Shown in pieces: positions 1-64,000 of a DNA stretch of 64,000 bases; the stretch's first letter is position 1, and each line of letters starts with the position of its first letter. The notes under the pieces are model-generated. The model was given only the letters and a program-made list of their open reading frames with translations. It was not told the DNA's origin and made no database searches. The position numbers and the translations under genes were made by a program. The DNA comes from Meghimatium bilineatum (Eukaryota > Mollusca > Gastropoda > Stylommatophora > Philomycidae): contig CM067312.1 in assembly GCA_034231615.1 (NCBI GenBank), positions 937,501 through 1,001,500 on the forward strand. The letters run 5' to 3'.

Positions 1-125
1 TTCTAGCTGTTCTACTACTAGCTCGACTACTAGCTCGACTGTATTCTAGCTGTTCGACTACTAGCTAGACTGTATTCTAGCTGTTCGACTACTAGCTCGA
101 TAGATTTCTAGCTGTTCAACTACTT
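1..125. repeat. 31-bp minisatellite, about 4 copies
   Basis: Imperfect direct repeats built on ttctagctgttcgactacta, recurring about every 31 bases. The array may begin before the window. Confidence 0.85.
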
Positions 126-227
126 GATTACTGCGGCACATTACCGTGGTTACTGTGGGACATTACCGTGATGACTGCGGCACGTCTGAAAGTAGAAAGT
201 AGAAATCATTAGTAGAAAGATGATTTT

Positions 228-373
228 TACTGGTATAGGACACGTCACCACGATGAATGGATCATTTCTTCTCGTATAGGTCACGTCACCACGAAGAATG
301 GATCATTTCTTCTCGTATAGGTCACGTCACCACGAAGAATGGATCATTTCTTCTCGTATAGGTCACGTCGCAA
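228..373. repeat. 41-bp minisatellite, about 3.5 copies
   Basis: Units share ggtcacgtcaccacga and tggatcatttcttctcgta, spaced 41 bases apart. Confidence 0.9.
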
Positions 374-469
374 CGATGATACATTTTCAACTTGTATGTT
401 GCAGTACACGAGTAAACGTCATATTTTGTTACTGTAAGGTACTTTTAAACTGTTGCTATTGTGAGGCCA

Positions 470-595
470 TGTGTTGAACCATATGTTTCAATGATTATAT
501 GAGCCACGTGTTTAACGATTTGATCATATACGTCACTGATTAAATGAGGCAATGTGTTTAACCGTTTGACCATATGCTTCATTGATTATTAGAAA
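470..595. repeat. degenerate tandem repeat, about 3 copies
   Basis: Three diverged units share the pattern gtgtt(g/t)aacc..ttgaccatatg..tcattgattat. It is an old, weak tandem duplication. Confidence 0.5.
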
Positions 596-607
596 ATAAC
601 ACACGTC

Positions 608-762
608 CGAATGTTTATTTCACACACAACCGATCTGAACACGCCGTGAATGTTTATTTCAGACACAACCGATCTGAACACGCCGTGAATGTTTATTTCA
701 CACACAACCGATCTGAACACGCCGTGAATGTTTATTTCACACACAACCGATCTGAACACTCT
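608..762. repeat. 39-bp minisatellite, 4 copies
   Basis: Near-identical units contain cacacaaccgatctgaacac followed by gccgtgaatgtttattt. The period is divisible by three, so open frames run through it by chance. No coding homology was seen. Confidence 0.9.
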
Positions 763-849
763 ATGATCTGTCAGACGTTTCCTAGAAGCAGACATGATTT
801 TAAAAACACCTAAGGTAAATTGTAGTTTGTTTGCCAATTAGCATTACTG

Positions 850-1012
850 GACACAAACTTGACATGATATGACTTGATATTTGAATGACTTGACAGTAGC
901 TTGACATGATATGACTTGATATTTGAATGACTTGACAGTAGCTTGACATGTCACGTGAAACACTTGACATTAGCTTGACATGTCACGTGAAACACTTGAC
1001 AGCAGCTTGAAG
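850..1012. repeat. compound tandem duplication (42 bp x2, then 32 bp x2)
   Basis: Two copies of a 42-bp unit containing ttgacatgatatgacttgat are followed by two copies of a 32-bp unit containing ttgacatgtcacgtgaaaca. Both share the core cttgaca(g/t)tagcttgacatg. Confidence 0.8.
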
Positions 1013-1337
1013 CATGTATAGAGAGGAAGAGAGGAAGAGAAAGAGAGAGGTTTACGAGAGGAAGTGAGATAATGAGAGTAAGAAAGCAGATATACAGAGA
1101 AATAAAGATATAAACAAATATTAAACATGTATATACTGGGGGGGGGAGGGGGGGTTCCCGAAAATGATCTTTTTCTCCACATTTCTTTCTCTTCAACTGC
1201 CCATCCTCGTGTCCGGCTTCAATCTAGCAATGTTGACCGCAGGGTCATCAATCGACCGTCTGCCATCTGTGATGTGATTGCGTATCTGTTTTCATTAATT
1301 TCGATATCGATATTCGATTACCGAGAATAATCGCATT

Positions 1338-1486
1338 GTACGTGATTCCAGAAGTGTTTTACAATTGACACCAAACCTGGTGGTCTATACGTGATTCCAG
1401 AAGTGTTTTACAATTGACACCAAACCTGGTGGTCTATACGTGATTCCAGAAGTGTTTTACAATTGACACCAAACCTGGTGGTCTAT
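1338..1486. repeat. 49-bp minisatellite, 3 copies
   Basis: Three essentially perfect copies contain cgtgattccagaagtgtttt. The low divergence suggests a recent duplication. Confidence 0.95.
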
Positions 1487-1489
1487 TTG

Positions 1490-2235
1490 TTCCGAATTGT
1501 GACTGTACTCATGAAAGTAGAGAGATGGTGTAGATACCGCAATGAACTCTATTTCAACATAATCATGGCGTCGAGTCAATGAATGAACAAGCCAAATGCG
1601 TGCCGATTGTTATCTCCGCTACATATCTATTGGCAGGTACACATTACAATTGTTGGTTTCCTTTCAGTTCATATCTCCCTTCGATTCAACAACTTCCTTT
1701 AACACACCCATATCTGCTTCAACTGCCCGCGGCACAATTAATCTGAAATCTGTGGATATTTTCGTAATCTCTGCAGTTATTCTCATTTCCATAACTGGAT
1801 TATCTCACATTACAGACCGGATGTCAAAGAATCAGTCTACCTGATAAGACATAGATAATAATTATGTCAAAAAATTATACAGCCATAGATAAAAATTATA
1901 CAGCCATAGATAAAAATTAGAGCTACACGCCAGCAACGTCTAGATTGTCATTGACAATTCATTATTCACATCTACTCCGTTTTGCCTGGGTTTTTCCCCT
2001 TGAAACAAAAATCGTATCTAATATATTGGTTTATGTATAAATGTTTTTGTATGCCCCTGCTTAATGTGCTGTCAATCTGACCAGCATCTAATTTGTGTTC
2101 ACATATCACTCCGTCCTGCATTTAATAACTCGTGCCTAAGTTCAGCAAATGTATGTTCAGGAACCAGATATGACTATATATATATATAGGAAAAGAGAAA
2201 TGAATATATATTATTCACAAAGTGATAGAAGAAAT
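1490..2235. other. spacer without recognised gene
   Basis: AT-rich single-copy sequence. A short direct duplication, cagccatagataaaaatta, lies near 1880-1920 and a short TA run near 2174. Open frames here (for example 1596-1844) show no recognisable domain. Confidence 0.5.
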
Positions 2236-2775
2236 GCCATGACACAAGATCAGTGGGAAAATAGTAAACAACCTGAGATATGCAGATAACACTGTTGTAT
2301 TAGCAGAAAGTCAACATGAACTACAAATACTAATAGATAAAATCGATCAATCATGTAAAGAATATGAACTTGATATAAATATACAAAAAAAACCCAAAAA
2401 AACCATGATAATCAGAAAAGTCACAGAAGAACCAGAGTTAAACATAAACATATATTGAGAGAAACTACAACAAGTATAGGTGAATCGGGAGAACATCATG
2501 GAAAGAGAATAAAACAAGGAGGTTCGAACATCATTTTATATAAAGAACAAAAATATTAAAGGAAATAAAGATCAAACACATAAAATACCTTGTTGAAAAC
2601 CTTATTGGGGGTACAGTCGAAGAGAGGCCGGTAAGAGGTAGGCAGAGATACAAGTGAGAGAGTAACATCTCAAGATGGACAGGTTACAGTCTAGCAGAGT
2701 GCACAACAAAAACAAGAGACAAGGTCTGGTTTAGGCAATCTTCGTTGCGGAGGCGTCAGTTGATGATGATGGCAT
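2235..2775 (+). pseudogene. RTE/BovB-like reverse transcriptase relic
   Basis: Decayed fragment of a non-LTR retrotransposon. Near 2265-2330 it encodes VNNLRYADNTVVLAES, the RT active-site region. The catalytic YADD box reads YADN, so the second aspartate is lost. It is followed by a LQILIDKIDQSCKEYEL helix typical of this clade. The reading frame then breaks and much of the domain is deleted. The C-terminal end near 2675-2760 (RWTGYSLAE, then KVWFRQSSLRRR) leads into a tgatgatgatgg tail at 2762-2773, the usual 3' end of RTE elements. The assignment rests on motif recognition; the clade is inferred. Confidence 0.8.
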
Positions 2776-3094
2776 ATAGGGAAAGATATATATATATATA
2801 TATATTAGAAGGTGTACTCGACGTTGCCCAGGGTGGGAATAACAAAAAAGAAAATGTTATGCATGCTGTGAAACAGAGGATGTTTTAAGAATAGAAGAAT
2901 ATTGGACTACTAGAGAACTGACGGTGCAGGTAGTCTGATTGTTCCAACGCAGTCAAACACTACCATCTCTACTTTAACAATGGAAAATAACAAAAATGTA
3001 ATTGAACATAATAATAATTTAATTGAGCATATATAAATAAAAGCACACGATGGATGGGATGGACAGTTACATGTCAACATAAAACAATGTCTGA

Positions 3095-4275
3095 TCTCTG
3101 TTTTGATGATATTGCTTTCACTGGGCCACATCTCTGTTTTGATGATATTGCTTTCACTGGGCCACATCTCTGTTTTGATGATATTGCTTTCACTGGGCCA
3201 CATCTCTGTGTGTTGATGATATTGCTTTCACTGGGCCACATCTCTGTGTGTTGATGATATTGCTTTCACTGGGCCACATCTCTGTGTGTTGATGATATTG
3301 CTTTCACTGGGCCACATCTCTGTTTTGATGATATTGCTTTCACTGGGCCACATCTCTGTGTGTTGATGATATTGCTTTCACTGGGCCACATCTCTGTGTT
3401 TTGATGATATTGCTTTCACTGGGCCACATCTCTGTGTGTTGATGATATTGCTTTCACTGGGCCACATCTCTGTGTGTTGATGATATTGCTTTCACTGGGC
3501 CACATCTCTGTTTTGATGATATTGCTTTCACTGGGCCACATCTCTGTGTGTTGATGATATTGCTTTCACTGGGCCACATCTCTGTGTGTTGATGATATTG
3601 CTTTCACTGGGCCACATCTCTGTGTGTTGATGATATTGCTTTCACTGGGCCACATCTCTGTGTGTTGATGATATTGCTTTCACTGGGCCACATCTCTGTG
3701 TGTTGATGATATTGCTTTCACTGGGCCACATCTCTGTGTGTTGATGATATTGCTTTCACTGGGCCACATCTCTGTGTGTTGATGATATTGCTTTCACTGG
3801 GCCACATCTCTGTGTGTTGATGATATTGCTTTCACTGGGCCACATCTCTGTGTGTTGATGATATTGCTTTCACTGGGCCACATCTCTGTTTTGATGATAT
3901 TGCTTTCACTGGGCCACATCTCTGTGTGTTGATGATATTGCTTTCACTGGGCCACATCTCTGTGTGTTGATGATATTGCTTTCACTGGGCCACATCTCTG
4001 TGTGTTGATGATATTGCTTTCACTGGGCCACATCTCTGTGTGTTGATGATATTGCTTTCACTGGGCCACATCTCTGTGTGTTGATGATATTGCTTTCACT
4101 GGGCCACATCTCTGTGTGTTGATGATATTGCTTTCACTGGGCCACATCTCTGTGTGTTGATGATATTGCTTTCACTGGGCCACATCTCTGTGTGTTGATG
4201 ATATTGCTTTCACTGGGCCACATCTCTGTGTGTTGATGATATTGCTTTCACTGGGCCACATCTCTGTGTTGATGC
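3095..4275. repeat. 38-bp minisatellite, about 31 copies, seeded in Helitron coding sequence
   Basis: Units carry tgatgatattgctttcactg and gggccacatctctgtg. Length variants of 36 and 38 bp differ in a tgtgtg/tttt segment. On the - strand the first unit continues a Helitron frame that reads YAWNNKRFS then TQRCGPVKAIS, where helitron proteins have WNNxxxxF-RRKxGxPVxGxP. The seed therefore appears to be coding sequence of the copy-2 Helitron relic. I could not find the Helitron frame resuming beyond 3095. Confidence 0.9.
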
Positions 4276-4279
4276 ACTA

Positions 4280-4910
4280 AAACGTTTATTGTTCCACGCG
4301 TAAGAATAAATCAAAGAAGCCACAGGAACAAGTTTACAAACAGCACACAAGAAGGCCATCTCCAGAGAACTCTTCCACTCCTGACACTGCAAGGCAAACA
4401 GGGGTCACGGCGTATAGATAGATAGAGGGATGTAAGAATACTGCTATTGGTAAAGAAATGGTGTTTCGAGCAAACATATAAACCGGACAGATTTCCAGCA
4501 AAGTTGTGAGAGTACTATCAATGGTAGACAGACATTACAGTTCTGTTTGTTTCATTACTAATATTAATGCATTCTCTGCGCTGTAAATACATTTCCAGTT
4601 GTTGTAATGTTAGATATATTTCATGAATTTCTAGTTGTAATGTTAGATATATTTCATGAATTTCTAGTTGTAATGTTAGATATATTTCATGAATTTCTAG
4701 TTGTAATGTTAGATATATTTCATGATTTTAGACAAAAATTGATCAAAGAAGTTAGCATCGCTGCTCATGTAAAACATGTAGAATATTAGTTATTTCTTCA
4801 TGTACATGATGCTGGTTTTATAGCAATCACAGTTGCATAAAATGTCTTGTTGACAAACGTGCACACATATTTCAGTGATTTCACAAAGTTACCTTGAGTC
4901 AAGTTGAAGT
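4280..4910 (-). pseudogene. Helitron Rep/helicase relic, copy 2
   Basis: Read on the - strand from 4910 downward. NFVKSLKYVCTFVNK (about 4835-4895) matches the Rep-helicase linker motif of Helitrons, the same motif as NSVKSIKYACKYVNK in copy 1 at 8107-8150. A HEIYLTLQLEI unit follows, corresponding to HERYPTVxxLEIH, and is amplified as the 33-bp array at 4598-4730. A weakly conserved stretch (LCAVCKL) and YAWNNKRFS (about 4290-4320) follow, where Helitrons have a YYTWN motif. Several stops and frame changes occur. Downstream, towards 3095, the sequence dissolves into the 38-bp array. It lies directly beside the end of copy 1 in the same orientation. Confidence 0.75.
4598..4730. repeat. 33-bp minisatellite, 4 copies, seeded in Helitron coding sequence
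   Basis: Units contain gttagatatatttcatgaat. On the - strand each unit reads HEIYLTLQLEI (11 codons) with no stop. This corresponds to the Helitron motif HERYPTVxxLEIH; the duplicated segment begins and ends on the two His codons. The array is in frame with the surrounding relic. Confidence 0.85.
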
Positions 4911-4974
4911 AAGCAATTTCATTGTGAATTTTGATCATCAGAAAATTGAGCTCTCATGTTAGTTACAAGTTTTA

Positions 4975-5226
4975 TGGTAACAACTAGGTTCCAAAATATG
5001 ATTGTTTGAAGGTAACAACGATGTTACATAAATGTGATTGTTTGAAGGTAACAACGAGGTTCCATAAATGTGATTGTTTGAAGATAACAACGTTGTTACA
5101 TAAATGTGATTGTTTGAAGGTAACAACGATGTTCCATAAATGTGATTGTTTGAAGATAACAACGTTGTTACATAAATGTGATTGTTTGAAGGTAACAACG
5201 TTGTTACATAAATGTGATTGTTTGAG
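4975..5226. repeat. 36-bp minisatellite, 7 copies, inside Helitron helicase
   Basis: Units carry aaatgtgattgtttgaaggt and aacaacg. On the - strand each unit reads KQSHLCNNVVTF or a variant (12 codons). It begins at ACLKQSHL after the LPVIPKGT motif, exactly where Helitrons read ACLKxSHLW. After the array the frame reaches VTNMRAQ, the next conserved block. The array is an in-frame expansion of the protein's own codons. Monomer variants alternate (gttaca/gttcca). Confidence 0.92.
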
Positions 5227-5644
5227 ACACGCTTCAATCTCATCAGTTTTAGTTCCTTTTGGTATTACTGGCAGAGTGTGGCGACAATCTCCACATATGG
5301 CAACAGTTATACCTCCCATATTTATTCGCTGCCTCATAAATCGTGTAGTCTTTATAAGTGCTTCCAATGCTCTTCTGTGGGTCACTGTACATTCATTTCA
5401 TACCATAAGGGCACATCTTCTAAAGGCCTTTCTCATTTATGATTTTTCGTTAATTATGCATACAACATCTTCACGTGTTGCTAAATCTCTTGGTACGTTT
5501 AATGTCGAATGTGCTGTACGACCGCCACGTAACAATGTTGATGCTATGTCACACCACGCATCAGCTGCAGTATGTCAGTAATCAATTGATCAGACACTTT
5601 TTCTCAGTTCCGCCTGGTGCGTCGAAACAGAGAATGCCACAAGC

Positions 5645-7035
5645 ATGATGACATGCTGTCTATGATTGTAGAGTGATGACATGATATCTATCATTGTAGA
5701 GTGATGACATGCTATCTATGACTGTAGAGTGATGACATGCTATATATGATTGTAGAGTGATGACATGCTATATATGATTGTAGAGTGATGACATGCTATC
5801 TATGATTGTAGAGTGATGCCATGCTGTATATGATTGTAGAGTGATGACATGATATCTATGATTGTAGAGTGATGACATGCTATCTATGACTGTAGAGTGA
5901 TGACATGCTAACTATGACTGTAGAGTGATGACATGCTATATATGATTGTAGAGTCATGACATGATATCTATGATTGTAGAGTGATGACATGCTATCTATG
6001 ACTGTAGAGTGATGACATGCTATATATGATTGTAGAGTGATGACATGCTATATATGATTGTAGAGTGATGACATGATATCTATGATTGTAGAGTGATGAC
6101 ATGCTATCTATGACTGTAGAGTGATGACATGCTATATATGATTGTAGAGTGATGACATGCTATATATGATTGTAGAGTGATGACATGATATCTATGATTG
6201 TAGAGTGATGACATGCTATCTATGACTGTAGAGTGATGACATGCTATATATGATTGTAGAGTGATGACATGCTATATATGATTGTAGAGTGATGACATGA
6301 TATCTATGATTGTAGAGTGATGACATGCTATCTATGACTGTAGAGTGATGACATGCTATATATGATTGTAGAGTGATGACATGCTATATATGATTGTAGA
6401 GTGATGACATGATATCTATGATTGTAGAGTGATGACATGCTATCTATGACTGTAGAGTGATGACATGCTATCTATGACTGTAGAGTGATGACATGCTATA
6501 TATGATTGTAGAGTGATGACATGATATCTATGATTGTAGAGTGATGACATGCTATCTATGATTGTAGAGTGATGACATGCTATCTATGATTGTATAGTGA
6601 TGACATGCTATCTATGATTGTAGAGTGATGACATGCTATCTATGATTGTAGAGTGATGACATGCTATCTATGATTGTAGAGTGATGCCATGCTGTATATG
6701 ATTGTAGAGTGATGAGATGTTATCTATGATTGTAGAGCGATGAGATGTTATCTATGATTGTAGAGTGATGACATGCTATCTATGATTGTAGAGTGATGTC
6801 ATGCTATCTATGATTGTAGAGTGATGCCATGCTGTATATGATTGTAGAGTGATGAGATGTTATCTATGATTGTATAGTGATGACATGTTATCTATGATTG
6901 TATAGTGATGACATGCTATCTATGATTGTAGAGTGATGACATGCTATCTATGATTGTAGAGTGATGTGATGTTATCTATGATTGTAGAGTGATGTCATGC
7001 TATATATGATTGTAGAGTTATGAGATGTTATCTAT
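5645..7035. repeat. 28-bp minisatellite, about 50 copies, inside Helitron helicase
   Basis: Monomers contain gtagagtgatgacatgctat. Part of the array (about 5840-6480) is a higher-order repeat of four monomers (112 bp), distinguished by gatatc, ctatga(c), ctatat and ctatat variants. It separates the Helitron blocks SDIIDNIS (upstream side) and DAPGGT (downstream side). The monomer on the - strand contains the codons for DIIDNIS, so the seed appears to be local. The period is not a multiple of three and destroys the frame. Confidence 0.92.
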
Positions 7036-7235
7036 GATGTCAGATGATAAAAATTTTTGATTTAGCAGCAATTTGGGTTCATTCTGTTGCAGATATGTAG
7101 CTAACGAGATATTGTCATGTGACGTTTCACTGAACAGTTCAGTTGAAAGACTGGCAATATGTGTTCGATTTGCTGAAGGAAGACCGTACGGGGTGGCACA
7201 TTGCACCTTCCATTGATATTATTTTATCTTCTATG

Positions 7236-7580
7236 GCAATCCATGTCATGTTGTATATTTCATCTGTGAAGGAAGTTTCAGAATCTGAATATGCAATTTG
7301 AATTTAAAATCTTCGGACAAATAATTTCTATATTGTCTCATAAAACCTGTCGGATTGACAACATCACAAATTTTTAGCAAAATACGGAATAAAATCCTGA
7401 GTTGAATGGGAGACATAGATAATGCAGCTCCCTCTCAGGTGACATCCCATGGAGTGTCGTATTCAAGCATCCCACGCTGGTAGCTCGCTTCTGTGAATAT
7501 ATCATACGTAACACCATTGAATGCCCCTCTGATGGATACAAGATGTAGGTAATTTAACCACGTACAACAACATTCTTGGG
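7236..7580 (-). other. best preserved Helitron segment between arrays
   Basis: Part of the copy-1 relic without tandem repeats. It contains IRGAFNGV, YQRGMLEYDTPWD, SPIQLRILFRILLKICD and YRNYLSEDF, giving the strongest family recognition. It separates the 28-bp and 51-bp arrays and shows that both arose within one ancestral open frame. Confidence 0.75.
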
Positions 7581-7581
7581 T

Positions 7582-7792
7582 GAACAGTGACAACTCTAAC
7601 TAAAGCACTGCGATAGTTCATTTGAGGATATCATTCAGTGAAAACTCTAACTAAAGCACTGCTATAGTTCATTTGAGGATATCATTCAGTGAAAACTCTA
7701 ACTAAAGCACTGCGATAGTTCATTTGAGGATATCATTCAGTGAAAACTCTAACTAAAGCACTGCGATAGTTCATTTGAGGATATCATTCAAC
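7582..7792. repeat. 51-bp minisatellite, 4 copies, inside Helitron helicase
   Basis: Four near-perfect units contain actctaactaaagcactgcg. On the - strand the unit ends in SALVRVFTE. The final copy continues as SALVRVVTVHPR, matching the Helitron motif RVYTVHP. The unit length is 17 codons. The array sits between FENGHRVY and IRGAF, the correct place in the protein. Confidence 0.9.
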
Positions 7793-8235
7793 TTCAGCAC
7801 TTCTTTTTCTTGCATTGCACATGTTATTGTTCATCTCACAGACACAATTTAAAAAAAAATGCTGTGAAAGAAATATCTCTGGGAGCCATAACTTAATGAA
7901 CAGCTGTGTCAGTATTCAAATAAACTCTGTGTCCGTTTTCGAAATGAATTTCCAGTTGCTGTACTGTAGGGTATCTGTCATTAACTGAGAAGCCTAAAAT
8001 GCGTCACAAACATTCATTACTACTTATGTAGCTTCCTTGATGATAATTAGTAACTTCATCATGCACATTTTGTTGCTGCAAAGCAAACATAGCGGCATCA
8101 GATACCTTGTTCACATACTTGCACGCATATTTGATTGATTTCACAGAGTTTCAATACTCGACATTAATGTGAGCTGTGAATATGTGTGTCAAGAAAGGGC
8201 AATACGGTGCAATCTATCTATTTACAAAACATTGT

Positions 8236-8641
8236 AACGCGAAATCATTATTGTGAAACCATCCTATGTTTTTCATCTATGAATCCAATTTCTAGAGATT
8301 GGTGAGATGCATAGTCAAATTCAGAACTCCAGGAAAAAGCACATAATGTCCACTGCCGAGGAGATTTGGACAAATACGATGTCCTCAGTCCGGGTCTTCG
8401 TGTCAGCAAATAAATCATGTAAGCTTTTATATAGAAAAAAATATTAGTTGCAGTTTTTGTCATGAATGTAGTCCTCATTCTGATAAATATAGCAATTGCT
8501 GATGCATATTTTGTGACATAGTCGTAGAGAATTCATTGTCTTCTACGTATAATAACGAGTATTGGAAATATTGATTATGAACATAATTTAAAGCATATCT
8601 TTCCATCCAGCAATTAACATAAGTAATAACATGACATGCAC
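8236..8641. other. spacer, possibly decayed Helitron 5' part
   Basis: A 76-codon open frame on the - strand (8248-8478) has no motif I recognise. The Rep HUH motifs expected upstream of the helicase are not visible. Confidence 0.4.
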
Positions 8642-9432
8642 ATTATGCCTACACCGTGCTGGATACGTGTTTTAGCGAGTATCAAATTATGCCTACATCA
8701 TGTTGGATACGTGTTTTAGCGAGTAACAAATTATGCTTGCATCATGTTGGATACATGTTTTAGCGAGTAACAAATTATGCCTACATCATGTTGGATACGT
8801 GTTTTAGCGAGTAAAAAATTATGCCTACACCATGTTGGATACGTGTTTTAGCGAGTAAAACATTATGCCTAAATCGTGTTCGATACGTGTTTTAGCGAGT
8901 AACAAATTGTGCCTACATCATGTTGGATACGTGTTTTAGCGAGTAACAAATTATGCCTACATCATGTTGGATACGTGTTTTAGCGAGTAACAAATTATGC
9001 CTACATCATGTTGGATACGTGTTTTAGCGAGTAACAAATTATGCCTACATCATGTTGGATACGTGTTTTAGCGAGTAACAAATTATGCCTACATCATGAT
9101 GGATACGTGTTTTAGCGAGTAACAAATTATGCCTACACCATGTTGGATACGTGTTTTAGCGAGTAACAAATTATGCCTACACCATGTTCGATACGTGTTT
9201 TAGCGAGTAACAAATTATGCCTACATCATGTTGGATACGTGTTTTAGCGAGTAACAAATTATGCCCACATCATGTTGGATACGTGTTTTAGCGAGTAACA
9301 AATTATGCATACATCATGTTGGATACGTGTTTTAGCGAGTAACAAATTATGCCTACACCATGTTGGATACGTGTTTTAGCGAGTAACAAATTATGCCTAC
9401 ATCATGTTGGATACGTGTTTTAGCGAGTAACA
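8642..9432. repeat. 44-bp minisatellite, 18 copies
   Basis: Highly homogeneous units contain ggatacgtgttttagcgagt and aacaaattatgcctac. Few substitutions occur (catcatg/caccatg), indicating recent expansion or homogenisation. Confidence 0.95.
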
Positions 9433-9561
9433 GCTTCGTAATTCTTCTGGCTATCATTATGATCCGCCATTCTTCATCTAAGTCTCATCTCACAGTGGAA
9501 TAAGGGGATTTCTCAATACGCAACCTTCCAGTGACATGATGTACACATATCCAATGTAGAA

Positions 9562-9826
9562 ACTCAAATAGGGATCTCTATAGCTACATGATTGTACACT
9601 CCAGTAGGGATCTCTATAACTGCATGATTGTGCACTCCGGTAGGGATCTCTGTAGCTGCACGATTGTGCACTCCAGTAGGGATCTCTATAACTGCATGAT
9701 TGTGCACTCCGGTAGGGATCTCTGTAGCTGCACGATTGTGCACTCCAGTAGGGATCTCTATAGATGCATGATTGTGCACTCCCGTAGGGATCTTTATAGC
9801 TGCACGCTTGTGCACTCCACTTGGCC
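9562..9826. repeat. 36-bp minisatellite, 7 copies, with 72-bp dimer pattern
   Basis: Units contain tagggatctctatagctgca and gattgtgcactcc. Two monomer types (ccagtag/ccggtag) alternate, giving a 72-bp higher-order unit. The - strand stays open through the array and into both flanks (9490-9975, 161 codons, repeat SCSYRDPYWSAQ). No homology was recognised, so I do not call it a gene. Confidence 0.9.
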
Positions 9827-9924
9827 TGGAAATGTTGAAATGCATTCACAATAGAATCAATTGTTTGTTGTTTACTACAGCAGGCTTTTAATAGGTTGAG
9901 TTCCATGCACGCAAATGAATTCTG

Positions 9925-10372
9925 AAAGTTAACATTAGTGAAATTTCTCTCTATGTAAGGTAATACAATTATCATTAGTAAAATTTCTCTTTATGTAAGG
10001 GAATAAAGTTAACATTATTGAAACTTCTCTCTATGTAAGGGAATAAAGTTAACATTAGTGTAACGTCTCTCTATGTAATGGAATAAAGTTAACATTAGTG
10101 AAATTTCTCTCTATGTAAGGGAATAAAGTTAACATTATTGAAACTTCTCTCTATGTAAGGGAATAAAGTTAATATTATTGAAACTTCTCTCTATGTAAGG
10201 GAATAAATTTAACATTATTGAAACTTCTCTCTATGTAAGGGAATAAAGTTAATATTATTGAAACTTCTCTCTATGTAAGGGAATAAATTTAACATTATTG
10301 AAACTTCTCTCTATGTAATGGAATAAAGTTAACATTAGTGAAACTTCTCTCTATGTAAGGGAATAAAGTATG
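9925..10372. repeat. 40-bp minisatellite, about 11 copies
   Basis: Units contain aacttctctctatgtaaggg and aataaagttaacatta. A further imperfect duplication of atatgtgatac..atgatatcacataac follows at 10390-10500. Confidence 0.93.
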
Positions 10373-10577
10373 TGATTGAATAAAGTAAAGCAATAGAAAT
10401 ATGTGATACGTACCATTAAAAATGATATCACATAACTACAAAAAATAAGCAATAGAAATATGTGATACCATTAAAAAAATGATATCACATAACTACAGTT
10501 GAACGATAACCTAGTTATTTGCTGTAGTATATCATGTGATGTAGTTTGACTGTTGTTTACCACAGTGAGACAGAAAC

Positions 10578-10926
10578 ATGACATCCATACACACCTTGAC
10601 ATCCATACACAACATGACATCCATACACAACTTGACATCCATACACAACTTGACATCCATACACAACTTGACATCCATACACAACTTGACATCCATACAC
10701 AACTTGACATCCATACACAACTTGACATCCATACACAACTTGACATCGAAACACAACATAACATCGAAACATAACATAACATCGAAACACAACATAACAT
10801 CGAAACACAACATAACATCGAAACACAACATAACATCGAAACACAACATAACATAACATCGAAACACAACATAACATCGAAACACAACATAACATCGAAA
10901 CACAACATAACATCGAAACACAACAT
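10578..10926. repeat. 18-bp minisatellite, two adjacent subfamilies
   Basis: About nine copies of ttgacatccatacacaac (10598-10745) are followed by about ten copies of ataacatcgaaacacaac (10745-10925). The two blocks clearly share an ancestor but were homogenised separately. A 5-bp indel variant occurs near 10850. Confidence 0.95.
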
Positions 10927-10980
10927 TTAAAGTTGTAATAAAAAGTAACTTCTTTCCGTATTTGTAGATCATCAATTACT

Positions 10981-11492
10981 ACACAAACACACACAAACAC
11001 TCACACTCACACAAACACACACACACACAAACACACACACACAAACACACACACACACACCAACACACACACACACTCACACTCACACACAAACACACAC
11101 AAACACTCACACTCACACACATACACACACACACCAACACACACAAACACTCACACTCACACACAAACACACAAACACTCACACTCACACACAAACACAC
11201 ACACACACACACCAACACACACTCACACACACATAAACACACACAAACACTCACACTCTCACACACAAACACACACACCAACACACACCAACACACACAA
11301 ACACACACACACAAACACACACACAAACACACACACAAACATACACACACACACAAACACACACACACATACCAACACACACACACACACACAAACACAC
11401 ACCAACACACACAAACACACACACAAACACACACACACACACAAACACGCACACACACAACCACACTCACACACAAACACACACACACACAA
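10981..11492. repeat. CA-rich simple repeat
   Basis: About 510 bases of cacacaaacacac with interspersed cactcacactcac. Long open frames over it are read-through artefacts. Confidence 0.97.
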
Positions 11493-11689
11493 GTAATAGT
11501 TAAGTTATAGTCATCTTTCGTACATCGAGTTACATAGTTAGGGCCTAATATTTGTGTGTGTGCCTAGGAATAAATTGTTGAGTGAACATACAGCTTGTAC
11601 ATTATTGTTCTACACAAGGAAACTCTACATTTCTCGTACACAATGTTAATAGACTTAGAAGACAGTTGAACTGAAGCTAGAGAACGTAA

Positions 11690-12035
11690 ATTATAGAGCT
11701 AGTTATGCGGACATGTAACATTTGTTGTATAATAAAACGTAAATTATATAAATAGTTACGCGGACATGTAACATTTGTTGTATAATAAAACGTAAATTAT
11801 ATAAATAGTTACGCGGACATTTAACATTTGTTGTATAATAAAACGTAAATTATATAAATAGTTACGCGGACATGTAACATTTGTTGTATAATAAAACGTA
11901 AATTATATAAATAGTTACGCGGACATGTAACATTTGTTGTATAATAAAACGTAAATTATATAAATAGTTACGCGGACATGTAACATTTGTTGTATAATAA
12001 AACGTAAATTATATAAATAGTTACGCGGACATGTA
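11690..12035. repeat. 53-bp minisatellite, about 6.5 copies
   Basis: Units contain cgtaaattatataaatagtt, acgcggacatgtaacatttg and ttgtataataaaa. It runs without a gap into the 42-bp array, with which it shares acatgtaacatttg. Confidence 0.95.
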
Positions 12036-12456
12036 ACATGTGTTTGTATAATACTGTCGCGTGCAACCATACATGTAACATTTGTTTGCATAATACTGTC
12101 GCGTGCAACCATACATGTAACATGTGTTTGTATAATACTGTCGCGTGCAACCATACATGTAACATTTGTTTGTATAATACTGTCGCGTGCAACCATACAT
12201 GTAACATTTGTTTGTATAATACTGTCGCGTGCAACCATACATGTAACATTTGTTTGTATAATACTGTCGCGTGCAACCATACATGTAACATTTGTTTGTA
12301 TAATACTGTCGCGTGCAACCATACATGTAACATTTGTTTGTATAATACTGTCGCGTGCAACCATACATGTAACATTTGTTTGTATAATACTGTCGCGTGC
12401 AACCATACATGTAACATTTGTTTGTATAATACTGTCGCGTGCAACCATACATGCAC
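12028..12456. repeat. 42-bp minisatellite, 10 copies
   Basis: Near-perfect units contain acatgtaacatttgtttgta and taatactgtcgcgtgcaacc. The first half of the unit is homologous to the preceding 53-bp array; the second half is unrelated. Confidence 0.95.
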
Positions 12457-13089
12457 ATATGGTCAAAGCCGTTAGGAAATGTTCGTAAACCGAAATCAAA
12501 TATAAACCCAATGTTTCTTTCTACAAGACAAACGGTAAGAGAAGAATCATTTATATTTCAATGTTTCTTTTAGCACATCATTACCACGCTGAAGAAGAAG
12601 TAATAAATCTGTCAATCTCATGTCAAGTCTACGAGAACTTACATTTTTTATTTATAAGAAGTTCTATCACATTGAACAGTAGGTCGCGGGTCTGACTTCC
12701 TACCCACTACACCACCACGTATTGTTCTATGGTATAATGACAATTATGTACATAATGAATGCACTGTTGTAGTTTTTTTCAATATGCAAACCACGATTCA
12801 AATATTAATGCTAGCGGTAGGTGTGAAAAACATGTGAAATATTTCATTTTATTGAATAAATTACCAAATACAATAACAGGAACAATAGCATAAACACTAT
12901 TTGATCTGGAAAAGTCGATAGCAACACGCTAAAGACAGATAACAATTAAATAATTGTGTTAACAACAAGCTAAAGTCAGATAACAATTAAATAATTGCTC
13001 AATATATGTAACCGTTAGATTCCGAAACATTTCTCACAAATGTTTGGACCGATTTCTTAGGTCAAAGGTTAACCACTCACATGATTGTT
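12457..13089. other. spacer without recognised gene
   Basis: AT-rich, with a two-copy duplication at about 12925-13005 (gacagataacaattaaataattg). Near 12680-12720 the - strand reads tggtgtagtgggtaggaagt, reminiscent of a tRNA-type A box, but no clear B box follows. Confidence 0.4.
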
Positions 13090-13325
13090 CAAGGTTTTCT
13101 TGACAACTTATGTTACTGCATGTTTTCCTGTGAAGGAGTGAAGGTAGGTTGTCTATGTGATGTGGAAATAAAGTCCGTTTGTTCTTATCAAACGCCTCGA
13201 TATGCACAGGAAACATTTTCATTGTACCTCCGAAAGAAAACATCCTGTCCCAACCGTGGATTGAACCTGGGATCTCAATAGCTTGAGAACGTAGTGCTAG
13301 CCACACGTTCTGGACAATGACGGAA
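13090..13325 (-). other. possible tRNA-derived SINE fragment
   Basis: On the - strand tggctagcactacg (near 13290-13310) resembles a pol III A box. Aggttcaatccacgg follows about 36 bases later and resembles a B box with the T-loop GGTTCAATCC. The region ends near a block of higher GC content that runs to an (aat)n tract at 13578-13598, a common SINE 3' tail, although on the opposite strand. This is inference; no complete tRNA fold can be drawn. Confidence 0.3.
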
Positions 13326-13795
13326 CATGAGGTCGTAAGCTTCTATAACAGTTACCATGTTGTTCCGACAGGCCGACGATGTGCTTGATCTTGTTACGGG
13401 CACGGCGTGGTTGGACTGAGCAACGAAGAAACCTATCACAATGGCCAGAGTTGTGCCCTGATGTCGACATCTGTTTCGGCAGCATTAGACTCGACACACC
13501 ATCGAGTCGAATAACTGCTGGAACAGAGGGCGGAGCACTAATGGGAATTTCCCACGTGCTGTGAGGCCAGTTTCTAATCAATAATAATAATAATAATGAC
13601 GGAACAATTTTTTTTTCTAAAAGCGCTATGAGCTAGGAAATCCGACAATCTGCAACATGCCCGATATAGTGCGTTTACGTGCAGTTTCCGAAAAGCCGGT
13701 AGCGAAAACCAAAAAGGTTAACAATTACGGAATTTTCGGCTTTTATATATATATATATATATAATATATACGGAAAGAGAGATGGGTCAGGTACG
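13326..13795. other. GC-richer spacer with AAT and TA microsatellites
   Basis: Single-copy sequence of raised GC content with (aat)n at 13578-13598 and a TA run at 13744-13770. Opposite-strand open frames of 61-94 codons show no recognised domain. Confidence 0.45.
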
Positions 13796-14180
13796 CAGAT
13801 TTCATCATCTCCAGCGTTCATTCTCAAACTCCTGCTGGATTTATCTTGTAACATGAGACATTCTCAAACTCCTGCTGAATTTCTCTTGTAATATGAGACA
13901 TTCTCAAACTCCCGCTGAATTTCTCTTGTAATATGAGACATTCTCAAACTCCCGCTGGATTTATCTTGTAACATGAGACATTGTCAAACTTCCGCTGAAT
14001 TTCTCTTGTAGCATGAGACATTCTCAAACTCCCGCTGGATCTATCTTGTAGCAAGCATGACAATGGTAATACTAGATTTCCAGCTGGATACACTCCAAAG
14101 TATGGCAATGCGTTGTGTCGCCGTACTATTTGTTATAATGAACCGACACATCCGTCTTCGATAGGAGATATACAGACAAA
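13796..14180 (+). mobile_element. dispersed tandem-core element, copy A
   Basis: Six 40-bp units built on cattctcaaactcccgctgg plus (a/t)cttgtaa(c/t)atgag occupy 13815-14055. A non-repeated tail follows: acaatggtaatactagattt, ccag(c/t)ggata, tgtgtcgcc and ccgacacatccgtcttc. The same order of core repeats and tail recurs at 29030-29870 and, inverted, at 40080-40235. The architecture (short arm, tandem core, conserved arm) resembles the pearl-type non-autonomous elements of bivalves; that link is inference. Confidence 0.7.
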
Positions 14181-14535
14181 TCTAGATATATACGTAAAAT
14201 GTAAGCCTGCATATACTGGAATTGAAGGGGGGGGGGCGGTTTGTGGGATTCAAACACCTACCTATAAGGATTATGGTACATTCGATTTACGCACACCCCC
14301 GCGTGACAAGCAACGTCTGGAGACTAGTTCAGGATGAAAAGAATAGGGTCATTGTTTTATTTTCAGGAATGTCGTAGGAAAATGCCAGAAGTTGTGGAAG
14401 AGGCTGACAACCTGTCACTTGTAAGAAAAAAACCATTGTCACATCTTGTCTCAATTTTTTATCCTTGTCTCTAAAACATTGCCACATCTTGTCTCAATTT
14501 TTATCCTTGTCTTCTGTCAAATAATTTCAATGGAA
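14181..14535. other. spacer with poly-G tract
   Basis: Contains an 8-9 base G run near 14227 and no recognisable gene. On the - strand ggtaggtgtttgaatcccac near 14243-14262 resembles an isolated pol III B box. Confidence 0.4.
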
Positions 14536-15682
14536 GACGAGATGATGAAAGTCAACCTAAAACATTGTCACATCTTTTCTCAATCACATCTTTTCTCAAT
14601 CACATCTTTTATCAATCACATCTTTTCTCAATTACATCTTGTCTCAATCACATCTTTTCTCAATCACATATTTTCTCAATCACATCTTGTCTCAATCACA
14701 TCTTGTCTCAATCACATCTTTTCTCAATCACATCTTGTCTCAATCACATCTTTTCTCAATCACATCTTGTCTCAATCACATCTTTTCTCAATCACATCTT
14801 TTCTCAATCACATCTTTTCTCAATCACATCTTTTCTCAATCACATCTTTTCTCAATCACTTCTTTTCTCAATCACATCTTGTCTCAATCACATCTTGTCT
14901 CAATCACATCTTGTCTCAATCCCATCTTTTCTCAATCACATCTTTTCTCAATCACATCTTTTCTCAATCACATCTTTTCTCAATCACTTTTGTCTCAATC
15001 ACATCTTTTCTCAATCACATCTTGTCTCAATCACATCTTGTCTCAATCCCATCTTTTCTCAATCACATCTTTTCTCAATCACATCTTTTCTCAATCACTT
15101 TTGTCTCAATCACATCTTTTCTCAATCACATCTTGTCTCAATCACATCTTGTCTCAATCACATCTTTTCTCAATCACATCTTGTCTCAATCACATCTTGT
15201 CTCAATCACATCTTTTCTCAATCACATCTTTTCTCAATCACATCCTGTCTCAATCACATCTTTTCTCAATCACATCTTTTCTCAATCACATCTTTTCTCA
15301 ATCACATCTTTTCTCAATCACATCTTGTCTCAATCTCAGCTTGTCTCAATCACATCTTTTCTCAATCACATCTTGTCTCAATGTTCTCAATCACATCTTG
15401 TCTCAATCTCAGCTTGTCTCAATCACATCTTTTCTCAATCACATCTTTTCTCAATCAAATCTTGTCTCAATCACATCTGTCTCAATCACATCTTTTCTCA
15501 ATCACATCTTTTCTCAATCACATCTTGTCTCAATCTCAGCTTGTCTCAATCACATCTTTTCTCAATCACATCTTGTCTTAATGGCATCTTGTCTCAATCA
15601 CATCTTGTCTCAATCACATTTTGTCTCAATCACATCTTGTCTCAATCACATCTTGTCTCAATCTCAGCTTGTCTCAATTTCG
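14535..15682. repeat. 17-bp minisatellite, about 65 copies
   Basis: Unit tctcaatcacatctttt with a frequent tttt/ttgt difference and a rare tctcagc variant. The 17-bp unit contains no stop in any forward frame, so all three frames stay open for over 1 kb, the longest being 14446-15795. These are not credible genes: the protein would be a pure SQSHLFSIT-type repeat with no unique domain. Confidence 0.97.
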
Positions 15683-16330
15683 TCTTCTTGAATGAGAGGA
15701 TTGGTTTTCTATTTTTAATGGGACACCTTTTCCCTCCCATTCCCTCCCTTGAGAAGTTATATCAACGGTTCTGTGACAAAATGAGAAACCGGTAGAAAGT
15801 AACCTATCGCACCGGGGGACGCATTATATTTACACGGTAGAAATATTTCAGAAGCTGATAGAGGTGTTTGAACAAAAAGATAGGAAAGGAAACATCATAT
15901 TACGTGTCTATGCCGGCACCCTCACCTGACAAATTAACTGCGAGGCTTATGTAAACACACCTTACAGTCAGACTACCTGAATCGCTGTTCTCAGGTTGGC
16001 GCAAGTGCTGCTGGGTATTGCTATGTTCTCTCTAAGGTCATTGATGTGTTATTTCACGGAGGATGGAATGTGCACTGATACATACTTATTACGTGTGGTT
16101 GCAATCGCTAGAACAAACATGGCGTCGTGTCATTATTTGTAACCAATCGGTCCCCCAAGACCTGTGATGTCATCGTTGTTTGTTTAACCTAATACCTGCG
16201 CAATGTCTGGCTTGTATACTTGTCCCAATCACATGGAATTCTATAGTAACGAAAGAGGTGTTCAAATGACGTAGCTGAGATTTTATATTTTCTCCGATTA
16301 TGTAAGAGAATGATGAATTAATTGCTCTAG
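15683..16330. other. spacer without recognised gene
   Basis: Single-copy sequence with no domain, tandem array or RNA gene recognised. Confidence 0.5.
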
Positions 16331-16332
16331 AC

Positions 16333-16738
16333 CCCCAGATGTTTGGTGTAACCGATTGGGGCTACTGTTTGGTGTGACTGACTGATGTTTGGTGTAACCG
16401 ATTGGGGCTACTGTTTGGTGTGACTGACTGATGTTTGGTGTAACCGATTGGGGCTACTGTTTGGTGTGTCTGACTGATGTTTGGTGTAACCGATTGGGGC
16501 TACTGTTTGGTGTGACTGACTGATGTTTGGTGTAACCGATTGGGGCTACTGTTTGGTGTGACTGACTGATGTTTGGTGTAACCGATTGGGGCTACTGTTT
16601 GGTGTGACTGACAGATGTTTGGTGTAACCGATTGGGGCTACTGTTTGGTGTGACTGACTGATGTTTGGTGTAACCGATTGGGGCTACTGTTTGGTGTGAC
16701 TGACTGATGTTTGGTGTAATTGACTGGGTTACTGTTAG
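16333..16738. repeat. 46-bp minisatellite, about 8.5 copies
   Basis: Units contain tgtttggtgtaaccgattgg and ggctactgtttggtgtgact. Each unit is itself an internal duplication, with two tgtttggtgt half-units of about 23 bp. Confidence 0.95.
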
Positions 16739-16784
16739 AGAAACTGGAGGGACCGTGATTATTTTCTTGTATGAGACTACCTGA

Positions 16785-17200
16785 CAATTCTTCTTCTTCT
16801 GCGATCAGTTTCCTATGCTCATAAGTCTATACAGGAAGGTTGGCCGCCTCCATGAATTCAGTCGACAGCAGGAGGTCCTCACGGTTGCCCCACAGCGTCA
16901 CCTTCAGATCTGTCTCTTGGGGCCATATTTTGGTTCTCACGTCATCAAATAGTGGGCATGTCTCCAGAATATGTTCTGGAGTGTGGGACCTTTTTGACAT
17001 GGGCATTGCTTAGTTTGGGCAGCATTTAATTTTGTAGAGATGTGCTTGTAGTCTGCAGTGTCCTGTGCGAAGTCTAAAAATTGTGGTTTGTTGTGACCTG
17101 TTTAGCTTTAGAATAGGGTCCTGTGGAAAGTTACTGCCTGTTCTCTGACAATAATATGCACGCCCTGGCCACTCGCTTGTAAAAGACCAGAGTATCATTT
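16785..17200 (-). pseudogene. I/R1-type retrotransposon ORF2 C-terminus
   Basis: Read downward on the - strand: TTIFRLRTGHCRLQAHLYKI (17030-17095), then after a stop MSKRSHTPEHILETCPLFDD (about 16940-17000) and FMEAANLPV (16835-16865). This is the Cys/His-rich C-terminal segment found after RNase H in I, Nimb and R1-like elements (pattern RTGH.RL..H then EHIL..CP). The 3' end is an agaagaagaagaa tail at 16788-16800. A stop at 17007-17009 shows it is dead. The 5' portion is missing. Confidence 0.8.
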
Positions 17201-17470
17201 TTGGACTTTACACATACAATATACAGCATAACAATCACCTGAACAGAATACAACCACATACACACCAGGGTGCAGGATGTGCTCTCATCCATATGAAATT
17301 CTTGACCGCATCTTTTTTAATGTCCAGTGCTGGATGACGTCATGAAAATGCTTCTCCTTCCTGAGCCAGATAAATGGAACACCTTATATAGAAGAAGACA
17401 ACAGTTCCATATATCACACAATGGCATTGGATCAAAGAGCATGAGCTCATTGACCGCTGAATCAGCAACC
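17201..17470. other. spacer
   Basis: No gene recognised. The small forward open frame 17327-17536 leads into the Penelope-like motif at 17483. Confidence 0.4.
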
Positions 17471-17570
17471 AACCATTTAGCCCTGACGAAGGTTCTATGC
17501 CGAAACGTTGACCGTGATTTTTGTATTTCTCACTAGTATGTTGTTGTTTTTAATCTATTGTTACTCTATT
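17471..17570 (+). other. possible Penelope-like terminal fragment
   Basis: Contains ccctgacgaaggttctatgc followed by cgaaacgttgaccgtgattt. A CTGANGA core (17483-17489), a short GG..CC stem and GAAA (17502-17505) resemble the hammerhead-ribozyme core described in terminal repeats of Penelope-like elements. The fragment at 58237-58265 has the related gaaacgttgaatgtg. The stems are not convincing enough to call an active ribozyme. Confidence 0.3.
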
Positions 17571-17909
17571 GGAGGGGTGCAAAGAATAAATCACTGCTCT
17601 CAGCGGACCCAGGTTAGGCAGATAACCAAGGTCCAAAAATTACCTCCTCGTTGTGGACCCTGGAAACAGAAATACAGCTGCTCTATCTGTATTTTTGGCT
17701 AACAATTATTTAGGCTCGTGTTCGTGAATGTGTTGACTTTGGATGGAATGATAATTGCCAGCACAGAGACATGCAATATCTCAGAGACCTTACTCCAACA
17801 CACACAGCATCACTGTCGGCACACAGTAACGTAAGGTATCTGTGTATTACGTCTCCATCAGCCAAAAAAGCAAAAACATTGGAGGAACAGCAAATGTCAA
17901 TGTCCCGAA

Positions 17910-18022
17910 ATGGGTAGATCTCGCTAAGATGTGGTGATTCTATGAGTGGGTAGATGTCGCTAAGATGTGGTGATTCTGTGAGTGGGTAGATCTCGCTAAG
18001 ATGTGCTGATTCTATGAGTACA
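17910..18022. repeat. 36-bp minisatellite, 3 copies
   Basis: Units contain gtgggtagatctcgctaaga and tgtggtgattctatga. Confidence 0.9.
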
Positions 18023-18394
18023 CACTGATTCTGGAAAGGACAACACCCACTAGAGGGCAGCGTTGTGTATGTGAACAGATATAGCGGCAACGAACTAACA
18101 ATTCTCCAGCGCAAGACCGACTGGTGGAATTACAGTTCATGCTCAAGAACACACAGAAGTCCACACGTAAATACTTCTACTGTCGCGTTTTTCCTATACC
18201 GTAATCTAGATCAGTTCCAAATAAATTCATTTAGTCTTAGGGTTGGAGTTAGTGCTAGGAGAGTTGTAATATAACTAGCCCCGACGATAATCCCAAATAA
18301 ATGTATATTAAAATTAATAAACGATAAATATCAAATGACAAAAATTGCCAAGGGAAATAATCAAATTGGGAGACAAGCGTTCCAAACAAGAACC

Positions 18395-18572
18395 TGTTCA
18401 CATAACATGAAACGGAGTAGATACTGTAGTTCTGAAGAGTGTGTAATGTTCTTATAACATGGGACGGAAGAACTACACATTGCAGTACTGAGGAGTTTGT
18501 AATGTTCTCATAACATGGGATGGAGGAGAAACACATTGGAGTTCTGAAGAGTTTGTAATGTTCGCATGATAT
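18395..18572. repeat. about 57-bp minisatellite, 3 copies
   Basis: Units contain ttctgaagagtttgtaatgt and tcataacatgggacggaag, with moderate divergence. Confidence 0.85.
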
Positions 18573-18606
18573 AGGCTGCTCATGTATGAGCTATTCTTTA
18601 TGTACA

Positions 18607-18650
18607 GCTATCTCTGTCTTTCTCTGTCTCTCTCTCTGTCTCTCTCACTG

Positions 18651-18681
<31 letters not shown>

Positions 18682-18692
18682 TAAAAAAAATA
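18607..18692. repeat. TC then TA microsatellite
   Basis: Run of tctctctgtctctct followed by tatatatatata. Confidence 0.95.
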
Positions 18693-19098
18693 TTGGACAT
18701 TACCGGCTTTCTTCTAAACATAATCTTGGAGATTATCTTAGTTCTTCTTCTTCTTGAAGTGTGTCTTGTCAGACTTGGACTGTTATTAATCAATCAAATT
18801 GTCTGTGCCGACACAAAGCAGAAAATTGAAGCTTGTTTCCATCAAAGAAAGTCTACACATATTTGCTCAAGACTTCAACATGGTATCTCCTGAAACACGA
18901 GTACAGATGTGTGTACTCCTCTACAGCTCTGTGTACATATTGTCTTAGAGACCGGGATGAAACATCAGATAGGACCGCGAAATACGAGGAGCAAACATCT
19001 TTGATCTCAGTCACAGAGAAAACTGATTGTTAGGAATATTGTCACAATTATCTACCCTATAAATGAGACGTACATATAGTGATATATGATAGTAAATA
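18693..19098. other. spacer without recognised gene
   Basis: Forward open frames of 66-103 codons are present but match no domain I know. Confidence 0.4.
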
Positions 19099-19099
19099 T

Positions 19100-19314
19100 A
19101 TCCTATCACATGTCATGTACGTGATCAAGAACCTATCACATGTCATGTACGTGATCAAGAACCTATCACATGTCATGTACGTGATCAAGAACGTATCACA
19201 TGTCATGTACGTGATCAAGAACGTATCACATGTCATGTACGTGATCTATTACGTATCACATGTCATGTACGTGATCTATTACGTATCACATGTCATGTAC
19301 GTGATCTATTACGC
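19100..19314. repeat. 30-bp minisatellite, 7 copies
   Basis: Units contain tatcacatgtcatgtacgtg, with atcaagaac replaced by atctattac in the last three copies. Confidence 0.95.
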
Positions 19315-19439
19315 CCACGCTCAACTACAAATACATATATACATACATTTGCTTACTAACATACAGAGTGTGGGAGTTAGTAGACTGAATAGAGGAAAGT
19401 AGTGAGTGGGGCGTGATGAGGAAGTTATACAAACTGTGA

Positions 19440-20100
19440 CCTGGTCAGGCAACTGTGTCCTGGTCGGACAACTGTCCTGGTCGCCAACTGTCATGGTCAG
19501 GCAACTGTATCCTTTTCAGGCAACTGTGTCCTGGTCCGGCAACTGTCCTGGTCGGGCAACTGTGTCCTGGTCAGGCAAGTGTGTCCTTGTCAGGCAACTG
19601 TGTCCGTGTCAGGCAAATGTGTCCTTCTCAGGCAACTGTGTCCTGGTCGGGAAACTGTGTCCTGGTCGGGCAACTGTGTCCTGGTCAGGCAACTGTGTCC
19701 TGGTCGGACAACTGTATCCTTGTCAGGCAACTGTGTCCTGGACAGGCAACTGTCCTGGTCGCCAACTTTCCTGGTCAGGCAACTGTATTCTTTTCAGGCA
19801 ACTGTGTCCTGGTCCGGCAACTGTCTTGGTCGGGCAACTGTGTCCTGGTCAGGCAAGTGTGTCCTTGTCAGGCAACTGTGTCCGTGTCAGGCAACTGTGT
19901 CCTGGTCTGGCAAATGTGTCCTTCTCAGGCAACTGTGTCCTAGTCGGGCAACTGTGTCCTGGTCAGGCAACTGTGTCCTGGTCGGGCAATTGTGTCCTGG
20001 TCAGGCAACTGTGTCCTGGTCGGGCAAATGTGTCCTTGTCAGGCAAATGTGTCCTGGTCAGGCAACTCTGCCCTGGTCGGGCAACTGTTTCCTGGTCGGG
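19440..20100. repeat. 19-bp minisatellite, about 35 copies, with segmental duplication
   Basis: Unit tcaggcaactgtgtcctgg. A block of about 170 bases (19465-19632), including unusual truncated units such as gtcgccaactg, recurs with the same order of variants at about 19745-19930. The array therefore grew both unit by unit and by block duplication. Confidence 0.95.
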
Positions 20101-20296
20101 GTATATGGTACATGATCATAAATTGATGGATGTTTCCGTAGATGATCATACTTCCTATCAGGTAATGATATATGGAGAATGTGAGGGAACAGCTGTCATA
20201 CAACTGTTGAATCTGAGGTGCAGGCATTGATCAGTGAGACTTTCAAAGATAATAAGGTATATGGTTATATACACTGATGGTTCCTTTTTTAAATAT

Positions 20297-20435
20297 GTGT
20301 GTAGTTCATAGCGCGGTGTGTGTAGTTCATGTGCCTTCACATCACAGTGTGTAGTTCATGTGCCTTCACAGCGCGGTGTGTGTAGTTCATGTGCCTTAAC
20401 AGCGCGGTCTGTGTAGTTCATGAGCCTTCATATCG
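20297..20435. repeat. 29-31-bp minisatellite, 5 units, seeded in RNase H codons
   Basis: Units begin tgtgtagttcatgtgccttc. The first full unit translates as VCSSCAFTSQ, matching the residues expected a few codons after IYTDGS in the sister element. Unit spacing varies (22, 29, 31, 31), so the frame is lost. Confidence 0.87.
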
Positions 20436-20611
20436 AATTGTTTGTAAGGAAGATTAACAGAATGGAGGTTGGATGTTTGGCTGTAACTACAAGTGATATG
20501 ACACTGGAAATTACGGCAGTGATCAGGTTCATTAACGGGATATTTCACAGAATATAACTCATGGATGATTTTCCCAGCCACTTCATAGCCATTATCAGGA
20601 AAATACAAGCT

Positions 20612-20915
20612 CGCTATATTCGTAAATAATGGCTTGGTGTTGTTATGAGGTCACAGTTGGAGACTGTACCCGTGAACAATGGCTTGATGTTGTTGGGAGG
20701 TCACAGTTGGAGGCTGTACCCTTGAATAATGGCTTGATGTTGTTGGGAGGTCAAAGTTGGAGGCCGTACTCGTGAAAAATTGCTTGTTGTTGTTATGAGG
20801 TCACAGTTGGAGGCTGTACCCGTGAAAAATGGATTGATATTGCTGGGAGGTCACAGTTGGAGGCTGTACCCGTGAACAAAGGCTTGATGTTGTTGGGAGG
20901 TCACAGTTGGAAGAA
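20612..20915. repeat. 50-bp minisatellite, 6 copies, seeded in RNase H codons
   Basis: Units contain ggcttgatgttgttgggagg and tcacagttggaggctgtacc. The first unit follows QARYIRK and reads WLGVVMRSQLETV. The last unit reads VVGRSQLEEV and continues to SFVSGHS, the next RNase H motif. Length 50 shifts the frame at each copy. Confidence 0.9.
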
Positions 20916-21117
20916 GTCATGTTTAGTTTTGTGTCTGGTCATTCGAGTTCATCCTGCTCTGCTACGAGTATTCCAGACAATGAAAACATGGATAAACATA
21001 TCCACTTTATCGAGTGATAGATCAATGGATCATGCCGACATATTGAGCTCTTTGAGATAAACTGCACAATCAAACGACATTTATAAAGATAATGATTTCA
21101 TTTCCATGTGGACAATA

Positions 21118-21206
21118 AAATGTAGCCGGACTAGAAATGTAGCCGGACTAGAAATATAGCCGGACTTGAAATGTAGCCGGACTTGAAATGTAGCCGGACT
21201 TAAATG
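21118..21206. repeat. 17-bp tandem repeat, 5 copies
   Basis: Unit atgtagccggactagaa with a ctaga/cttga variant. Confidence 0.92.
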
Positions 21207-21499
21207 TGGTGTGACAAGAAATGAATATAATTATTGTCGGCAAGCAACATTGTTTATCAACAGAGAAACTGAAACTATCAGTCGGTGTGTAATTGTGGAT
21301 AGTATTCTGAGGGGGAAGAGGAGGGGGTCGGAAAATCTATGAATGTGTCATTTCTGCAACTATTATATCTCGATTAAATAATTATCATTGGCATATGACA
21401 TTTGACATATCCGAAACTATTGCTATATGACATAAAACAGTTCTTAACATAGACATATGACGCGTAATAGGACAGACAGACATGACAGCACAGGACAAG

Positions 21500-21500
<1 letters not shown>
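21207..21500. other. spacer
   Basis: No gene recognised. Confidence 0.4.
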
Positions 21501-21906
<406 letters not shown>

Positions 21907-21907
<1 letters not shown>

Positions 21908-22370
21908 CTGATTTGACCTACATGTTGTTCCTTCAGAATCGACGATGACCATTTGAGCTCATCTAGGATGATGATAATTAAGACAATGACTGCGGTCTGT
22001 CCGGCTGTGGCCATGGCAATTATGCGTGTCTGCACATTCCATACACACTCTGACCAGATTTGGGAGGAATCTATGAAACACTCATCAAGTCTTGCCTATC
22101 TGAGAGTATCCTTGTGTTGAGTAGAAACTTGTTTGAGATTCTCTCATCAGCTGAATAAATCCTGAGTCTAAAATGCACATACATACATCATCAAATCACA
22201 CAACCCTTCAATGTCGTAGGGGTACCAATAAGAAAATATCAACACACAAATATTGATATGACTCCCGTTTTCCCAGGTCCTTGTTTAAGCGCTGAGAATC
22301 TGAATCTTGTCCAGTCTTTAGTATTATCAATCCACCCTTTTTTCTCCACCGTTATTTTTCTTCCATCCTC
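21907..22370. other. spacer without recognised gene
   Basis: Single-copy sequence; no domain recognised. Confidence 0.4.
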
Positions 22371-22371
22371 A

Positions 22372-22590
22372 ACTGTTCACTTGCAAGTTAGTTTTATAAA
22401 AGGAATCATACCTTACACGTGTTCACTTGCAAGTTAGTTTTAGAAAGGGAATCATACCTTACACGTGTCAAAATCACACAAGTTTGCGACGTTTCGCCAC
22501 TTGAAATAAATGTTCTTGTTGGCCTGCAGGAGTATCAAAGATATGTTCTTGTTGGCCTGCAGGAGTATTTCATGTGTTTCTCTCGTATAT
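22372..22590. repeat. two adjacent two-copy tandem duplications
   Basis: A 46-bp unit with gttcacttgcaagttagttt occurs twice (22374-22466), and a unit of about 40 bp with gttcttgttggcctgcagga occurs twice (22511-22566). Confidence 0.8.
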
Positions 22591-22739
22591 GTTAATTTTA
22601 TGTTCTGTTTAATATATACGTAACATTAGTCTTTAACATTTGTTTTCAAGATCCTATATTCTCCTGTCCATTTCCGCTGTAATTGTCCACTTCTCACATC
22701 TGTATACAAGAATATATATATTTTGAGAGGTTTATATAG

Positions 22740-23240
22740 GTTTATCTTCACAGTATACTGTGTAATATGACCTTGTCATTAAAGGTGAGAAAGAGAGTTC
22801 TGCAGTGCTATATAACCCCTATACTAACATATGGGTGCGAGTCTTGGACAATAAACAAACTGGAAAGTGGGAGATTGGAGGCAACAGAGATGTGGTTCTA
22901 CAGAAGAATGCTGAGAATACCATGGACTGCCATAAAAACTAATTTAGAGGTGTTAAAAGAGTTAAATGCGAAACGGACCTTAATCAACAATATAAGAAAA
23001 AGGCAATCTTCTTTTTTTGGCCACTTCATGAGACAGGCAAGTTTAGAGAACATAATCACAACAGGCAAGATTGAAGGCACCAGAGACAGAGGGCGACAAC
23101 GTGAGAAAATATTAGACAGTTTGACAACCTGGCACGGCAAAGAAACAACAACGACTTTGATACATAATACTGTGGACAGAGAGCTGTGGAGAGCCATGAC
23201 CGCCTACGCCACCCGGCATGGCACCTGATGATGATGATCT
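22740..23240 (+). pseudogene. RTE/BovB-like ORF2 C-terminus
   Basis: A clean 153-codon stretch reads LQCYITPILTYGCESWTINK, then TEMWFYRRMLRIPWT, NIRKRQSSFFGHFMRQ, GRQREKILDSL and ELWRAMTAYATRHGT. This is the characteristic C-terminal region after the RT domain of RTE-type elements. It ends at a TGA within tgatgatgatgatc (23226-23240), the tail expected for this clade. Only the last part of ORF2 survives (5' truncation), with no internal stop, so the copy is relatively young. It is tail-to-tail with the - strand relic that follows. Confidence 0.85.
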
Positions 23241-23655
23241 TCAGAGTTGTACCTATTCTGCTCTTCCTATGATATTTAATCTGGACATTGCCTTTTGTCA
23301 ATTGTCTTTCCCGAGGTGGTTTGTGATCCACTCTTGACATTAAGCGACAAGGTGTTTGGAGCTCGTGCTTGCGTTCCACGGCCATTTGTATGGCCTCGAC
23401 CGTGCTATGACTGTGTTTGTTTAGAATGCCCCTGATGTTTTCTACCCATCTTTGTTGTGGTCTTCCTCTGACGTTGAACATTGATCTCATTTAGTTATAT
23501 GCCTGTACGGGCAACTTGTTGTGATGCTTTCTCATAATGTGGCCAAACCACTTTATCTGCTGCCTTCTATGTTTCTTTGCAAGGTGTTTTACCTATTATT
23601 TTCCTGATGTCTTCATATCTATCACGCCTGGTGATCTCTGCAGCCTTCCTCAAGC
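23228..23655 (-). pseudogene. RTE-like ORF2 C-terminus, opposite strand
   Basis: Read downward: ITRRDRYEDIRKIIG (about 23605-23650), RRQQIKWFGHIMRKHHNKL (about 23515-23570), a stop, MRSMFNVRGRPQQRWVENI (about 23435-23490) and VEAIQMAVERKHEL (23370-23410). WFGHIMR and RGRPQQRW are hallmarks of the region after RT in RTE-like elements. Its 3' end (gatcatcatcatc) is the same DNA as the tgatgatgatgatc tail of the + strand copy. Confidence 0.8.
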
Positions 23656-23661
23656 ATTCCA

Positions 23662-24012
23662 TTCACATGTTACTCTTGATGTTCAGTGGGCACTCAATCC
23701 ATTCACATATTACTCTTGATGTTCAGTGGGCACTCAATCCATTCACATATTACTCTTGATGTTCAGTGGGCACTCAATCCATTCACATATTACTCTTGGG
23801 CAGTCAATCCATTCACATATTACTCTTGATGTTCAGTGATAATTACATTATTTACATGTTTCTCTTGACGCTGAGTGGGCAATTTAACAATTCACGTATT
23901 ACTCTTGACGCTGAGTGGGCAATTTAACAATTCACGTATTACTCTTGATGTTGAGTGGGAAATGAAACCTTTCACATATTTCTCATTATGTTGAATTGGC
24001 AATGCTACTCTT
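23662..24012. repeat. about 40-bp minisatellite, about 8 degenerate copies
   Basis: Units contain attcacatattactcttgat and gttcagtgggcactcaatcc. The first copies are nearly identical; later ones diverge. Confidence 0.88.
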
Positions 24013-24227
24013 CATGTTGAGGCAGATATTGAAAGTCGGGGTAGTTGAGATTAATTAATTAAATGTGGAATGTGTTGCGTGGCTAGGTCACACTTTTGTT
24101 TGGATAAGGACCTGGAGAAAAGATAACCTAATGTAATGTAACCCCCCCCCCTCCCCAATTCGTTTGAATGTCGCATAGTTGAAAATACTTTGGTGGTCCC
24201 ATTTCAGAAAATCATCTGTTTGTTACC

Positions 24228-24317
24228 AATATATGTTCTCTATTATTCTTAGATATTTACTATTAATGTTCACGGATATCAACAATAAAGACGTTAGAAC
24301 AATAGAGAACATATATT
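24228..24317. repeat. 17-bp perfect inverted repeat, 56-base loop
   Basis: Aatatatgttctctatt at 24228-24244 is the exact reverse complement of aatagagaacatatatt at 24301-24317. The right arm lies just upstream of an RTE relic. It may be the edge of a small inverted-repeat element. Confidence 0.6.
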
Positions 24318-24334
24318 GACAACAAACAGCAGCA

Positions 24335-25368
24335 ATCAAAATAAACAACCAAATAGGGGAATTTCATCCAATAAGAAAAGGAGTCCGACAAGGGTGTGCG
24401 CTATCACCTGTTCTGTTTAACTTATACAGTGAAATGATTTTTAGGTCTATAGAAATATGCCAGGAATAGCTGTTGATGGGTATAATGTGAATAACCTAAG
24501 ATATGCTGACGACACGGTTCTGGTAGCACAGAATAAAGAGAACTACAACAATTGATTACACCTACAGTAGACGAAAGCGCAAACAAAGGTCTCAGCTTGA
24601 ACACCAAGAAAACAGAAGTAATGGTTACATCTAAAACATCTAATCCTTCTAACCCTAACATCAAGGTCAACTGGACAGTTATTAAACAAGTAGACACATT
24701 TAAATATTTGGGTACAATTATTACTTCAGATGGTAGAAGCGGGTCGTCTCCAGAAAACCCTTCTACCCCTGACGCTGAAAGGCAACAAATGGTTTCAGCA
24801 AATAGATAGATGGCAGATGTGTCACTGAGATAAAAAGTCGAACAACACAGGCAAAGTAGCATTCCAGAAGATGAGGAATATCTTGTGTAATAATTCATTA
24901 TCAATAGAAGTAAGAAAGAACATACTAATATGTTACATAGAGTCCATACTTTTATATGGTAGTGAAGCATGGACAATTGACAATATTGCAAGGAAACATC
25001 TGCAGGCTACAGAGATGTGGTTGTATAGAAGAATGTTGAAAATATCATGGACAGCTAAAACATCAATGCTATAATTCTACAACTGGTCAACTCAAATAGA
25101 GAATTTATTAACTGTATTAGAAGACGACAATCACAGTTCCTGGGTCATGTCATGAGAAGAGGTGGGCTGGAGAACATTGTAACAACTGGTGATATCGAGG
25201 GTAAGAGAGACCACATTGAGGAAGACAACATTGAGAAAATGTTGGATGGCTTGAAAGTCTAGCATGATGCAGAATCATCAGAAACTATATTTACATGTAT
25301 AACAGACAGAGGACTGTGGAGAGACATGACTGCTTACGCCGGAAAGCATGGTGCCAATGAATGAATAA
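24335..25368 (+). pseudogene. RTE/BovB-like reverse transcriptase relic
   Basis: Encodes IRKGVRQGCALSPVLFNLYS (24378-24440, RT palm with the GCxLSPxLFN box) and, after a frameshift, VDGYNVNNLRYADDTVLVA (24470-24530) with an intact YADD catalytic box. Next come LNTKKTEVMVTSKTS and DTFKYLGTIITSDGRS (24600-24740). After another break come ILLYGSEAWTIDN and TEMWLYRRMLKISWT (24940-25060), QFLGHVMRRGG and LWRDMTAYAGKHG (to about 25360). The endonuclease and the N-terminal RT part are absent. Same family as 22740-23240 but more decayed. The 27-bp array begins at its 3' end. Confidence 0.85.
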
Positions 25369-25369
25369 A

Positions 25370-26126
25370 TAACCTGTTACAATATGTTAGGACAAATAAC
25401 ATGTTACAATATGTTAGGACAAATAACATGTTACAATATGTTAGGACAAATAACCTGTTACAATATGTTAGGACAAATAACCTGTTACAATATGTTAGGA
25501 AAAATAACCTGTTACAATATGTTAGGACAAATAACATGTTACAATATGTTAGGACAAATATTCAGTTACAATATGTTAGGACAAATAACATGTTACAATA
25601 TGTTAGGACAAATAACATGTTACAATATGTTAGGACAAATAACCTGTTACAATATGTTAGGACAAATAACCTGTTACAATATGTTAGGACAAATAACCTG
25701 TTACAATATGTTAGGACAAATAACCTGTTACAATATGTTAGGACAAATAACCTGTTACAATATGTTAGGACAAATAACCTGTTACAATATGTTAGGACAA
25801 ATAACCTGTTACAATATGTTAGGACAAATAACATGTTACAATATGTTAGGACAAATAACCTGTTACAATATGTTAGGACAAATAACCTGTTACAATATGT
25901 TAGGACAAATAACCTGTTACAATATGTTAGGACAAATAACCTGTTACAATATGTTAGGACAAATAACCTGTTACAATATGTTAGGACAAATAACCTGTTA
26001 CAATATGTTAGGACAAATAACCTGTTACAATATGTTAGGACAAATAACCTGTTACAATATGTTAGGACAAATAATATGTTACAATATGTTAGGATAAATA
26101 ATATGTTACAATATGTTAGGATAATG
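25370..26126. repeat. 27-bp minisatellite, about 28 copies
   Basis: Unit gttaggacaaataacctgtt plus acaatat, very homogeneous (c/a at one site). It starts within a few bases of the RTE stop region. Nine-codon repeats (MLGQITCYN) give long open frames that are not genes. Confidence 0.97.
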
Positions 26127-26964
26127 ACAGGTTACATTATGCATGAGATGTACAATTTTCATGTCCGTTAACTTCTCAATTTTCAGTTTCGGAGAAATGA
26201 CGTATCCTCGTCTACTTCAAAGATAAATATCCCTTCTCTGGGATCTCATTATCGCATCTCTTATGTTACTGTCCTACCAGGTCCTCTTGCTTATATATTT
26301 GGCTTTAACATGCAGAGCTGAAAAAAACTCTGGCAGCGCATCAAGATTGCTGACGATACATTTTTCTGCTGGCGAAATTCAATTTATCTTCCCATGCTTA
26401 AGGGCTACCGATCTTGCTATGAGATGATTAGTTGCCGAGCATACCATAGAGTTTGAGCACTTGTGACATGGCACGTTAATGTAATAGTGAATTGGAAGTA
26501 ATTAACACGACACCGATCTTGTACACAAAGAGACAGATAGATCAACACTACAGCTTATACACACTCCAAGTTAGGGATAATAATTAGAACATCATCTCAA
26601 ACTGTTAACTCAATCCAAAGTAAGGTTTCGCACATTTTTCGCTGGTCAAATTCATGAGTGCTTGGCCGGCAGTCAGCAGTTACAACAATTTATGGAAACT
26701 GTTAACATATCTTTAACATACGATCTACGATATAGCTGTAAAAAGCTACGTTACAAATAAGAGATGGCACGATGAGATTCGATTTAAGGACAAATATTAA
26801 ATATATCGTGAATTTGATTTTACTAACCACATGCACATACTTGGATGACAGATATTTTGTCATATCATATTCTCATTGTTAAAGCCACTGACAAATGTCT
26901 CTACAAGTGTCAGTTGGTTCTGAACATGTGTTCAACAAGATGTTATAGTATGTGTACCAGTATT
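26127..26964. other. spacer without recognised gene
   Basis: Single-copy AT-rich sequence; no domain or array recognised. Confidence 0.45.
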
Positions 26965-27850
26965 GTCGAATCAGCTTTTTAGTTAGTTAGTTTGTTCCTT
27001 TCGTGCCACAGGTGGCACATATTGCAGATGTTTTGATTATCCATGGGTTGAAGTCCGCTGCCTGTAGTTTTAGTTCTTTTATGGTCTTGCAGTCTGTTAT
27101 CTCCACTTCTTTAAGTATGGTGTTTTTTAGGGTTGCTTTGGGCCTTCCTCGTTTTCTTTTACTCTCAGATGTCCACATAATGGGTTGCTGGTTTATTCTG
27201 TTTTCATCTAGTTTTAAAACGTGACCCAGGTATTTCCATCTGCGTTTTCTTATGACGTTTGAAACATATTCTTGGTTTGTTTTGTTTATTAAATCATTAT
27301 TTGTGATGAAATCGCTCCATTTTATGTTCATCAGTTTCCGGAGACATTTCTATTCGAAGCTATTTAATTGTTGATCTCTTGCTTGAGTTGATTTCCAGCT
27401 TTCATTTGCATACGTTAATACTGGGACAATACAGGAGTTGAATAGCTTTAGATCGGTGTTTCTTCCTAAATCTTACGATTTCCAGATATTTGTTAATTTA
27501 GTGAATGTGCTAGCTACAGCTGCTTTGTGTGTATTTATTTCTTTAATTGAGTCTCCATCAACAAACATTCGGCTGCCCAAGTAATTGATGTTTGCGACCT
27601 TTTCCAGTATTTGGTTGTTTATTGAGATGTAATTTGTTGAACTGGTAAGTTCCATGATTTTTTATATGAATGTGTTGCTCTTGAGGCGAATTTGTTCTGC
27701 GAGTGTGCATAGTTTATTGGTCATATCTTGCGTTTGTTGATGAGTGAAGTTTAAGATTGCGATGTCATGCAGAAAAACATGTTCAGTTAAAGTTTTGTTT
27801 TTGAACCATTGGATGCTCGTTTGTTCATCTTGAATGGTATCAGCTTTTTA
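26965..27850 (-). pseudogene. non-LTR reverse transcriptase C-terminal half relic
   Basis: Read downward: FLHDIAIL (about 27750-27775) stands where the FADDIALL catalytic box should be, so the active site is lost. It is followed by THQQTQDMTNKLCTLAEQIR (27690-27745), VANINYLGSRMFVDGDSIKE (27545-27605), DLKLFNSCIVPVLTYANESW (27390-27455), QLNSFE, MNIKWSDFITNNDL (27290-27331), RKRRWKYLGHVLKLDENRI (27205-27265) and KRKRGRPKATLKNTI (27120-27170). The RRWKYLGH and KRGRPKATL motifs and the order match a common marine-invertebrate RT family, also present at 53650-54310. The clade is not assigned with confidence. Confidence 0.83.
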
Positions 27851-27964
27851 AAGTGCAAATTTTACACAATTGCTTTCTCAATTAACATTTTCCTGAAATC
27901 ATATTTTTGTCTTGTTTGACATCTCATAACATTTAAAAAATGAATTTCATACAAGTACCACTAT

Positions 27965-28022
27965 CTACTATTTAGATACGGAAACACACACATTCCTGTA
28001 CACACGTGGTATTATTTTGTTG

Positions 28023-28054
<32 letters not shown>

Positions 28055-28692
28055 TCCTGTACACACGTGGTATTATTTTGTTGAAACACACACACACACA
28101 CACACATTCCTGTACACACGTGGTATTATTTTGTTGATACAAACACAAACACATTCCTGTACACACGTGGTATTATTTTGTTGATACAAACACACACACA
28201 CATTCCTGTACACACGTGGTATTATTTTGTTGATACACACACACAGTCCTGTACACACGTGGTATTTTTTTGTTGAAACACACACACACAAACACACACA
28301 TTCCTGTACACTATAGTATTATTTTGTTGAAACACACACACACACACACACTCACACATTCCTGTACACACGTGGTATTATTTTGTTGAAACACACACAC
28401 ACACGCACACTCACACATTCCTGTACATACGTGGTATTATTTTGTTGAAACACACACACACTCACACACACTCACACATTCCTGTACACACGTGGTATTA
28501 TTTTGTTGAAACACACACACACTCACACACACTCACACATTCCTGTACACACGTGGTATTATTTTGTTGAAACACACACACACGCACACTCACACATTCC
28601 TGTACACACGTGGTATTATTTTGTTGAAACACACACACACTCACACACACTCACACATTCCTGTACACACGTGGTATTATTTTGTTGAAAAA
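27965..28692. repeat. composite minisatellite: 35-bp core plus CA microsatellite, about 13 copies
   Basis: A conserved core attcctgtacacacgtggta ttattttgttgaaac alternates with variable cacacacac or cactcacac tracts. Units therefore range from about 45 to 65 bases. A minisatellite and a microsatellite evolved together. Confidence 0.95.
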
Positions 28693-29028
28693 TCGACACT
28701 GATATTGACATAAAATTCAGTGAAATATTATGGTAAAAACGTAGAGGGAAATTCCGATCTGTTGGTAATACATTTAGCGGGAGACTATCACACAAGTATT
28801 ATTATTCTGAATGTAACATTTTTTGTTAGCAATCTACTATAGCGGAACGGCGCGTACACTCCAGACGAGGGTCAGTATACATGGGCACAATTACCGTCTA
28901 ATTGCACGAGACACGTTCATTAATAGTGGAACATCGCGTACGTGATAGGCTTAGTCAACACAAGTCCAAATCTCTGACTACCGTCTCCTCGAAACTGCAA
29001 CCTAGGGACATCTATTTTGCCGGCAAAG
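28693..29028. other. spacer, possibly 5' arm of the dispersed element
   Basis: Contains an imperfect duplication (tatagcggaacggcgcgtac / taatagtggaacatcgcgta). No gene recognised. Confidence 0.4.
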
Positions 29029-29029
29029 T

Positions 29030-29875
29030 TCATTTTGCCTCTTGCTGGATCTCCCTTGTAGCAGGACATTATCAACCTCTCCTTGGTTATCCGTTGTTGC
29101 AGAACATACTCAACAACACGCTGGGTCTCCCTTTTAGCTGGATATTCTCAACCTCCCACTGGATCTCCTTTTAAGCAGAACATACTCAACGTTCCGCTGA
29201 ATCTCCCGCGTAGTAGGACATACTCAACCTCCCGCTGGATCTCCCTTGTAGCAGAACATACTCAACCTCCCGCTGGATCTCCCTTGTAGCAGAACATACT
29301 CAACCTCCCGCTGGATCTCCATTATAGCAGAACATACTCAACCTCCCGCTGGATCTCCCTTGTAGCAGAACATACTCAACCTCCCGCTGGATCTCCCTTG
29401 TAGCAGAACATACTCAACCTCCCGCTGGATCTCCCTTGTAGTAGGATATTCTTAACCTTCCGCTGGATTACCTTTTTAGAAGGACATACTCAACGTTCCA
29501 CTGAATTTTCAATGTAGTAGGACATACTCAACCTCCCGCTGGATCTCCCTTGCAACTGGAAATAATCAACTTCCCTCTTGATCTCCCTTGTAGCAGGACA
29601 TTCTCAACCTCCCTGTGGATCTCCCATGTAGTAGGACATTCTCAACTTGCCACTGGATCTCCCTTGTAGCAGGACATACTCAACCTCCCTCTGGATCTCC
29701 CTTGTAGCAGGACATACTAAATCTCCCTCTGAATCTCCTTTGTAAAAGGACAATGGTAGTATTAGATTTCTAGTAGGATATAGTCCAGAGAATGGAGTGC
29801 TTCGTGTCGCCATTTTATTTGCGCCAATGGTCCGACACATCCGTCTTCAGCGGATTTAAGATCGAATGTATAAAA
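29030..29875 (+). mobile_element. dispersed tandem-core element, copy B
   Basis: About 19 units of 38 bp (29030-29750) contain ctggatctcccttgtagcag and (a/g)acatactcaacctcccg. A single tail follows: acaatggtagtattagattt, ctagtaggata, gtgtcgcc and ccgacacatccgtcttc. Core and tail match copy A (13796-14180) in the same order. It ends about 110 bases before the first receptor exon, so it lies in the upstream intron of that gene. Confidence 0.72.
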
Positions 29876-29985
29876 ATAACATGGAGATTTAGCGGTTAAC
29901 AATATCTCCGAATTTCTATGACGTGTGTAAGATAACCAATTTACAATGCATACTTTAACCATGTACTGTATTACCGAATCTCTAG

Positions 29986-30173
29986 GTGTCTCAGTGGCTG
30001 TCAGCTGTTTTACTTTAGTGGCCATCTCTCTTGAGCGATACTTCGCCATCTGTCACCCTCTCAAGTCCAGGAGCTGGCAGACTTTATCACATTCATACAA
30101 GGCAATAGCTCTGTGTTGGGTTTTCTCCTTAATCTTGATGATACCACTGGCAGTATACCACGATCTAATCAAG
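29986..30173 (+). CDS. cholecystokinin/sulfakinin-type receptor, exon for TM3-TM4 (partial gene)
   Basis: Internal exon of a class A GPCR. After a tctctag acceptor the frame reads GVSVAVSCFTLVAISLERY (end of TM3 with an ERY form of the DRY switch), FAICHPLKSRSWQTLSHSYK (second intracellular loop) and AIALCWVFSLILMIPLAVYH (TM4 with its conserved Trp). The loop pattern PL.SR.WQT.SH is characteristic of CCK receptors. It ends at HDLIK before AAG|GTCAGT. The exon begins with two bases of a split Gly codon and ends in phase 0, matching the next exon. The preceding exons (N-terminus, TM1, TM2 and the TM3 cysteine) were not found on this strand and probably precede the window. The product would be a plasma-membrane peptide receptor coupling to G proteins. 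Confidence 0.9.
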
Positions 30174-30387
30174 GTCAGTTCAGTATATCATTTATGTAGT
30201 TTACTCAAAAAGGAAGCTGCGATTGTGTCATTTTAAGTCATTCGCCTACCGACCAACAGTCCCGGAATAGTAAGGTACTAGCGCTCATGCTCTGGGAAGT
30301 GAGAATAATGGCGCCCTCTCACCTGAACTAGTAATGTCGTAGGCGCTAGTCGGCCGGTCTGTTGTCAACTAGTGATGACAGCTGAGT

Positions 30388-30747
30388 ATGTACAGGTAAT
30401 CAGTGTACTAGCAGGATCGTACAGGTAATCAGTGTACTAGCAGGATTGTACAGATAATCAGTGTACTAGCAGGATTGTACAGATAATCAGTGTACTAGCA
30501 GGATTGTACAGGTAATCAGTGTACTAGCAGGATTGTACAGATAATCAGTGTACTAGCAGGATTGTACAGGTAATCAGTGTACTAGCAGGATTGTACAGAT
30601 AATCAGTGTACTAGCAGGATTGTACAGGTAATCAGTGTACTAGCAGGATTGTACAGATAATCAGTGTACTAGCAGGATTGTACAGGTAATCAGTGTACTA
30701 GCAAGATTGTACAGGTAATCAGTGTACTAGCAGGATTGTTCATAACT
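30388..30747. repeat. 29-bp minisatellite, 12 copies, intronic
   Basis: Unit acaggtaatcagtgtactag plus caggattgt. Ggtaat and gataat monomers alternate through much of the array, giving a 58-bp dimer pattern. Confidence 0.95.
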
Positions 30748-30904
30748 AGAGATTAACTTCTTACCTGACAAGGAACATTCGAGGGTGACAGGAGGAGATC
30801 AGAGACAATCCTGGTTTGATAACATCAAGGAATGAATGGTCTGGTTGGGATTTTTCTACACTTCTTTGATTGGCTGAGGATTGAGATGTTTTATGCTGAT
30901 GTAT

Positions 30905-31235
30905 CCAGTGTGTCTTCCTTAGGTCCCTTGCGGGTTATGTCTCCAGTGTAGCAACCCTACGTCCCTGGTAGGTTATCTCTCCAGTGTAGCAGCCCTACGT
31001 CCCTGGCGAGTTATGTCTCCAGTGTAGCAACCCTACGTCCCTGGCGAGTTATGTCTCCAGTGTAGCAACCTTACGTCCCTGGCGGGTTATGTCTCCAGTG
31101 TAGCAGCCCTACGTCCCTGGCGGGTTATGTCTCCAGTGTAGCTACCGTGGCTACTATGTAGCTACCGTGTCTCCAGTGTAACTATCGTGGCTACAGTGTA
31201 GCTACCGTGTCTCCAGTGTAGCTACCATGGATATC
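30905..31235. repeat. 38-bp minisatellite, 6 copies, plus shorter derivative units
   Basis: Units contain gtctccagtgtagcagccct and acgtccctggcgggttat. From 31135 shorter units (gtctccagtgtagctaccgtggctaca region) continue the pattern. Confidence 0.9.
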
Positions 31236-31496
31236 GGCTTCCAAGAGCTATGAGAAGTATCAAGACAAGTCTTCATGCGTGACGATTGTGATTATTTCTG
31301 TTAATTTGGTTGGTCACTATGCATACAATTAGTCTCATCTGCCAATATTGACCAATGAAATGCACGGATATAATAGCAGTCATCACATAGGAAGGCTTGT
31401 GTTGATACTGATCGTAGAAAGTAGGAGGGGGGGGGGGTTTACAATCGATATCCACCTCTATAGCATTATTTAATGAATTTCAAATATTTTATTTAA

Positions 31497-31666
31497 TCAG
31501 AGCTGTATGCCGTACATGTATTATCAGAGCTGTATTACGTATAATTGTTCAGTCAGAGCTGTATGGCGTATATTTGTTCAGTCAGAGCTGTACGGCGTAT
31601 ATTTGTTCAGTCAGAGCTGTATGACGTATATTCAGTCAGAGCTGTATGACGTACATTTACTGAAAT
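31497..31666. repeat. 29-bp minisatellite, about 6 copies, intronic
   Basis: Units contain cagtcagagctgtatggcgt and atatttgtt, with shortened variants. Confidence 0.9.
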
Positions 31667-31796
31667 ACGGACGACATCAATTATTATTCTTCCTCGCTCT
31701 GCAGTCAGAGTCAGAGGCTGATTTTGATTTCAACAATTAAATGGTACATGCCCGAGATAGGGCAGTAAAGCTACTCGTTCATGTCATGCCATGACT

Positions 31797-32042
31797 ATCA
31801 CTGATATAAATGTATGTCATTTATGTCATCACACACGTCAAGTATCACTGATGAAAATGTATGCCATTTATGTCATCCCACACGTCTAGTATCACTGATG
31901 TGAATGCATGTCATTGATGTCATCTCACGTCTAGTATCACTGATGTGAATATATGTCATTTATGTCATCACACACGTCTAGTATCACTGATGTGAATGCC
32001 GTATATAATATGTATGCGTATGTCTGACTTCACTGATGTAAA
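31797..32042. repeat. 47-bp minisatellite, about 5 copies, ending near the splice acceptor
   Basis: Units contain tatcactgatgtgaatgtat and gtcatttatgtcatcacaca. The last degenerate unit ends about 35 bases before the exon at 32079. Confidence 0.88.
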
Positions 32043-32078
32043 TGTATGTCTGACTTTTTGTGCTGTTTATTGAGACAG

Positions 32079-32259
32079 ATTGGACCAAGTCGACATGCAT
32101 GTAAGGAGACCTGGCCGTCCATGGACGGTCTGAAGATCTATACTGTGGTACTAAACATGATGTTGCTGCTTCTGCCATTTGTCATCATGAGCTGGGCTTA
32201 CGGCTGCGTCTGCTATACATTGTGGGCTGGTATTCAGTTGGAGAGACAATCAGAGAAAG
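32079..32259 (+). CDS. cholecystokinin/sulfakinin-type receptor, exon for loop 2 and TM5
   Basis: Starts in phase 0 after the acceptor TTGAGACAG and reads IGPSRHACKETWPSMDGLK, with the extracellular-loop Cys that pairs with TM3. It continues VVLNMMLLLLPFVIMSWAYG (TM5 with its Pro) and CVCYTLWAGIQLERQSEK. AYG..SLELYQGIKFE in vertebrate CCK receptors corresponds to AYGCVCYTLWAGIQLE here. It ends with one base before the donor AAAG|GTGGGT. The next exon supplies two bases, giving Glu and an unbroken frame. The last 53 bases of the exon plus the donor are repeated downstream as a 60-bp array, so the true 3' end could be any of several identical donors. I chose the first because it gives the expected protein length. 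Confidence 0.9.
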
Positions 32260-32876
32260 GTGGGTGTGTCTGCTTTACATTGTGGGTTGGTATTCAGTTG
32301 GAGAAACAATCAGAGAAAGGTGGGTGTGTCTGCTATACATTGTGGGCTGGTATTCAGTTGGAGAGACAATCAGAGAAAGGTGGGTGTGTCTGCTTTACAT
32401 TGTGGGCTGGTATTCAGTTGGAGAAACAATCAGAGAAAGGTGGGTGTGTCTGCTATACATTGTGGGCTGGTATTCAGTTGGAGAGACAATCAGAGAAATG
32501 TGGGTGTGTCTGCTTTACATTGTGGGTTGGTATTCAGTTGGAGAGACAATCAGAGAAATGTGGGTGTGTCTGCTATACATTGTGGGCTGGTATTCAGTTG
32601 GAGAGACAATCAGAGAAAGGTGGGTGTGTCTGCTTTACATTGTGGGCTGGTATTCAGTTGGAGAAACAATCAGAGAAAGGTGGGTGTGTCTGCTATACAT
32701 TGTGGGCTGGTATTCAGTTGGAGAAACAATCAGAGAAAGGTGGGTGTGTCTGCTATACATTGTGGGCTGGTATTCAGTTGGAGAGACAATCAGAGAAATG
32801 TGGGTGTGTCTGCTTTACATTGTGGGTTGGTATTCAGTTGGAGAGACAATCAGAGAAAGGTGGGTGTTTCTGTTAT
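32207..32876 (+). repeat. 60-bp minisatellite, 11 units, made of the TM5 exon end and its splice donor
   Basis: Each unit contains tgctatacattgtgggctgg, tattcagttggagagacaat and cagagaaaggtgggtgtg. The first unit is the real exon end. Each unit is exactly 20 codons without a stop (CVC(Y/F)TLW(A/V)GIQLE(R/K)QSEKGG). Eight units keep AAAG|GTGGGT (junction base at 32259, 32319, 32379, 32439, 32619, 32679, 32739, 32859). Three have AAAT|GTGGGT (32499, 32559, 32799). Splicing from a G-type donor n would add 20 x (n-1) residues in frame. Splicing from a T-type donor would create TAA at the junction. Y- and F-type monomers alternate for most of the array, giving a 120-bp dimer. Confidence 0.95.
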
Positions 32877-32899
32877 ATAATGGGGGTTGTCATATAGCT

Positions 32900-33114
32900 G
32901 GATAGACTGTTAGATAAGGGATAATGATTCCAAGACATTAAAGACAGTTTAGGAAAAGAATGATGTGCATATAAGACAGTTAGAGACAGTCTGATAAGGG
33001 ACAATGGGTCTAAGACAGTTAGAGAAAGTCTTATAAAGAATGATGTATGTCTAAGACAGAGACAGTCAGATAAAGGATAGTGTGTGTCTAAGACAGAGAC
33101 AGTTAGATAAAGAC
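32900..33114. repeat. degenerate minisatellite, about 5 copies
   Basis: Units of about 40 bases share taagacagttagagacagtc and tgataa(g/a)gga(t/c)aatg. Confidence 0.75.
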
Positions 33115-33424
33115 AATTTTCTGCTATCCCTGAGGTGCACACGAGAGCAGAGCGTTACTCTCTGTATCAATTTTATACTCACATTTCACTCCCTGTGTAG
33201 CACAGTCCTCATAAAACAATGTCCTATCATGTCCAACAATTGCTTGCATATCTTTCTTCCTCCTATCGTATATCTGTATCTAACTCTTTCCTCCAGGTGT
33301 TTTGTGTCTTCCTCTTTCTCTTCTTCTCTGTATATTCCAGTCACTGTATATCTTACAATATTTTATATTTGTATTTTTAATGTATGTCATATCCATCCCT
33401 AGCATCGTTTCATTAATTCTCTCG

Positions 33425-33702
33425 ATTGTGCCCCATGTGGTCCTTCCATGAGTTCCTCACAGGGTGCCCCATGTGTTCCTTCCATGAGTTCCTTTCATGT
33501 GTTCCTCACAGGGTACCCCAAGATTTTCTTCCATGAGTTCCTCACTGGGTGCCCTAGGAATTCTTTCCATGAGTTCCTCACAGTGTGCCCCAAGATTTCC
33601 TTCAATGAGTTCTACACTCGGTGCCACTAGAGTTCCTTCCACGTGTTCCTCACTGGGTGCCCCAAGAGTTCTTTCCATGAGTTCCTCACTAGGTGCCCAA
33701 AG
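33425..33702. repeat. about 36-bp minisatellite, about 8 copies
   Basis: Units contain ttccatgagttcctcac and gggtgccccaagagtt. Both strands stay open because the period is near 12 codons. No protein family was recognised and the array lies inside the intron. Confidence 0.88.
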
Positions 33703-34394
33703 AGAAACTTGGAGAAAGTGTGGGTGCTATTAATCATCATTTAATCAATAAATCAGGTGCCATGCCGAGTGCCGTAGGCAAGCATGTTTCTCTACGACTC
33801 TCTGTCACGTGTGTTGTCAATAAGATCGGTTGGTGAACTTCTACGGCGCTACAATACTAGTCCATCTAGCAACCTTTCTCTTTCTCCTATCTCTTCTCCC
33901 CTTGATCTGTCCAGTGGTCATTGAGTGTTTAAGCTGTGTTTTTCTCGGCACATTCCCTAGAGATTTTGACTGTCTGTCTCTAATGTTTGATACGATATTT
34001 TTTTTTACGCCAGCATCATTGAGAACCTCTCTCTGTATTAGACGTGACGAAACATAATGTATTCTAGGGAATTACAGTAGTAGTTTCCCTCTGGCTTTCT
34101 ACCGGTTTATCTATGGTGTTCTCCACTAGCCTTTGACTAAATAGCCTGACCTACAAGGCAGCAGTGGTCTGATTTTAGAGCGGCCTTCTCTTAGATGAAT
34201 TGTCCTCCAGCAACTAATGAACTCCATCTATCCGGAATACGCAATGAAAACCATCGCCGGTCACCATATTTCGAACTATTGTGTTAAACTAACAAATTCA
34301 TTTCACAGTCATTGTCATTTCACAGTTCACAAATACAAATCGCACATAAACAAAAGTTAACGCGCTACTGTAAGTAGAACATAACAGTATCCAT

Positions 34395-34472
34395 TATGTC
34401 TTAAATGCAAGACATTCTTAAATGCAAGACATTCTTAAATTCAAGACATTCTTAAATTCAAGACATTCTATT
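34395..34472. repeat. 17-bp repeat, 4 copies, abutting the splice acceptor
   Basis: Unit cttaaatgcaagacatt, ending directly at the tctatttcatttcag tract before the last exon. The branch point probably falls in or beside it. Confidence 0.85.
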
Positions 34473-34481
34473 TCATTTCAG

Positions 34482-35113
34482 AAGCACAAACGAAATTAGC
34501 TTCAGCGGAATATGACAGCCAAAATGGGATATCTCTATACGTCAATACTAAAACAACGCCTACCGGTAGTAGTGATGATGTGGAATGGCAGACGTCTGGC
34601 TCAATATGCGGGCTAGCAAATACAACTTCCAACAACTGCAGTAAGTCGGTTGCCAGACCATTTCGTCGAATGGAGGCTCACAGAGCAATGAGACAATCAA
34701 ACACGACCAGATCTCGCGCTGCCAAGAAACGTGTCATCAAAATGTTATTTATGATTGTGGTGGAGTTCTTCGTATTCTGGTCTCCCATCTACACGGTCAG
34801 CACTTGGATGGTATTTGACGAAGCTAGTGCGCTTAAACACGTGACATCAATGACCAAGTCACTCATGCATCTTGTGTCCTACATCAGCGCCTGCTGTAAC
34901 CCCATCACCTATTGTTTTATGAACAAGAATTTCCGTCAAAGTTTTATCATGGCGTTCAGATGTATGAAGACTCGCTACGTGCAAGCACATAAATCTCAAA
35001 TGTCTTTTACTTCAGCCAGTACAATGTCTACTCGAACCCCAGCCAACCCGTCCACGGCCACCAGCTACGACAAAATTGTAGAGTCTGACGAGATCTCAGA
35101 GAATAGTTTCTGA
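34482..35113 (+). CDS. cholecystokinin/sulfakinin-type receptor, last exon (TM6, TM7, C-tail)
   Basis: After TTTCAG two bases complete a split codon, then the frame is open for 209 residues to TGA. It encodes the third intracellular loop, ending in the basic stretch RSRAAKKRVIK. TM6 follows (MLFMIVVEFFVFWSPIYTVS; FxxFWSP in place of FxxCWxP), then TM7 (SYISACCNPITYCF with the NPxxY switch NPITY) and helix 8 (MNKNFRQSF). AKKRVI.ML and NPI.YCFMNK.FR are strong CCK-receptor signatures. The Ser/Thr-rich tail (SFTSASTMSTRTPANPSTAT) is a likely phosphorylation region. The protein ends SDEISENSF. TM6 has Phe where CCK receptors usually have Cys; otherwise no damage is visible. The gene looks functional. 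Confidence 0.93.
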
Positions 35114-35162
35114 TCGTCAAGTTTAGAAGATCATGGTAATATTAGCTACAACATGTTTTAGT

Positions 35163-35430
35163 ACATACGTCAAGTGTCTGCGTCACGAGTACGACTCAGT
35201 CTTCAGTTAACACGCCAACAATAGCACCTACATACGTCAAGTGACTGCGTCACGAGTACGACTCAGTCTTCAGTTAACACGCCAACAATAGCACCTACAT
35301 ACGTCAAGTGACTGCGTCACGAGTACGACTCAGTCTTCAGTTAACACGCCAACAACAGCACCTACATACGTCAAGTGACTGCGTCACGAGTACGACTCAG
35401 TCTTCAGTTAACACGCCAACAACAGCACCT
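35163..35430. repeat. 67-bp minisatellite, 4 copies, 50 bases after the receptor stop codon
   Basis: Near-perfect copies contain acatacgtcaagtgactgcg, tcacgagtacgactcagtct and tcagttaacacgccaac. Each unit includes the small palindrome gtgactgcgtcac. Confidence 0.95.
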
Positions 35431-35439
35431 ACATTTTCT

Positions 35440-36412
35440 TGTGACATTATCAATTCTTTACAAAACATTGTCTGTGTTGTAAGACAGTTTCTTGTTATTA
35501 CATAACATGTCCGTGTCTTATAAGACAGTTCCATGTTATTACATAACATGTCTGTGTCTTGTAAGACAGTTCCATGTTATTACATAAAATGTCTGTGTCT
35601 TATAAGAGAGTTCCGTGTTATTAAATAACATGTATGTGTCTTGTAAGACAGTTCCGTGTTATTACATTGCATGTATATGTCTTTTAAGACAGTTCCGTGT
35701 TATTATATAACATGCCCGTTTCTTGTAAGACAGTTCCATGTTATTACATAGCATGGCTGTGTCTTGTAAGACAGTTCCGTGTTATTACATAACATGTCTG
35801 TGTCTTGTAAGACAGTTCCGTGTTATTACATAACATGTCTGTGTCTTGTAAGACAGTTCCGTGTTATTACATAACATGTCCGTGTCTTGTAAGACAGTTA
35901 TGTTTTAAGACAGTTATGTGATATTACACAACATGTATGTGTCTTGTAAGACAGTTCCGTGTTATTACATAACAATTATTGTGTCGTGTAAGGCAGTTAA
36001 GTGTTATGAACTAACATGCTTGTGTCTTGTCAGACAGTTGAGTGTTATTACATAACATGCATGTGTCTTGTAAGACAATTCAGTGTTATTACATAACATG
36101 ATTGTGTCTTATAAGACAGTTCAGTGTTAATACATAATATGAGTGTGTCTTGTACAACAATTCGGTGTCATTACATAACATGATTTTATCTTGTAATAAA
36201 TTTAGTGTCATTACATAACATGATATTGTCTTGTAAGACGGTAGAACATCATTACATAACATGATATTGTCTTGTAAGACGGTAGAACATCATTACATAA
36301 CATGATATTGTCTTGTAAGACGGTAGAACATCATTACATAACATAATATTGTCTTGTAAGACGGTAGAACATCATTACATAACATGATATTGTCTTGTAA
36401 GAGAGTCATAAC
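35440..36412. repeat. 41-bp minisatellite, about 23 copies
   Basis: Units contain tgtcttgtaagacagttccg and tgttattacataacatg. Copies become more divergent towards the 3' side (gacggtagaacatc variant, 36230-36400), indicating a gradient of homogenisation. Confidence 0.93.
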
Positions 36413-36800
36413 ATGATTTGCGTTAGTTGTGAAAGACAGTCTTACTTTATTAAGGAATTACTTACTTTACTAAAGATCGTCTGAGACATTCTAATTTCAG
36501 GATATAACATAATGTCGAATTTAGGGCAGTATTCGATGTTGCAGAATATACTTGTGTCCATGCGAAAATAATTCCCATTATGTAACAATCTGGAATCTTG
36601 TAAGATTTCAGCGGCATTATTAACCATATTTGGATCGTGTAGGTTTCCATCAACATTGTGTAACAATCTTGGATCTGAAACTATTGCACCCAGATTACAT
36701 ACCATGAATTTGTCATGTAGAATATTACATATGATTGTCGTGACAGCAGAAAGTGTCTCCTCAATATGGAATATCCTATTTCTGATAAAAACCTAACCTT
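36413..36800. other. diverged continuation and spacer
   Basis: Single-copy sequence with faint resemblance to the preceding array (tcttgtaagat, cattatgtaacaat). The - strand frame 36442-36705 is probably a relic of it. Confidence 0.4.
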
Positions 36801-36804
36801 TTTC

Positions 36805-36985
36805 TGACTAATGTATATGAACTTGATTGTTGGTCTGTAACCTCATTCTGACTAATGTCTATGAACTGGATTGTTATTCCATAACCTCATTCTGACTAAT
36901 GTCTATGAACTGGATTGTTATTCCATAACCTCATTCTGACTAATGTCTATGAACTTGATTGTTGATCCGTAATCTCATTCGGAAT
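36805..36985. repeat. 44-bp minisatellite, 4 copies
   Basis: Units contain tctgactaatgtctatgaac and ggattgttattccataacct. Confidence 0.92.
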
Positions 36986-37238
36986 CTCAGTCTAGGTACT
37001 TGATTTTTGATGACAAACATCATTGTTTCTGTGTGTGTCAGGTTTGATCTTCAGAAACTACTAGCTATCAAGTACTGGTTTCCCATATGCAATGTGTGCT
37101 TTCTTTCATACCAAGAACTCTCTACGATATTCAATGCTTCGGCGACTTCTGCACAGAAGGGTTATATCTATGCTTGCAGAAAACATGTACTCTATGTTGG
37201 TATACAGCCTCGAAACTCACGGCACTTCACATATTCTC
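36986..37238. other. spacer
   Basis: No recognised gene. Forward frames of about 115 codons start here but run into the 15-bp array. Confidence 0.35.
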
Positions 37239-37239
37239 T

Positions 37240-37548
37240 CAGAAATCTATTCTATCACAAATCTATTCTATCAGAAATCGATTCTATCAGAAATCTATTC
37301 TATCAGAAATCTATTTTATCAGAAATATATTCTATCAGAAATCGATTCTATTAGAAATCTATTCTATCAGAAATATATTCTATCAGAAATATATTCTATC
37401 ATATATTTATTCTATCAGGAGTCTATTCTATAAATATCTATTCTATGAGATATAAGCCTATATTCTATTAGATATCTATTTTATAATATATCGATTTTAC
37501 TAGATATCTATTCTATCAGATATCTATTATATCAGATATCTAGCAGTA
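37240..37548. repeat. 15-bp minisatellite, about 20 copies
   Basis: Unit aatctattctatcag with substitutions increasing to the 3' side (atatctatt). Confidence 0.92.
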
Positions 37549-37589
37549 CTGACATTAAATGACGTCACCTGTCCTTGGGATCATGAGAG

Positions 37590-38516
37590 TGGCATTATCA
37601 CAGATCTTTCATTAATCGTTCAGAGAATTGATCACAGATCTTTCATTAATGGTTCAGAGAATTGATCACAGATCTTTCATTAATCGTTCAGAGAATTGAT
37701 CACAGATCTTTCATTAATCGTTCAGAGAATTGATCACAGATCTTTCATTAATCGGTCAGAGATATGATCACAGATCTTTCATTAATCGTTCAGAGAATTG
37801 ACCACAGATCTTTCATTAATCGTTCAGAGATATGATCACAGATCTTTCATTAATCGTTCAGAGACATGATCACACATCTTTCATTAATCGTTCAGAGAAT
37901 TGATCACAGATCTTTCATTAATCGTTCAGAGAATTGATCACAGATCTTTCATTAATCGTTCAGAGAATTGATCACAGATCTTTCATTAATCGTTCAGAGA
38001 ATTGATCACAGATCTTTCATTAATCTTTCAGAGAATTGACCACAGATCTTTCATTAATCGTTCAGAGATATGATCACAGATCTTTCATTAATCGTTCAGA
38101 GATATGATCACAGATCTTTCATTAATCGTTCAGAGAATTGATCACAGATCTTTCATTAATCGTTCAGAGAATTGATCACAGATCTTTCATTAATCTTTCA
38201 AAAAATTGATCACAGATCTTTCATTAATCGGTCAGAGAATTGATCACAGATCTTTCATTAATCGTTCAGAGATATGATCACAGATCTTTCATTAATCGTT
38301 CAGAGAATTGACCACAGATCTTTCATTAATCGTTCAGAGATATGATCACAGATCTTTCATTAATCGTTCAGAGAATTGTACATATCTTTCATTAATCGTT
38401 CAGAGAATTGATCACAGATCTTTCATTAATCGTTCAGAGAATTGATCACAGATCTTTTATTAATCGTTCAGAGAATTGATCACAGATCTGTCATTAATCG
38501 TTCAGAGAATTGATAC
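37590..38516. repeat. 34-bp minisatellite, about 27 copies
   Basis: Units contain atcacagatctttcattaat and cgttcagagaattg. An attg/tatg monomer difference is scattered through the array. Confidence 0.96.
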
Positions 38517-39168
38517 AGATGATAAAGGGAAATAATAACTCAGATAATAGAGAGAAACATGACATCAGACAAAAGAGAGAATTATTAACACAGCGAATAG
38601 AAAGAAAATTAGCACAGAGAATAGAGAGAACGTTACAACACATCATAGAGAAAATTAGCACAGAGAATAGAGAGAACGTTACAGCACATCATAGAGAAAA
38701 TTATGACCACCTAGAATAGAGAGAATCATTACCACAGACAAAAGAGAGACACATTACCACCGACAATAGAGAAAAACATTGCCACGGACAAAAGTGAGAA
38801 GCATTGCCACTGAAAACAGAGAGAATATTACCACAGATAATGCACAGACACATTAGACAACATAGACATACATTACAACATACAATAAAGAGAACTGCTA
38901 CCATAGATAACACAGAGAGTCATTACCACAGAGAATAGATAGAAACATGACCACAGACAACTGAGAGAAACATGACCACAGACAACTAAGAGAAACATGA
39001 CCACATGCAATACAGATAAGTATTACCGCAAGTAATAAAGAGAAAAATTACCACAAAGAATGGAGACAAGCATTACCACAGAAAATAGAGAGAGAAATGA
39101 CCACAGAAAATAGAGAAACTTTACCACAGAGTATATAGAAACATTATCACAGAGAATACACGTAAATA
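38517..39168. repeat. degenerate about 27-bp tandem repeat
   Basis: Around 24 diverged units follow the pattern acagagaatagagagaaaca ttaccac. It is an old array. Confidence 0.8.
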
Positions 39169-39169
39169 T

Positions 39170-39380
39170 AGAGAATATTGAGGAAGAATAATGTCTAGAA
39201 CTAGCACGGAGTCAGAGACAGAGGAAGAATAATGTCTAGAACTAGCACGGAGTCAGGGACAGAGGAAGAATAATGTCTAGAACTAGCACGGAGTCAGAGA
39301 CAGAGGAAGAATAATGTCTACAACTAGCACGGAGTCAGAGACAGAGGAAGAATAATGTCTACAACAAGCACGGAGTCTGA
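39170..39380. repeat. 41-bp minisatellite, 5 copies
   Basis: Units contain gaggaagaataatgtctaga and actagcacggagtcagagaca. Confidence 0.95.
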
Positions 39381-40078
39381 GATCATGTGACTACAGTATC
39401 GAAAGTGTTCACATTATAATATAATATTTCCTTTCCGGTTAGCGTTTTCCAATGCCGTTACCATGACAACAGAATTGTCCAGCATTATCCGGCATATGAA
39501 ACAGACATTGGATATGGGTGGTGAAGTGAGAAATCGACGGGCTGCATCGGAAATTAAAGTATTGAATGGCATCTAGAACGCCGTTAGGTGGACATATAGG
39601 CATAAAAAGTCATGAAATGATTAACGATATAAGACACACTGTCTAATGGATGTGCTCTCTAGATGTTTCACTCTTTTCGTGTCCATTTAAATTTTATGTC
39701 GGGTCAACATGAACAGGGATTCTCACAGTACACGAAACCGACGCATGGCTGGACGGGAGGGGGGGGGGCATCAAGGAAACAATATGGGGCGATTCAGGGT
39801 AAGGGGAGAAAAGAGCTTTATTGACAACTGAAGACCTCAAGTTGCACACGAAATGTTGAAATTACAGGCAACCATTGTCAATACGACAAGAGCCGTAATC
39901 ATATTTATAAATTGAAATATAAATTTGGAAAACTAAATTCATTGTGTGTTATGTGGTAATAAATGCCGGCATGCACTTGATGTCATCACATGTTCAGCGT
40001 GAGATTTTTTTTTTAATGTACACCGACAGAAAAAATCCCATTCCTAACCGTAAATTAAACTCTGTACCTCACTAGTGT
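39381..40078. other. spacer without recognised gene
   Basis: Single-copy sequence with a poly-G run near 39760. No domain recognised. Confidence 0.45.
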
Positions 40079-40079
40079 A

Positions 40080-40235
40080 TTATATCTGAATTCAGTTTGA
40101 TCATTGACACACACAAAAAGGCGACACATTTCCAATTCTCTGGTCTACATCCTGCTGGAAATACAATATGATTAATGTCGTGCTATAACAGATTAACCAG
40201 CGGGAGTTTGAGAATGAACACGGACGAACAGGAAG
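40080..40235 (-). mobile_element. dispersed tandem-core element, copy C (single core unit)
   Basis: On the - strand ttcattctcaaactcccgctgg is followed by ttgtatttccagcaggatgt, agaccagagaattgga and aatgtgtcgcc. This matches the left boundary (ttcattctc), one core unit and the tail of copies A and B. It has no expanded array and so shows the element before or after amplification. Confidence 0.6.
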
Positions 40236-40302
40236 ATGAAGAAGACAAAGTATTCTCTTATTTAGCTGTGAGGAAGCAGTTCTTGACAGTCTGAGATTAC
40301 CA

Positions 40303-40472
40303 GAGTCCATCTCACTGAATAAACAAGATGACATTCAGAGTCCATCTCACTGAATAAACAAGATGACATTCAGAGTCCATCTCACTGAATAAACAAGATG
40401 ACATTCAGAGTCCATCTCACTGAATACACAAGATGACATTCAGAGTCCATCTATTCAGTAAACAAGATGGCA
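40303..40472. repeat. 35-bp minisatellite, 5 copies
   Basis: Units contain cagagtccatctcactgaat and aaacaagatgacatt. Confidence 0.95.
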
Positions 40473-40944
40473 TCCAGATGCATATATGTGTTTTGCCTCA
40501 GAGGCATTATTGTTTTTGGTGGTGGGGGGGGGGGGGGGTGGCGGTTGTGAATGCATGTTTAGTTCCTGCAATATTGCAATGAACCAGAATCAGAAGACCA
40601 TCACGCGCTGCCTGGAGCATTGCATACATCTCAGGGACAACTAATTAATCGTTCTACTAGATTTCATGATTCATTAGTTCTATCACATGTGCCTACCGCG
40701 TTCATTTTTTAAGTACTCTGCGCCAATTGTAATTTTGTAGTAGTTGGCGATGTCATCGCCCACTGCAGTTTCTTTTTTTTTTGTAGCTTTTTAAGTCACT
40801 CTACCGATTCATTTCTATTAGCGAAATGGCTGTAGTATCGAAGCTGAACTTGATTTCCACTGATAATACAATTATAACCTCAGCTGGTTTAAACCCATAC
40901 AACCATCTTAAATAAATTCCCCTTGCCCGCACATGTCGCTAGAG
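40473..40944. other. spacer with long poly-G tract
   Basis: A G-rich run (ggtggtggggggggg, about 40519-40540) lies in otherwise AT-rich single-copy sequence. No gene recognised. Confidence 0.5.
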
Positions 40945-41047
40945 GCATCGATCTGCGCGCTAGGCACAGAACGTTTCCACCTCCGCCTTTTATACATGGC
41001 CCTGATGAGTGGGGGTGGATTTCAGTGCGTATTGCGCAGATCGATGC
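40945..41047. repeat. 14-bp perfect inverted repeat, 75-base loop
   Basis: Gcatcgatctgcgc at 40945-40958 pairs with gcgcagatcgatgc at 41034-41047. The enclosed DNA is GC-rich relative to its surroundings. It could be a small foldback element or a structured RNA. No transposase or target duplication was seen. Confidence 0.55.
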
Positions 41048-41204
41048 ATCCGACATCAGTCCCTAACGTTTACGATCATCCCTTCTCCTCCGATCCCCAC
41101 TCGTGGAATTAAATCTTGACATAATTTAATCTCCACTAAAATTATCCGTCGTGTTTTTCTGCTAGCAGTTTCTGTTAGTGACATAATTTCATCGACGACA
41201 CGAA

Positions 41205-41352
41205 AACTTGGCGCACTATAACAAACTTGACATGGAAATGTGTATAATGTCAAACTTGGCGCACTATAACAAACTTGACATGGAAATGTGTATAATGTCA
41301 AACTTGGCGCACTATAACAAACTTGACATGGAACTGTGTATACTGTCAAACT
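41205..41352. repeat. 48-bp minisatellite, 3 copies
   Basis: Units contain caaacttggcgcactataac and aaacttgacatggaaatgtg. Confidence 0.95.
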
Positions 41353-42540
41353 TCGTCCACATGTCCGAGTAGTAGGTAGTCACATGATATGTGATTGTAA
41401 TAGATCCATCTGTATTGATGGCACATCTAGTATTATCCCATAGACACATAGAAGTTTGTCACAAAATGACAAGGGCACAATGTCCACTGACGAGCATCTC
41501 TTTGTCATTCATTCAACCATTTAACAGAAGACAAAATAAACAATCGAGACACAACATGCAGCGAAAATGATGATTTTTATATCAAAGGTCACAGGTTGCC
41601 AGTCTATACTCCAAGTCTCCATGGTCACCTACTGTAACATGTATAGAAATAAGACAGTATCGTTATTCGTAAAACCGTAAACTAAAAAAGCCGAGGCCCT
41701 GGCTGCAACCCAGTCAGAGGAACAAGACGAAGACTCAACGTGTAGGAATATTTATATTAACATGTCTTGAAAGTATCTTTAATTCTTTCTTTCTATTTGT
41801 GAATGTATCTTTAATTCTTTCTTTCTATTTGTGTATGTATCTTTTTTTTCGTTTATACAATTCATACCATTTGTTATTTCCCAACGGCCCCCAGAATGAA
41901 TATCGCGGGCAATAATTGTACACGGACCACAGTTTCAGAACTTTCAAGAAATATTGTGTCATTAAATATTCTTACATTAACAAGATGATAGATTGAGCAG
42001 TCAGGATATGAAATCACACAATTCGATTTATTCTAGACTACTGCTATCGATATTCTATTTTACATGGAGATGTATTCTGTTTCATGTTTACCCCATATTC
42101 AGATAATGACATGGTTCGATCAAATGTGCATTATATTTATAATTGTTACAAATATTTTAACTTTATTTTATTTCAATTATAGAATTCATCTATCTCATAT
42201 GAACACCGCCGATAGTTTACAAGCAAAATATATTAATCGCTGAAGTAGGATGTGTCGGGTCATTGGCGCATGTAGAATCGCAGCACAACGTATTTTGTCA
42301 TCATATACTACATTTCGCTGGAGATCTGAAAGTACCGTTGTCCTGTTTAAATGATATTTCTATAAAGGTAGAGTATGGTATTTTATAGTTCTATAAATAT
42401 AACACGTGATATATGATAGTTCTATAAAGAATAAATACAAGTGTACGTATAGAAAGGCAACTATTTTACTTTCACATAGGCCTACCTATAAAAAGATACT
42501 CATTTATCTTTTGACAATTATATAAACATAGAAACTCAGT
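41353..42540. other. long spacer without recognised gene
   Basis: AT-rich single-copy sequence. A short two-copy repeat of tctttaattctttctttcta lies at 41775-41830. No open frame over 60 codons starts here. Confidence 0.5.
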
Positions 42541-42544
42541 GTCT

Positions 42545-42912
42545 ATTTTAGATTTTAGATGTTGTAGGTGAGTATTGTGTTATACCTCGTATTTTAGATG
42601 TTGTAGGTGAGTATTATGTTATACCTCGTATTTTAGATGTTGTAGGTTAGTATTGTGTTATACCTCGTATTTTAGATGTTGTAGGTGAGTATTGTGTTAT
42701 ACCTCGTATTTTAGATGTTGTAGTAGAGTTTTCTGCTTGTACCTCGTGTTTTAGATATTGTAGTATAGTATTATGTTATACAACGTATTTTAGATGTTCT
42801 ACTATAGTATTATGCTATACCTGGCATTTTAGATGTTGTAGTAGAACATTGTGTTATACCTGGTATTTTAGATGTTGTAGTAGAACATTGTGTTATACCT
42901 AGTATTTTCCGG
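42545..42912. repeat. 39-bp minisatellite, about 9 copies
   Basis: Units contain cgtattttagatgttgtagg and tgagtattgtgttatacct. The 3' copies are diverged (gtagaacatt variant). Confidence 0.93.
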
Positions 42913-43012
42913 CGATTAGGATAATTTAAAACAGTGTCGCTAGGTCTCGTGATCTAAGATTCAATGAGGAAACATTTCATCCTCTAAATAAAAATGAAAG
43001 ACAGACGAATAT

Positions 43013-43535
43013 ATTCAGATAACGGTCAGGGAATTGGTGTATTGATGGAGTGACTGATAGCTCAGATAACGGTCAGGGAATGGGTGTATTGATGGAGTGA
43101 CCGATAGCTCAGATAACGGTCAGGGAATTGGTGTATTGATGGAGTGACTGATAGGTCAGATAACGGTCAGGGAATGGGTGTATTGATAGAGTGACCAATA
43201 GCTCAGATAACGGTCAGGGAATGGGTGTATTGATGGAGTGACCGATAGCTCAGATAACGGTCAGGGAATTGGTGTATTGATGGAGTGACTGATAGCTCAG
43301 ATAACGGTCAGGGAATGGGTGTATTGATAGAGTGACCAATAGCTCAGATAACGGTCAGGGAATTGGTGTATTGATGGAGTGACCGATAGCTCAGATAACG
43401 GTCAGGGAATTGGTGTATTGATAGAGTGACCGATAGCTCAGATAACGGTCAGGGAATGGGTGTATTGATAGAGTGACCAATAGCTCAGATAACGGTCAGG
43501 GAATTGGTGTATTGATAGAGTGACCGATAGCTCAC
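43013..43535. repeat. 47-bp minisatellite, 11 copies
   Basis: Units contain cagataacggtcagggaatt and gatggagtgaccgatagct. Ttgg/tggg and gacc/gact variants are shuffled between copies, suggesting gene-conversion-like exchange. Confidence 0.96.
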
Positions 43536-43865
43536 AACTCCACAACAGCACCTTCCATCATGCACCTATAAACACATTAGTAGCTTATCCTAATTCAGGA
43601 CGTAGCCATCAACCCAAAACTTTTTTGGCTGTAATGATTTTCTAGGCAATATAAATACGTTCAGTAGTTTGTCATTGCTTTCTGAACGGTCCGGATGTTC
43701 AAATGCATGTGGCGGGGATAGCACTAAGTACCTTGGCCGTCACAGATGTTATCTGAACCAATTCGCCACAGAGCTAGTCATGTACATCTAGCGAGCGTTT
43801 TTCCTACGAATCTTAGAGCACCACAGCAAGAAATTTGGTCCTGTTTTATGTCATCACACTTGAAA
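43536..43865. other. spacer
   Basis: No recognised gene. A 65-codon frame at 43746-43943 runs into the next array. Confidence 0.35.
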
Positions 43866-43867
43866 AC

Positions 43868-44022
43868 AATTAACATCGGATATACCCCCACAACTTGCAC
43901 ACATTTAACATCGGATATACCCCCACAACTTGCACACATTTAACATCGGATATACCCCCACAACTTGCACACATTTAACATCGGATATACCCCCACAACT
44001 TGCACACATTCAACATCGGACC
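43868..44022. repeat. 35-bp minisatellite, 4 copies
   Basis: Units contain taacatcggatataccccca and caacttgcacacatt. Confidence 0.95.
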
Positions 44023-44169
44023 GTCAATGTGTGAACACCAGGGCACGGATTACATTTCCGGATGCAAATTTTAGGGCTACTCTCTTTTTTTATGCATGTC
44101 ATAAGTGGCGACTAAGAAGAATTGGGGAATAGAAAGACACAGTGTCATATGTGAACAAAGATCAGCGTT

Positions 44170-44892
44170 GTTACTGTATATCTGGTTACTGAATATCTGG
44201 TTACTGCATATCTGGTTACTGCATAAGTTGTTACTGCATGTCTGGTTACTGTATATCTGGTTACTGCATATATTGTTATTGCATATCTGGTTACTGTATA
44301 TCTGGTTACTGTATATCTTGTTAATGCATATCTGGTTACTGTATATCTGGTTACTGAATATCTGGTTACTGCATATCTGGTTACTGTATATCGTGTTACT
44401 GTATATCTTGTTAATGCATATCGGGTTACTGCATATCTGGTTACTGTATATCGTGTTACTGTATATCTTGTTAATGCATATCTGGTTACTGTATATCTGG
44501 TTACTGTATATCTTGTTAATGCATATCTGGTTACTGTATATCTGGTTACTGTATATCTTGTTAATGCATATCTGGTTACTGTATATCTGGTTACTGTATA
44601 TCTTGTTAATGCATATCTGGTTACTGTATATCTGGTTACTGTATATATTGTTAATGCATATCTGGTTACTGTATATCTGGTTACTGTATATCTGGTTACT
44701 GCATATCTGGTTACTGTATATCGTGTTACTGTATATCTTGTTAATGCATATCTGGTTACTGTATATCTGGTTACTGTATATCTTGTTAATGTATATCTGG
44801 TTACTGTATATCTGGTTACTGTATATCTTGTTACTGCACATCAGGTTACTGCATATCTGGTTACTGCATGTCTGGTTACTGTATACTTTGTC
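44170..44892. repeat. 15-bp minisatellite with 45-bp higher-order unit
   Basis: Monomer ctggttactgtatat. Triplets (ctggttact, ctggttact, cttgttaat) repeat as a 45-bp block through much of the array. It is open on both strands because the period is five codons; not coding. Confidence 0.95.
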
Positions 44893-45198
44893 TCGATGTC
44901 TTAAATTTGACTACTATTGTGTCTACCAGTGAATGACAAAGAGACACTACATCTTGTTCCCTTTGTAACAGACTCGTATATGACATGGGTTGCCAGGTAT
45001 CCCCTTATTGCAGATGAGTTGTGATCAGACAAAATAATGGTGAACTAATAATCACAGAAGTATACTCTACACTCCTGGCCGGACACTGTGATCATGAATG
45101 ACTGCTTCACTTGGATGTTTCCATCTGGATTAAAAATGTATCCATAACTCCCCATCTCCCCAACATACTGATTCCCTTGAGGCAACAAATTGTACACA
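44893..45198. other. spacer
   Basis: No gene recognised. Confidence 0.4.
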
Positions 45199-45199
45199 A

Positions 45200-45467
45200 G
45201 CTGAGGTGTCACCTCGGTTACTCAAGTGTGAAGGTGAGGTGTCACCTCGGTTACTCAAGTGTGAAAGTGAGGTGTCACCTCAGTTACTCAAGTGTGAAGG
45301 TGAGGTGTCACCTCGGTTACTCAAGTGTGAAGCTGAGGTGTCACCTCATTTACTCAAGTGTGAAGCTGAGGTGTCACCTCGGTTACTCAAGTGTGAAGCT
45401 GAGGTGTCACCTCGGTTACTCAAGTGTGAAGCTGAGGTGTCACCTCGGTTACTCAAGTGTGAAGAAC
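45200..45467. repeat. 33-bp minisatellite, 8 copies, with palindromic core
   Basis: Units contain gaggtgtcacctcggttact and caagtgtgaag. The 13-mer gaggtgtcacctc is a perfect odd palindrome around a central T. Confidence 0.95.
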
Positions 45468-46140
45468 CTCTGTGTCAGAAAGACCTGGGTTATCAAACAA
45501 AAGCAAACTGTTCACAGCTAACGGGATTACAGCATCATCAATATCATCAACCAGGAATAGCTGACTCATGTGTCCACGAACTTTAACTGCTTGGAACATT
45601 ATCGATATCCAGGTTACTTACTGTACATCGTGCTCCAATGATGAACGGGTTCAGTCTGTCTCTATGACAGTATTTATATATTGCTATAGAATACGGTGTG
45701 TCTTCTTGATATCCATCCATGTATGTAATTACACTATAATTTCCTTATCTTGACTAGTTACCTTTTGCTTAATTCTTGTTTCGTGTTAGCCATTCATTAC
45801 TTTCTTTCGGAACAATTGTTACTTTCTTATTTTATGGATATTTCTTTGATTTATCAGTTTTAATATTGGCTACTTCTTGTACCTGCCAAAGCTCCCTTGA
45901 TCGCAACGTCAATTTGTTTTCTGTTTTTAAAACTATTCCGTGTTTTTAAGTTTAGAAATGCAGAAATCCTGCCATGTCCAGCCACAGTAACTTGTTCGAA
46001 ATCAACTGGTGGTATTTGAAATTCCGATAGATCAGAAATATTGGCAACTTACTGAACATAAATATTGTCTGAAAATCACTAAGTCCATGCTAATATGTAT
46101 TATGGCTATACTAGCTACCCAACTTTATCATATTGTCTAA
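45468..46140. other. spacer without recognised gene
   Basis: Single-copy AT-rich sequence; no domain recognised. Confidence 0.45.
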
Positions 46141-46142
46141 CC

Positions 46143-46568
46143 ATGCACTGTCTACATGTAAGCAACCTGTCTACACATATAGTGCCTGCATGTAAGCAAC
46201 CTGTCAATGCATATAGTGCCTGCATGTAAGCAACCTGTCAATGCATATAGTGCATGCATGTAAGCAACCTGTCTACACATATAGTGCGTGCATGTAAGCA
46301 ACCTGTCAAAGCATATAGTTCCTGCATGTAAGCAACCTGTCTACACATATAGTGCCTGCATGTAAGCAACCTGTCAAAGCATATAGTTCCTGCATGTAAG
46401 CAACCTGTCAATGCATATAGTGCCTGCATGTAAGCAACGTCTCTACACATATAGTGCCTGCATGTAAGCAACGTCTCTACACATATAGTGCCTGCATGTA
46501 AGCAACGTGTCTACTCATATAGTGCCTGCAGGTAAGCAACCTGTCAAAGCAAATAGTGCCTGCATGTC
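46143..46568. repeat. 34-bp minisatellite, 12 copies
   Basis: Units contain gcctgcatgtaagcaacctg and tctacacatatagt. Tctacaca and tcaatgca/tcaaagca monomers are mixed. Confidence 0.95.
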
Positions 46569-47035
46569 ATCAGCTGCTGGCAATGCTTACATAAATACAT
46601 ATTTATGTTGAAGTGAATGGACAGGCATGTTCGATGGCACAAATCCTAATATCCTCCCAGAGGTGCGGAGCTGTCAAGACCTAAAACGTGTTTGAGTACT
46701 TGACCAGTTTCCACTCGAGTTGGATAGATTCAGCAAATATCATGTAAGCAGTAAGTGATATGAAAATATTCTCAAGTTGTGTACACAGGACGCGCATTAC
46801 AAGGTCAAGTAGATATGACCGGCAGTCATTGATCGCGGTCAGCCAAATGTAAGCTCGGCCAGTGGCCGGAAGATTAAATGTCTGGATGTACGGCAAGAAC
46901 TATTCTCCTGAATGCAGATATATTAAATAGATATGTATACACACGGAGAGGATAACGGGAAACGAGAAACACTCCGTTCTGAATATGTAAAGAGATGGAT
47001 TAACTGTTGGCTGTTTACACAGAGTGGGAGACAGG
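46569..47035. other. spacer
   Basis: No gene recognised. Confidence 0.4.
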
Positions 47036-47039
47036 GAGG

Positions 47040-47385
47040 TTGAGAGGCAGACACAAGGAGTGATAGGCAGGAAAATAAGGAAGCAAACAGAATCAGTGAT
47101 AGGGAGGTAAAGAGAAAAATAGAATGAGTGATAGGGAGGTACAGAGAAAAATAGAATGAGTGATAGGGAGGTACAGAGAAAAATAGAATGAGTGATAGGG
47201 AGATAAAGAGAAAAACAATGGCTGATATAGAGGTAAGAAGGTAAACAGAACGATTCATAGACATCAAGAGGTAAACAGATTCAGAAACTGGAAGGTAAAG
47301 AGGTAAATATAATGAATGATAGATAGCAAGGTAAAGAGGTAAACAAAATAATTCATAGCCATGAAGGTCAGGAGAAAGTAAGACA
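47040..47385. repeat. 32-bp minisatellite, about 9 copies, partly degenerate
   Basis: The central copies (47100-47210) are nearly identical, with tagggaggtacagagaaaaa and tagaatgagtga. Outer copies diverge. Confidence 0.85.
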
Positions 47386-47485
47386 ATGAACATAGAGACA
47401 GATGGAATTATGCATCTCCCTGGATTAGCAGTGAAGACGACGCGATTAGGCTTCTCCGTGTGGTATCTTGACAACGATAACACTA

Positions 47486-47565
47486 GGCGTCTCCCTGGTG
47501 TAGTAGTAGAGACTTTCGTTGTCTGTTCCAGATGTTTCAGGTTCGAATCGCGCTCGTGACATCAT
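47486..47565 (+). ncRNA. tRNA-like pol III promoter, possible SINE head
   Basis: A-box-like tggtgtagtagtaga (47496-47510) and a near-canonical B box ggttcgaatcg (47540-47550) are separated by about 30 bases, as in tRNA genes. The acceptor stem does not pair convincingly, so a tRNA-derived SINE relic is more likely than a tRNA. Confidence 0.4.
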
Positions 47566-47579
47566 GTTTTTAGACTGTT

Positions 47580-47630
47580 CTTCGTGTGCGTGCGCGCGCG
47601 TGCGTACTTGCGTACGTGTGTGTGTGTGAA
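47580..47630. repeat. alternating purine-pyrimidine GT/GC tract
   Basis: Tgcgtgcgcgcgcgtgcgta followed by gtgtgtgtgtg; a Z-DNA-prone simple repeat about 20 bases after the tRNA-like segment. Confidence 0.9.
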
Positions 47631-48250
47631 GTTCCCTACGGATTATTGCTTGAAGCTACATAATTACGTGCTATAGTGCTCTCGGAATACACTATGGTGC
47701 TTGCATTCGGCAGGCTGCATGACGCTTCATTGAGAGGAGGACGGGGTGCATCTTGAAGAGTATGCAAGCTTACTCTGCCAGCAACATGAGGAAGTGTTAA
47801 AGAGTTTGCAAGCTTACTCTGCCAGCAGATGAATGCCGGAAATTCAATTTAGTACACCTGTAACTATCTCAAATTTCCATTAACTTGCTGGAGACTGTTG
47901 TCATGTGAACTACATTCGTATAATCCAGTTTGAATTCGAGAAAATTATGTCAATTTCAAGGTGAGTCTTACAAAAATGTCAATACTGCATTGTTCCCTTT
48001 AAGGGGTTGCACAGGGGGATTTTGTAGCTGTAGGTAAGTCTTATGTCAGTTTCAATGCCAGTCTGCTTGAAAGTAAATATGTTCTTCCAGGCAGAATAAT
48101 GCCTGACGTTTTAAAATAGTGTTAAGTTGCCTTCTGAATTGGATAAAGTAAATACTTTTCCCTCAAGCTCTTCACAACCCCTTGGAGAGAAGTAACCAAC
48201 GAAGGCAACCAGTCTTAAAACTTTATTTAACTTAATAAACCACGGACCAT
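47631..48250. other. spacer with a two-copy duplication
   Basis: Gcaagcttactctgccagca occurs twice (47766-47826). No gene recognised. Confidence 0.45.
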
Positions 48251-48254
48251 ACTA

Positions 48255-48562
48255 TTCCTCAGGTAGCCACACATAACCAAACATAGCCACGTATGACCAC
48301 ATTAGCCACGCACATAGCCACACACAAAACCACACACATAGTCACACATATACCCAGACATATAGCCAAATGCAAGTCCCCACACATAGCCACATGCATA
48401 GTCGCAATTACAATCACATACATAGCTACACAGTCACACATAGCTACACACATAGCCACACAAAACTACTCACATCACATATAGCCACAAATAACTACAC
48501 TCATAGCCACAAATAGCCACACACGTAGCCAAACAGAGCCAAACACAGTGCCACACATAGTA
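48255..48562. repeat. degenerate short tandem repeat
   Basis: Variants of acatagccacacat recur about every 12-16 bases. Confidence 0.85.
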
Positions 48563-50488
48563 AAAGACATAAAGACACATATCAAACATAATGAATACCA
48601 GATATCAAGTTACAAAATGGTGTCAAACATGGATTCCTGTTTACCCCAACACTCGTTCCATGTCCAGATGTTGTTACAATCTGATGACAGCTTGACACTG
48701 CTGCTGCTGAAGTTATCTAGCCATGACAGCAAGTAAATTTGATAATACTTCAATACCTGTACGGGATGTTTGTTGTTGTTGTGATAGTCCTTGTCTCGAC
48801 TGGTCCGTTCTCAGTGACTGGGGTGCACAGTTTGAATGTCTTGACAAAATCGCATCTTTTATTGGAGATGCGGTTTGTCAAGTACGGAAAATCTCGTGTA
48901 CGAGAGTTTCTAGGCGATTTGGTGCCATTGAACGGACTGGTTCAATTCCCCTTAGACTCAAGAACTAGTGATGACAGCGTGCTGCAGCTAACGTTCTCTA
49001 ACGATGACATCTAGCTGCTTGTTGATGTTCTCAAGCAATGAGATGATGTTCTATTGCGAGGCGTAAACAAATCGTTGGAACAAGTATCTGAATTTGTAGA
49101 GTACCGCCCTCTTCGTTTATCCGCCATGTTTAGCTAAGTACATATCGCAAGGCAATTGTTAAATAATATTTCTTATACTTGAGCAAATTTGAAAATGTAT
49201 TGTAAGTTCACTATCATCAAGTGTCGTCTCCGCTTCTCAGGTCGGCTGCAACAGACATCCAACATCAACTCTCTCTTGACTTGGTGGTGCACTCTACTAG
49301 ACTCTAACCTATCCATCTGGTGATGAATTTCTCCTACTTGTATCTCTCTACTCTCAAATTTCTTTCAAGTGCGGTCTTCAACAAGGTGTCATATATTTTA
49401 ATATATCTAAAATACTTGATTTATTTGATCTTCATGTCTTAAGTAGTTATTCTTTCATACGCAGTGATTGTTAGAATGTATTTATTTGTTCTCTTCTCTT
49501 ATCACGAAGTTCTCCCTATTCTTCTATACATCCACATCTCACGTGAATTCTGTCTTCTAGTTTGTTCTTCATTGTCCCTATATCTCAGACATATACATTA
49601 GTATAGAATACATGTAGTATTTTATAGTTGTCATGTTCAGTGGGTGTGTGTTATTTGTTTCTATATCAATATTTTTCACATGTCATTGAAACTAGTTTTA
49701 TCCAAATCTCATTTAACTTCTGTGAAGTATTTGACTACAATCACCTCCTGCTCTATCTGTTAGTCTGTGGGTGGAAAACTATCAAGAATGACGGACTAGT
49801 AAACTTGACGTGTACTTTCACACAATTCTCGCATCAGTGGGCACGTATGTGTGTGTGGTTGTGTGGGTATGGCCGTGTGTTTGCGTGATTGCTTGCTTGT
49901 ATACACAGAGAACTTTCATTTCGGAACTTGCAGGGGCGGATTTAGACTAGCCCCACGCGTATCCAGTAATGAAGTCCAACTCCACTGATGTCTATGCCAT
50001 TAAACGGTATTAAAATATTCACTCCTCCCGGGACATGTTTTATGGTAAGACAGGCAAATCCCCGGTGCCGAGAACTGGATCTTTCATTTATTGAATACCC
50101 GTTCTCCCAAGTGCCAGAAATACGTAGAGGGTGAGTCAATATTGTCTCACCTTGTCTATATGTAACCGACTTGATTAGCTGGCTAGTTCTTGTTTGGGTT
50201 GTCTCCGTCAGGATGTGCGTCAACCCTAAATCTATTGATGATATTAGCTTCTTGTCAAGCCATTTTGTGGTTGTTAAGTGCAGCAACACTATTTGCAGTT
50301 CGTAACTCACACACGGTCAGGTTCAGTCTGGATATCTCATTTATTGCCCCTGTATGATCACGTGAACAGCTCAGCGGGAGTATACAATTTTCACACAACG
50401 ACTGAAATACGTATATTCTCTGTTAGCATTGGGCGTCTCCAGGCACAGTTTGAGAAGTTGTAGAGTTTAGACGTCATTTGAGACGTTT
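48563..50488. other. long single-copy region, no gene assigned
   Basis: Two overlapping forward frames (48723-48968 and 48739-49014) and a 122-codon - strand frame (49942-50310) are among the longest non-repetitive open frames. None shows a motif I recognise. Caggggcggatttagactag near 49931 resembles the terminal sequence of some hAT-type DNA transposons, but no partner end was found. Confidence 0.35.
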
Positions 50489-50489
50489 G

Positions 50490-50652
50490 AATGAAAATAA
50501 TATTAGAGATTGTAAATTGTAGATTTGTAGTGTGAAATATGATTAGAGATTGTAAATTGTAGATTTTTAGTGTGAAATATGATTAGAGATTGTAAAATGT
50601 AGATTTTTAGTGTGAAATATGATTAGAGATTGTAAAATGTATTATGAGATAG
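50490..50652. repeat. 40-bp minisatellite, about 4 copies
   Basis: Units contain gattagagattgtaaattgt and agatttttagtgtgaaatat. Confidence 0.93.
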
Positions 50653-50689
50653 TATTATATGCATATATCAAATGACATATTCTTTCCAG

Positions 50690-51085
50690 AACGCTTTGTT
50701 GTGGATACTCTGAACGTCTCTCAGTTCCGGACAAAAAGGACTGTATCGACCAGAGACACATGCATACATTCTTCCATGTCACTGGCCCTTCGTCATCATT
50801 GCCTTCCTCTTCTTCTCTTTCCCGGCACTCTGCCCCCTAGACTCACGATACCATCATGTCGCTTTAAGTATCCAAAATACTGTAGCTTCCTTCTTATGAT
50901 GGTATTTAGAAGCCACCCTTCATTTAGTTTCAGTAATTTCAAAACTACAATGTTCTTCTTTTTCTCTGTCCATGATATGTGTAGTATCTTTCTGTAACAC
51001 TTCATTTCAAATAATTTAAAAAAAAATCTTTTTGTCTTGTCCAAGACTCGCATCCAAATGCTGCCACTTGGAAAACACATGATCT
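50690..51085 (-). pseudogene. RTE/BovB-like ORF2 C-terminal relic
   Basis: Read downward: FEMKCYRKILHISWTEKKKN (about 50955-51015), NTIIRRKLQYFGYLKRHDG (50850-50905) and GKRRRGRQ (50796-50820), then stops. This matches the EMWCYR.ML.ISWT / FGH..R / GRGRQ series of RTE-type elements, with FGH changed to FGY. It is truncated at the 5' side. Confidence 0.8.
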
Positions 51086-51775
51086 TAAAATGGATAATTT
51101 AATGTCATTATTACTAATTTGTCACAGCGTTCTCATTTGTGTTAATGTGAGTGTTGCAATTGCGAGTTTGAGATTGTATTAGAGATTGTATTATTAGTCA
51201 CATTTTGTGGGGTCTGTCTCTACAATACGTCAATGATTGTGTGTTGATGTTGAACTAAAAAACTTGTCTCTGAAGCGTGAATCACATGATCTTGTAATAT
51301 ACAACACGCACAGATATTTCCTAATATCATAACACTCTCGGGACATGCTTGGTGATGTTTACGTTATTGTGATGGTTTAAGTTGGAATAAAGTTCACAAG
51401 AAGATGGTAGGCGAAAATCAACATTTATATTAAGAGCAGTTGAAATACATAGGTCGCCGTATCTAATATCCTGTTTCTAATCAAGAATATGTAAACAAGT
51501 GCCTATTGGATGAAATGTGAGAACCTCGTGATACAGGAGCTGTAACCATTGTATCGAGTACAAGTTGTTAGTGTAGTTGTTTTTTATTTCGTATATTTAG
51601 TAATTTAGGAACCATCAGCCGTTATACCCTGAGATAGTTACTGAATCGGAGATCGGAGCACATATGAACGTGCCCGGTGTACGAAGAAGGTAACCAACAG
51701 AACTATTTAATACCTGATGCATATCGACACTGGGTTCTACTATGCATGACGTAACAGGAAACTGAGAACGAGTTT
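51086..51775. other. spacer
   Basis: AT-rich single-copy sequence; no gene recognised. Confidence 0.45.
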
Positions 51776-51778
51776 GGG

Positions 51779-52205
51779 GTGGTGTTGGCTGTTGCTACTA
51801 TAGAGGTTCAAAGTGGAGCAGAAGCTATGCTGAAATCGGATGTGTCGAGTGCAAAGATGCAAATATCTCATCCGATCTGTAAACTATGTCACAACGCATT
51901 CTGTTCTTTGGGACTATATCATGATAATTTGGAGCTGTTTAGTAATATAAACAGAAGAAAATGTGGAAGCCTCGCCATTGAAATCAGGTACGAAGGAGAG
52001 ACAGAAAAGAGATGACGACTCGCAGAAATCAGGTAAGATAGAGAGAAAGAGAACAGATGACTTAGAGAGATTGCAATTTTCATGTCATGACATCACATTA
52101 GCGCTTCTCTTGTCTGATCAAGATAATCTTCAAACATGCGATCAATGTAACAAGCTGTTCCCAGACATGATTGAACTTGTCAATCTTATGTGCAATCAAA
52201 CATAA
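51779..52205 (+). other. uncertain zinc-finger-like open frames
   Basis: The first frame contains HPICKLCHNAFCSLGLYHDN and the second CDQCNKLFPDMIELVNLM. Both have the C-x2-C-x3-F-x5-L start of a C2H2 finger, but the histidine pair is incomplete. The frames are offset and separated by an imperfect duplication of about 58 bases that begins at two cag|gta donor-like sites (51988 and 52032). It could be a decayed gene or chance. Confidence 0.2.
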
Positions 52206-52261
52206 CAAATATGCACATGTTTTATCTGTGTTATCTCGCTTACTAAGGTGGACTGCGGAGT

Positions 52262-52412
52262 GAGACATCCCAAATATGCTCAAGTTTTAGCTGTGTTGAT
52301 CTCACTTGTAAAGGTAAACTGCATTTATCACACTTGTAAAGGTAAACTGCATTTATCACACTTGTAAAGGTAAACTGTATTTATCTCACTCACTTGTAAC
52401 GGAGAACTGTAT
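52262..52412. repeat. 28-bp tandem repeat, about 5 copies
   Basis: Units contain cacttgtaaaggtaaactgc and atttatca. Confidence 0.85.
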
Positions 52413-52679
52413 TTATATCAGATGATGACAGCTCACTACGAAAAGTTTCTCTTGGTCTTCCTCTTCTTCTTTTGTCGTCTAATACCGAATACAATGCTTT
52501 AATGTAGTGGCCGTCTCTGTCTATGTACATGTATGCTAGCAGTCCATGTTTTTCATCCTATTGTTATAACATCCACGTTTTTCATCTTATTGTTATAGAA
52601 AGCTCAGATCTATTAAGTGTTATATTTCAGTTTCAGTTTAGTTTTTTAGCGCAGCACAAGGTAATTCATATATGTAGAT

Positions 52680-53640
52680 CTGCTTTTGTGATTTATTATG
52701 TAGACCTTATGTGTAGATGTTATATGTAGATCTAATGTGTAGATGTTATATGTAGATCTAATGTGTAGATGTTATATGTAGATCTAATGTGTAGATGTTA
52801 TATGTAGATCTAATGTGTAGATGTTATATGTAGATCTAATGTGTAGATGTTATATGTAGATCTAATGTGTAGATGTTATATGTAGATCTAATGTGTAGAT
52901 GTTATATGTAGATCTAATGTGTAGATGTTATATGTAGATCTAATGTGTAGATGTTATATGTAGATCTAATGTGTAGATGTTATATGTAGATCTAATGTGT
53001 AGATGTTATATGTAGATCTAATGTGTAGATGTTATATGTAGATATAATGTGTAGATATTATATGTAGATATAATGTGTAGATATTATATGTAGATGTTAT
53101 ATGTAGATCTAATGTGTAGATGTTATATGTAGACCTTATATGTAGATCTAATGTGTAGATGTTATATGTAGATCTAATGTGTAGATGTTATATGTAGACC
53201 TTATATGTAGATATAATGTGTAGATGTTATATGTAGATCTAATGTGTAGATGTTATATGTAGATATAATGTGTAGATGTTATATGTAGATATAATGTGTA
53301 GATATAATGTGTAGATATTATATGTAGATGTTATATGTAGATCTAATGTGTAGATGTTATATGTAGACCTTATATGTAGATATAATGTGTAGATGTTATA
53401 TGTAGACCTTATATGTAGATATAATGTGTAGATGTTATATGTAGATATAATGTGTAGATGTTATATGTAGATCTAATGTGTAGATGTTATATGTAGATCT
53501 AATGTGTAGATGTTATATGTAGATATAATGTGTAGATATTATATGTAGATGTTATATGTAGATATAATGTGTAGATATTATATGTAGACCTTATATGTAG
53601 ATATAATATGTAGATATTATATGTAGATGTTTTATGTTGA
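52680..53640. repeat. 26-bp minisatellite, about 37 copies
   Basis: Monomer tagatctaatgtgtagatgt plus tatatg. The first half is almost perfectly homogeneous. The second half mixes tagacctta and tagatata variants and 12-14-base half units. It abuts the RT relic at 53640. Confidence 0.96.
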
Positions 53641-53644
53641 TATT

Positions 53645-54312
53645 ATATAGTGAGATACGTTGCTTTCAATCGCGGACGTTACTCCAGATTTGATTTTATT
53701 AGTTCTGTATGTTATGTTCCTCCAGGGCCATCGGCGGCGCATAGGACAGAAACCATAGCTTTCCATTTGTGTTGCCAGGTCTTTCAATTGTTGCGTGTTG
53801 TTTAGGTTCATTGACATGTCTTCTCTATTAATGGTTCTTCGTAGAGTTTCTCTAGGTCTCCCTCTTCTTCTTACCCCGGGTGGCACCCAATTTAGTGACT
53901 GCTGGGGAATTCTTTGGCTGTTCATTCTGAGAACATGGCCGATGTAAGTCCAACGCCTTTGTCTAATGAAGGAAGATATATGGATTTGTTTGCTATCCTC
54001 TCTTATAGTAGTGTTAGATTTAAAGTCACTCCACTTAACGTTCAGAATGGTACGTAGGCATTTGTTTTCAAATGAGTCGAGTCTCTTATCTGTGGCTTTT
54101 GTGGCTTTCCAACTTTCGCATCCATATGATAGAATAGGGATGATGTTGGAGTTAAACAACCTGAGTTTTGTGGTGTTTCTTAGTGTTTGACGTCCAGATA
54201 TTACGTAGTTTACTGAAAGCACCTGCTGCAAGGGAGTTCTGTATAACAATGTCAAAATAGTGGAGGTCTTGATTCTGATAATCCAGTGGTCACGATCTCC
54301 TTTGCTATAATG
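53645..54312 (-). pseudogene. non-LTR reverse transcriptase C-terminal relic
   Basis: Read downward: LRLFNSNIIPILSYGCESW (about 54110-54165), DKRLDSFENKCLRTILNVKW (54030-54095), RQRRWTYIGHVLRMNSQRI (53915-53975), GVRRRGRPRETLRRTINRED (53830-53885) and QQLKDLATQMESYGF (53750-53795). It keeps one open frame for over 200 codons. It belongs to the same family as 26965-27850 but is better preserved. The catalytic RT core is not present, so it is a 5'-truncated copy. Confidence 0.85.
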
Positions 54313-54314
54313 TT

Positions 54315-54792
54315 GTTGTATCAATAATGTTAATTTATCTATAATGTTAGTTTATCTATAATGTTAGTTTATCTATAATGTTAGTTTATCTATAATGTTA
54401 GTTTATCTATAATGTTAGTTTACCTATAATGTTAGTTTATCTATAATGTTAGTTTATCTATAATGTTAGTTTATCAATAATGTTAGTTTATCTATAATGT
54501 TAGTTTATCTATAATGTTAGTTTATCTATAATGTTAGTTTATCTATAATGTTAGTTTATCTATAATGTTAGTTTATCTATAATGTTAGTTTATCTATAAT
54601 GTTAGTTTATCTATAATGTTAGTTTATCTATAATGTTAGTTTATCTATAATGTTAGGTTATCTATAATGTTAGTTTATCTATAATGTTAGGTTATCTATA
54701 ATGTTAGTTTATCTGTAATGTTAGTTTATCTATAATGTTAGTTTATCTATAATGTTAGGTTATCTGTAATGTTGCTGTATCCATAATGTTAG
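54315..54792. repeat. 17-bp minisatellite, about 28 copies, left part of a split array
   Basis: Unit tatctataatgttagtt. The same repeat reappears at 57540-57618 on the far side of the retrotransposon, so the two tracts were one array before insertion. Confidence 0.96.
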
Positions 54793-57515
54793 TTAGTTAT
54801 TCGTTGGATCATCATCATTGCACTCCGGACAAGTCCATAGGTGCTCAGATCTTTCCTTGAGTGAATCCGCAATTACACGTTGACTGACAGTCCCAGTACG
54901 TTGTTGATTGACCATCATTCTTTTTCGCCCACGAAAACTCTCCTTTCTAGCGACACCACATTTCAAACCAAGTTCCTTTACTCTAATCATAGAACAAGAG
55001 CCATGGTCACTTGTACAGTCATTTGTTCGTGCGTTTTCCCGTAGGGCATTCAAAATGTCTGCCCGGTCCATCGCTCCACCAACCGCCGTAGTAGCAGCGT
55101 GGGCGGCCAAACTATCTGCTCTTTCATTACCCCGGACTCCCGCGTGTCCCGGCACAAAAGTAAAAGTCACTGTACGCACACAGGAATTATTCATTGCATC
55201 CAGCCACTGTTCTCGAACGTACCCCGTCTGAACGTTCACAATCATGTTCATGGAGTCACTGAGGATACAGGCATGCTCGCAGACAGTCTGTGAGCAGACC
55301 CATTGCAAAGCTTTGGTCACCGCCAGAATCTCCATTGTCAAGCTGCTTGTCGTCTGAACGAATGCACCACTTTCCTCTCTGATAGTCTCCCCCAACCTTT
55401 GAGCCATGAAAGCCCAGGAACTCCTGAAGTGTCTCTCAACCGACCCATCTGTATATATAACTATATCACCTTCCCTGGAATTCTCACTGATCAGAGCGAG
55501 CACCTCCGACTCGACCACTGTCGGACACCATTCCCTGCACTCTCTATTGAGTGTTATTACTCCTTCGAAGGCTTTTGGATAATCCGAGGGTGCCAGACTC
55601 CATTCGGCACCAGGTAGTATATCCTCCAATCTGCAGACACTCTGTATAACGTCCTCTGCGCGCCCCATCCACGACTTTCCTCTCTTTAGTCGACTTCCTT
55701 TCATTTTGATAATTTCTGGGTGTAGAGGGTGCTCTTTATCAGCGGTGATTTTTAGGTAGTCCCGCGCCCTGCACATTTGTATTCTTTGCTCCGCAGTTGG
55801 GCAATCAAGTAGGTATCGCATAGCCCGAGCCGACGTATCTCTCGTGCACCCCAAAATAATTCACATTGCTTCCTTTTGGATTCTATCCAATCTTTCTGTT
55901 TGAGTTTGACTCAGTGTCAGAATTGCCAGTGCGTACTCTACTACCGCCACCACCAATCCCTGACACAGCAGAAATAGCAGTCTCCGTTCGCATTGAGCAG
56001 CAGCCATAACTTTCATCGCCGCAAGACCTTTATAAGCCATTACAATTATGTGGTCAACATGATCTTTGAAACTCAGACTTCTGTCCAACATGACCCCCAA
56101 GTACTTCATTGTGCAGGTTCTCTCGAGGACATCCCCTCTCAAAGTAACCGATGGCGTGGACGTGTTCACTATGTGATTGTTTAGGGAAAACCATGTTATC
56201 GATGCCTTTGATGGATTAACAAAAGCTCCAGAATTACTGCAACATTCTCCTATACGATCAAGCTCCCTCTGCAAATTTCTGGCAATTGTTTCTCTATCTC
56301 TGCCCTGCCTATATACCAATATGTCATCAGCATAAGACATGGTTCTCCCTGGTCCTGCAATCTGACAGCTTGTAATTTGAACTGTATACACATTGAATAG
56401 TACTGGGGACAGAGGTGACCCCTGTGGTAGTCCTGGATTTGTAACTGTTGGTGGTGAAGACCAACTCCCACACCTAAGAACAACCTGTCTCTGATAAAGT
56501 GCAGAGACAATCCACCTGACAACAAATGGACTTACTTGGAGTTGCAGCATTATGGTCATCCAGAAATCCAAAGGCGCTCTGTTATAAGCATCCTCCAGGT
56601 CTATTGCAGCAGCGCATGTCTCCATTCGTTTGTCAAAACCTTCGAAAACGTCCTGCGTGAACACGGCAGCATTGTGCCAAGTCTGCTTACCTGGATGATA
56701 ACCTCCCAATGTTGATGGTAGTCTATTATTCTTTTCTAGATGTAGGGACAATTTCCTCGCCACAATCTTTTCTAACAACTTGTCGATAATATTCTGCATG
56801 GTTATGAGTCTGAAACCCTGTATCTTAGCATGACTCTTGCCAGGCTTGGGTAGTGGGATCAAGTAACTATGCAACCAGTCCTCCTCTACTTTGCCGTTCG
56901 CTAGGCTCTTTTTGAACAACATTGCCAGCTCCTTAAGGTCTTCGTCTGACCTGCCTTTGAGATCATCATACATAATGCCGTCAGGTCCTGGCGCAGAGTT
57001 TCTTGATCTTTTCAGTACTGCTGTAATATCTTCAAGAGTAATTACATTATCGCTTTCCAAAGCTTGCTCCTTGCACATGTCTGTGACTGTTTTCGTGATT
57101 TTATTGTAATTCACTAAATTGCTCTGACCGATTTGTGCCTTGTAATGAGCTAGCAGTGCTGCACCCTTATTCTCATCTGTCTTCTGCCATACTAAGTCTG
57201 TGCTTTGAAAATTGGGGATTGTTATACGCTTCCTTGGGTCGTTCATTGATTTATGCAGGCGCCAGAACAGCTTTAATGACTTTTCTTTTGCAATCTCATG
57301 ACAAAAGTCTTCCCATTTTTTTTCCCTTCGCAGCCTTAGCAATATCTTTAAATTCTTGACCCCTGTCGTCTTTGGCCTGTTTTAATTGCACAAGATCTGG
57401 CTGTGTTGTCACTTTTTTCCTTGCTTTCTGCCACTCTGCAACTGCGCTACGTTTACTCTTCCGTGCACTTTGGACTTCATCATTCCACCAGAGGGGGGGG
57501 GGGTTGATTCCACAT
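54793..57515 (-). mobile_element. I/Nimbus-like non-LTR retrotransposon, 5'-truncated, nearly intact ORF2
   Basis: Read downward from 57515. The linker starts WWNDEVQSARKSKR; an 8-base A run (57316-57323 on the + strand as T) causes a frameshift before KKWEDFCHEIAKEK. The reverse transcriptase runs 57342-55861: SAPGPDGIMYDDL, LIPLPKPGK, AIDLEDAYNRAPL (motif A), GLPQGSPLSPVLFNVYT (motif B), YADDILVY (motif C, catalytic Asp pair intact) and KYLGVMLDRSLSF. One in-frame TGA at 55861-55863 separates it from the next open stretch, 55854-54793. RNase H follows with all catalytic motifs (IYTDGS, TMEILAV, LSDSMNM, PGHAGVRGNERADSLA), then the C-terminal SEHLWTCPECND and the stop. The endonuclease and ORF1 are missing. 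It lies inside a 17-bp array and is the youngest mobile element here. Confidence 0.92.
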
Positions 57516-57539
57516 TTGTGCCTTGGTTGCGTGTTCTCT

Positions 57540-57618
57540 ATGTAATAATGTTAGTTTATCAATAATGTTAGTTTATCTATAATGTTAGTTTATCTATAAT
57601 GTTAGTTTATCTATAATG
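57540..57618. repeat. 17-bp minisatellite, right part of the split array
   Basis: Four to five units of taatgttagtttatcta, the same monomer as at 54315-54792. Confidence 0.93.
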
Positions 57619-57649
57619 TGTGCAGTATAAATCTAATCTCATATACAGA

Positions 57650-58292
57650 TAAACATTGCACTACACAAATCACATTCAACGTTTGAACCTAAAGATCTTT
57701 ATCAAGAGACAAACAAATCATCAAAAGACGACGAATGGAAAAATTATCACAACATCCAACGGAAATATGGAAATTACCATTTACGCGATAATATGTAAAC
57801 GCTGAGGCAAACAGTACATCAGGAAAACCATCCTACGATTGAGCGATCGCTTTTGTAACTATCTTCATGACATCAAGCACAGAACACCCACTCCTGTGGC
57901 CCAACACTTCAACGGCGAAGGTCATCATGGTGCTTTTGATATTCAAGTCACCGATATCAGATCTTGCACCACAAATGACAGATCTAGGTATGCTCTAGAA
58001 ATTCGTCTCAGTTTTGAATAGGGTACACTCAAGCCTTTTGGACTCAATTCCGACCACTCTTATGTCTAGTACTGGGTTGGTGTGGTCTTTGTCTTTATTC
58101 TTTTTGTTCCGTCATTTACTCATCTTTTTGTTCGTTTCGTTTCCACATATATTTACGTATCATTTTCATATGTCCGTTGGATGTTGTGATAATTTTTCCA
58201 TTCGTCGTCTTTTGATGTTTTGTTTGTGTCTTGATAAAGACCTTTTGGTTGAAACGTTGAATGTGATTTGTGTATTGTAATTTTTATGATTT
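57650..58292 (+). mobile_element. Penelope-like element 3' fragment between inverted repeats
   Basis: Two near-identical arms of about 140 bases in opposite orientation (about 57655-57800 and 58125-58290) share cacaaatcacattcaacgtt, catcaaaagacgacgaatgg and aaaaattatcacaacatcca. Between them the + strand reads LSDRFCNYLHDIKHRTPTPV, AQHFNGEGHHGAFDIQ and, after a TAG stop at 58019-58021, GTLKPFGLNSD. This is the C-terminal GIY-YIG-domain end of Penelope-like proteins (pattern RF..H..DI....TPVA.HFN..GH and LGTL.PYGLN). The reverse transcriptase is absent. Inverted terminal repeats are a known architecture of Penelope elements. Confidence 0.8.
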
Positions 58293-58870
58293 CTCGTGTG
58301 CTCATCATTGCCCATCATTACCTACTAGTTTTAGATATAGTCTATCGTGTCTCATTGAAGCGATATATAAACCTGTGTTTTACGTAAGTCTAATTATTGT
58401 TACGTTTCACGCAGTTACCTTGTATTGATTGTCATATTGAATAAACATTGACAGCTTCCACGCTAATCTAGTTTAGGTATATATATATATAGTTTTATAT
58501 CTGCATTCTTACATTGACACAGTTGATGGGTGTAGTTACTGGCAGTACTGTTGTCTATCGCTATCGCATGATGACCCACCATCACCTCCCCGATTTAATG
58601 GGAGATAACCTTTGTTTATTTCTACTTGCTTGATAAATGCAGTTACTTCGCTTAGAGGTGTCTTCCACACACATATTTATTTATGTCTAGAAATGTGTGT
58701 ATGTTTCAATAACAGTGACTGACAGGGGAGGGGGTTGCTTGTTTCAATAACAGTGACTGACAGGGGGGGGGGATGCTAGTTTCAGGAACGAACATTTATT
58801 TTAATCTGCACGTCTTTCTAGAAGTATCTTTGTTCTTTTTTACTTCTTTATTGACTATCTACCTCCCAGC
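58293..58870. other. spacer
   Basis: No gene recognised. A two-copy duplication (tttcaataacagtgactgac) with adjoining poly-G runs lies at 58706-58770, and a TA run near 58480. Confidence 0.45.
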
Positions 58871-58879
58871 ATGTATGTC

Positions 58880-60425
58880 TCCTAGAATGTCATACCTCCC
58901 ATAACATATGTCCCTCAGCATCTCTGCTTATAAAAATGTATGTCTAGCAGTATGTTTGCCTCCCAAATTGTCTATCTCAAGAATTTCTGCATCTCAGCAT
59001 ATCCGCATCACAGAATATCTGTCTTCCAGATGTTTCTCTCCAATAGCGACTTCCTGCCAGAATGCTTCCCAGCATGTCTGTCTCCTAGAATGTCTGCCTC
59101 TCAGCAGTCTGTCTCCTAGAATGTCTGCCTCTCAGCAGTCTGTCTCCTAGAATGTCTGCCTCTCAGCAGTCTGTCTCCTAGAATGTCTGCCTCTCAGCAG
59201 TCTGTCTCCTAGAATGTCTGCCTCTCAGCAGTCTGTCTCCTAGAATGTCTGCCTCTCAGCAGTCTGTCTCATAGAATGTCTGACTCTCAGTAGTCTGTCT
59301 CCTAGAATGTCTGCCTCTCAGCAGTCTGTTTCCTAGAATGTCTGCCTCTCAGCAGTCTGTCTCCTAGAATGTCTGCCTCTCAGCAGTCTGTCTCCTAGAA
59401 TGTCTGCCTCTCAGCAGTCTGTCTCCTAGAATGTCTGCCTCTCAGCAGTCTGTCTCCTAGAATGTCTGCCTCTCAGCATCTGTAATATTCAAAGATGTAT
59501 ATCTAGAAGCATGTCTGAATACCAAAATGTCTTTCTTAACGGAATGTCTGCCTCCCAGAATATGCCACAAAGACTATCTGCCTACCAGAATGTCTGTCGC
59601 TAGGAATGTCTGCTCCCAGAATGTATGTCTCCAAGAATATCTACCTCTCATAATGTCTGCATCTCAAATAATCTGACACAAAGAATGTCTGCCTCTGAGA
59701 ATTTCTGTCTCTCAGAATGTTTATCTTTCAAAATGTCTGCCTCCCAGAATATATGCCTCCAAGAATATCTGAGTCCCAGAATAACTGCTTCTCAGAATGT
59801 CTGTCTTCCAGAATATTTCACACAACGTATGTGTGCCACCCAGAATAATTGTCTCTCATGATGTCGGCCTCTCAGAATATCGATCATCAAGAATGTCTGT
59901 TTCCCAGAATGTCTGTTTCCCAGAATTTCTGTCTTTCATAATATCTGTTGCCAAGAAAATATGCCTCCCAGAAAGTTTACCTACCAGAATAACTGTCACC
60001 AAAAATGTCTGCCTCCCAGAATGGCTGCCTTCCAGAATATCTGTCTCCCAGAATGTCTGCCTACCACAATCACTGTCACCAATAATGTCTGCCTGAAAGA
60101 ATGTCTACCTCTCAGAGTTTTTGACACAACGAATGTGTGCCTTCCAGAATATCTGACACCAAGTATTTCTGCCTCCGAGAATATATGTTAGCATGAATGT
60201 CTGCCTCCCTGAATATCTGCCTATCAGAATGTCTGTCTCTAAGAAGGTCTACCTGCGCCAGAATATATATACCACCAATAATAACTGCCTTTAATAATTT
60301 ATGTCACCAAAAATATCTGCCTCCCATAATGTCTGCCTCCCAGAATGTCAGCCTCCCAGAATGTCTGCCTCCCACAATGCCTATCTCCCAGAACATCTAC
60401 ATCCTAGAATATCTTCAGAGTTGTG
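58880..60425. repeat. degenerate 15-16-bp repeat field
   Basis: Diverged copies of ccagaatgtctgcctcc fill the region; forward frames over it are artefacts. Nested in it is the homogeneous 31-bp array at 59075-59478. Confidence 0.9.
59075..59478. repeat. 31-bp minisatellite, about 13 copies, a dimer of the surrounding repeat
   Basis: Unit tctgtctcctagaatgtctg plus cctctcagcag equals two diverged 15-16-bp monomers. This is a recent expansion of a dimer inside the older degenerate field. Confidence 0.95.
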
Positions 60426-61352
60426 TCATCCCCCACACATTTGTCTTGATTTACCCACAAACAAAAGTGATGATCTAATTAACTGTCTAACTAACGTATT
60501 CATGTCATGTTTGTATATAATGTTACAGTTGGTTACACCCAATAAATATATACTTTATTTGTGTAAGCCATTTCCACGTTTATACACGAATTAATTCCTT
60601 CGATCTTTGTCGACATGCTAATTATTGTGTATCGAGAAAAGAAATTTTGCTACTAAAGACATTACACCGGATACAACACTAAACACCGCCTGTCTTATGT
60701 TCAACAATGCAAAACAATGCAATTTTACCCTTAAATCATACCAATTATTTGATAAATCAATCATTCGTACATAAGGTATTATAATTGAATGTAAACATCT
60801 TTAAAATGTGTGTGAGGTGTGTATTAACAAGGAGACTTTTGATATATATGGCCAAATAAAGAGAATTAAAACCAATGACAAGTTTAATAACAATTTTAAT
60901 TCATAGAGTCTACATCATTGCAAATGCACACACAAAATGTCTATTATATGCGTTATATATTTGCTGAATCATCATTTTGATGGTGCATAAAGATAGTGAA
61001 ACTTGAGATAGCTGCATTATGCGCCAAACCAAACATTGTCAATGTCTGACAAGAAATATGGATATGTCATTTATCTCACTTTTCATAGCATCATATCACG
61101 TGATACATCGGAGTTGATCCGATTCAAACTGTACATTAAAGCTCTCCAATCACAGTCAAGTTTTCAACACAACCCAACCAATAAACAGCGTGCATCAATC
61201 TGAACACTGCAGACATCAGACAGCAAATAACAGGACCAGAGAATAAAGTCTGCTATCTTCCATTAAAACTGAATAAGCAAGGACTGCCTATTTTCTATAC
61301 ATCTGCATAAAATGGCGTGCATTTGTTATTCATAAAATACATCCTCATCTTA
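60426..61352. other. spacer without recognised gene
   Basis: AT-rich single-copy sequence; no open frame of note. Confidence 0.5.
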
Positions 61353-61354
61353 TT

Positions 61355-61846
61355 ATACAGATGATATAACAAGGTCACCTTGTCAGACAGATGATATAAC
61401 TAGGTCACCTTGTCAGACAGATGATATAACAAGGTCACCTTGTTAGACAGATGATATAACTAGGTCACCTTGTCAGACAGAGGATATAACTAGGTCACCT
61501 TGTCAGACAGATGATATAACTAGGTCACCTTGTCAGACAGATGATATAACTAGGTCACCTTGTCAGACAGATGATATAACTAGGTCACCTTGTCAGACAG
61601 ATGATATAACTAGGTCACCTTGTCAGACAGATGATATAACTAGGTCACCTTGTCAGACAGATGATATAACAAGGTCACCTTGTTAGACAGATGATATAAC
61701 TAGGTCACCTTGTCAGACAGATGATATAACTAGGTCACCTTGTCAGACAGATGATATAACTAGGTCACCTTGTCAGACAGATGATATAACTAGGTCACCT
61801 TGTCAGACAGATGATATAACTAGGTCACCTTAATAGAGAAATTTTA
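61355..61846. repeat. 30-bp minisatellite, about 16-17 copies, with palindromic core
   Basis: Unit agacagatgatataactagg plus tcaccttgtc. Units with aacaaggtcaccttgtt (about 61368, 61428 and 61668) contain a perfect 8+1+8 palindrome. The tail decays at 61830-61900. Confidence 0.96.
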
Positions 61847-62044
61847 CAAAGTGGTCACCTTATTAGAGAAATGGTGCAACGTGGTCACCATATTAGAAAA
61901 TGATATAATCCCATCAGTTAGAAATATGATATAAGTTGAGTAGAAATGTACAAATACGTTTCCATAAAATATCATCATTATCATGTGTCTTGAGAAGACT
62001 AATACATGTCAGCTATCAATGAACACGAAGAGATAACAATACAC

Positions 62045-62150
62045 ATTTACAAACTAAACATCTACAAACTAAACATCTACAAACTAAACATCAACAAACT
62101 AAACATCAATAAACTAAACATCTACAAACTAAACATCTACAAACTATGTA
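62045..62150. repeat. 15-bp repeat, 7 copies
   Basis: Unit aaactaaacatctacaaact region, period 15 (ctacaaactaaacat). Confidence 0.93.
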
Positions 62151-62518
62151 CTAAGTTCTACAAAATAATGTAAATATTGTAAAATAATATTGAAACAAAC
62201 AGCAGAGTTAGTATTTACACATTTGATTTGATTAACTTTTTCATCCATTTCAATAATTTGATTTGAACCGTGTATTGTGTTTTTCAATGACATCAATATG
62301 GCGTTGAAAGCAACGGAGATTTATCGGTCGTATGTTAGGACCTGGCTGATATTACGTAGTTTATGTGGTAGACGTCATAGCCATGACGATAGCGTGCAGT
62401 TTATAGAAAATATATTGTCCATTTGCATCGTATATGCCATAGCGTTGATAGTATTAATGTTATGATAGTATTAATGTTATGATAGTATTAATTTTATTGT
62501 TGATGAAGTGTATACAAG
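62151..62518. other. spacer with a short 17-bp triplication
   Basis: Gatagtattaatgttat occurs three times (62444-62495). The 62-codon frame 62277-62465 ends in a hydrophobic stretch but has no recognised homology. Confidence 0.4.
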
Positions 62519-62519
62519 G

Positions 62520-62672
62520 GAAGCAGAACTTTCGACAGATTGTACGCAAATGTGTGGCGTAGAAATGGCATTAACATGCAGACTAAGCTGAAAGTTTACA
62601 GAGCAGTGGTACTTCCAGTGCTGTTATACGCTAGTGAAACATGGACTGCGTATAGACGTCATGTGAGGAAAT
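62520..62672 (+). pseudogene. non-LTR retrotransposon C-terminal scrap
   Basis: FDRLYANVWRRNGINMQTK, then LKVYRAVVLPVLLYASETW and TAYRRHVRK. LKVYRAVVLP.LLY..ETWT.YRRH is a highly conserved stretch after the RT domain of a widespread animal non-LTR family. It is only about 50 codons, with no flanking continuation. Confidence 0.75.
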
Positions 62673-62674
62673 AA

Positions 62675-62965
62675 TACATGTTTGCATATAGACTAGAGAA
62701 CATACGTATGTTTCTGTATATAGACTAGAGATCATATGTACATGTCTGCATATATACTAGAGAACTAGAGAACATATGTTGATGTCTGTATATAGACTGG
62801 AGAATATACGTAGATGTCTGAATATAGATTAGAAAATATACGTAGATTTCTGTGTGCTGACTAGAAATCATATGTACATGTCTGCATATAGACTAGAGAA
62901 CATACATTGATGTCTGTATATAGACTGAAGAATATACGTAGATGTCTGTATGTAGACTTATTGGT
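62675..62965. repeat. degenerate about 36-bp minisatellite, about 8 copies
   Basis: Units share tagatgtctgtatatagact and agagaa(c/t)ata, with many substitutions. Confidence 0.82.
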
Positions 62966-63164
62966 AATTTCAGCCTTCAAGTTACATTTTTGCGAAAATA
63001 TACAAACAAAAACCCAGAAAACAAGCAGCACAAGTTAATGTATTTTCTATTTATCTAGAATTACGCAACAAAACACAAACAGGCAACTGTACAAACACAT
63101 CTTCAACTTGAGAACACGTGATATGCTATTTCTAGAGATGCCAAAAAGGTATCATTAACATGCA

Positions 63165-64000
63165 AGGAGAATCTGAACAAATGTTATAAATGTCAAGGAG
63201 AATCTGAACACATGTCATCAAATGTCAAGGAGAATCTGAACACATGTCATCAAATGTCAAGGAGAATCTGAACACATGTCATGCTATGTCATGGAGAATC
63301 TGAACAAAATGTCATGCTATGTCAAGGAGAATCTGAACAAAATGTCATGCTATGTCAAGGATAATCTGAACACATGTCATGCTATGTCAAGGAGAATCTG
63401 AACACATGTCATGCTATGTCAAGGAGAATCTGAACAAAATGTCATGCGATGTCAAGGAGAATCTGAACAAAATGTCATGCTATGTCAAGGAGAATCTGAA
63501 CAAAATGTCAAGCTATGTCAAGGATAATCTGAACAAAATGTCATGCTATGTCAAGGAGAATCTGAACACATGTCATGCTATGTCAAGGAGAATCTGAACA
63601 AAATGTCATGGGATGTCAAGGAGAATCTGAACAAAATGTCATGCTATGTCAAGGATAATCTGAACAAAATGTCATGCTATTTCAAGGAGAATCTGAACAA
63701 AATGTCATCAAATGTCAAGGAGAATCTGAACAAAATGTCATGCTATGTCAAGGAGAATCTGAACAAAATGTCATGCTGTGTCAAGGATAATCTGAACAAA
63801 ATGGCATGCTATGTCAAGGAGAATCTGAACAAAATGTCATCAAATGTCAAGGAGAATCTGAACAAAATGTCATGCTATGTCAACGAGAATCTGAACAAAA
63901 TGTCATGCTATGTCAAGGATAATCTGAACTAAATGTCATGCTATGTCAAGGAGAATCTGAACAAAATGTCATCAAATGTCAAGGAGAATCTGAACAAAAT
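63165..64000. repeat. 33-bp minisatellite, about 25 copies, running off the window
   Basis: Unit atgtcaaggagaatctgaac plus aaaatgtcatgct. Variants tcatcaa, tcatgct and ggataat are interspersed. Open frames (11-codon repeat) are artefacts. Confidence 0.96.

Follow-up and report, generated by a model that had tools for sequence, protein, structure and literature searches.

Repeat-borne splice donors, and splicing events that insert residues into the third intracellular loop of a receptor, are each already known. Turri, Cuin and Porter are said to have reported in 1995 (in Nucleic Acids Res 23:1854) that the minisatellite of IFI6, also named IFI-6-16 or G1P3, contains multiple splice donor sites. 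As outlined in the relevant part of PMC4526556, the human IFI6 minisatellite has two downstream repeat units in use and gives rise to three mRNA species. The array described here, located in a receptor gene of the gastropod Meghimatium bilineatum, resembles IFI6 in that minisatellite units supply splice donors. It differs in that its 60-bp unit keeps the splice phase and consists largely of coding exon, so that 20 codons would be added per step. Further, downstream donor use is described for IFI6, whereas the receptor array is known from sequence alone.

Third-loop insertions are found in human CCK2R (CCKBR), where excerpts of the literature describe a long form to which intron 4 contributes five residues (PMC3094373) and an intron 4-retaining form (CCK2i4sv) with 69 extra third-loop residues that is constitutively active (PMC7067705, PMC3094373). 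The receptor studied here is of the same family and extra residues would likewise enter the third intracellular loop; however, the CCK2R residues are derived from intron 4 itself, whereas the receptor array would supply repeats of the exon's own end. In a mollusc, the Lymnaea T-type calcium channel LCav3 is outlined as having alternative tandem donor sites for exon 8b (201 residues; PMC3376122), a membrane protein in which donor choice alters the length of a cytoplasmic linker. In contrast to the receptor array, the excerpted text of that source mentions no repeat array for the donors. Short-spaced tandem donors of the GYNGYN type, summarized as in-frame sites 3-9 nt apart (PMC1779574, PMC2279118), likewise equip an exon end with several in-frame donors, but are separated by a few bases and not by a repeated exon segment as in the receptor array. 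The combination of repeat-borne donors, a third-loop insertion and a coding exon edge as part of the unit was not found in the literature searched, most of which was covered below full-text level. The new feature of this locus is that the end of a coding exon serves as one of the array's own copies.

In the sea slug Aplysia, CCK-type peptides are reported to suppress feeding (PMC12535377). Should the downstream donors be in use, a repeat of variable length would adjust the loop through which a feeding-related receptor contacts G proteins, and repeat number would be tied to receptor isoforms in a simple way that is open to testing. Even with those donors unused, the locus would represent a clear example of a minisatellite whose unit has taken in the edge of a coding exon. 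The array is also a natural test of spliceosome choice between eight donors with one shared sequence and closely similar surroundings. For repeats of this kind, short-read aligners are reported to be able to produce spurious junctions (EASTR, PMC10632439).

Receptor gene and its exon junctions

Three receptor exons, together covering TM3 to TM7, were located in the window, meaning the whole 64,000-nt stretch of DNA that was analysed.

29986-30173, + strand: receptor exon A (TM3 to TM4), found by tblastn with 12 gastropod receptors and by Pfam 7tm_1 above its cut-off
32079-32259, + strand: receptor exon B (ECL2, TM5 and the start of the third intracellular loop), ending in a phase-1 donor, found by tblastn and alignment
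34482-35113, + strand: receptor exon C (third intracellular loop, TM6, TM7, C-terminus and stop), found by tblastn, Pfam and protein match

Exon limits were set by AG and GT, with the donor of exon A (AAG/GTCAGT, the stroke marking the splice point) at 30174 and the acceptor AG of exon C at 34480-34481. Exon B alone reaches 23.5 bits against Pfam 7tm_1, under the 30.5-bit cut-off. The top solved match of the exon C frame is a CCK receptor type A (E 9.2e-24), the next receptor family being vasopressin V1a (E 4.5e-12). A search with the joined protein returned 461 protein matches, of which the best 120 were considered, with gastropods on top and gastropod CCK receptors making up the informatively named proteins among the top matches. 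Among the matches listed, Candidula unifasciata is closest over the full query (69% identity), while the highest identity is 72%, over 47% of the query (P0065). Proteins of the species itself thus seem not to be among these matches, and a lack of isoforms there carries no weight. The matches point to a heterobranch snail or slug as the probable source. Judged by these matches, the gene is a gastropod cholecystokinin/sulfakinin-type receptor, a class A GPCR. The 12 tblastn queries gave no convincing match to a TM1-TM2 exon in the window, the best candidates being pieces of P0009 at 24220-24316 (E 0.60) that contain a stop. The TM1-TM2 exon may be located upstream of the window, and the stretch ahead of exon A (window positions 1-29985) likely reflects either a gap or an intron longer than 30 kb.

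The junction between exon B and exon C was examined in an alignment of 19 of the 120 listed relatives, from which P0024 and P0065 were dropped because they do not cover it. None of the 17 spanning relatives carries an inserted residue at this junction, these relatives being mostly predicted models from which minor isoforms could be absent. Thus, only the first donor (32259/32260) gives the ancestral protein. Several relatives, P0006, P0009 and P0012 among them, have longer loops beginning about 5-9 residues past the junction, in which no resemblance to the 60-bp unit was seen by eye in the alignment. The exon end itself is conserved in relatives, so the array copies derive from the exon, and the converse scenario of an intronic repeat invading the exon was rejected.

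The exon-end array and its history

At its 3' end, exon B runs directly into the array, its last 52-58 bases constituting copy 0.

32208-32867, + strand: minisatellite of 11 copies of a 60-bp unit (exon end plus donor), from Tandem Repeats Finder and register layout
32260-32261, + strand: first donor GT (AAAG/GTGGGT), which alone gives the conserved receptor (17 of 17 spanning relatives lack a junction insert)
32320-32861, + strand: ten downstream donor-like GTs at 60-base spacing, from register layout and U1 pairing
32320, 32380, 32440, 32620, 32680, 32740 and 32860, + strand: the seven downstream AAAG donors
32500, 32560 and 32800, + strand: the three downstream AAAT donors
32868-33120, + strand: decayed older copies on the intron side, from Tandem Repeats Finder, register layout and shuffles

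Tandem Repeats Finder delimits the array at 32208-32877 with a period of 60, 11.2 copies, 95% matches and no indels, and in register it consists of 11 head-to-tail copies with 0-3 mismatches each against the consensus. A near-identical, head-to-tail unit of tens of bases identifies it as a minisatellite and, as in IFI6, the units carry a donor in register with the exon end. The first-pass annotation, which had described 11 tandem copies of a 60-bp unit made of exon end and intron start, was right in this and within a base or two in its positions; its exon identity (TM5 and the start of the third loop), splice phase and 20-codon arithmetic likewise agree with sequence and alignment. In the Tandem Repeats Finder register, the unit comprises 52 exon and 8 intron bases. 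A cut of 58 plus 2 fits as well, the exon reading GGC TGC where the array reads GGG TGT, with four of six bases alike and Gly-Cys encoded by both (the chance of at least four matching bases in six is about 0.04 by our own arithmetic, assuming equal base frequencies). The duplicated piece may have been 58 exon bases followed by GT.

Each copy has a GT at 32260 + 60k, the last at 32860. The annotated count of eight AAAG donors in eleven copies was borne out by the register layout, which places AAAG/GTGGGT at k = 0, 1, 2, 3, 6, 7, 8 and 10 and AAAT/GTGGGT in the remaining three copies (k = 4, 5 and 9). All 11 donors, being offset by multiples of 60, share one splice phase, and with exon B ending one base into a codon every one of them is in phase with exon C. 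Exon C begins AA GCA CAA; an AAAG donor thus contributes G to give Glu (G+AA), while an AAAT donor contributes T to give TAA. The AAAT copies had been proposed to act as an off-switch. Splicing there would indeed create a stop, but this is a mere consequence of joining T to AA, implies no regulation and concerns the weaker donors.

Donor strength was estimated as the ViennaRNA duplex energy with the 5' end of U1, a measure that ignores enhancers and position. AAAG donors pair at -11.8 kcal/mol, compared with -6.6 for AAAT donors and -6.5 for the TM4 exon donor (exon A). The AAAG donors thus pair with U1 far better than the donor of the neighbouring exon, making downstream donor use plausible. 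Only 11 of 4428 + strand GTs in the window reach -11.8 kcal/mol or lower, eight of them in the receptor array and three in an array of 39-bp period at 42552-42908, where no exon was identified in a look that did not specifically search for genes. At the -6.5 level, 16 of the 77 arrays hold at least three sites on one strand, so an array with donor-like sites is in itself nothing unusual in the window.

Copies 0, 2 and 6 are identical across the 60-bp register, and copies 2-5 are similar to copies 6-10, which have one unit extra. These patterns suggest multi-unit slippage or exchange in which the exon copy took part. Four codons vary inside the array, all nonsynonymously (Tyr or Phe, Ala or Val, Arg or Lys, Gly or Cys). 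The sole synonymous differences, GGC for GGG and TGC for TGT, set the exon copy apart from all ten other copies, so that exchange, if any, ends short of those bases. At two of the four variable codons the exon carries Ala and Arg, and Candidula has Val and Lys like some array copies. Among eight relatives that we take to be heterobranch, Lys is found in seven, Arg in one and Ala in none, while Ala is present in two relatives that are further removed. Of 19 residues, Candidula shares 17 with copies 1 and 8 and 16 with the exon; over 17 relatives, the mean number of shared residues is 12.76 (exon), 13.12 (copy 8) and 12.24 (copy 1). On this thin evidence, variants probably passed between the exon and the intronic copies, or else a change arose in the exon and spread from there.

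Beyond the array, copy 11 (32868-32927) retains 38/60 identity, contains an in-frame TAG and has lost its donor, and is followed by repeats of 37- and 80-bp period related to the unit. The unit-similarity score of 32931-33120 was reached by 0 of 500 shuffles and that of 32868-32930 by 1 of 500, with unremarkable values in control stretches (33121-33420, 402/500; 31680-31990, 488/500). The exon end would accordingly appear to have seeded repeats more than once.

Readings of the donor array

We consider it probable that the array is a young and likely length-variable minisatellite that captured an exon edge together with its donor, the first donor being mainly used while the other strong ones may leak. 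Tandem duplication of the last 52-58 exon bases and the intron start would have created this minisatellite, one of dozens in the window. The spliceosome would mainly pick the first donor, yielding the conserved receptor, and the seven other strong AAAG donors would be tolerated because they are in phase and stop-free, probably leaking small amounts of isoforms with 20n additional residues. Any use of the three AAAT donors would lead to an immediate stop. By joining in exchange within the array, the exon end would expose coding residues at the end of TM5 to replacement from intronic copies. Copy number probably differs between individuals, as judged from the structure of the array in a single sequence.

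No special cause is needed for the capture itself. Tandem arrays, 77 after merging, occupy 44.2% of the window; in the introns on either side of exon B their share is 53.5% and 52.7%. Of the five splice boundaries, one falls within an array, and 5749 of 6400 circular shifts place at least one there, so exon-edge capture is unremarkable as a coincidence. Exon bases in arrays number 52 of 1001; with every third base sampled, 288 of 6400 shifts gave that number or a lower one, a result to be expected if arrays that enter exons are mostly removed. Against the reading of a captured, mainly first-donor array stands the equal strength of eight donors, since exclusive use of the first would call for some rule of position, of which the sequence gives no sign; its exchange component hangs on one or two residues.

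A functional ladder, as put forward in the first-pass annotation, would have any of the eight AAAG donors in use, adding 0 to 200 residues at the junction of TM5 and the third loop with altered G-protein coupling. The donors are strong and in phase, the unit is open, and third-loop insertion by splicing has a described precedent in human CCK2R (as excerpted from PMC7067705 and PMC3094373). However, nothing shows use of any donor but the first: the junction is free of inserts in all 17 spanning relatives, the longer loops elsewhere are unlike the unit, and each block would repeat the Cys-rich, hydrophobic end of TM5, presumably unlikely loop filler. The within-array codon variation, nonsynonymous throughout, also argues against the ladder, four variable codons being too few for a formal test of constraint. 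The 60-bp unit is stop-free, as had been noted, but in all three forward frames; openness thus comes free and was rejected as coding evidence. Among 131 Tandem Repeats Finder rows of period at least 10 in the window, the length of the consensus unit is divisible by three in 41, and in 34 of these at least one of the six frames is open. A protein search with the array frame gave eight candidates, none at E of 0.001 or below, in a search of low sensitivity that also missed the relatives sharing exon B. A Pfam DUF7949 hit on the array frame (E 3.6e-07, 30.7 bits, cut-off 27), in which no single stretch passes alone, was judged a repeat artefact. Taken together, we hold the ladder to be unlikely; a regulated form of it is no more than possible.

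A further scenario, speculative and to be doubted to a similar degree, is that the array is a hypermutable minisatellite in which slippage and exchange set the number of in-frame donors, creating a heritable, individual-specific third-loop ladder and rewriting residues at the end of TM5. If so, recurrent loss-of-function alleles would arise from the AAAT variant spreading to the first copy.

It is rather improbable that the array is inert, with the first donor alone in use and no effect on the mRNA. The conserved junction and the abundance of arrays throughout the window are in line with such silence, as are the array at 42552-42908, with its three equally strong donor-like sites and no exon identified in a non-dedicated look, and the 16 of 77 arrays with at least three one-strand sites as strong as the TM4 exon donor. 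Total silence of seven AAAG donors that have the same sequence as the first, in nearly the same context, would nevertheless be surprising.

Donor redundancy, in which a row of strong U1 sites aids exon recognition in a repeat-filled intron and the array is kept for splicing efficiency, agrees with eight of the eleven strongest + strand GTs (-11.8 kcal/mol or lower) being located in the receptor array, but is very improbable given that older copies have decayed and that the copy at 32868-32927 is without a donor. Misassembly of the copy number or of the whole array is hardly credible, as the copies vary in an ordered way, the array is flanked by older copies that have diverged and the window contains no N.

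Neighbouring repeats

The intron between exons B and C carries a second array close to its other end, where 4.2 copies of a 17-bp unit (34399-34469) stop 12 bases ahead of the exon C acceptor. Both ends of this intron are thus made of repeats. Downstream of the gene, 4.1 copies of a 67-bp unit (99%) are found at 35162-35434, starting 49 bases past the receptor stop and probably lying within the 3' untranslated region. With 44.2% of its length in such arrays, the window has a very high minisatellite density. In two land-snail genomes, repeats are described, in the parts of the reports dealing with them, as mainly transposable elements and unclassified sequences (PMC8496239, PMC8022989). The window also contains a non-LTR-like retroelement on the - strand at 54796-57381, recognizable from the reverse transcriptase (PF00078) and RNase H (PF00075) domains of two adjoining long frames.
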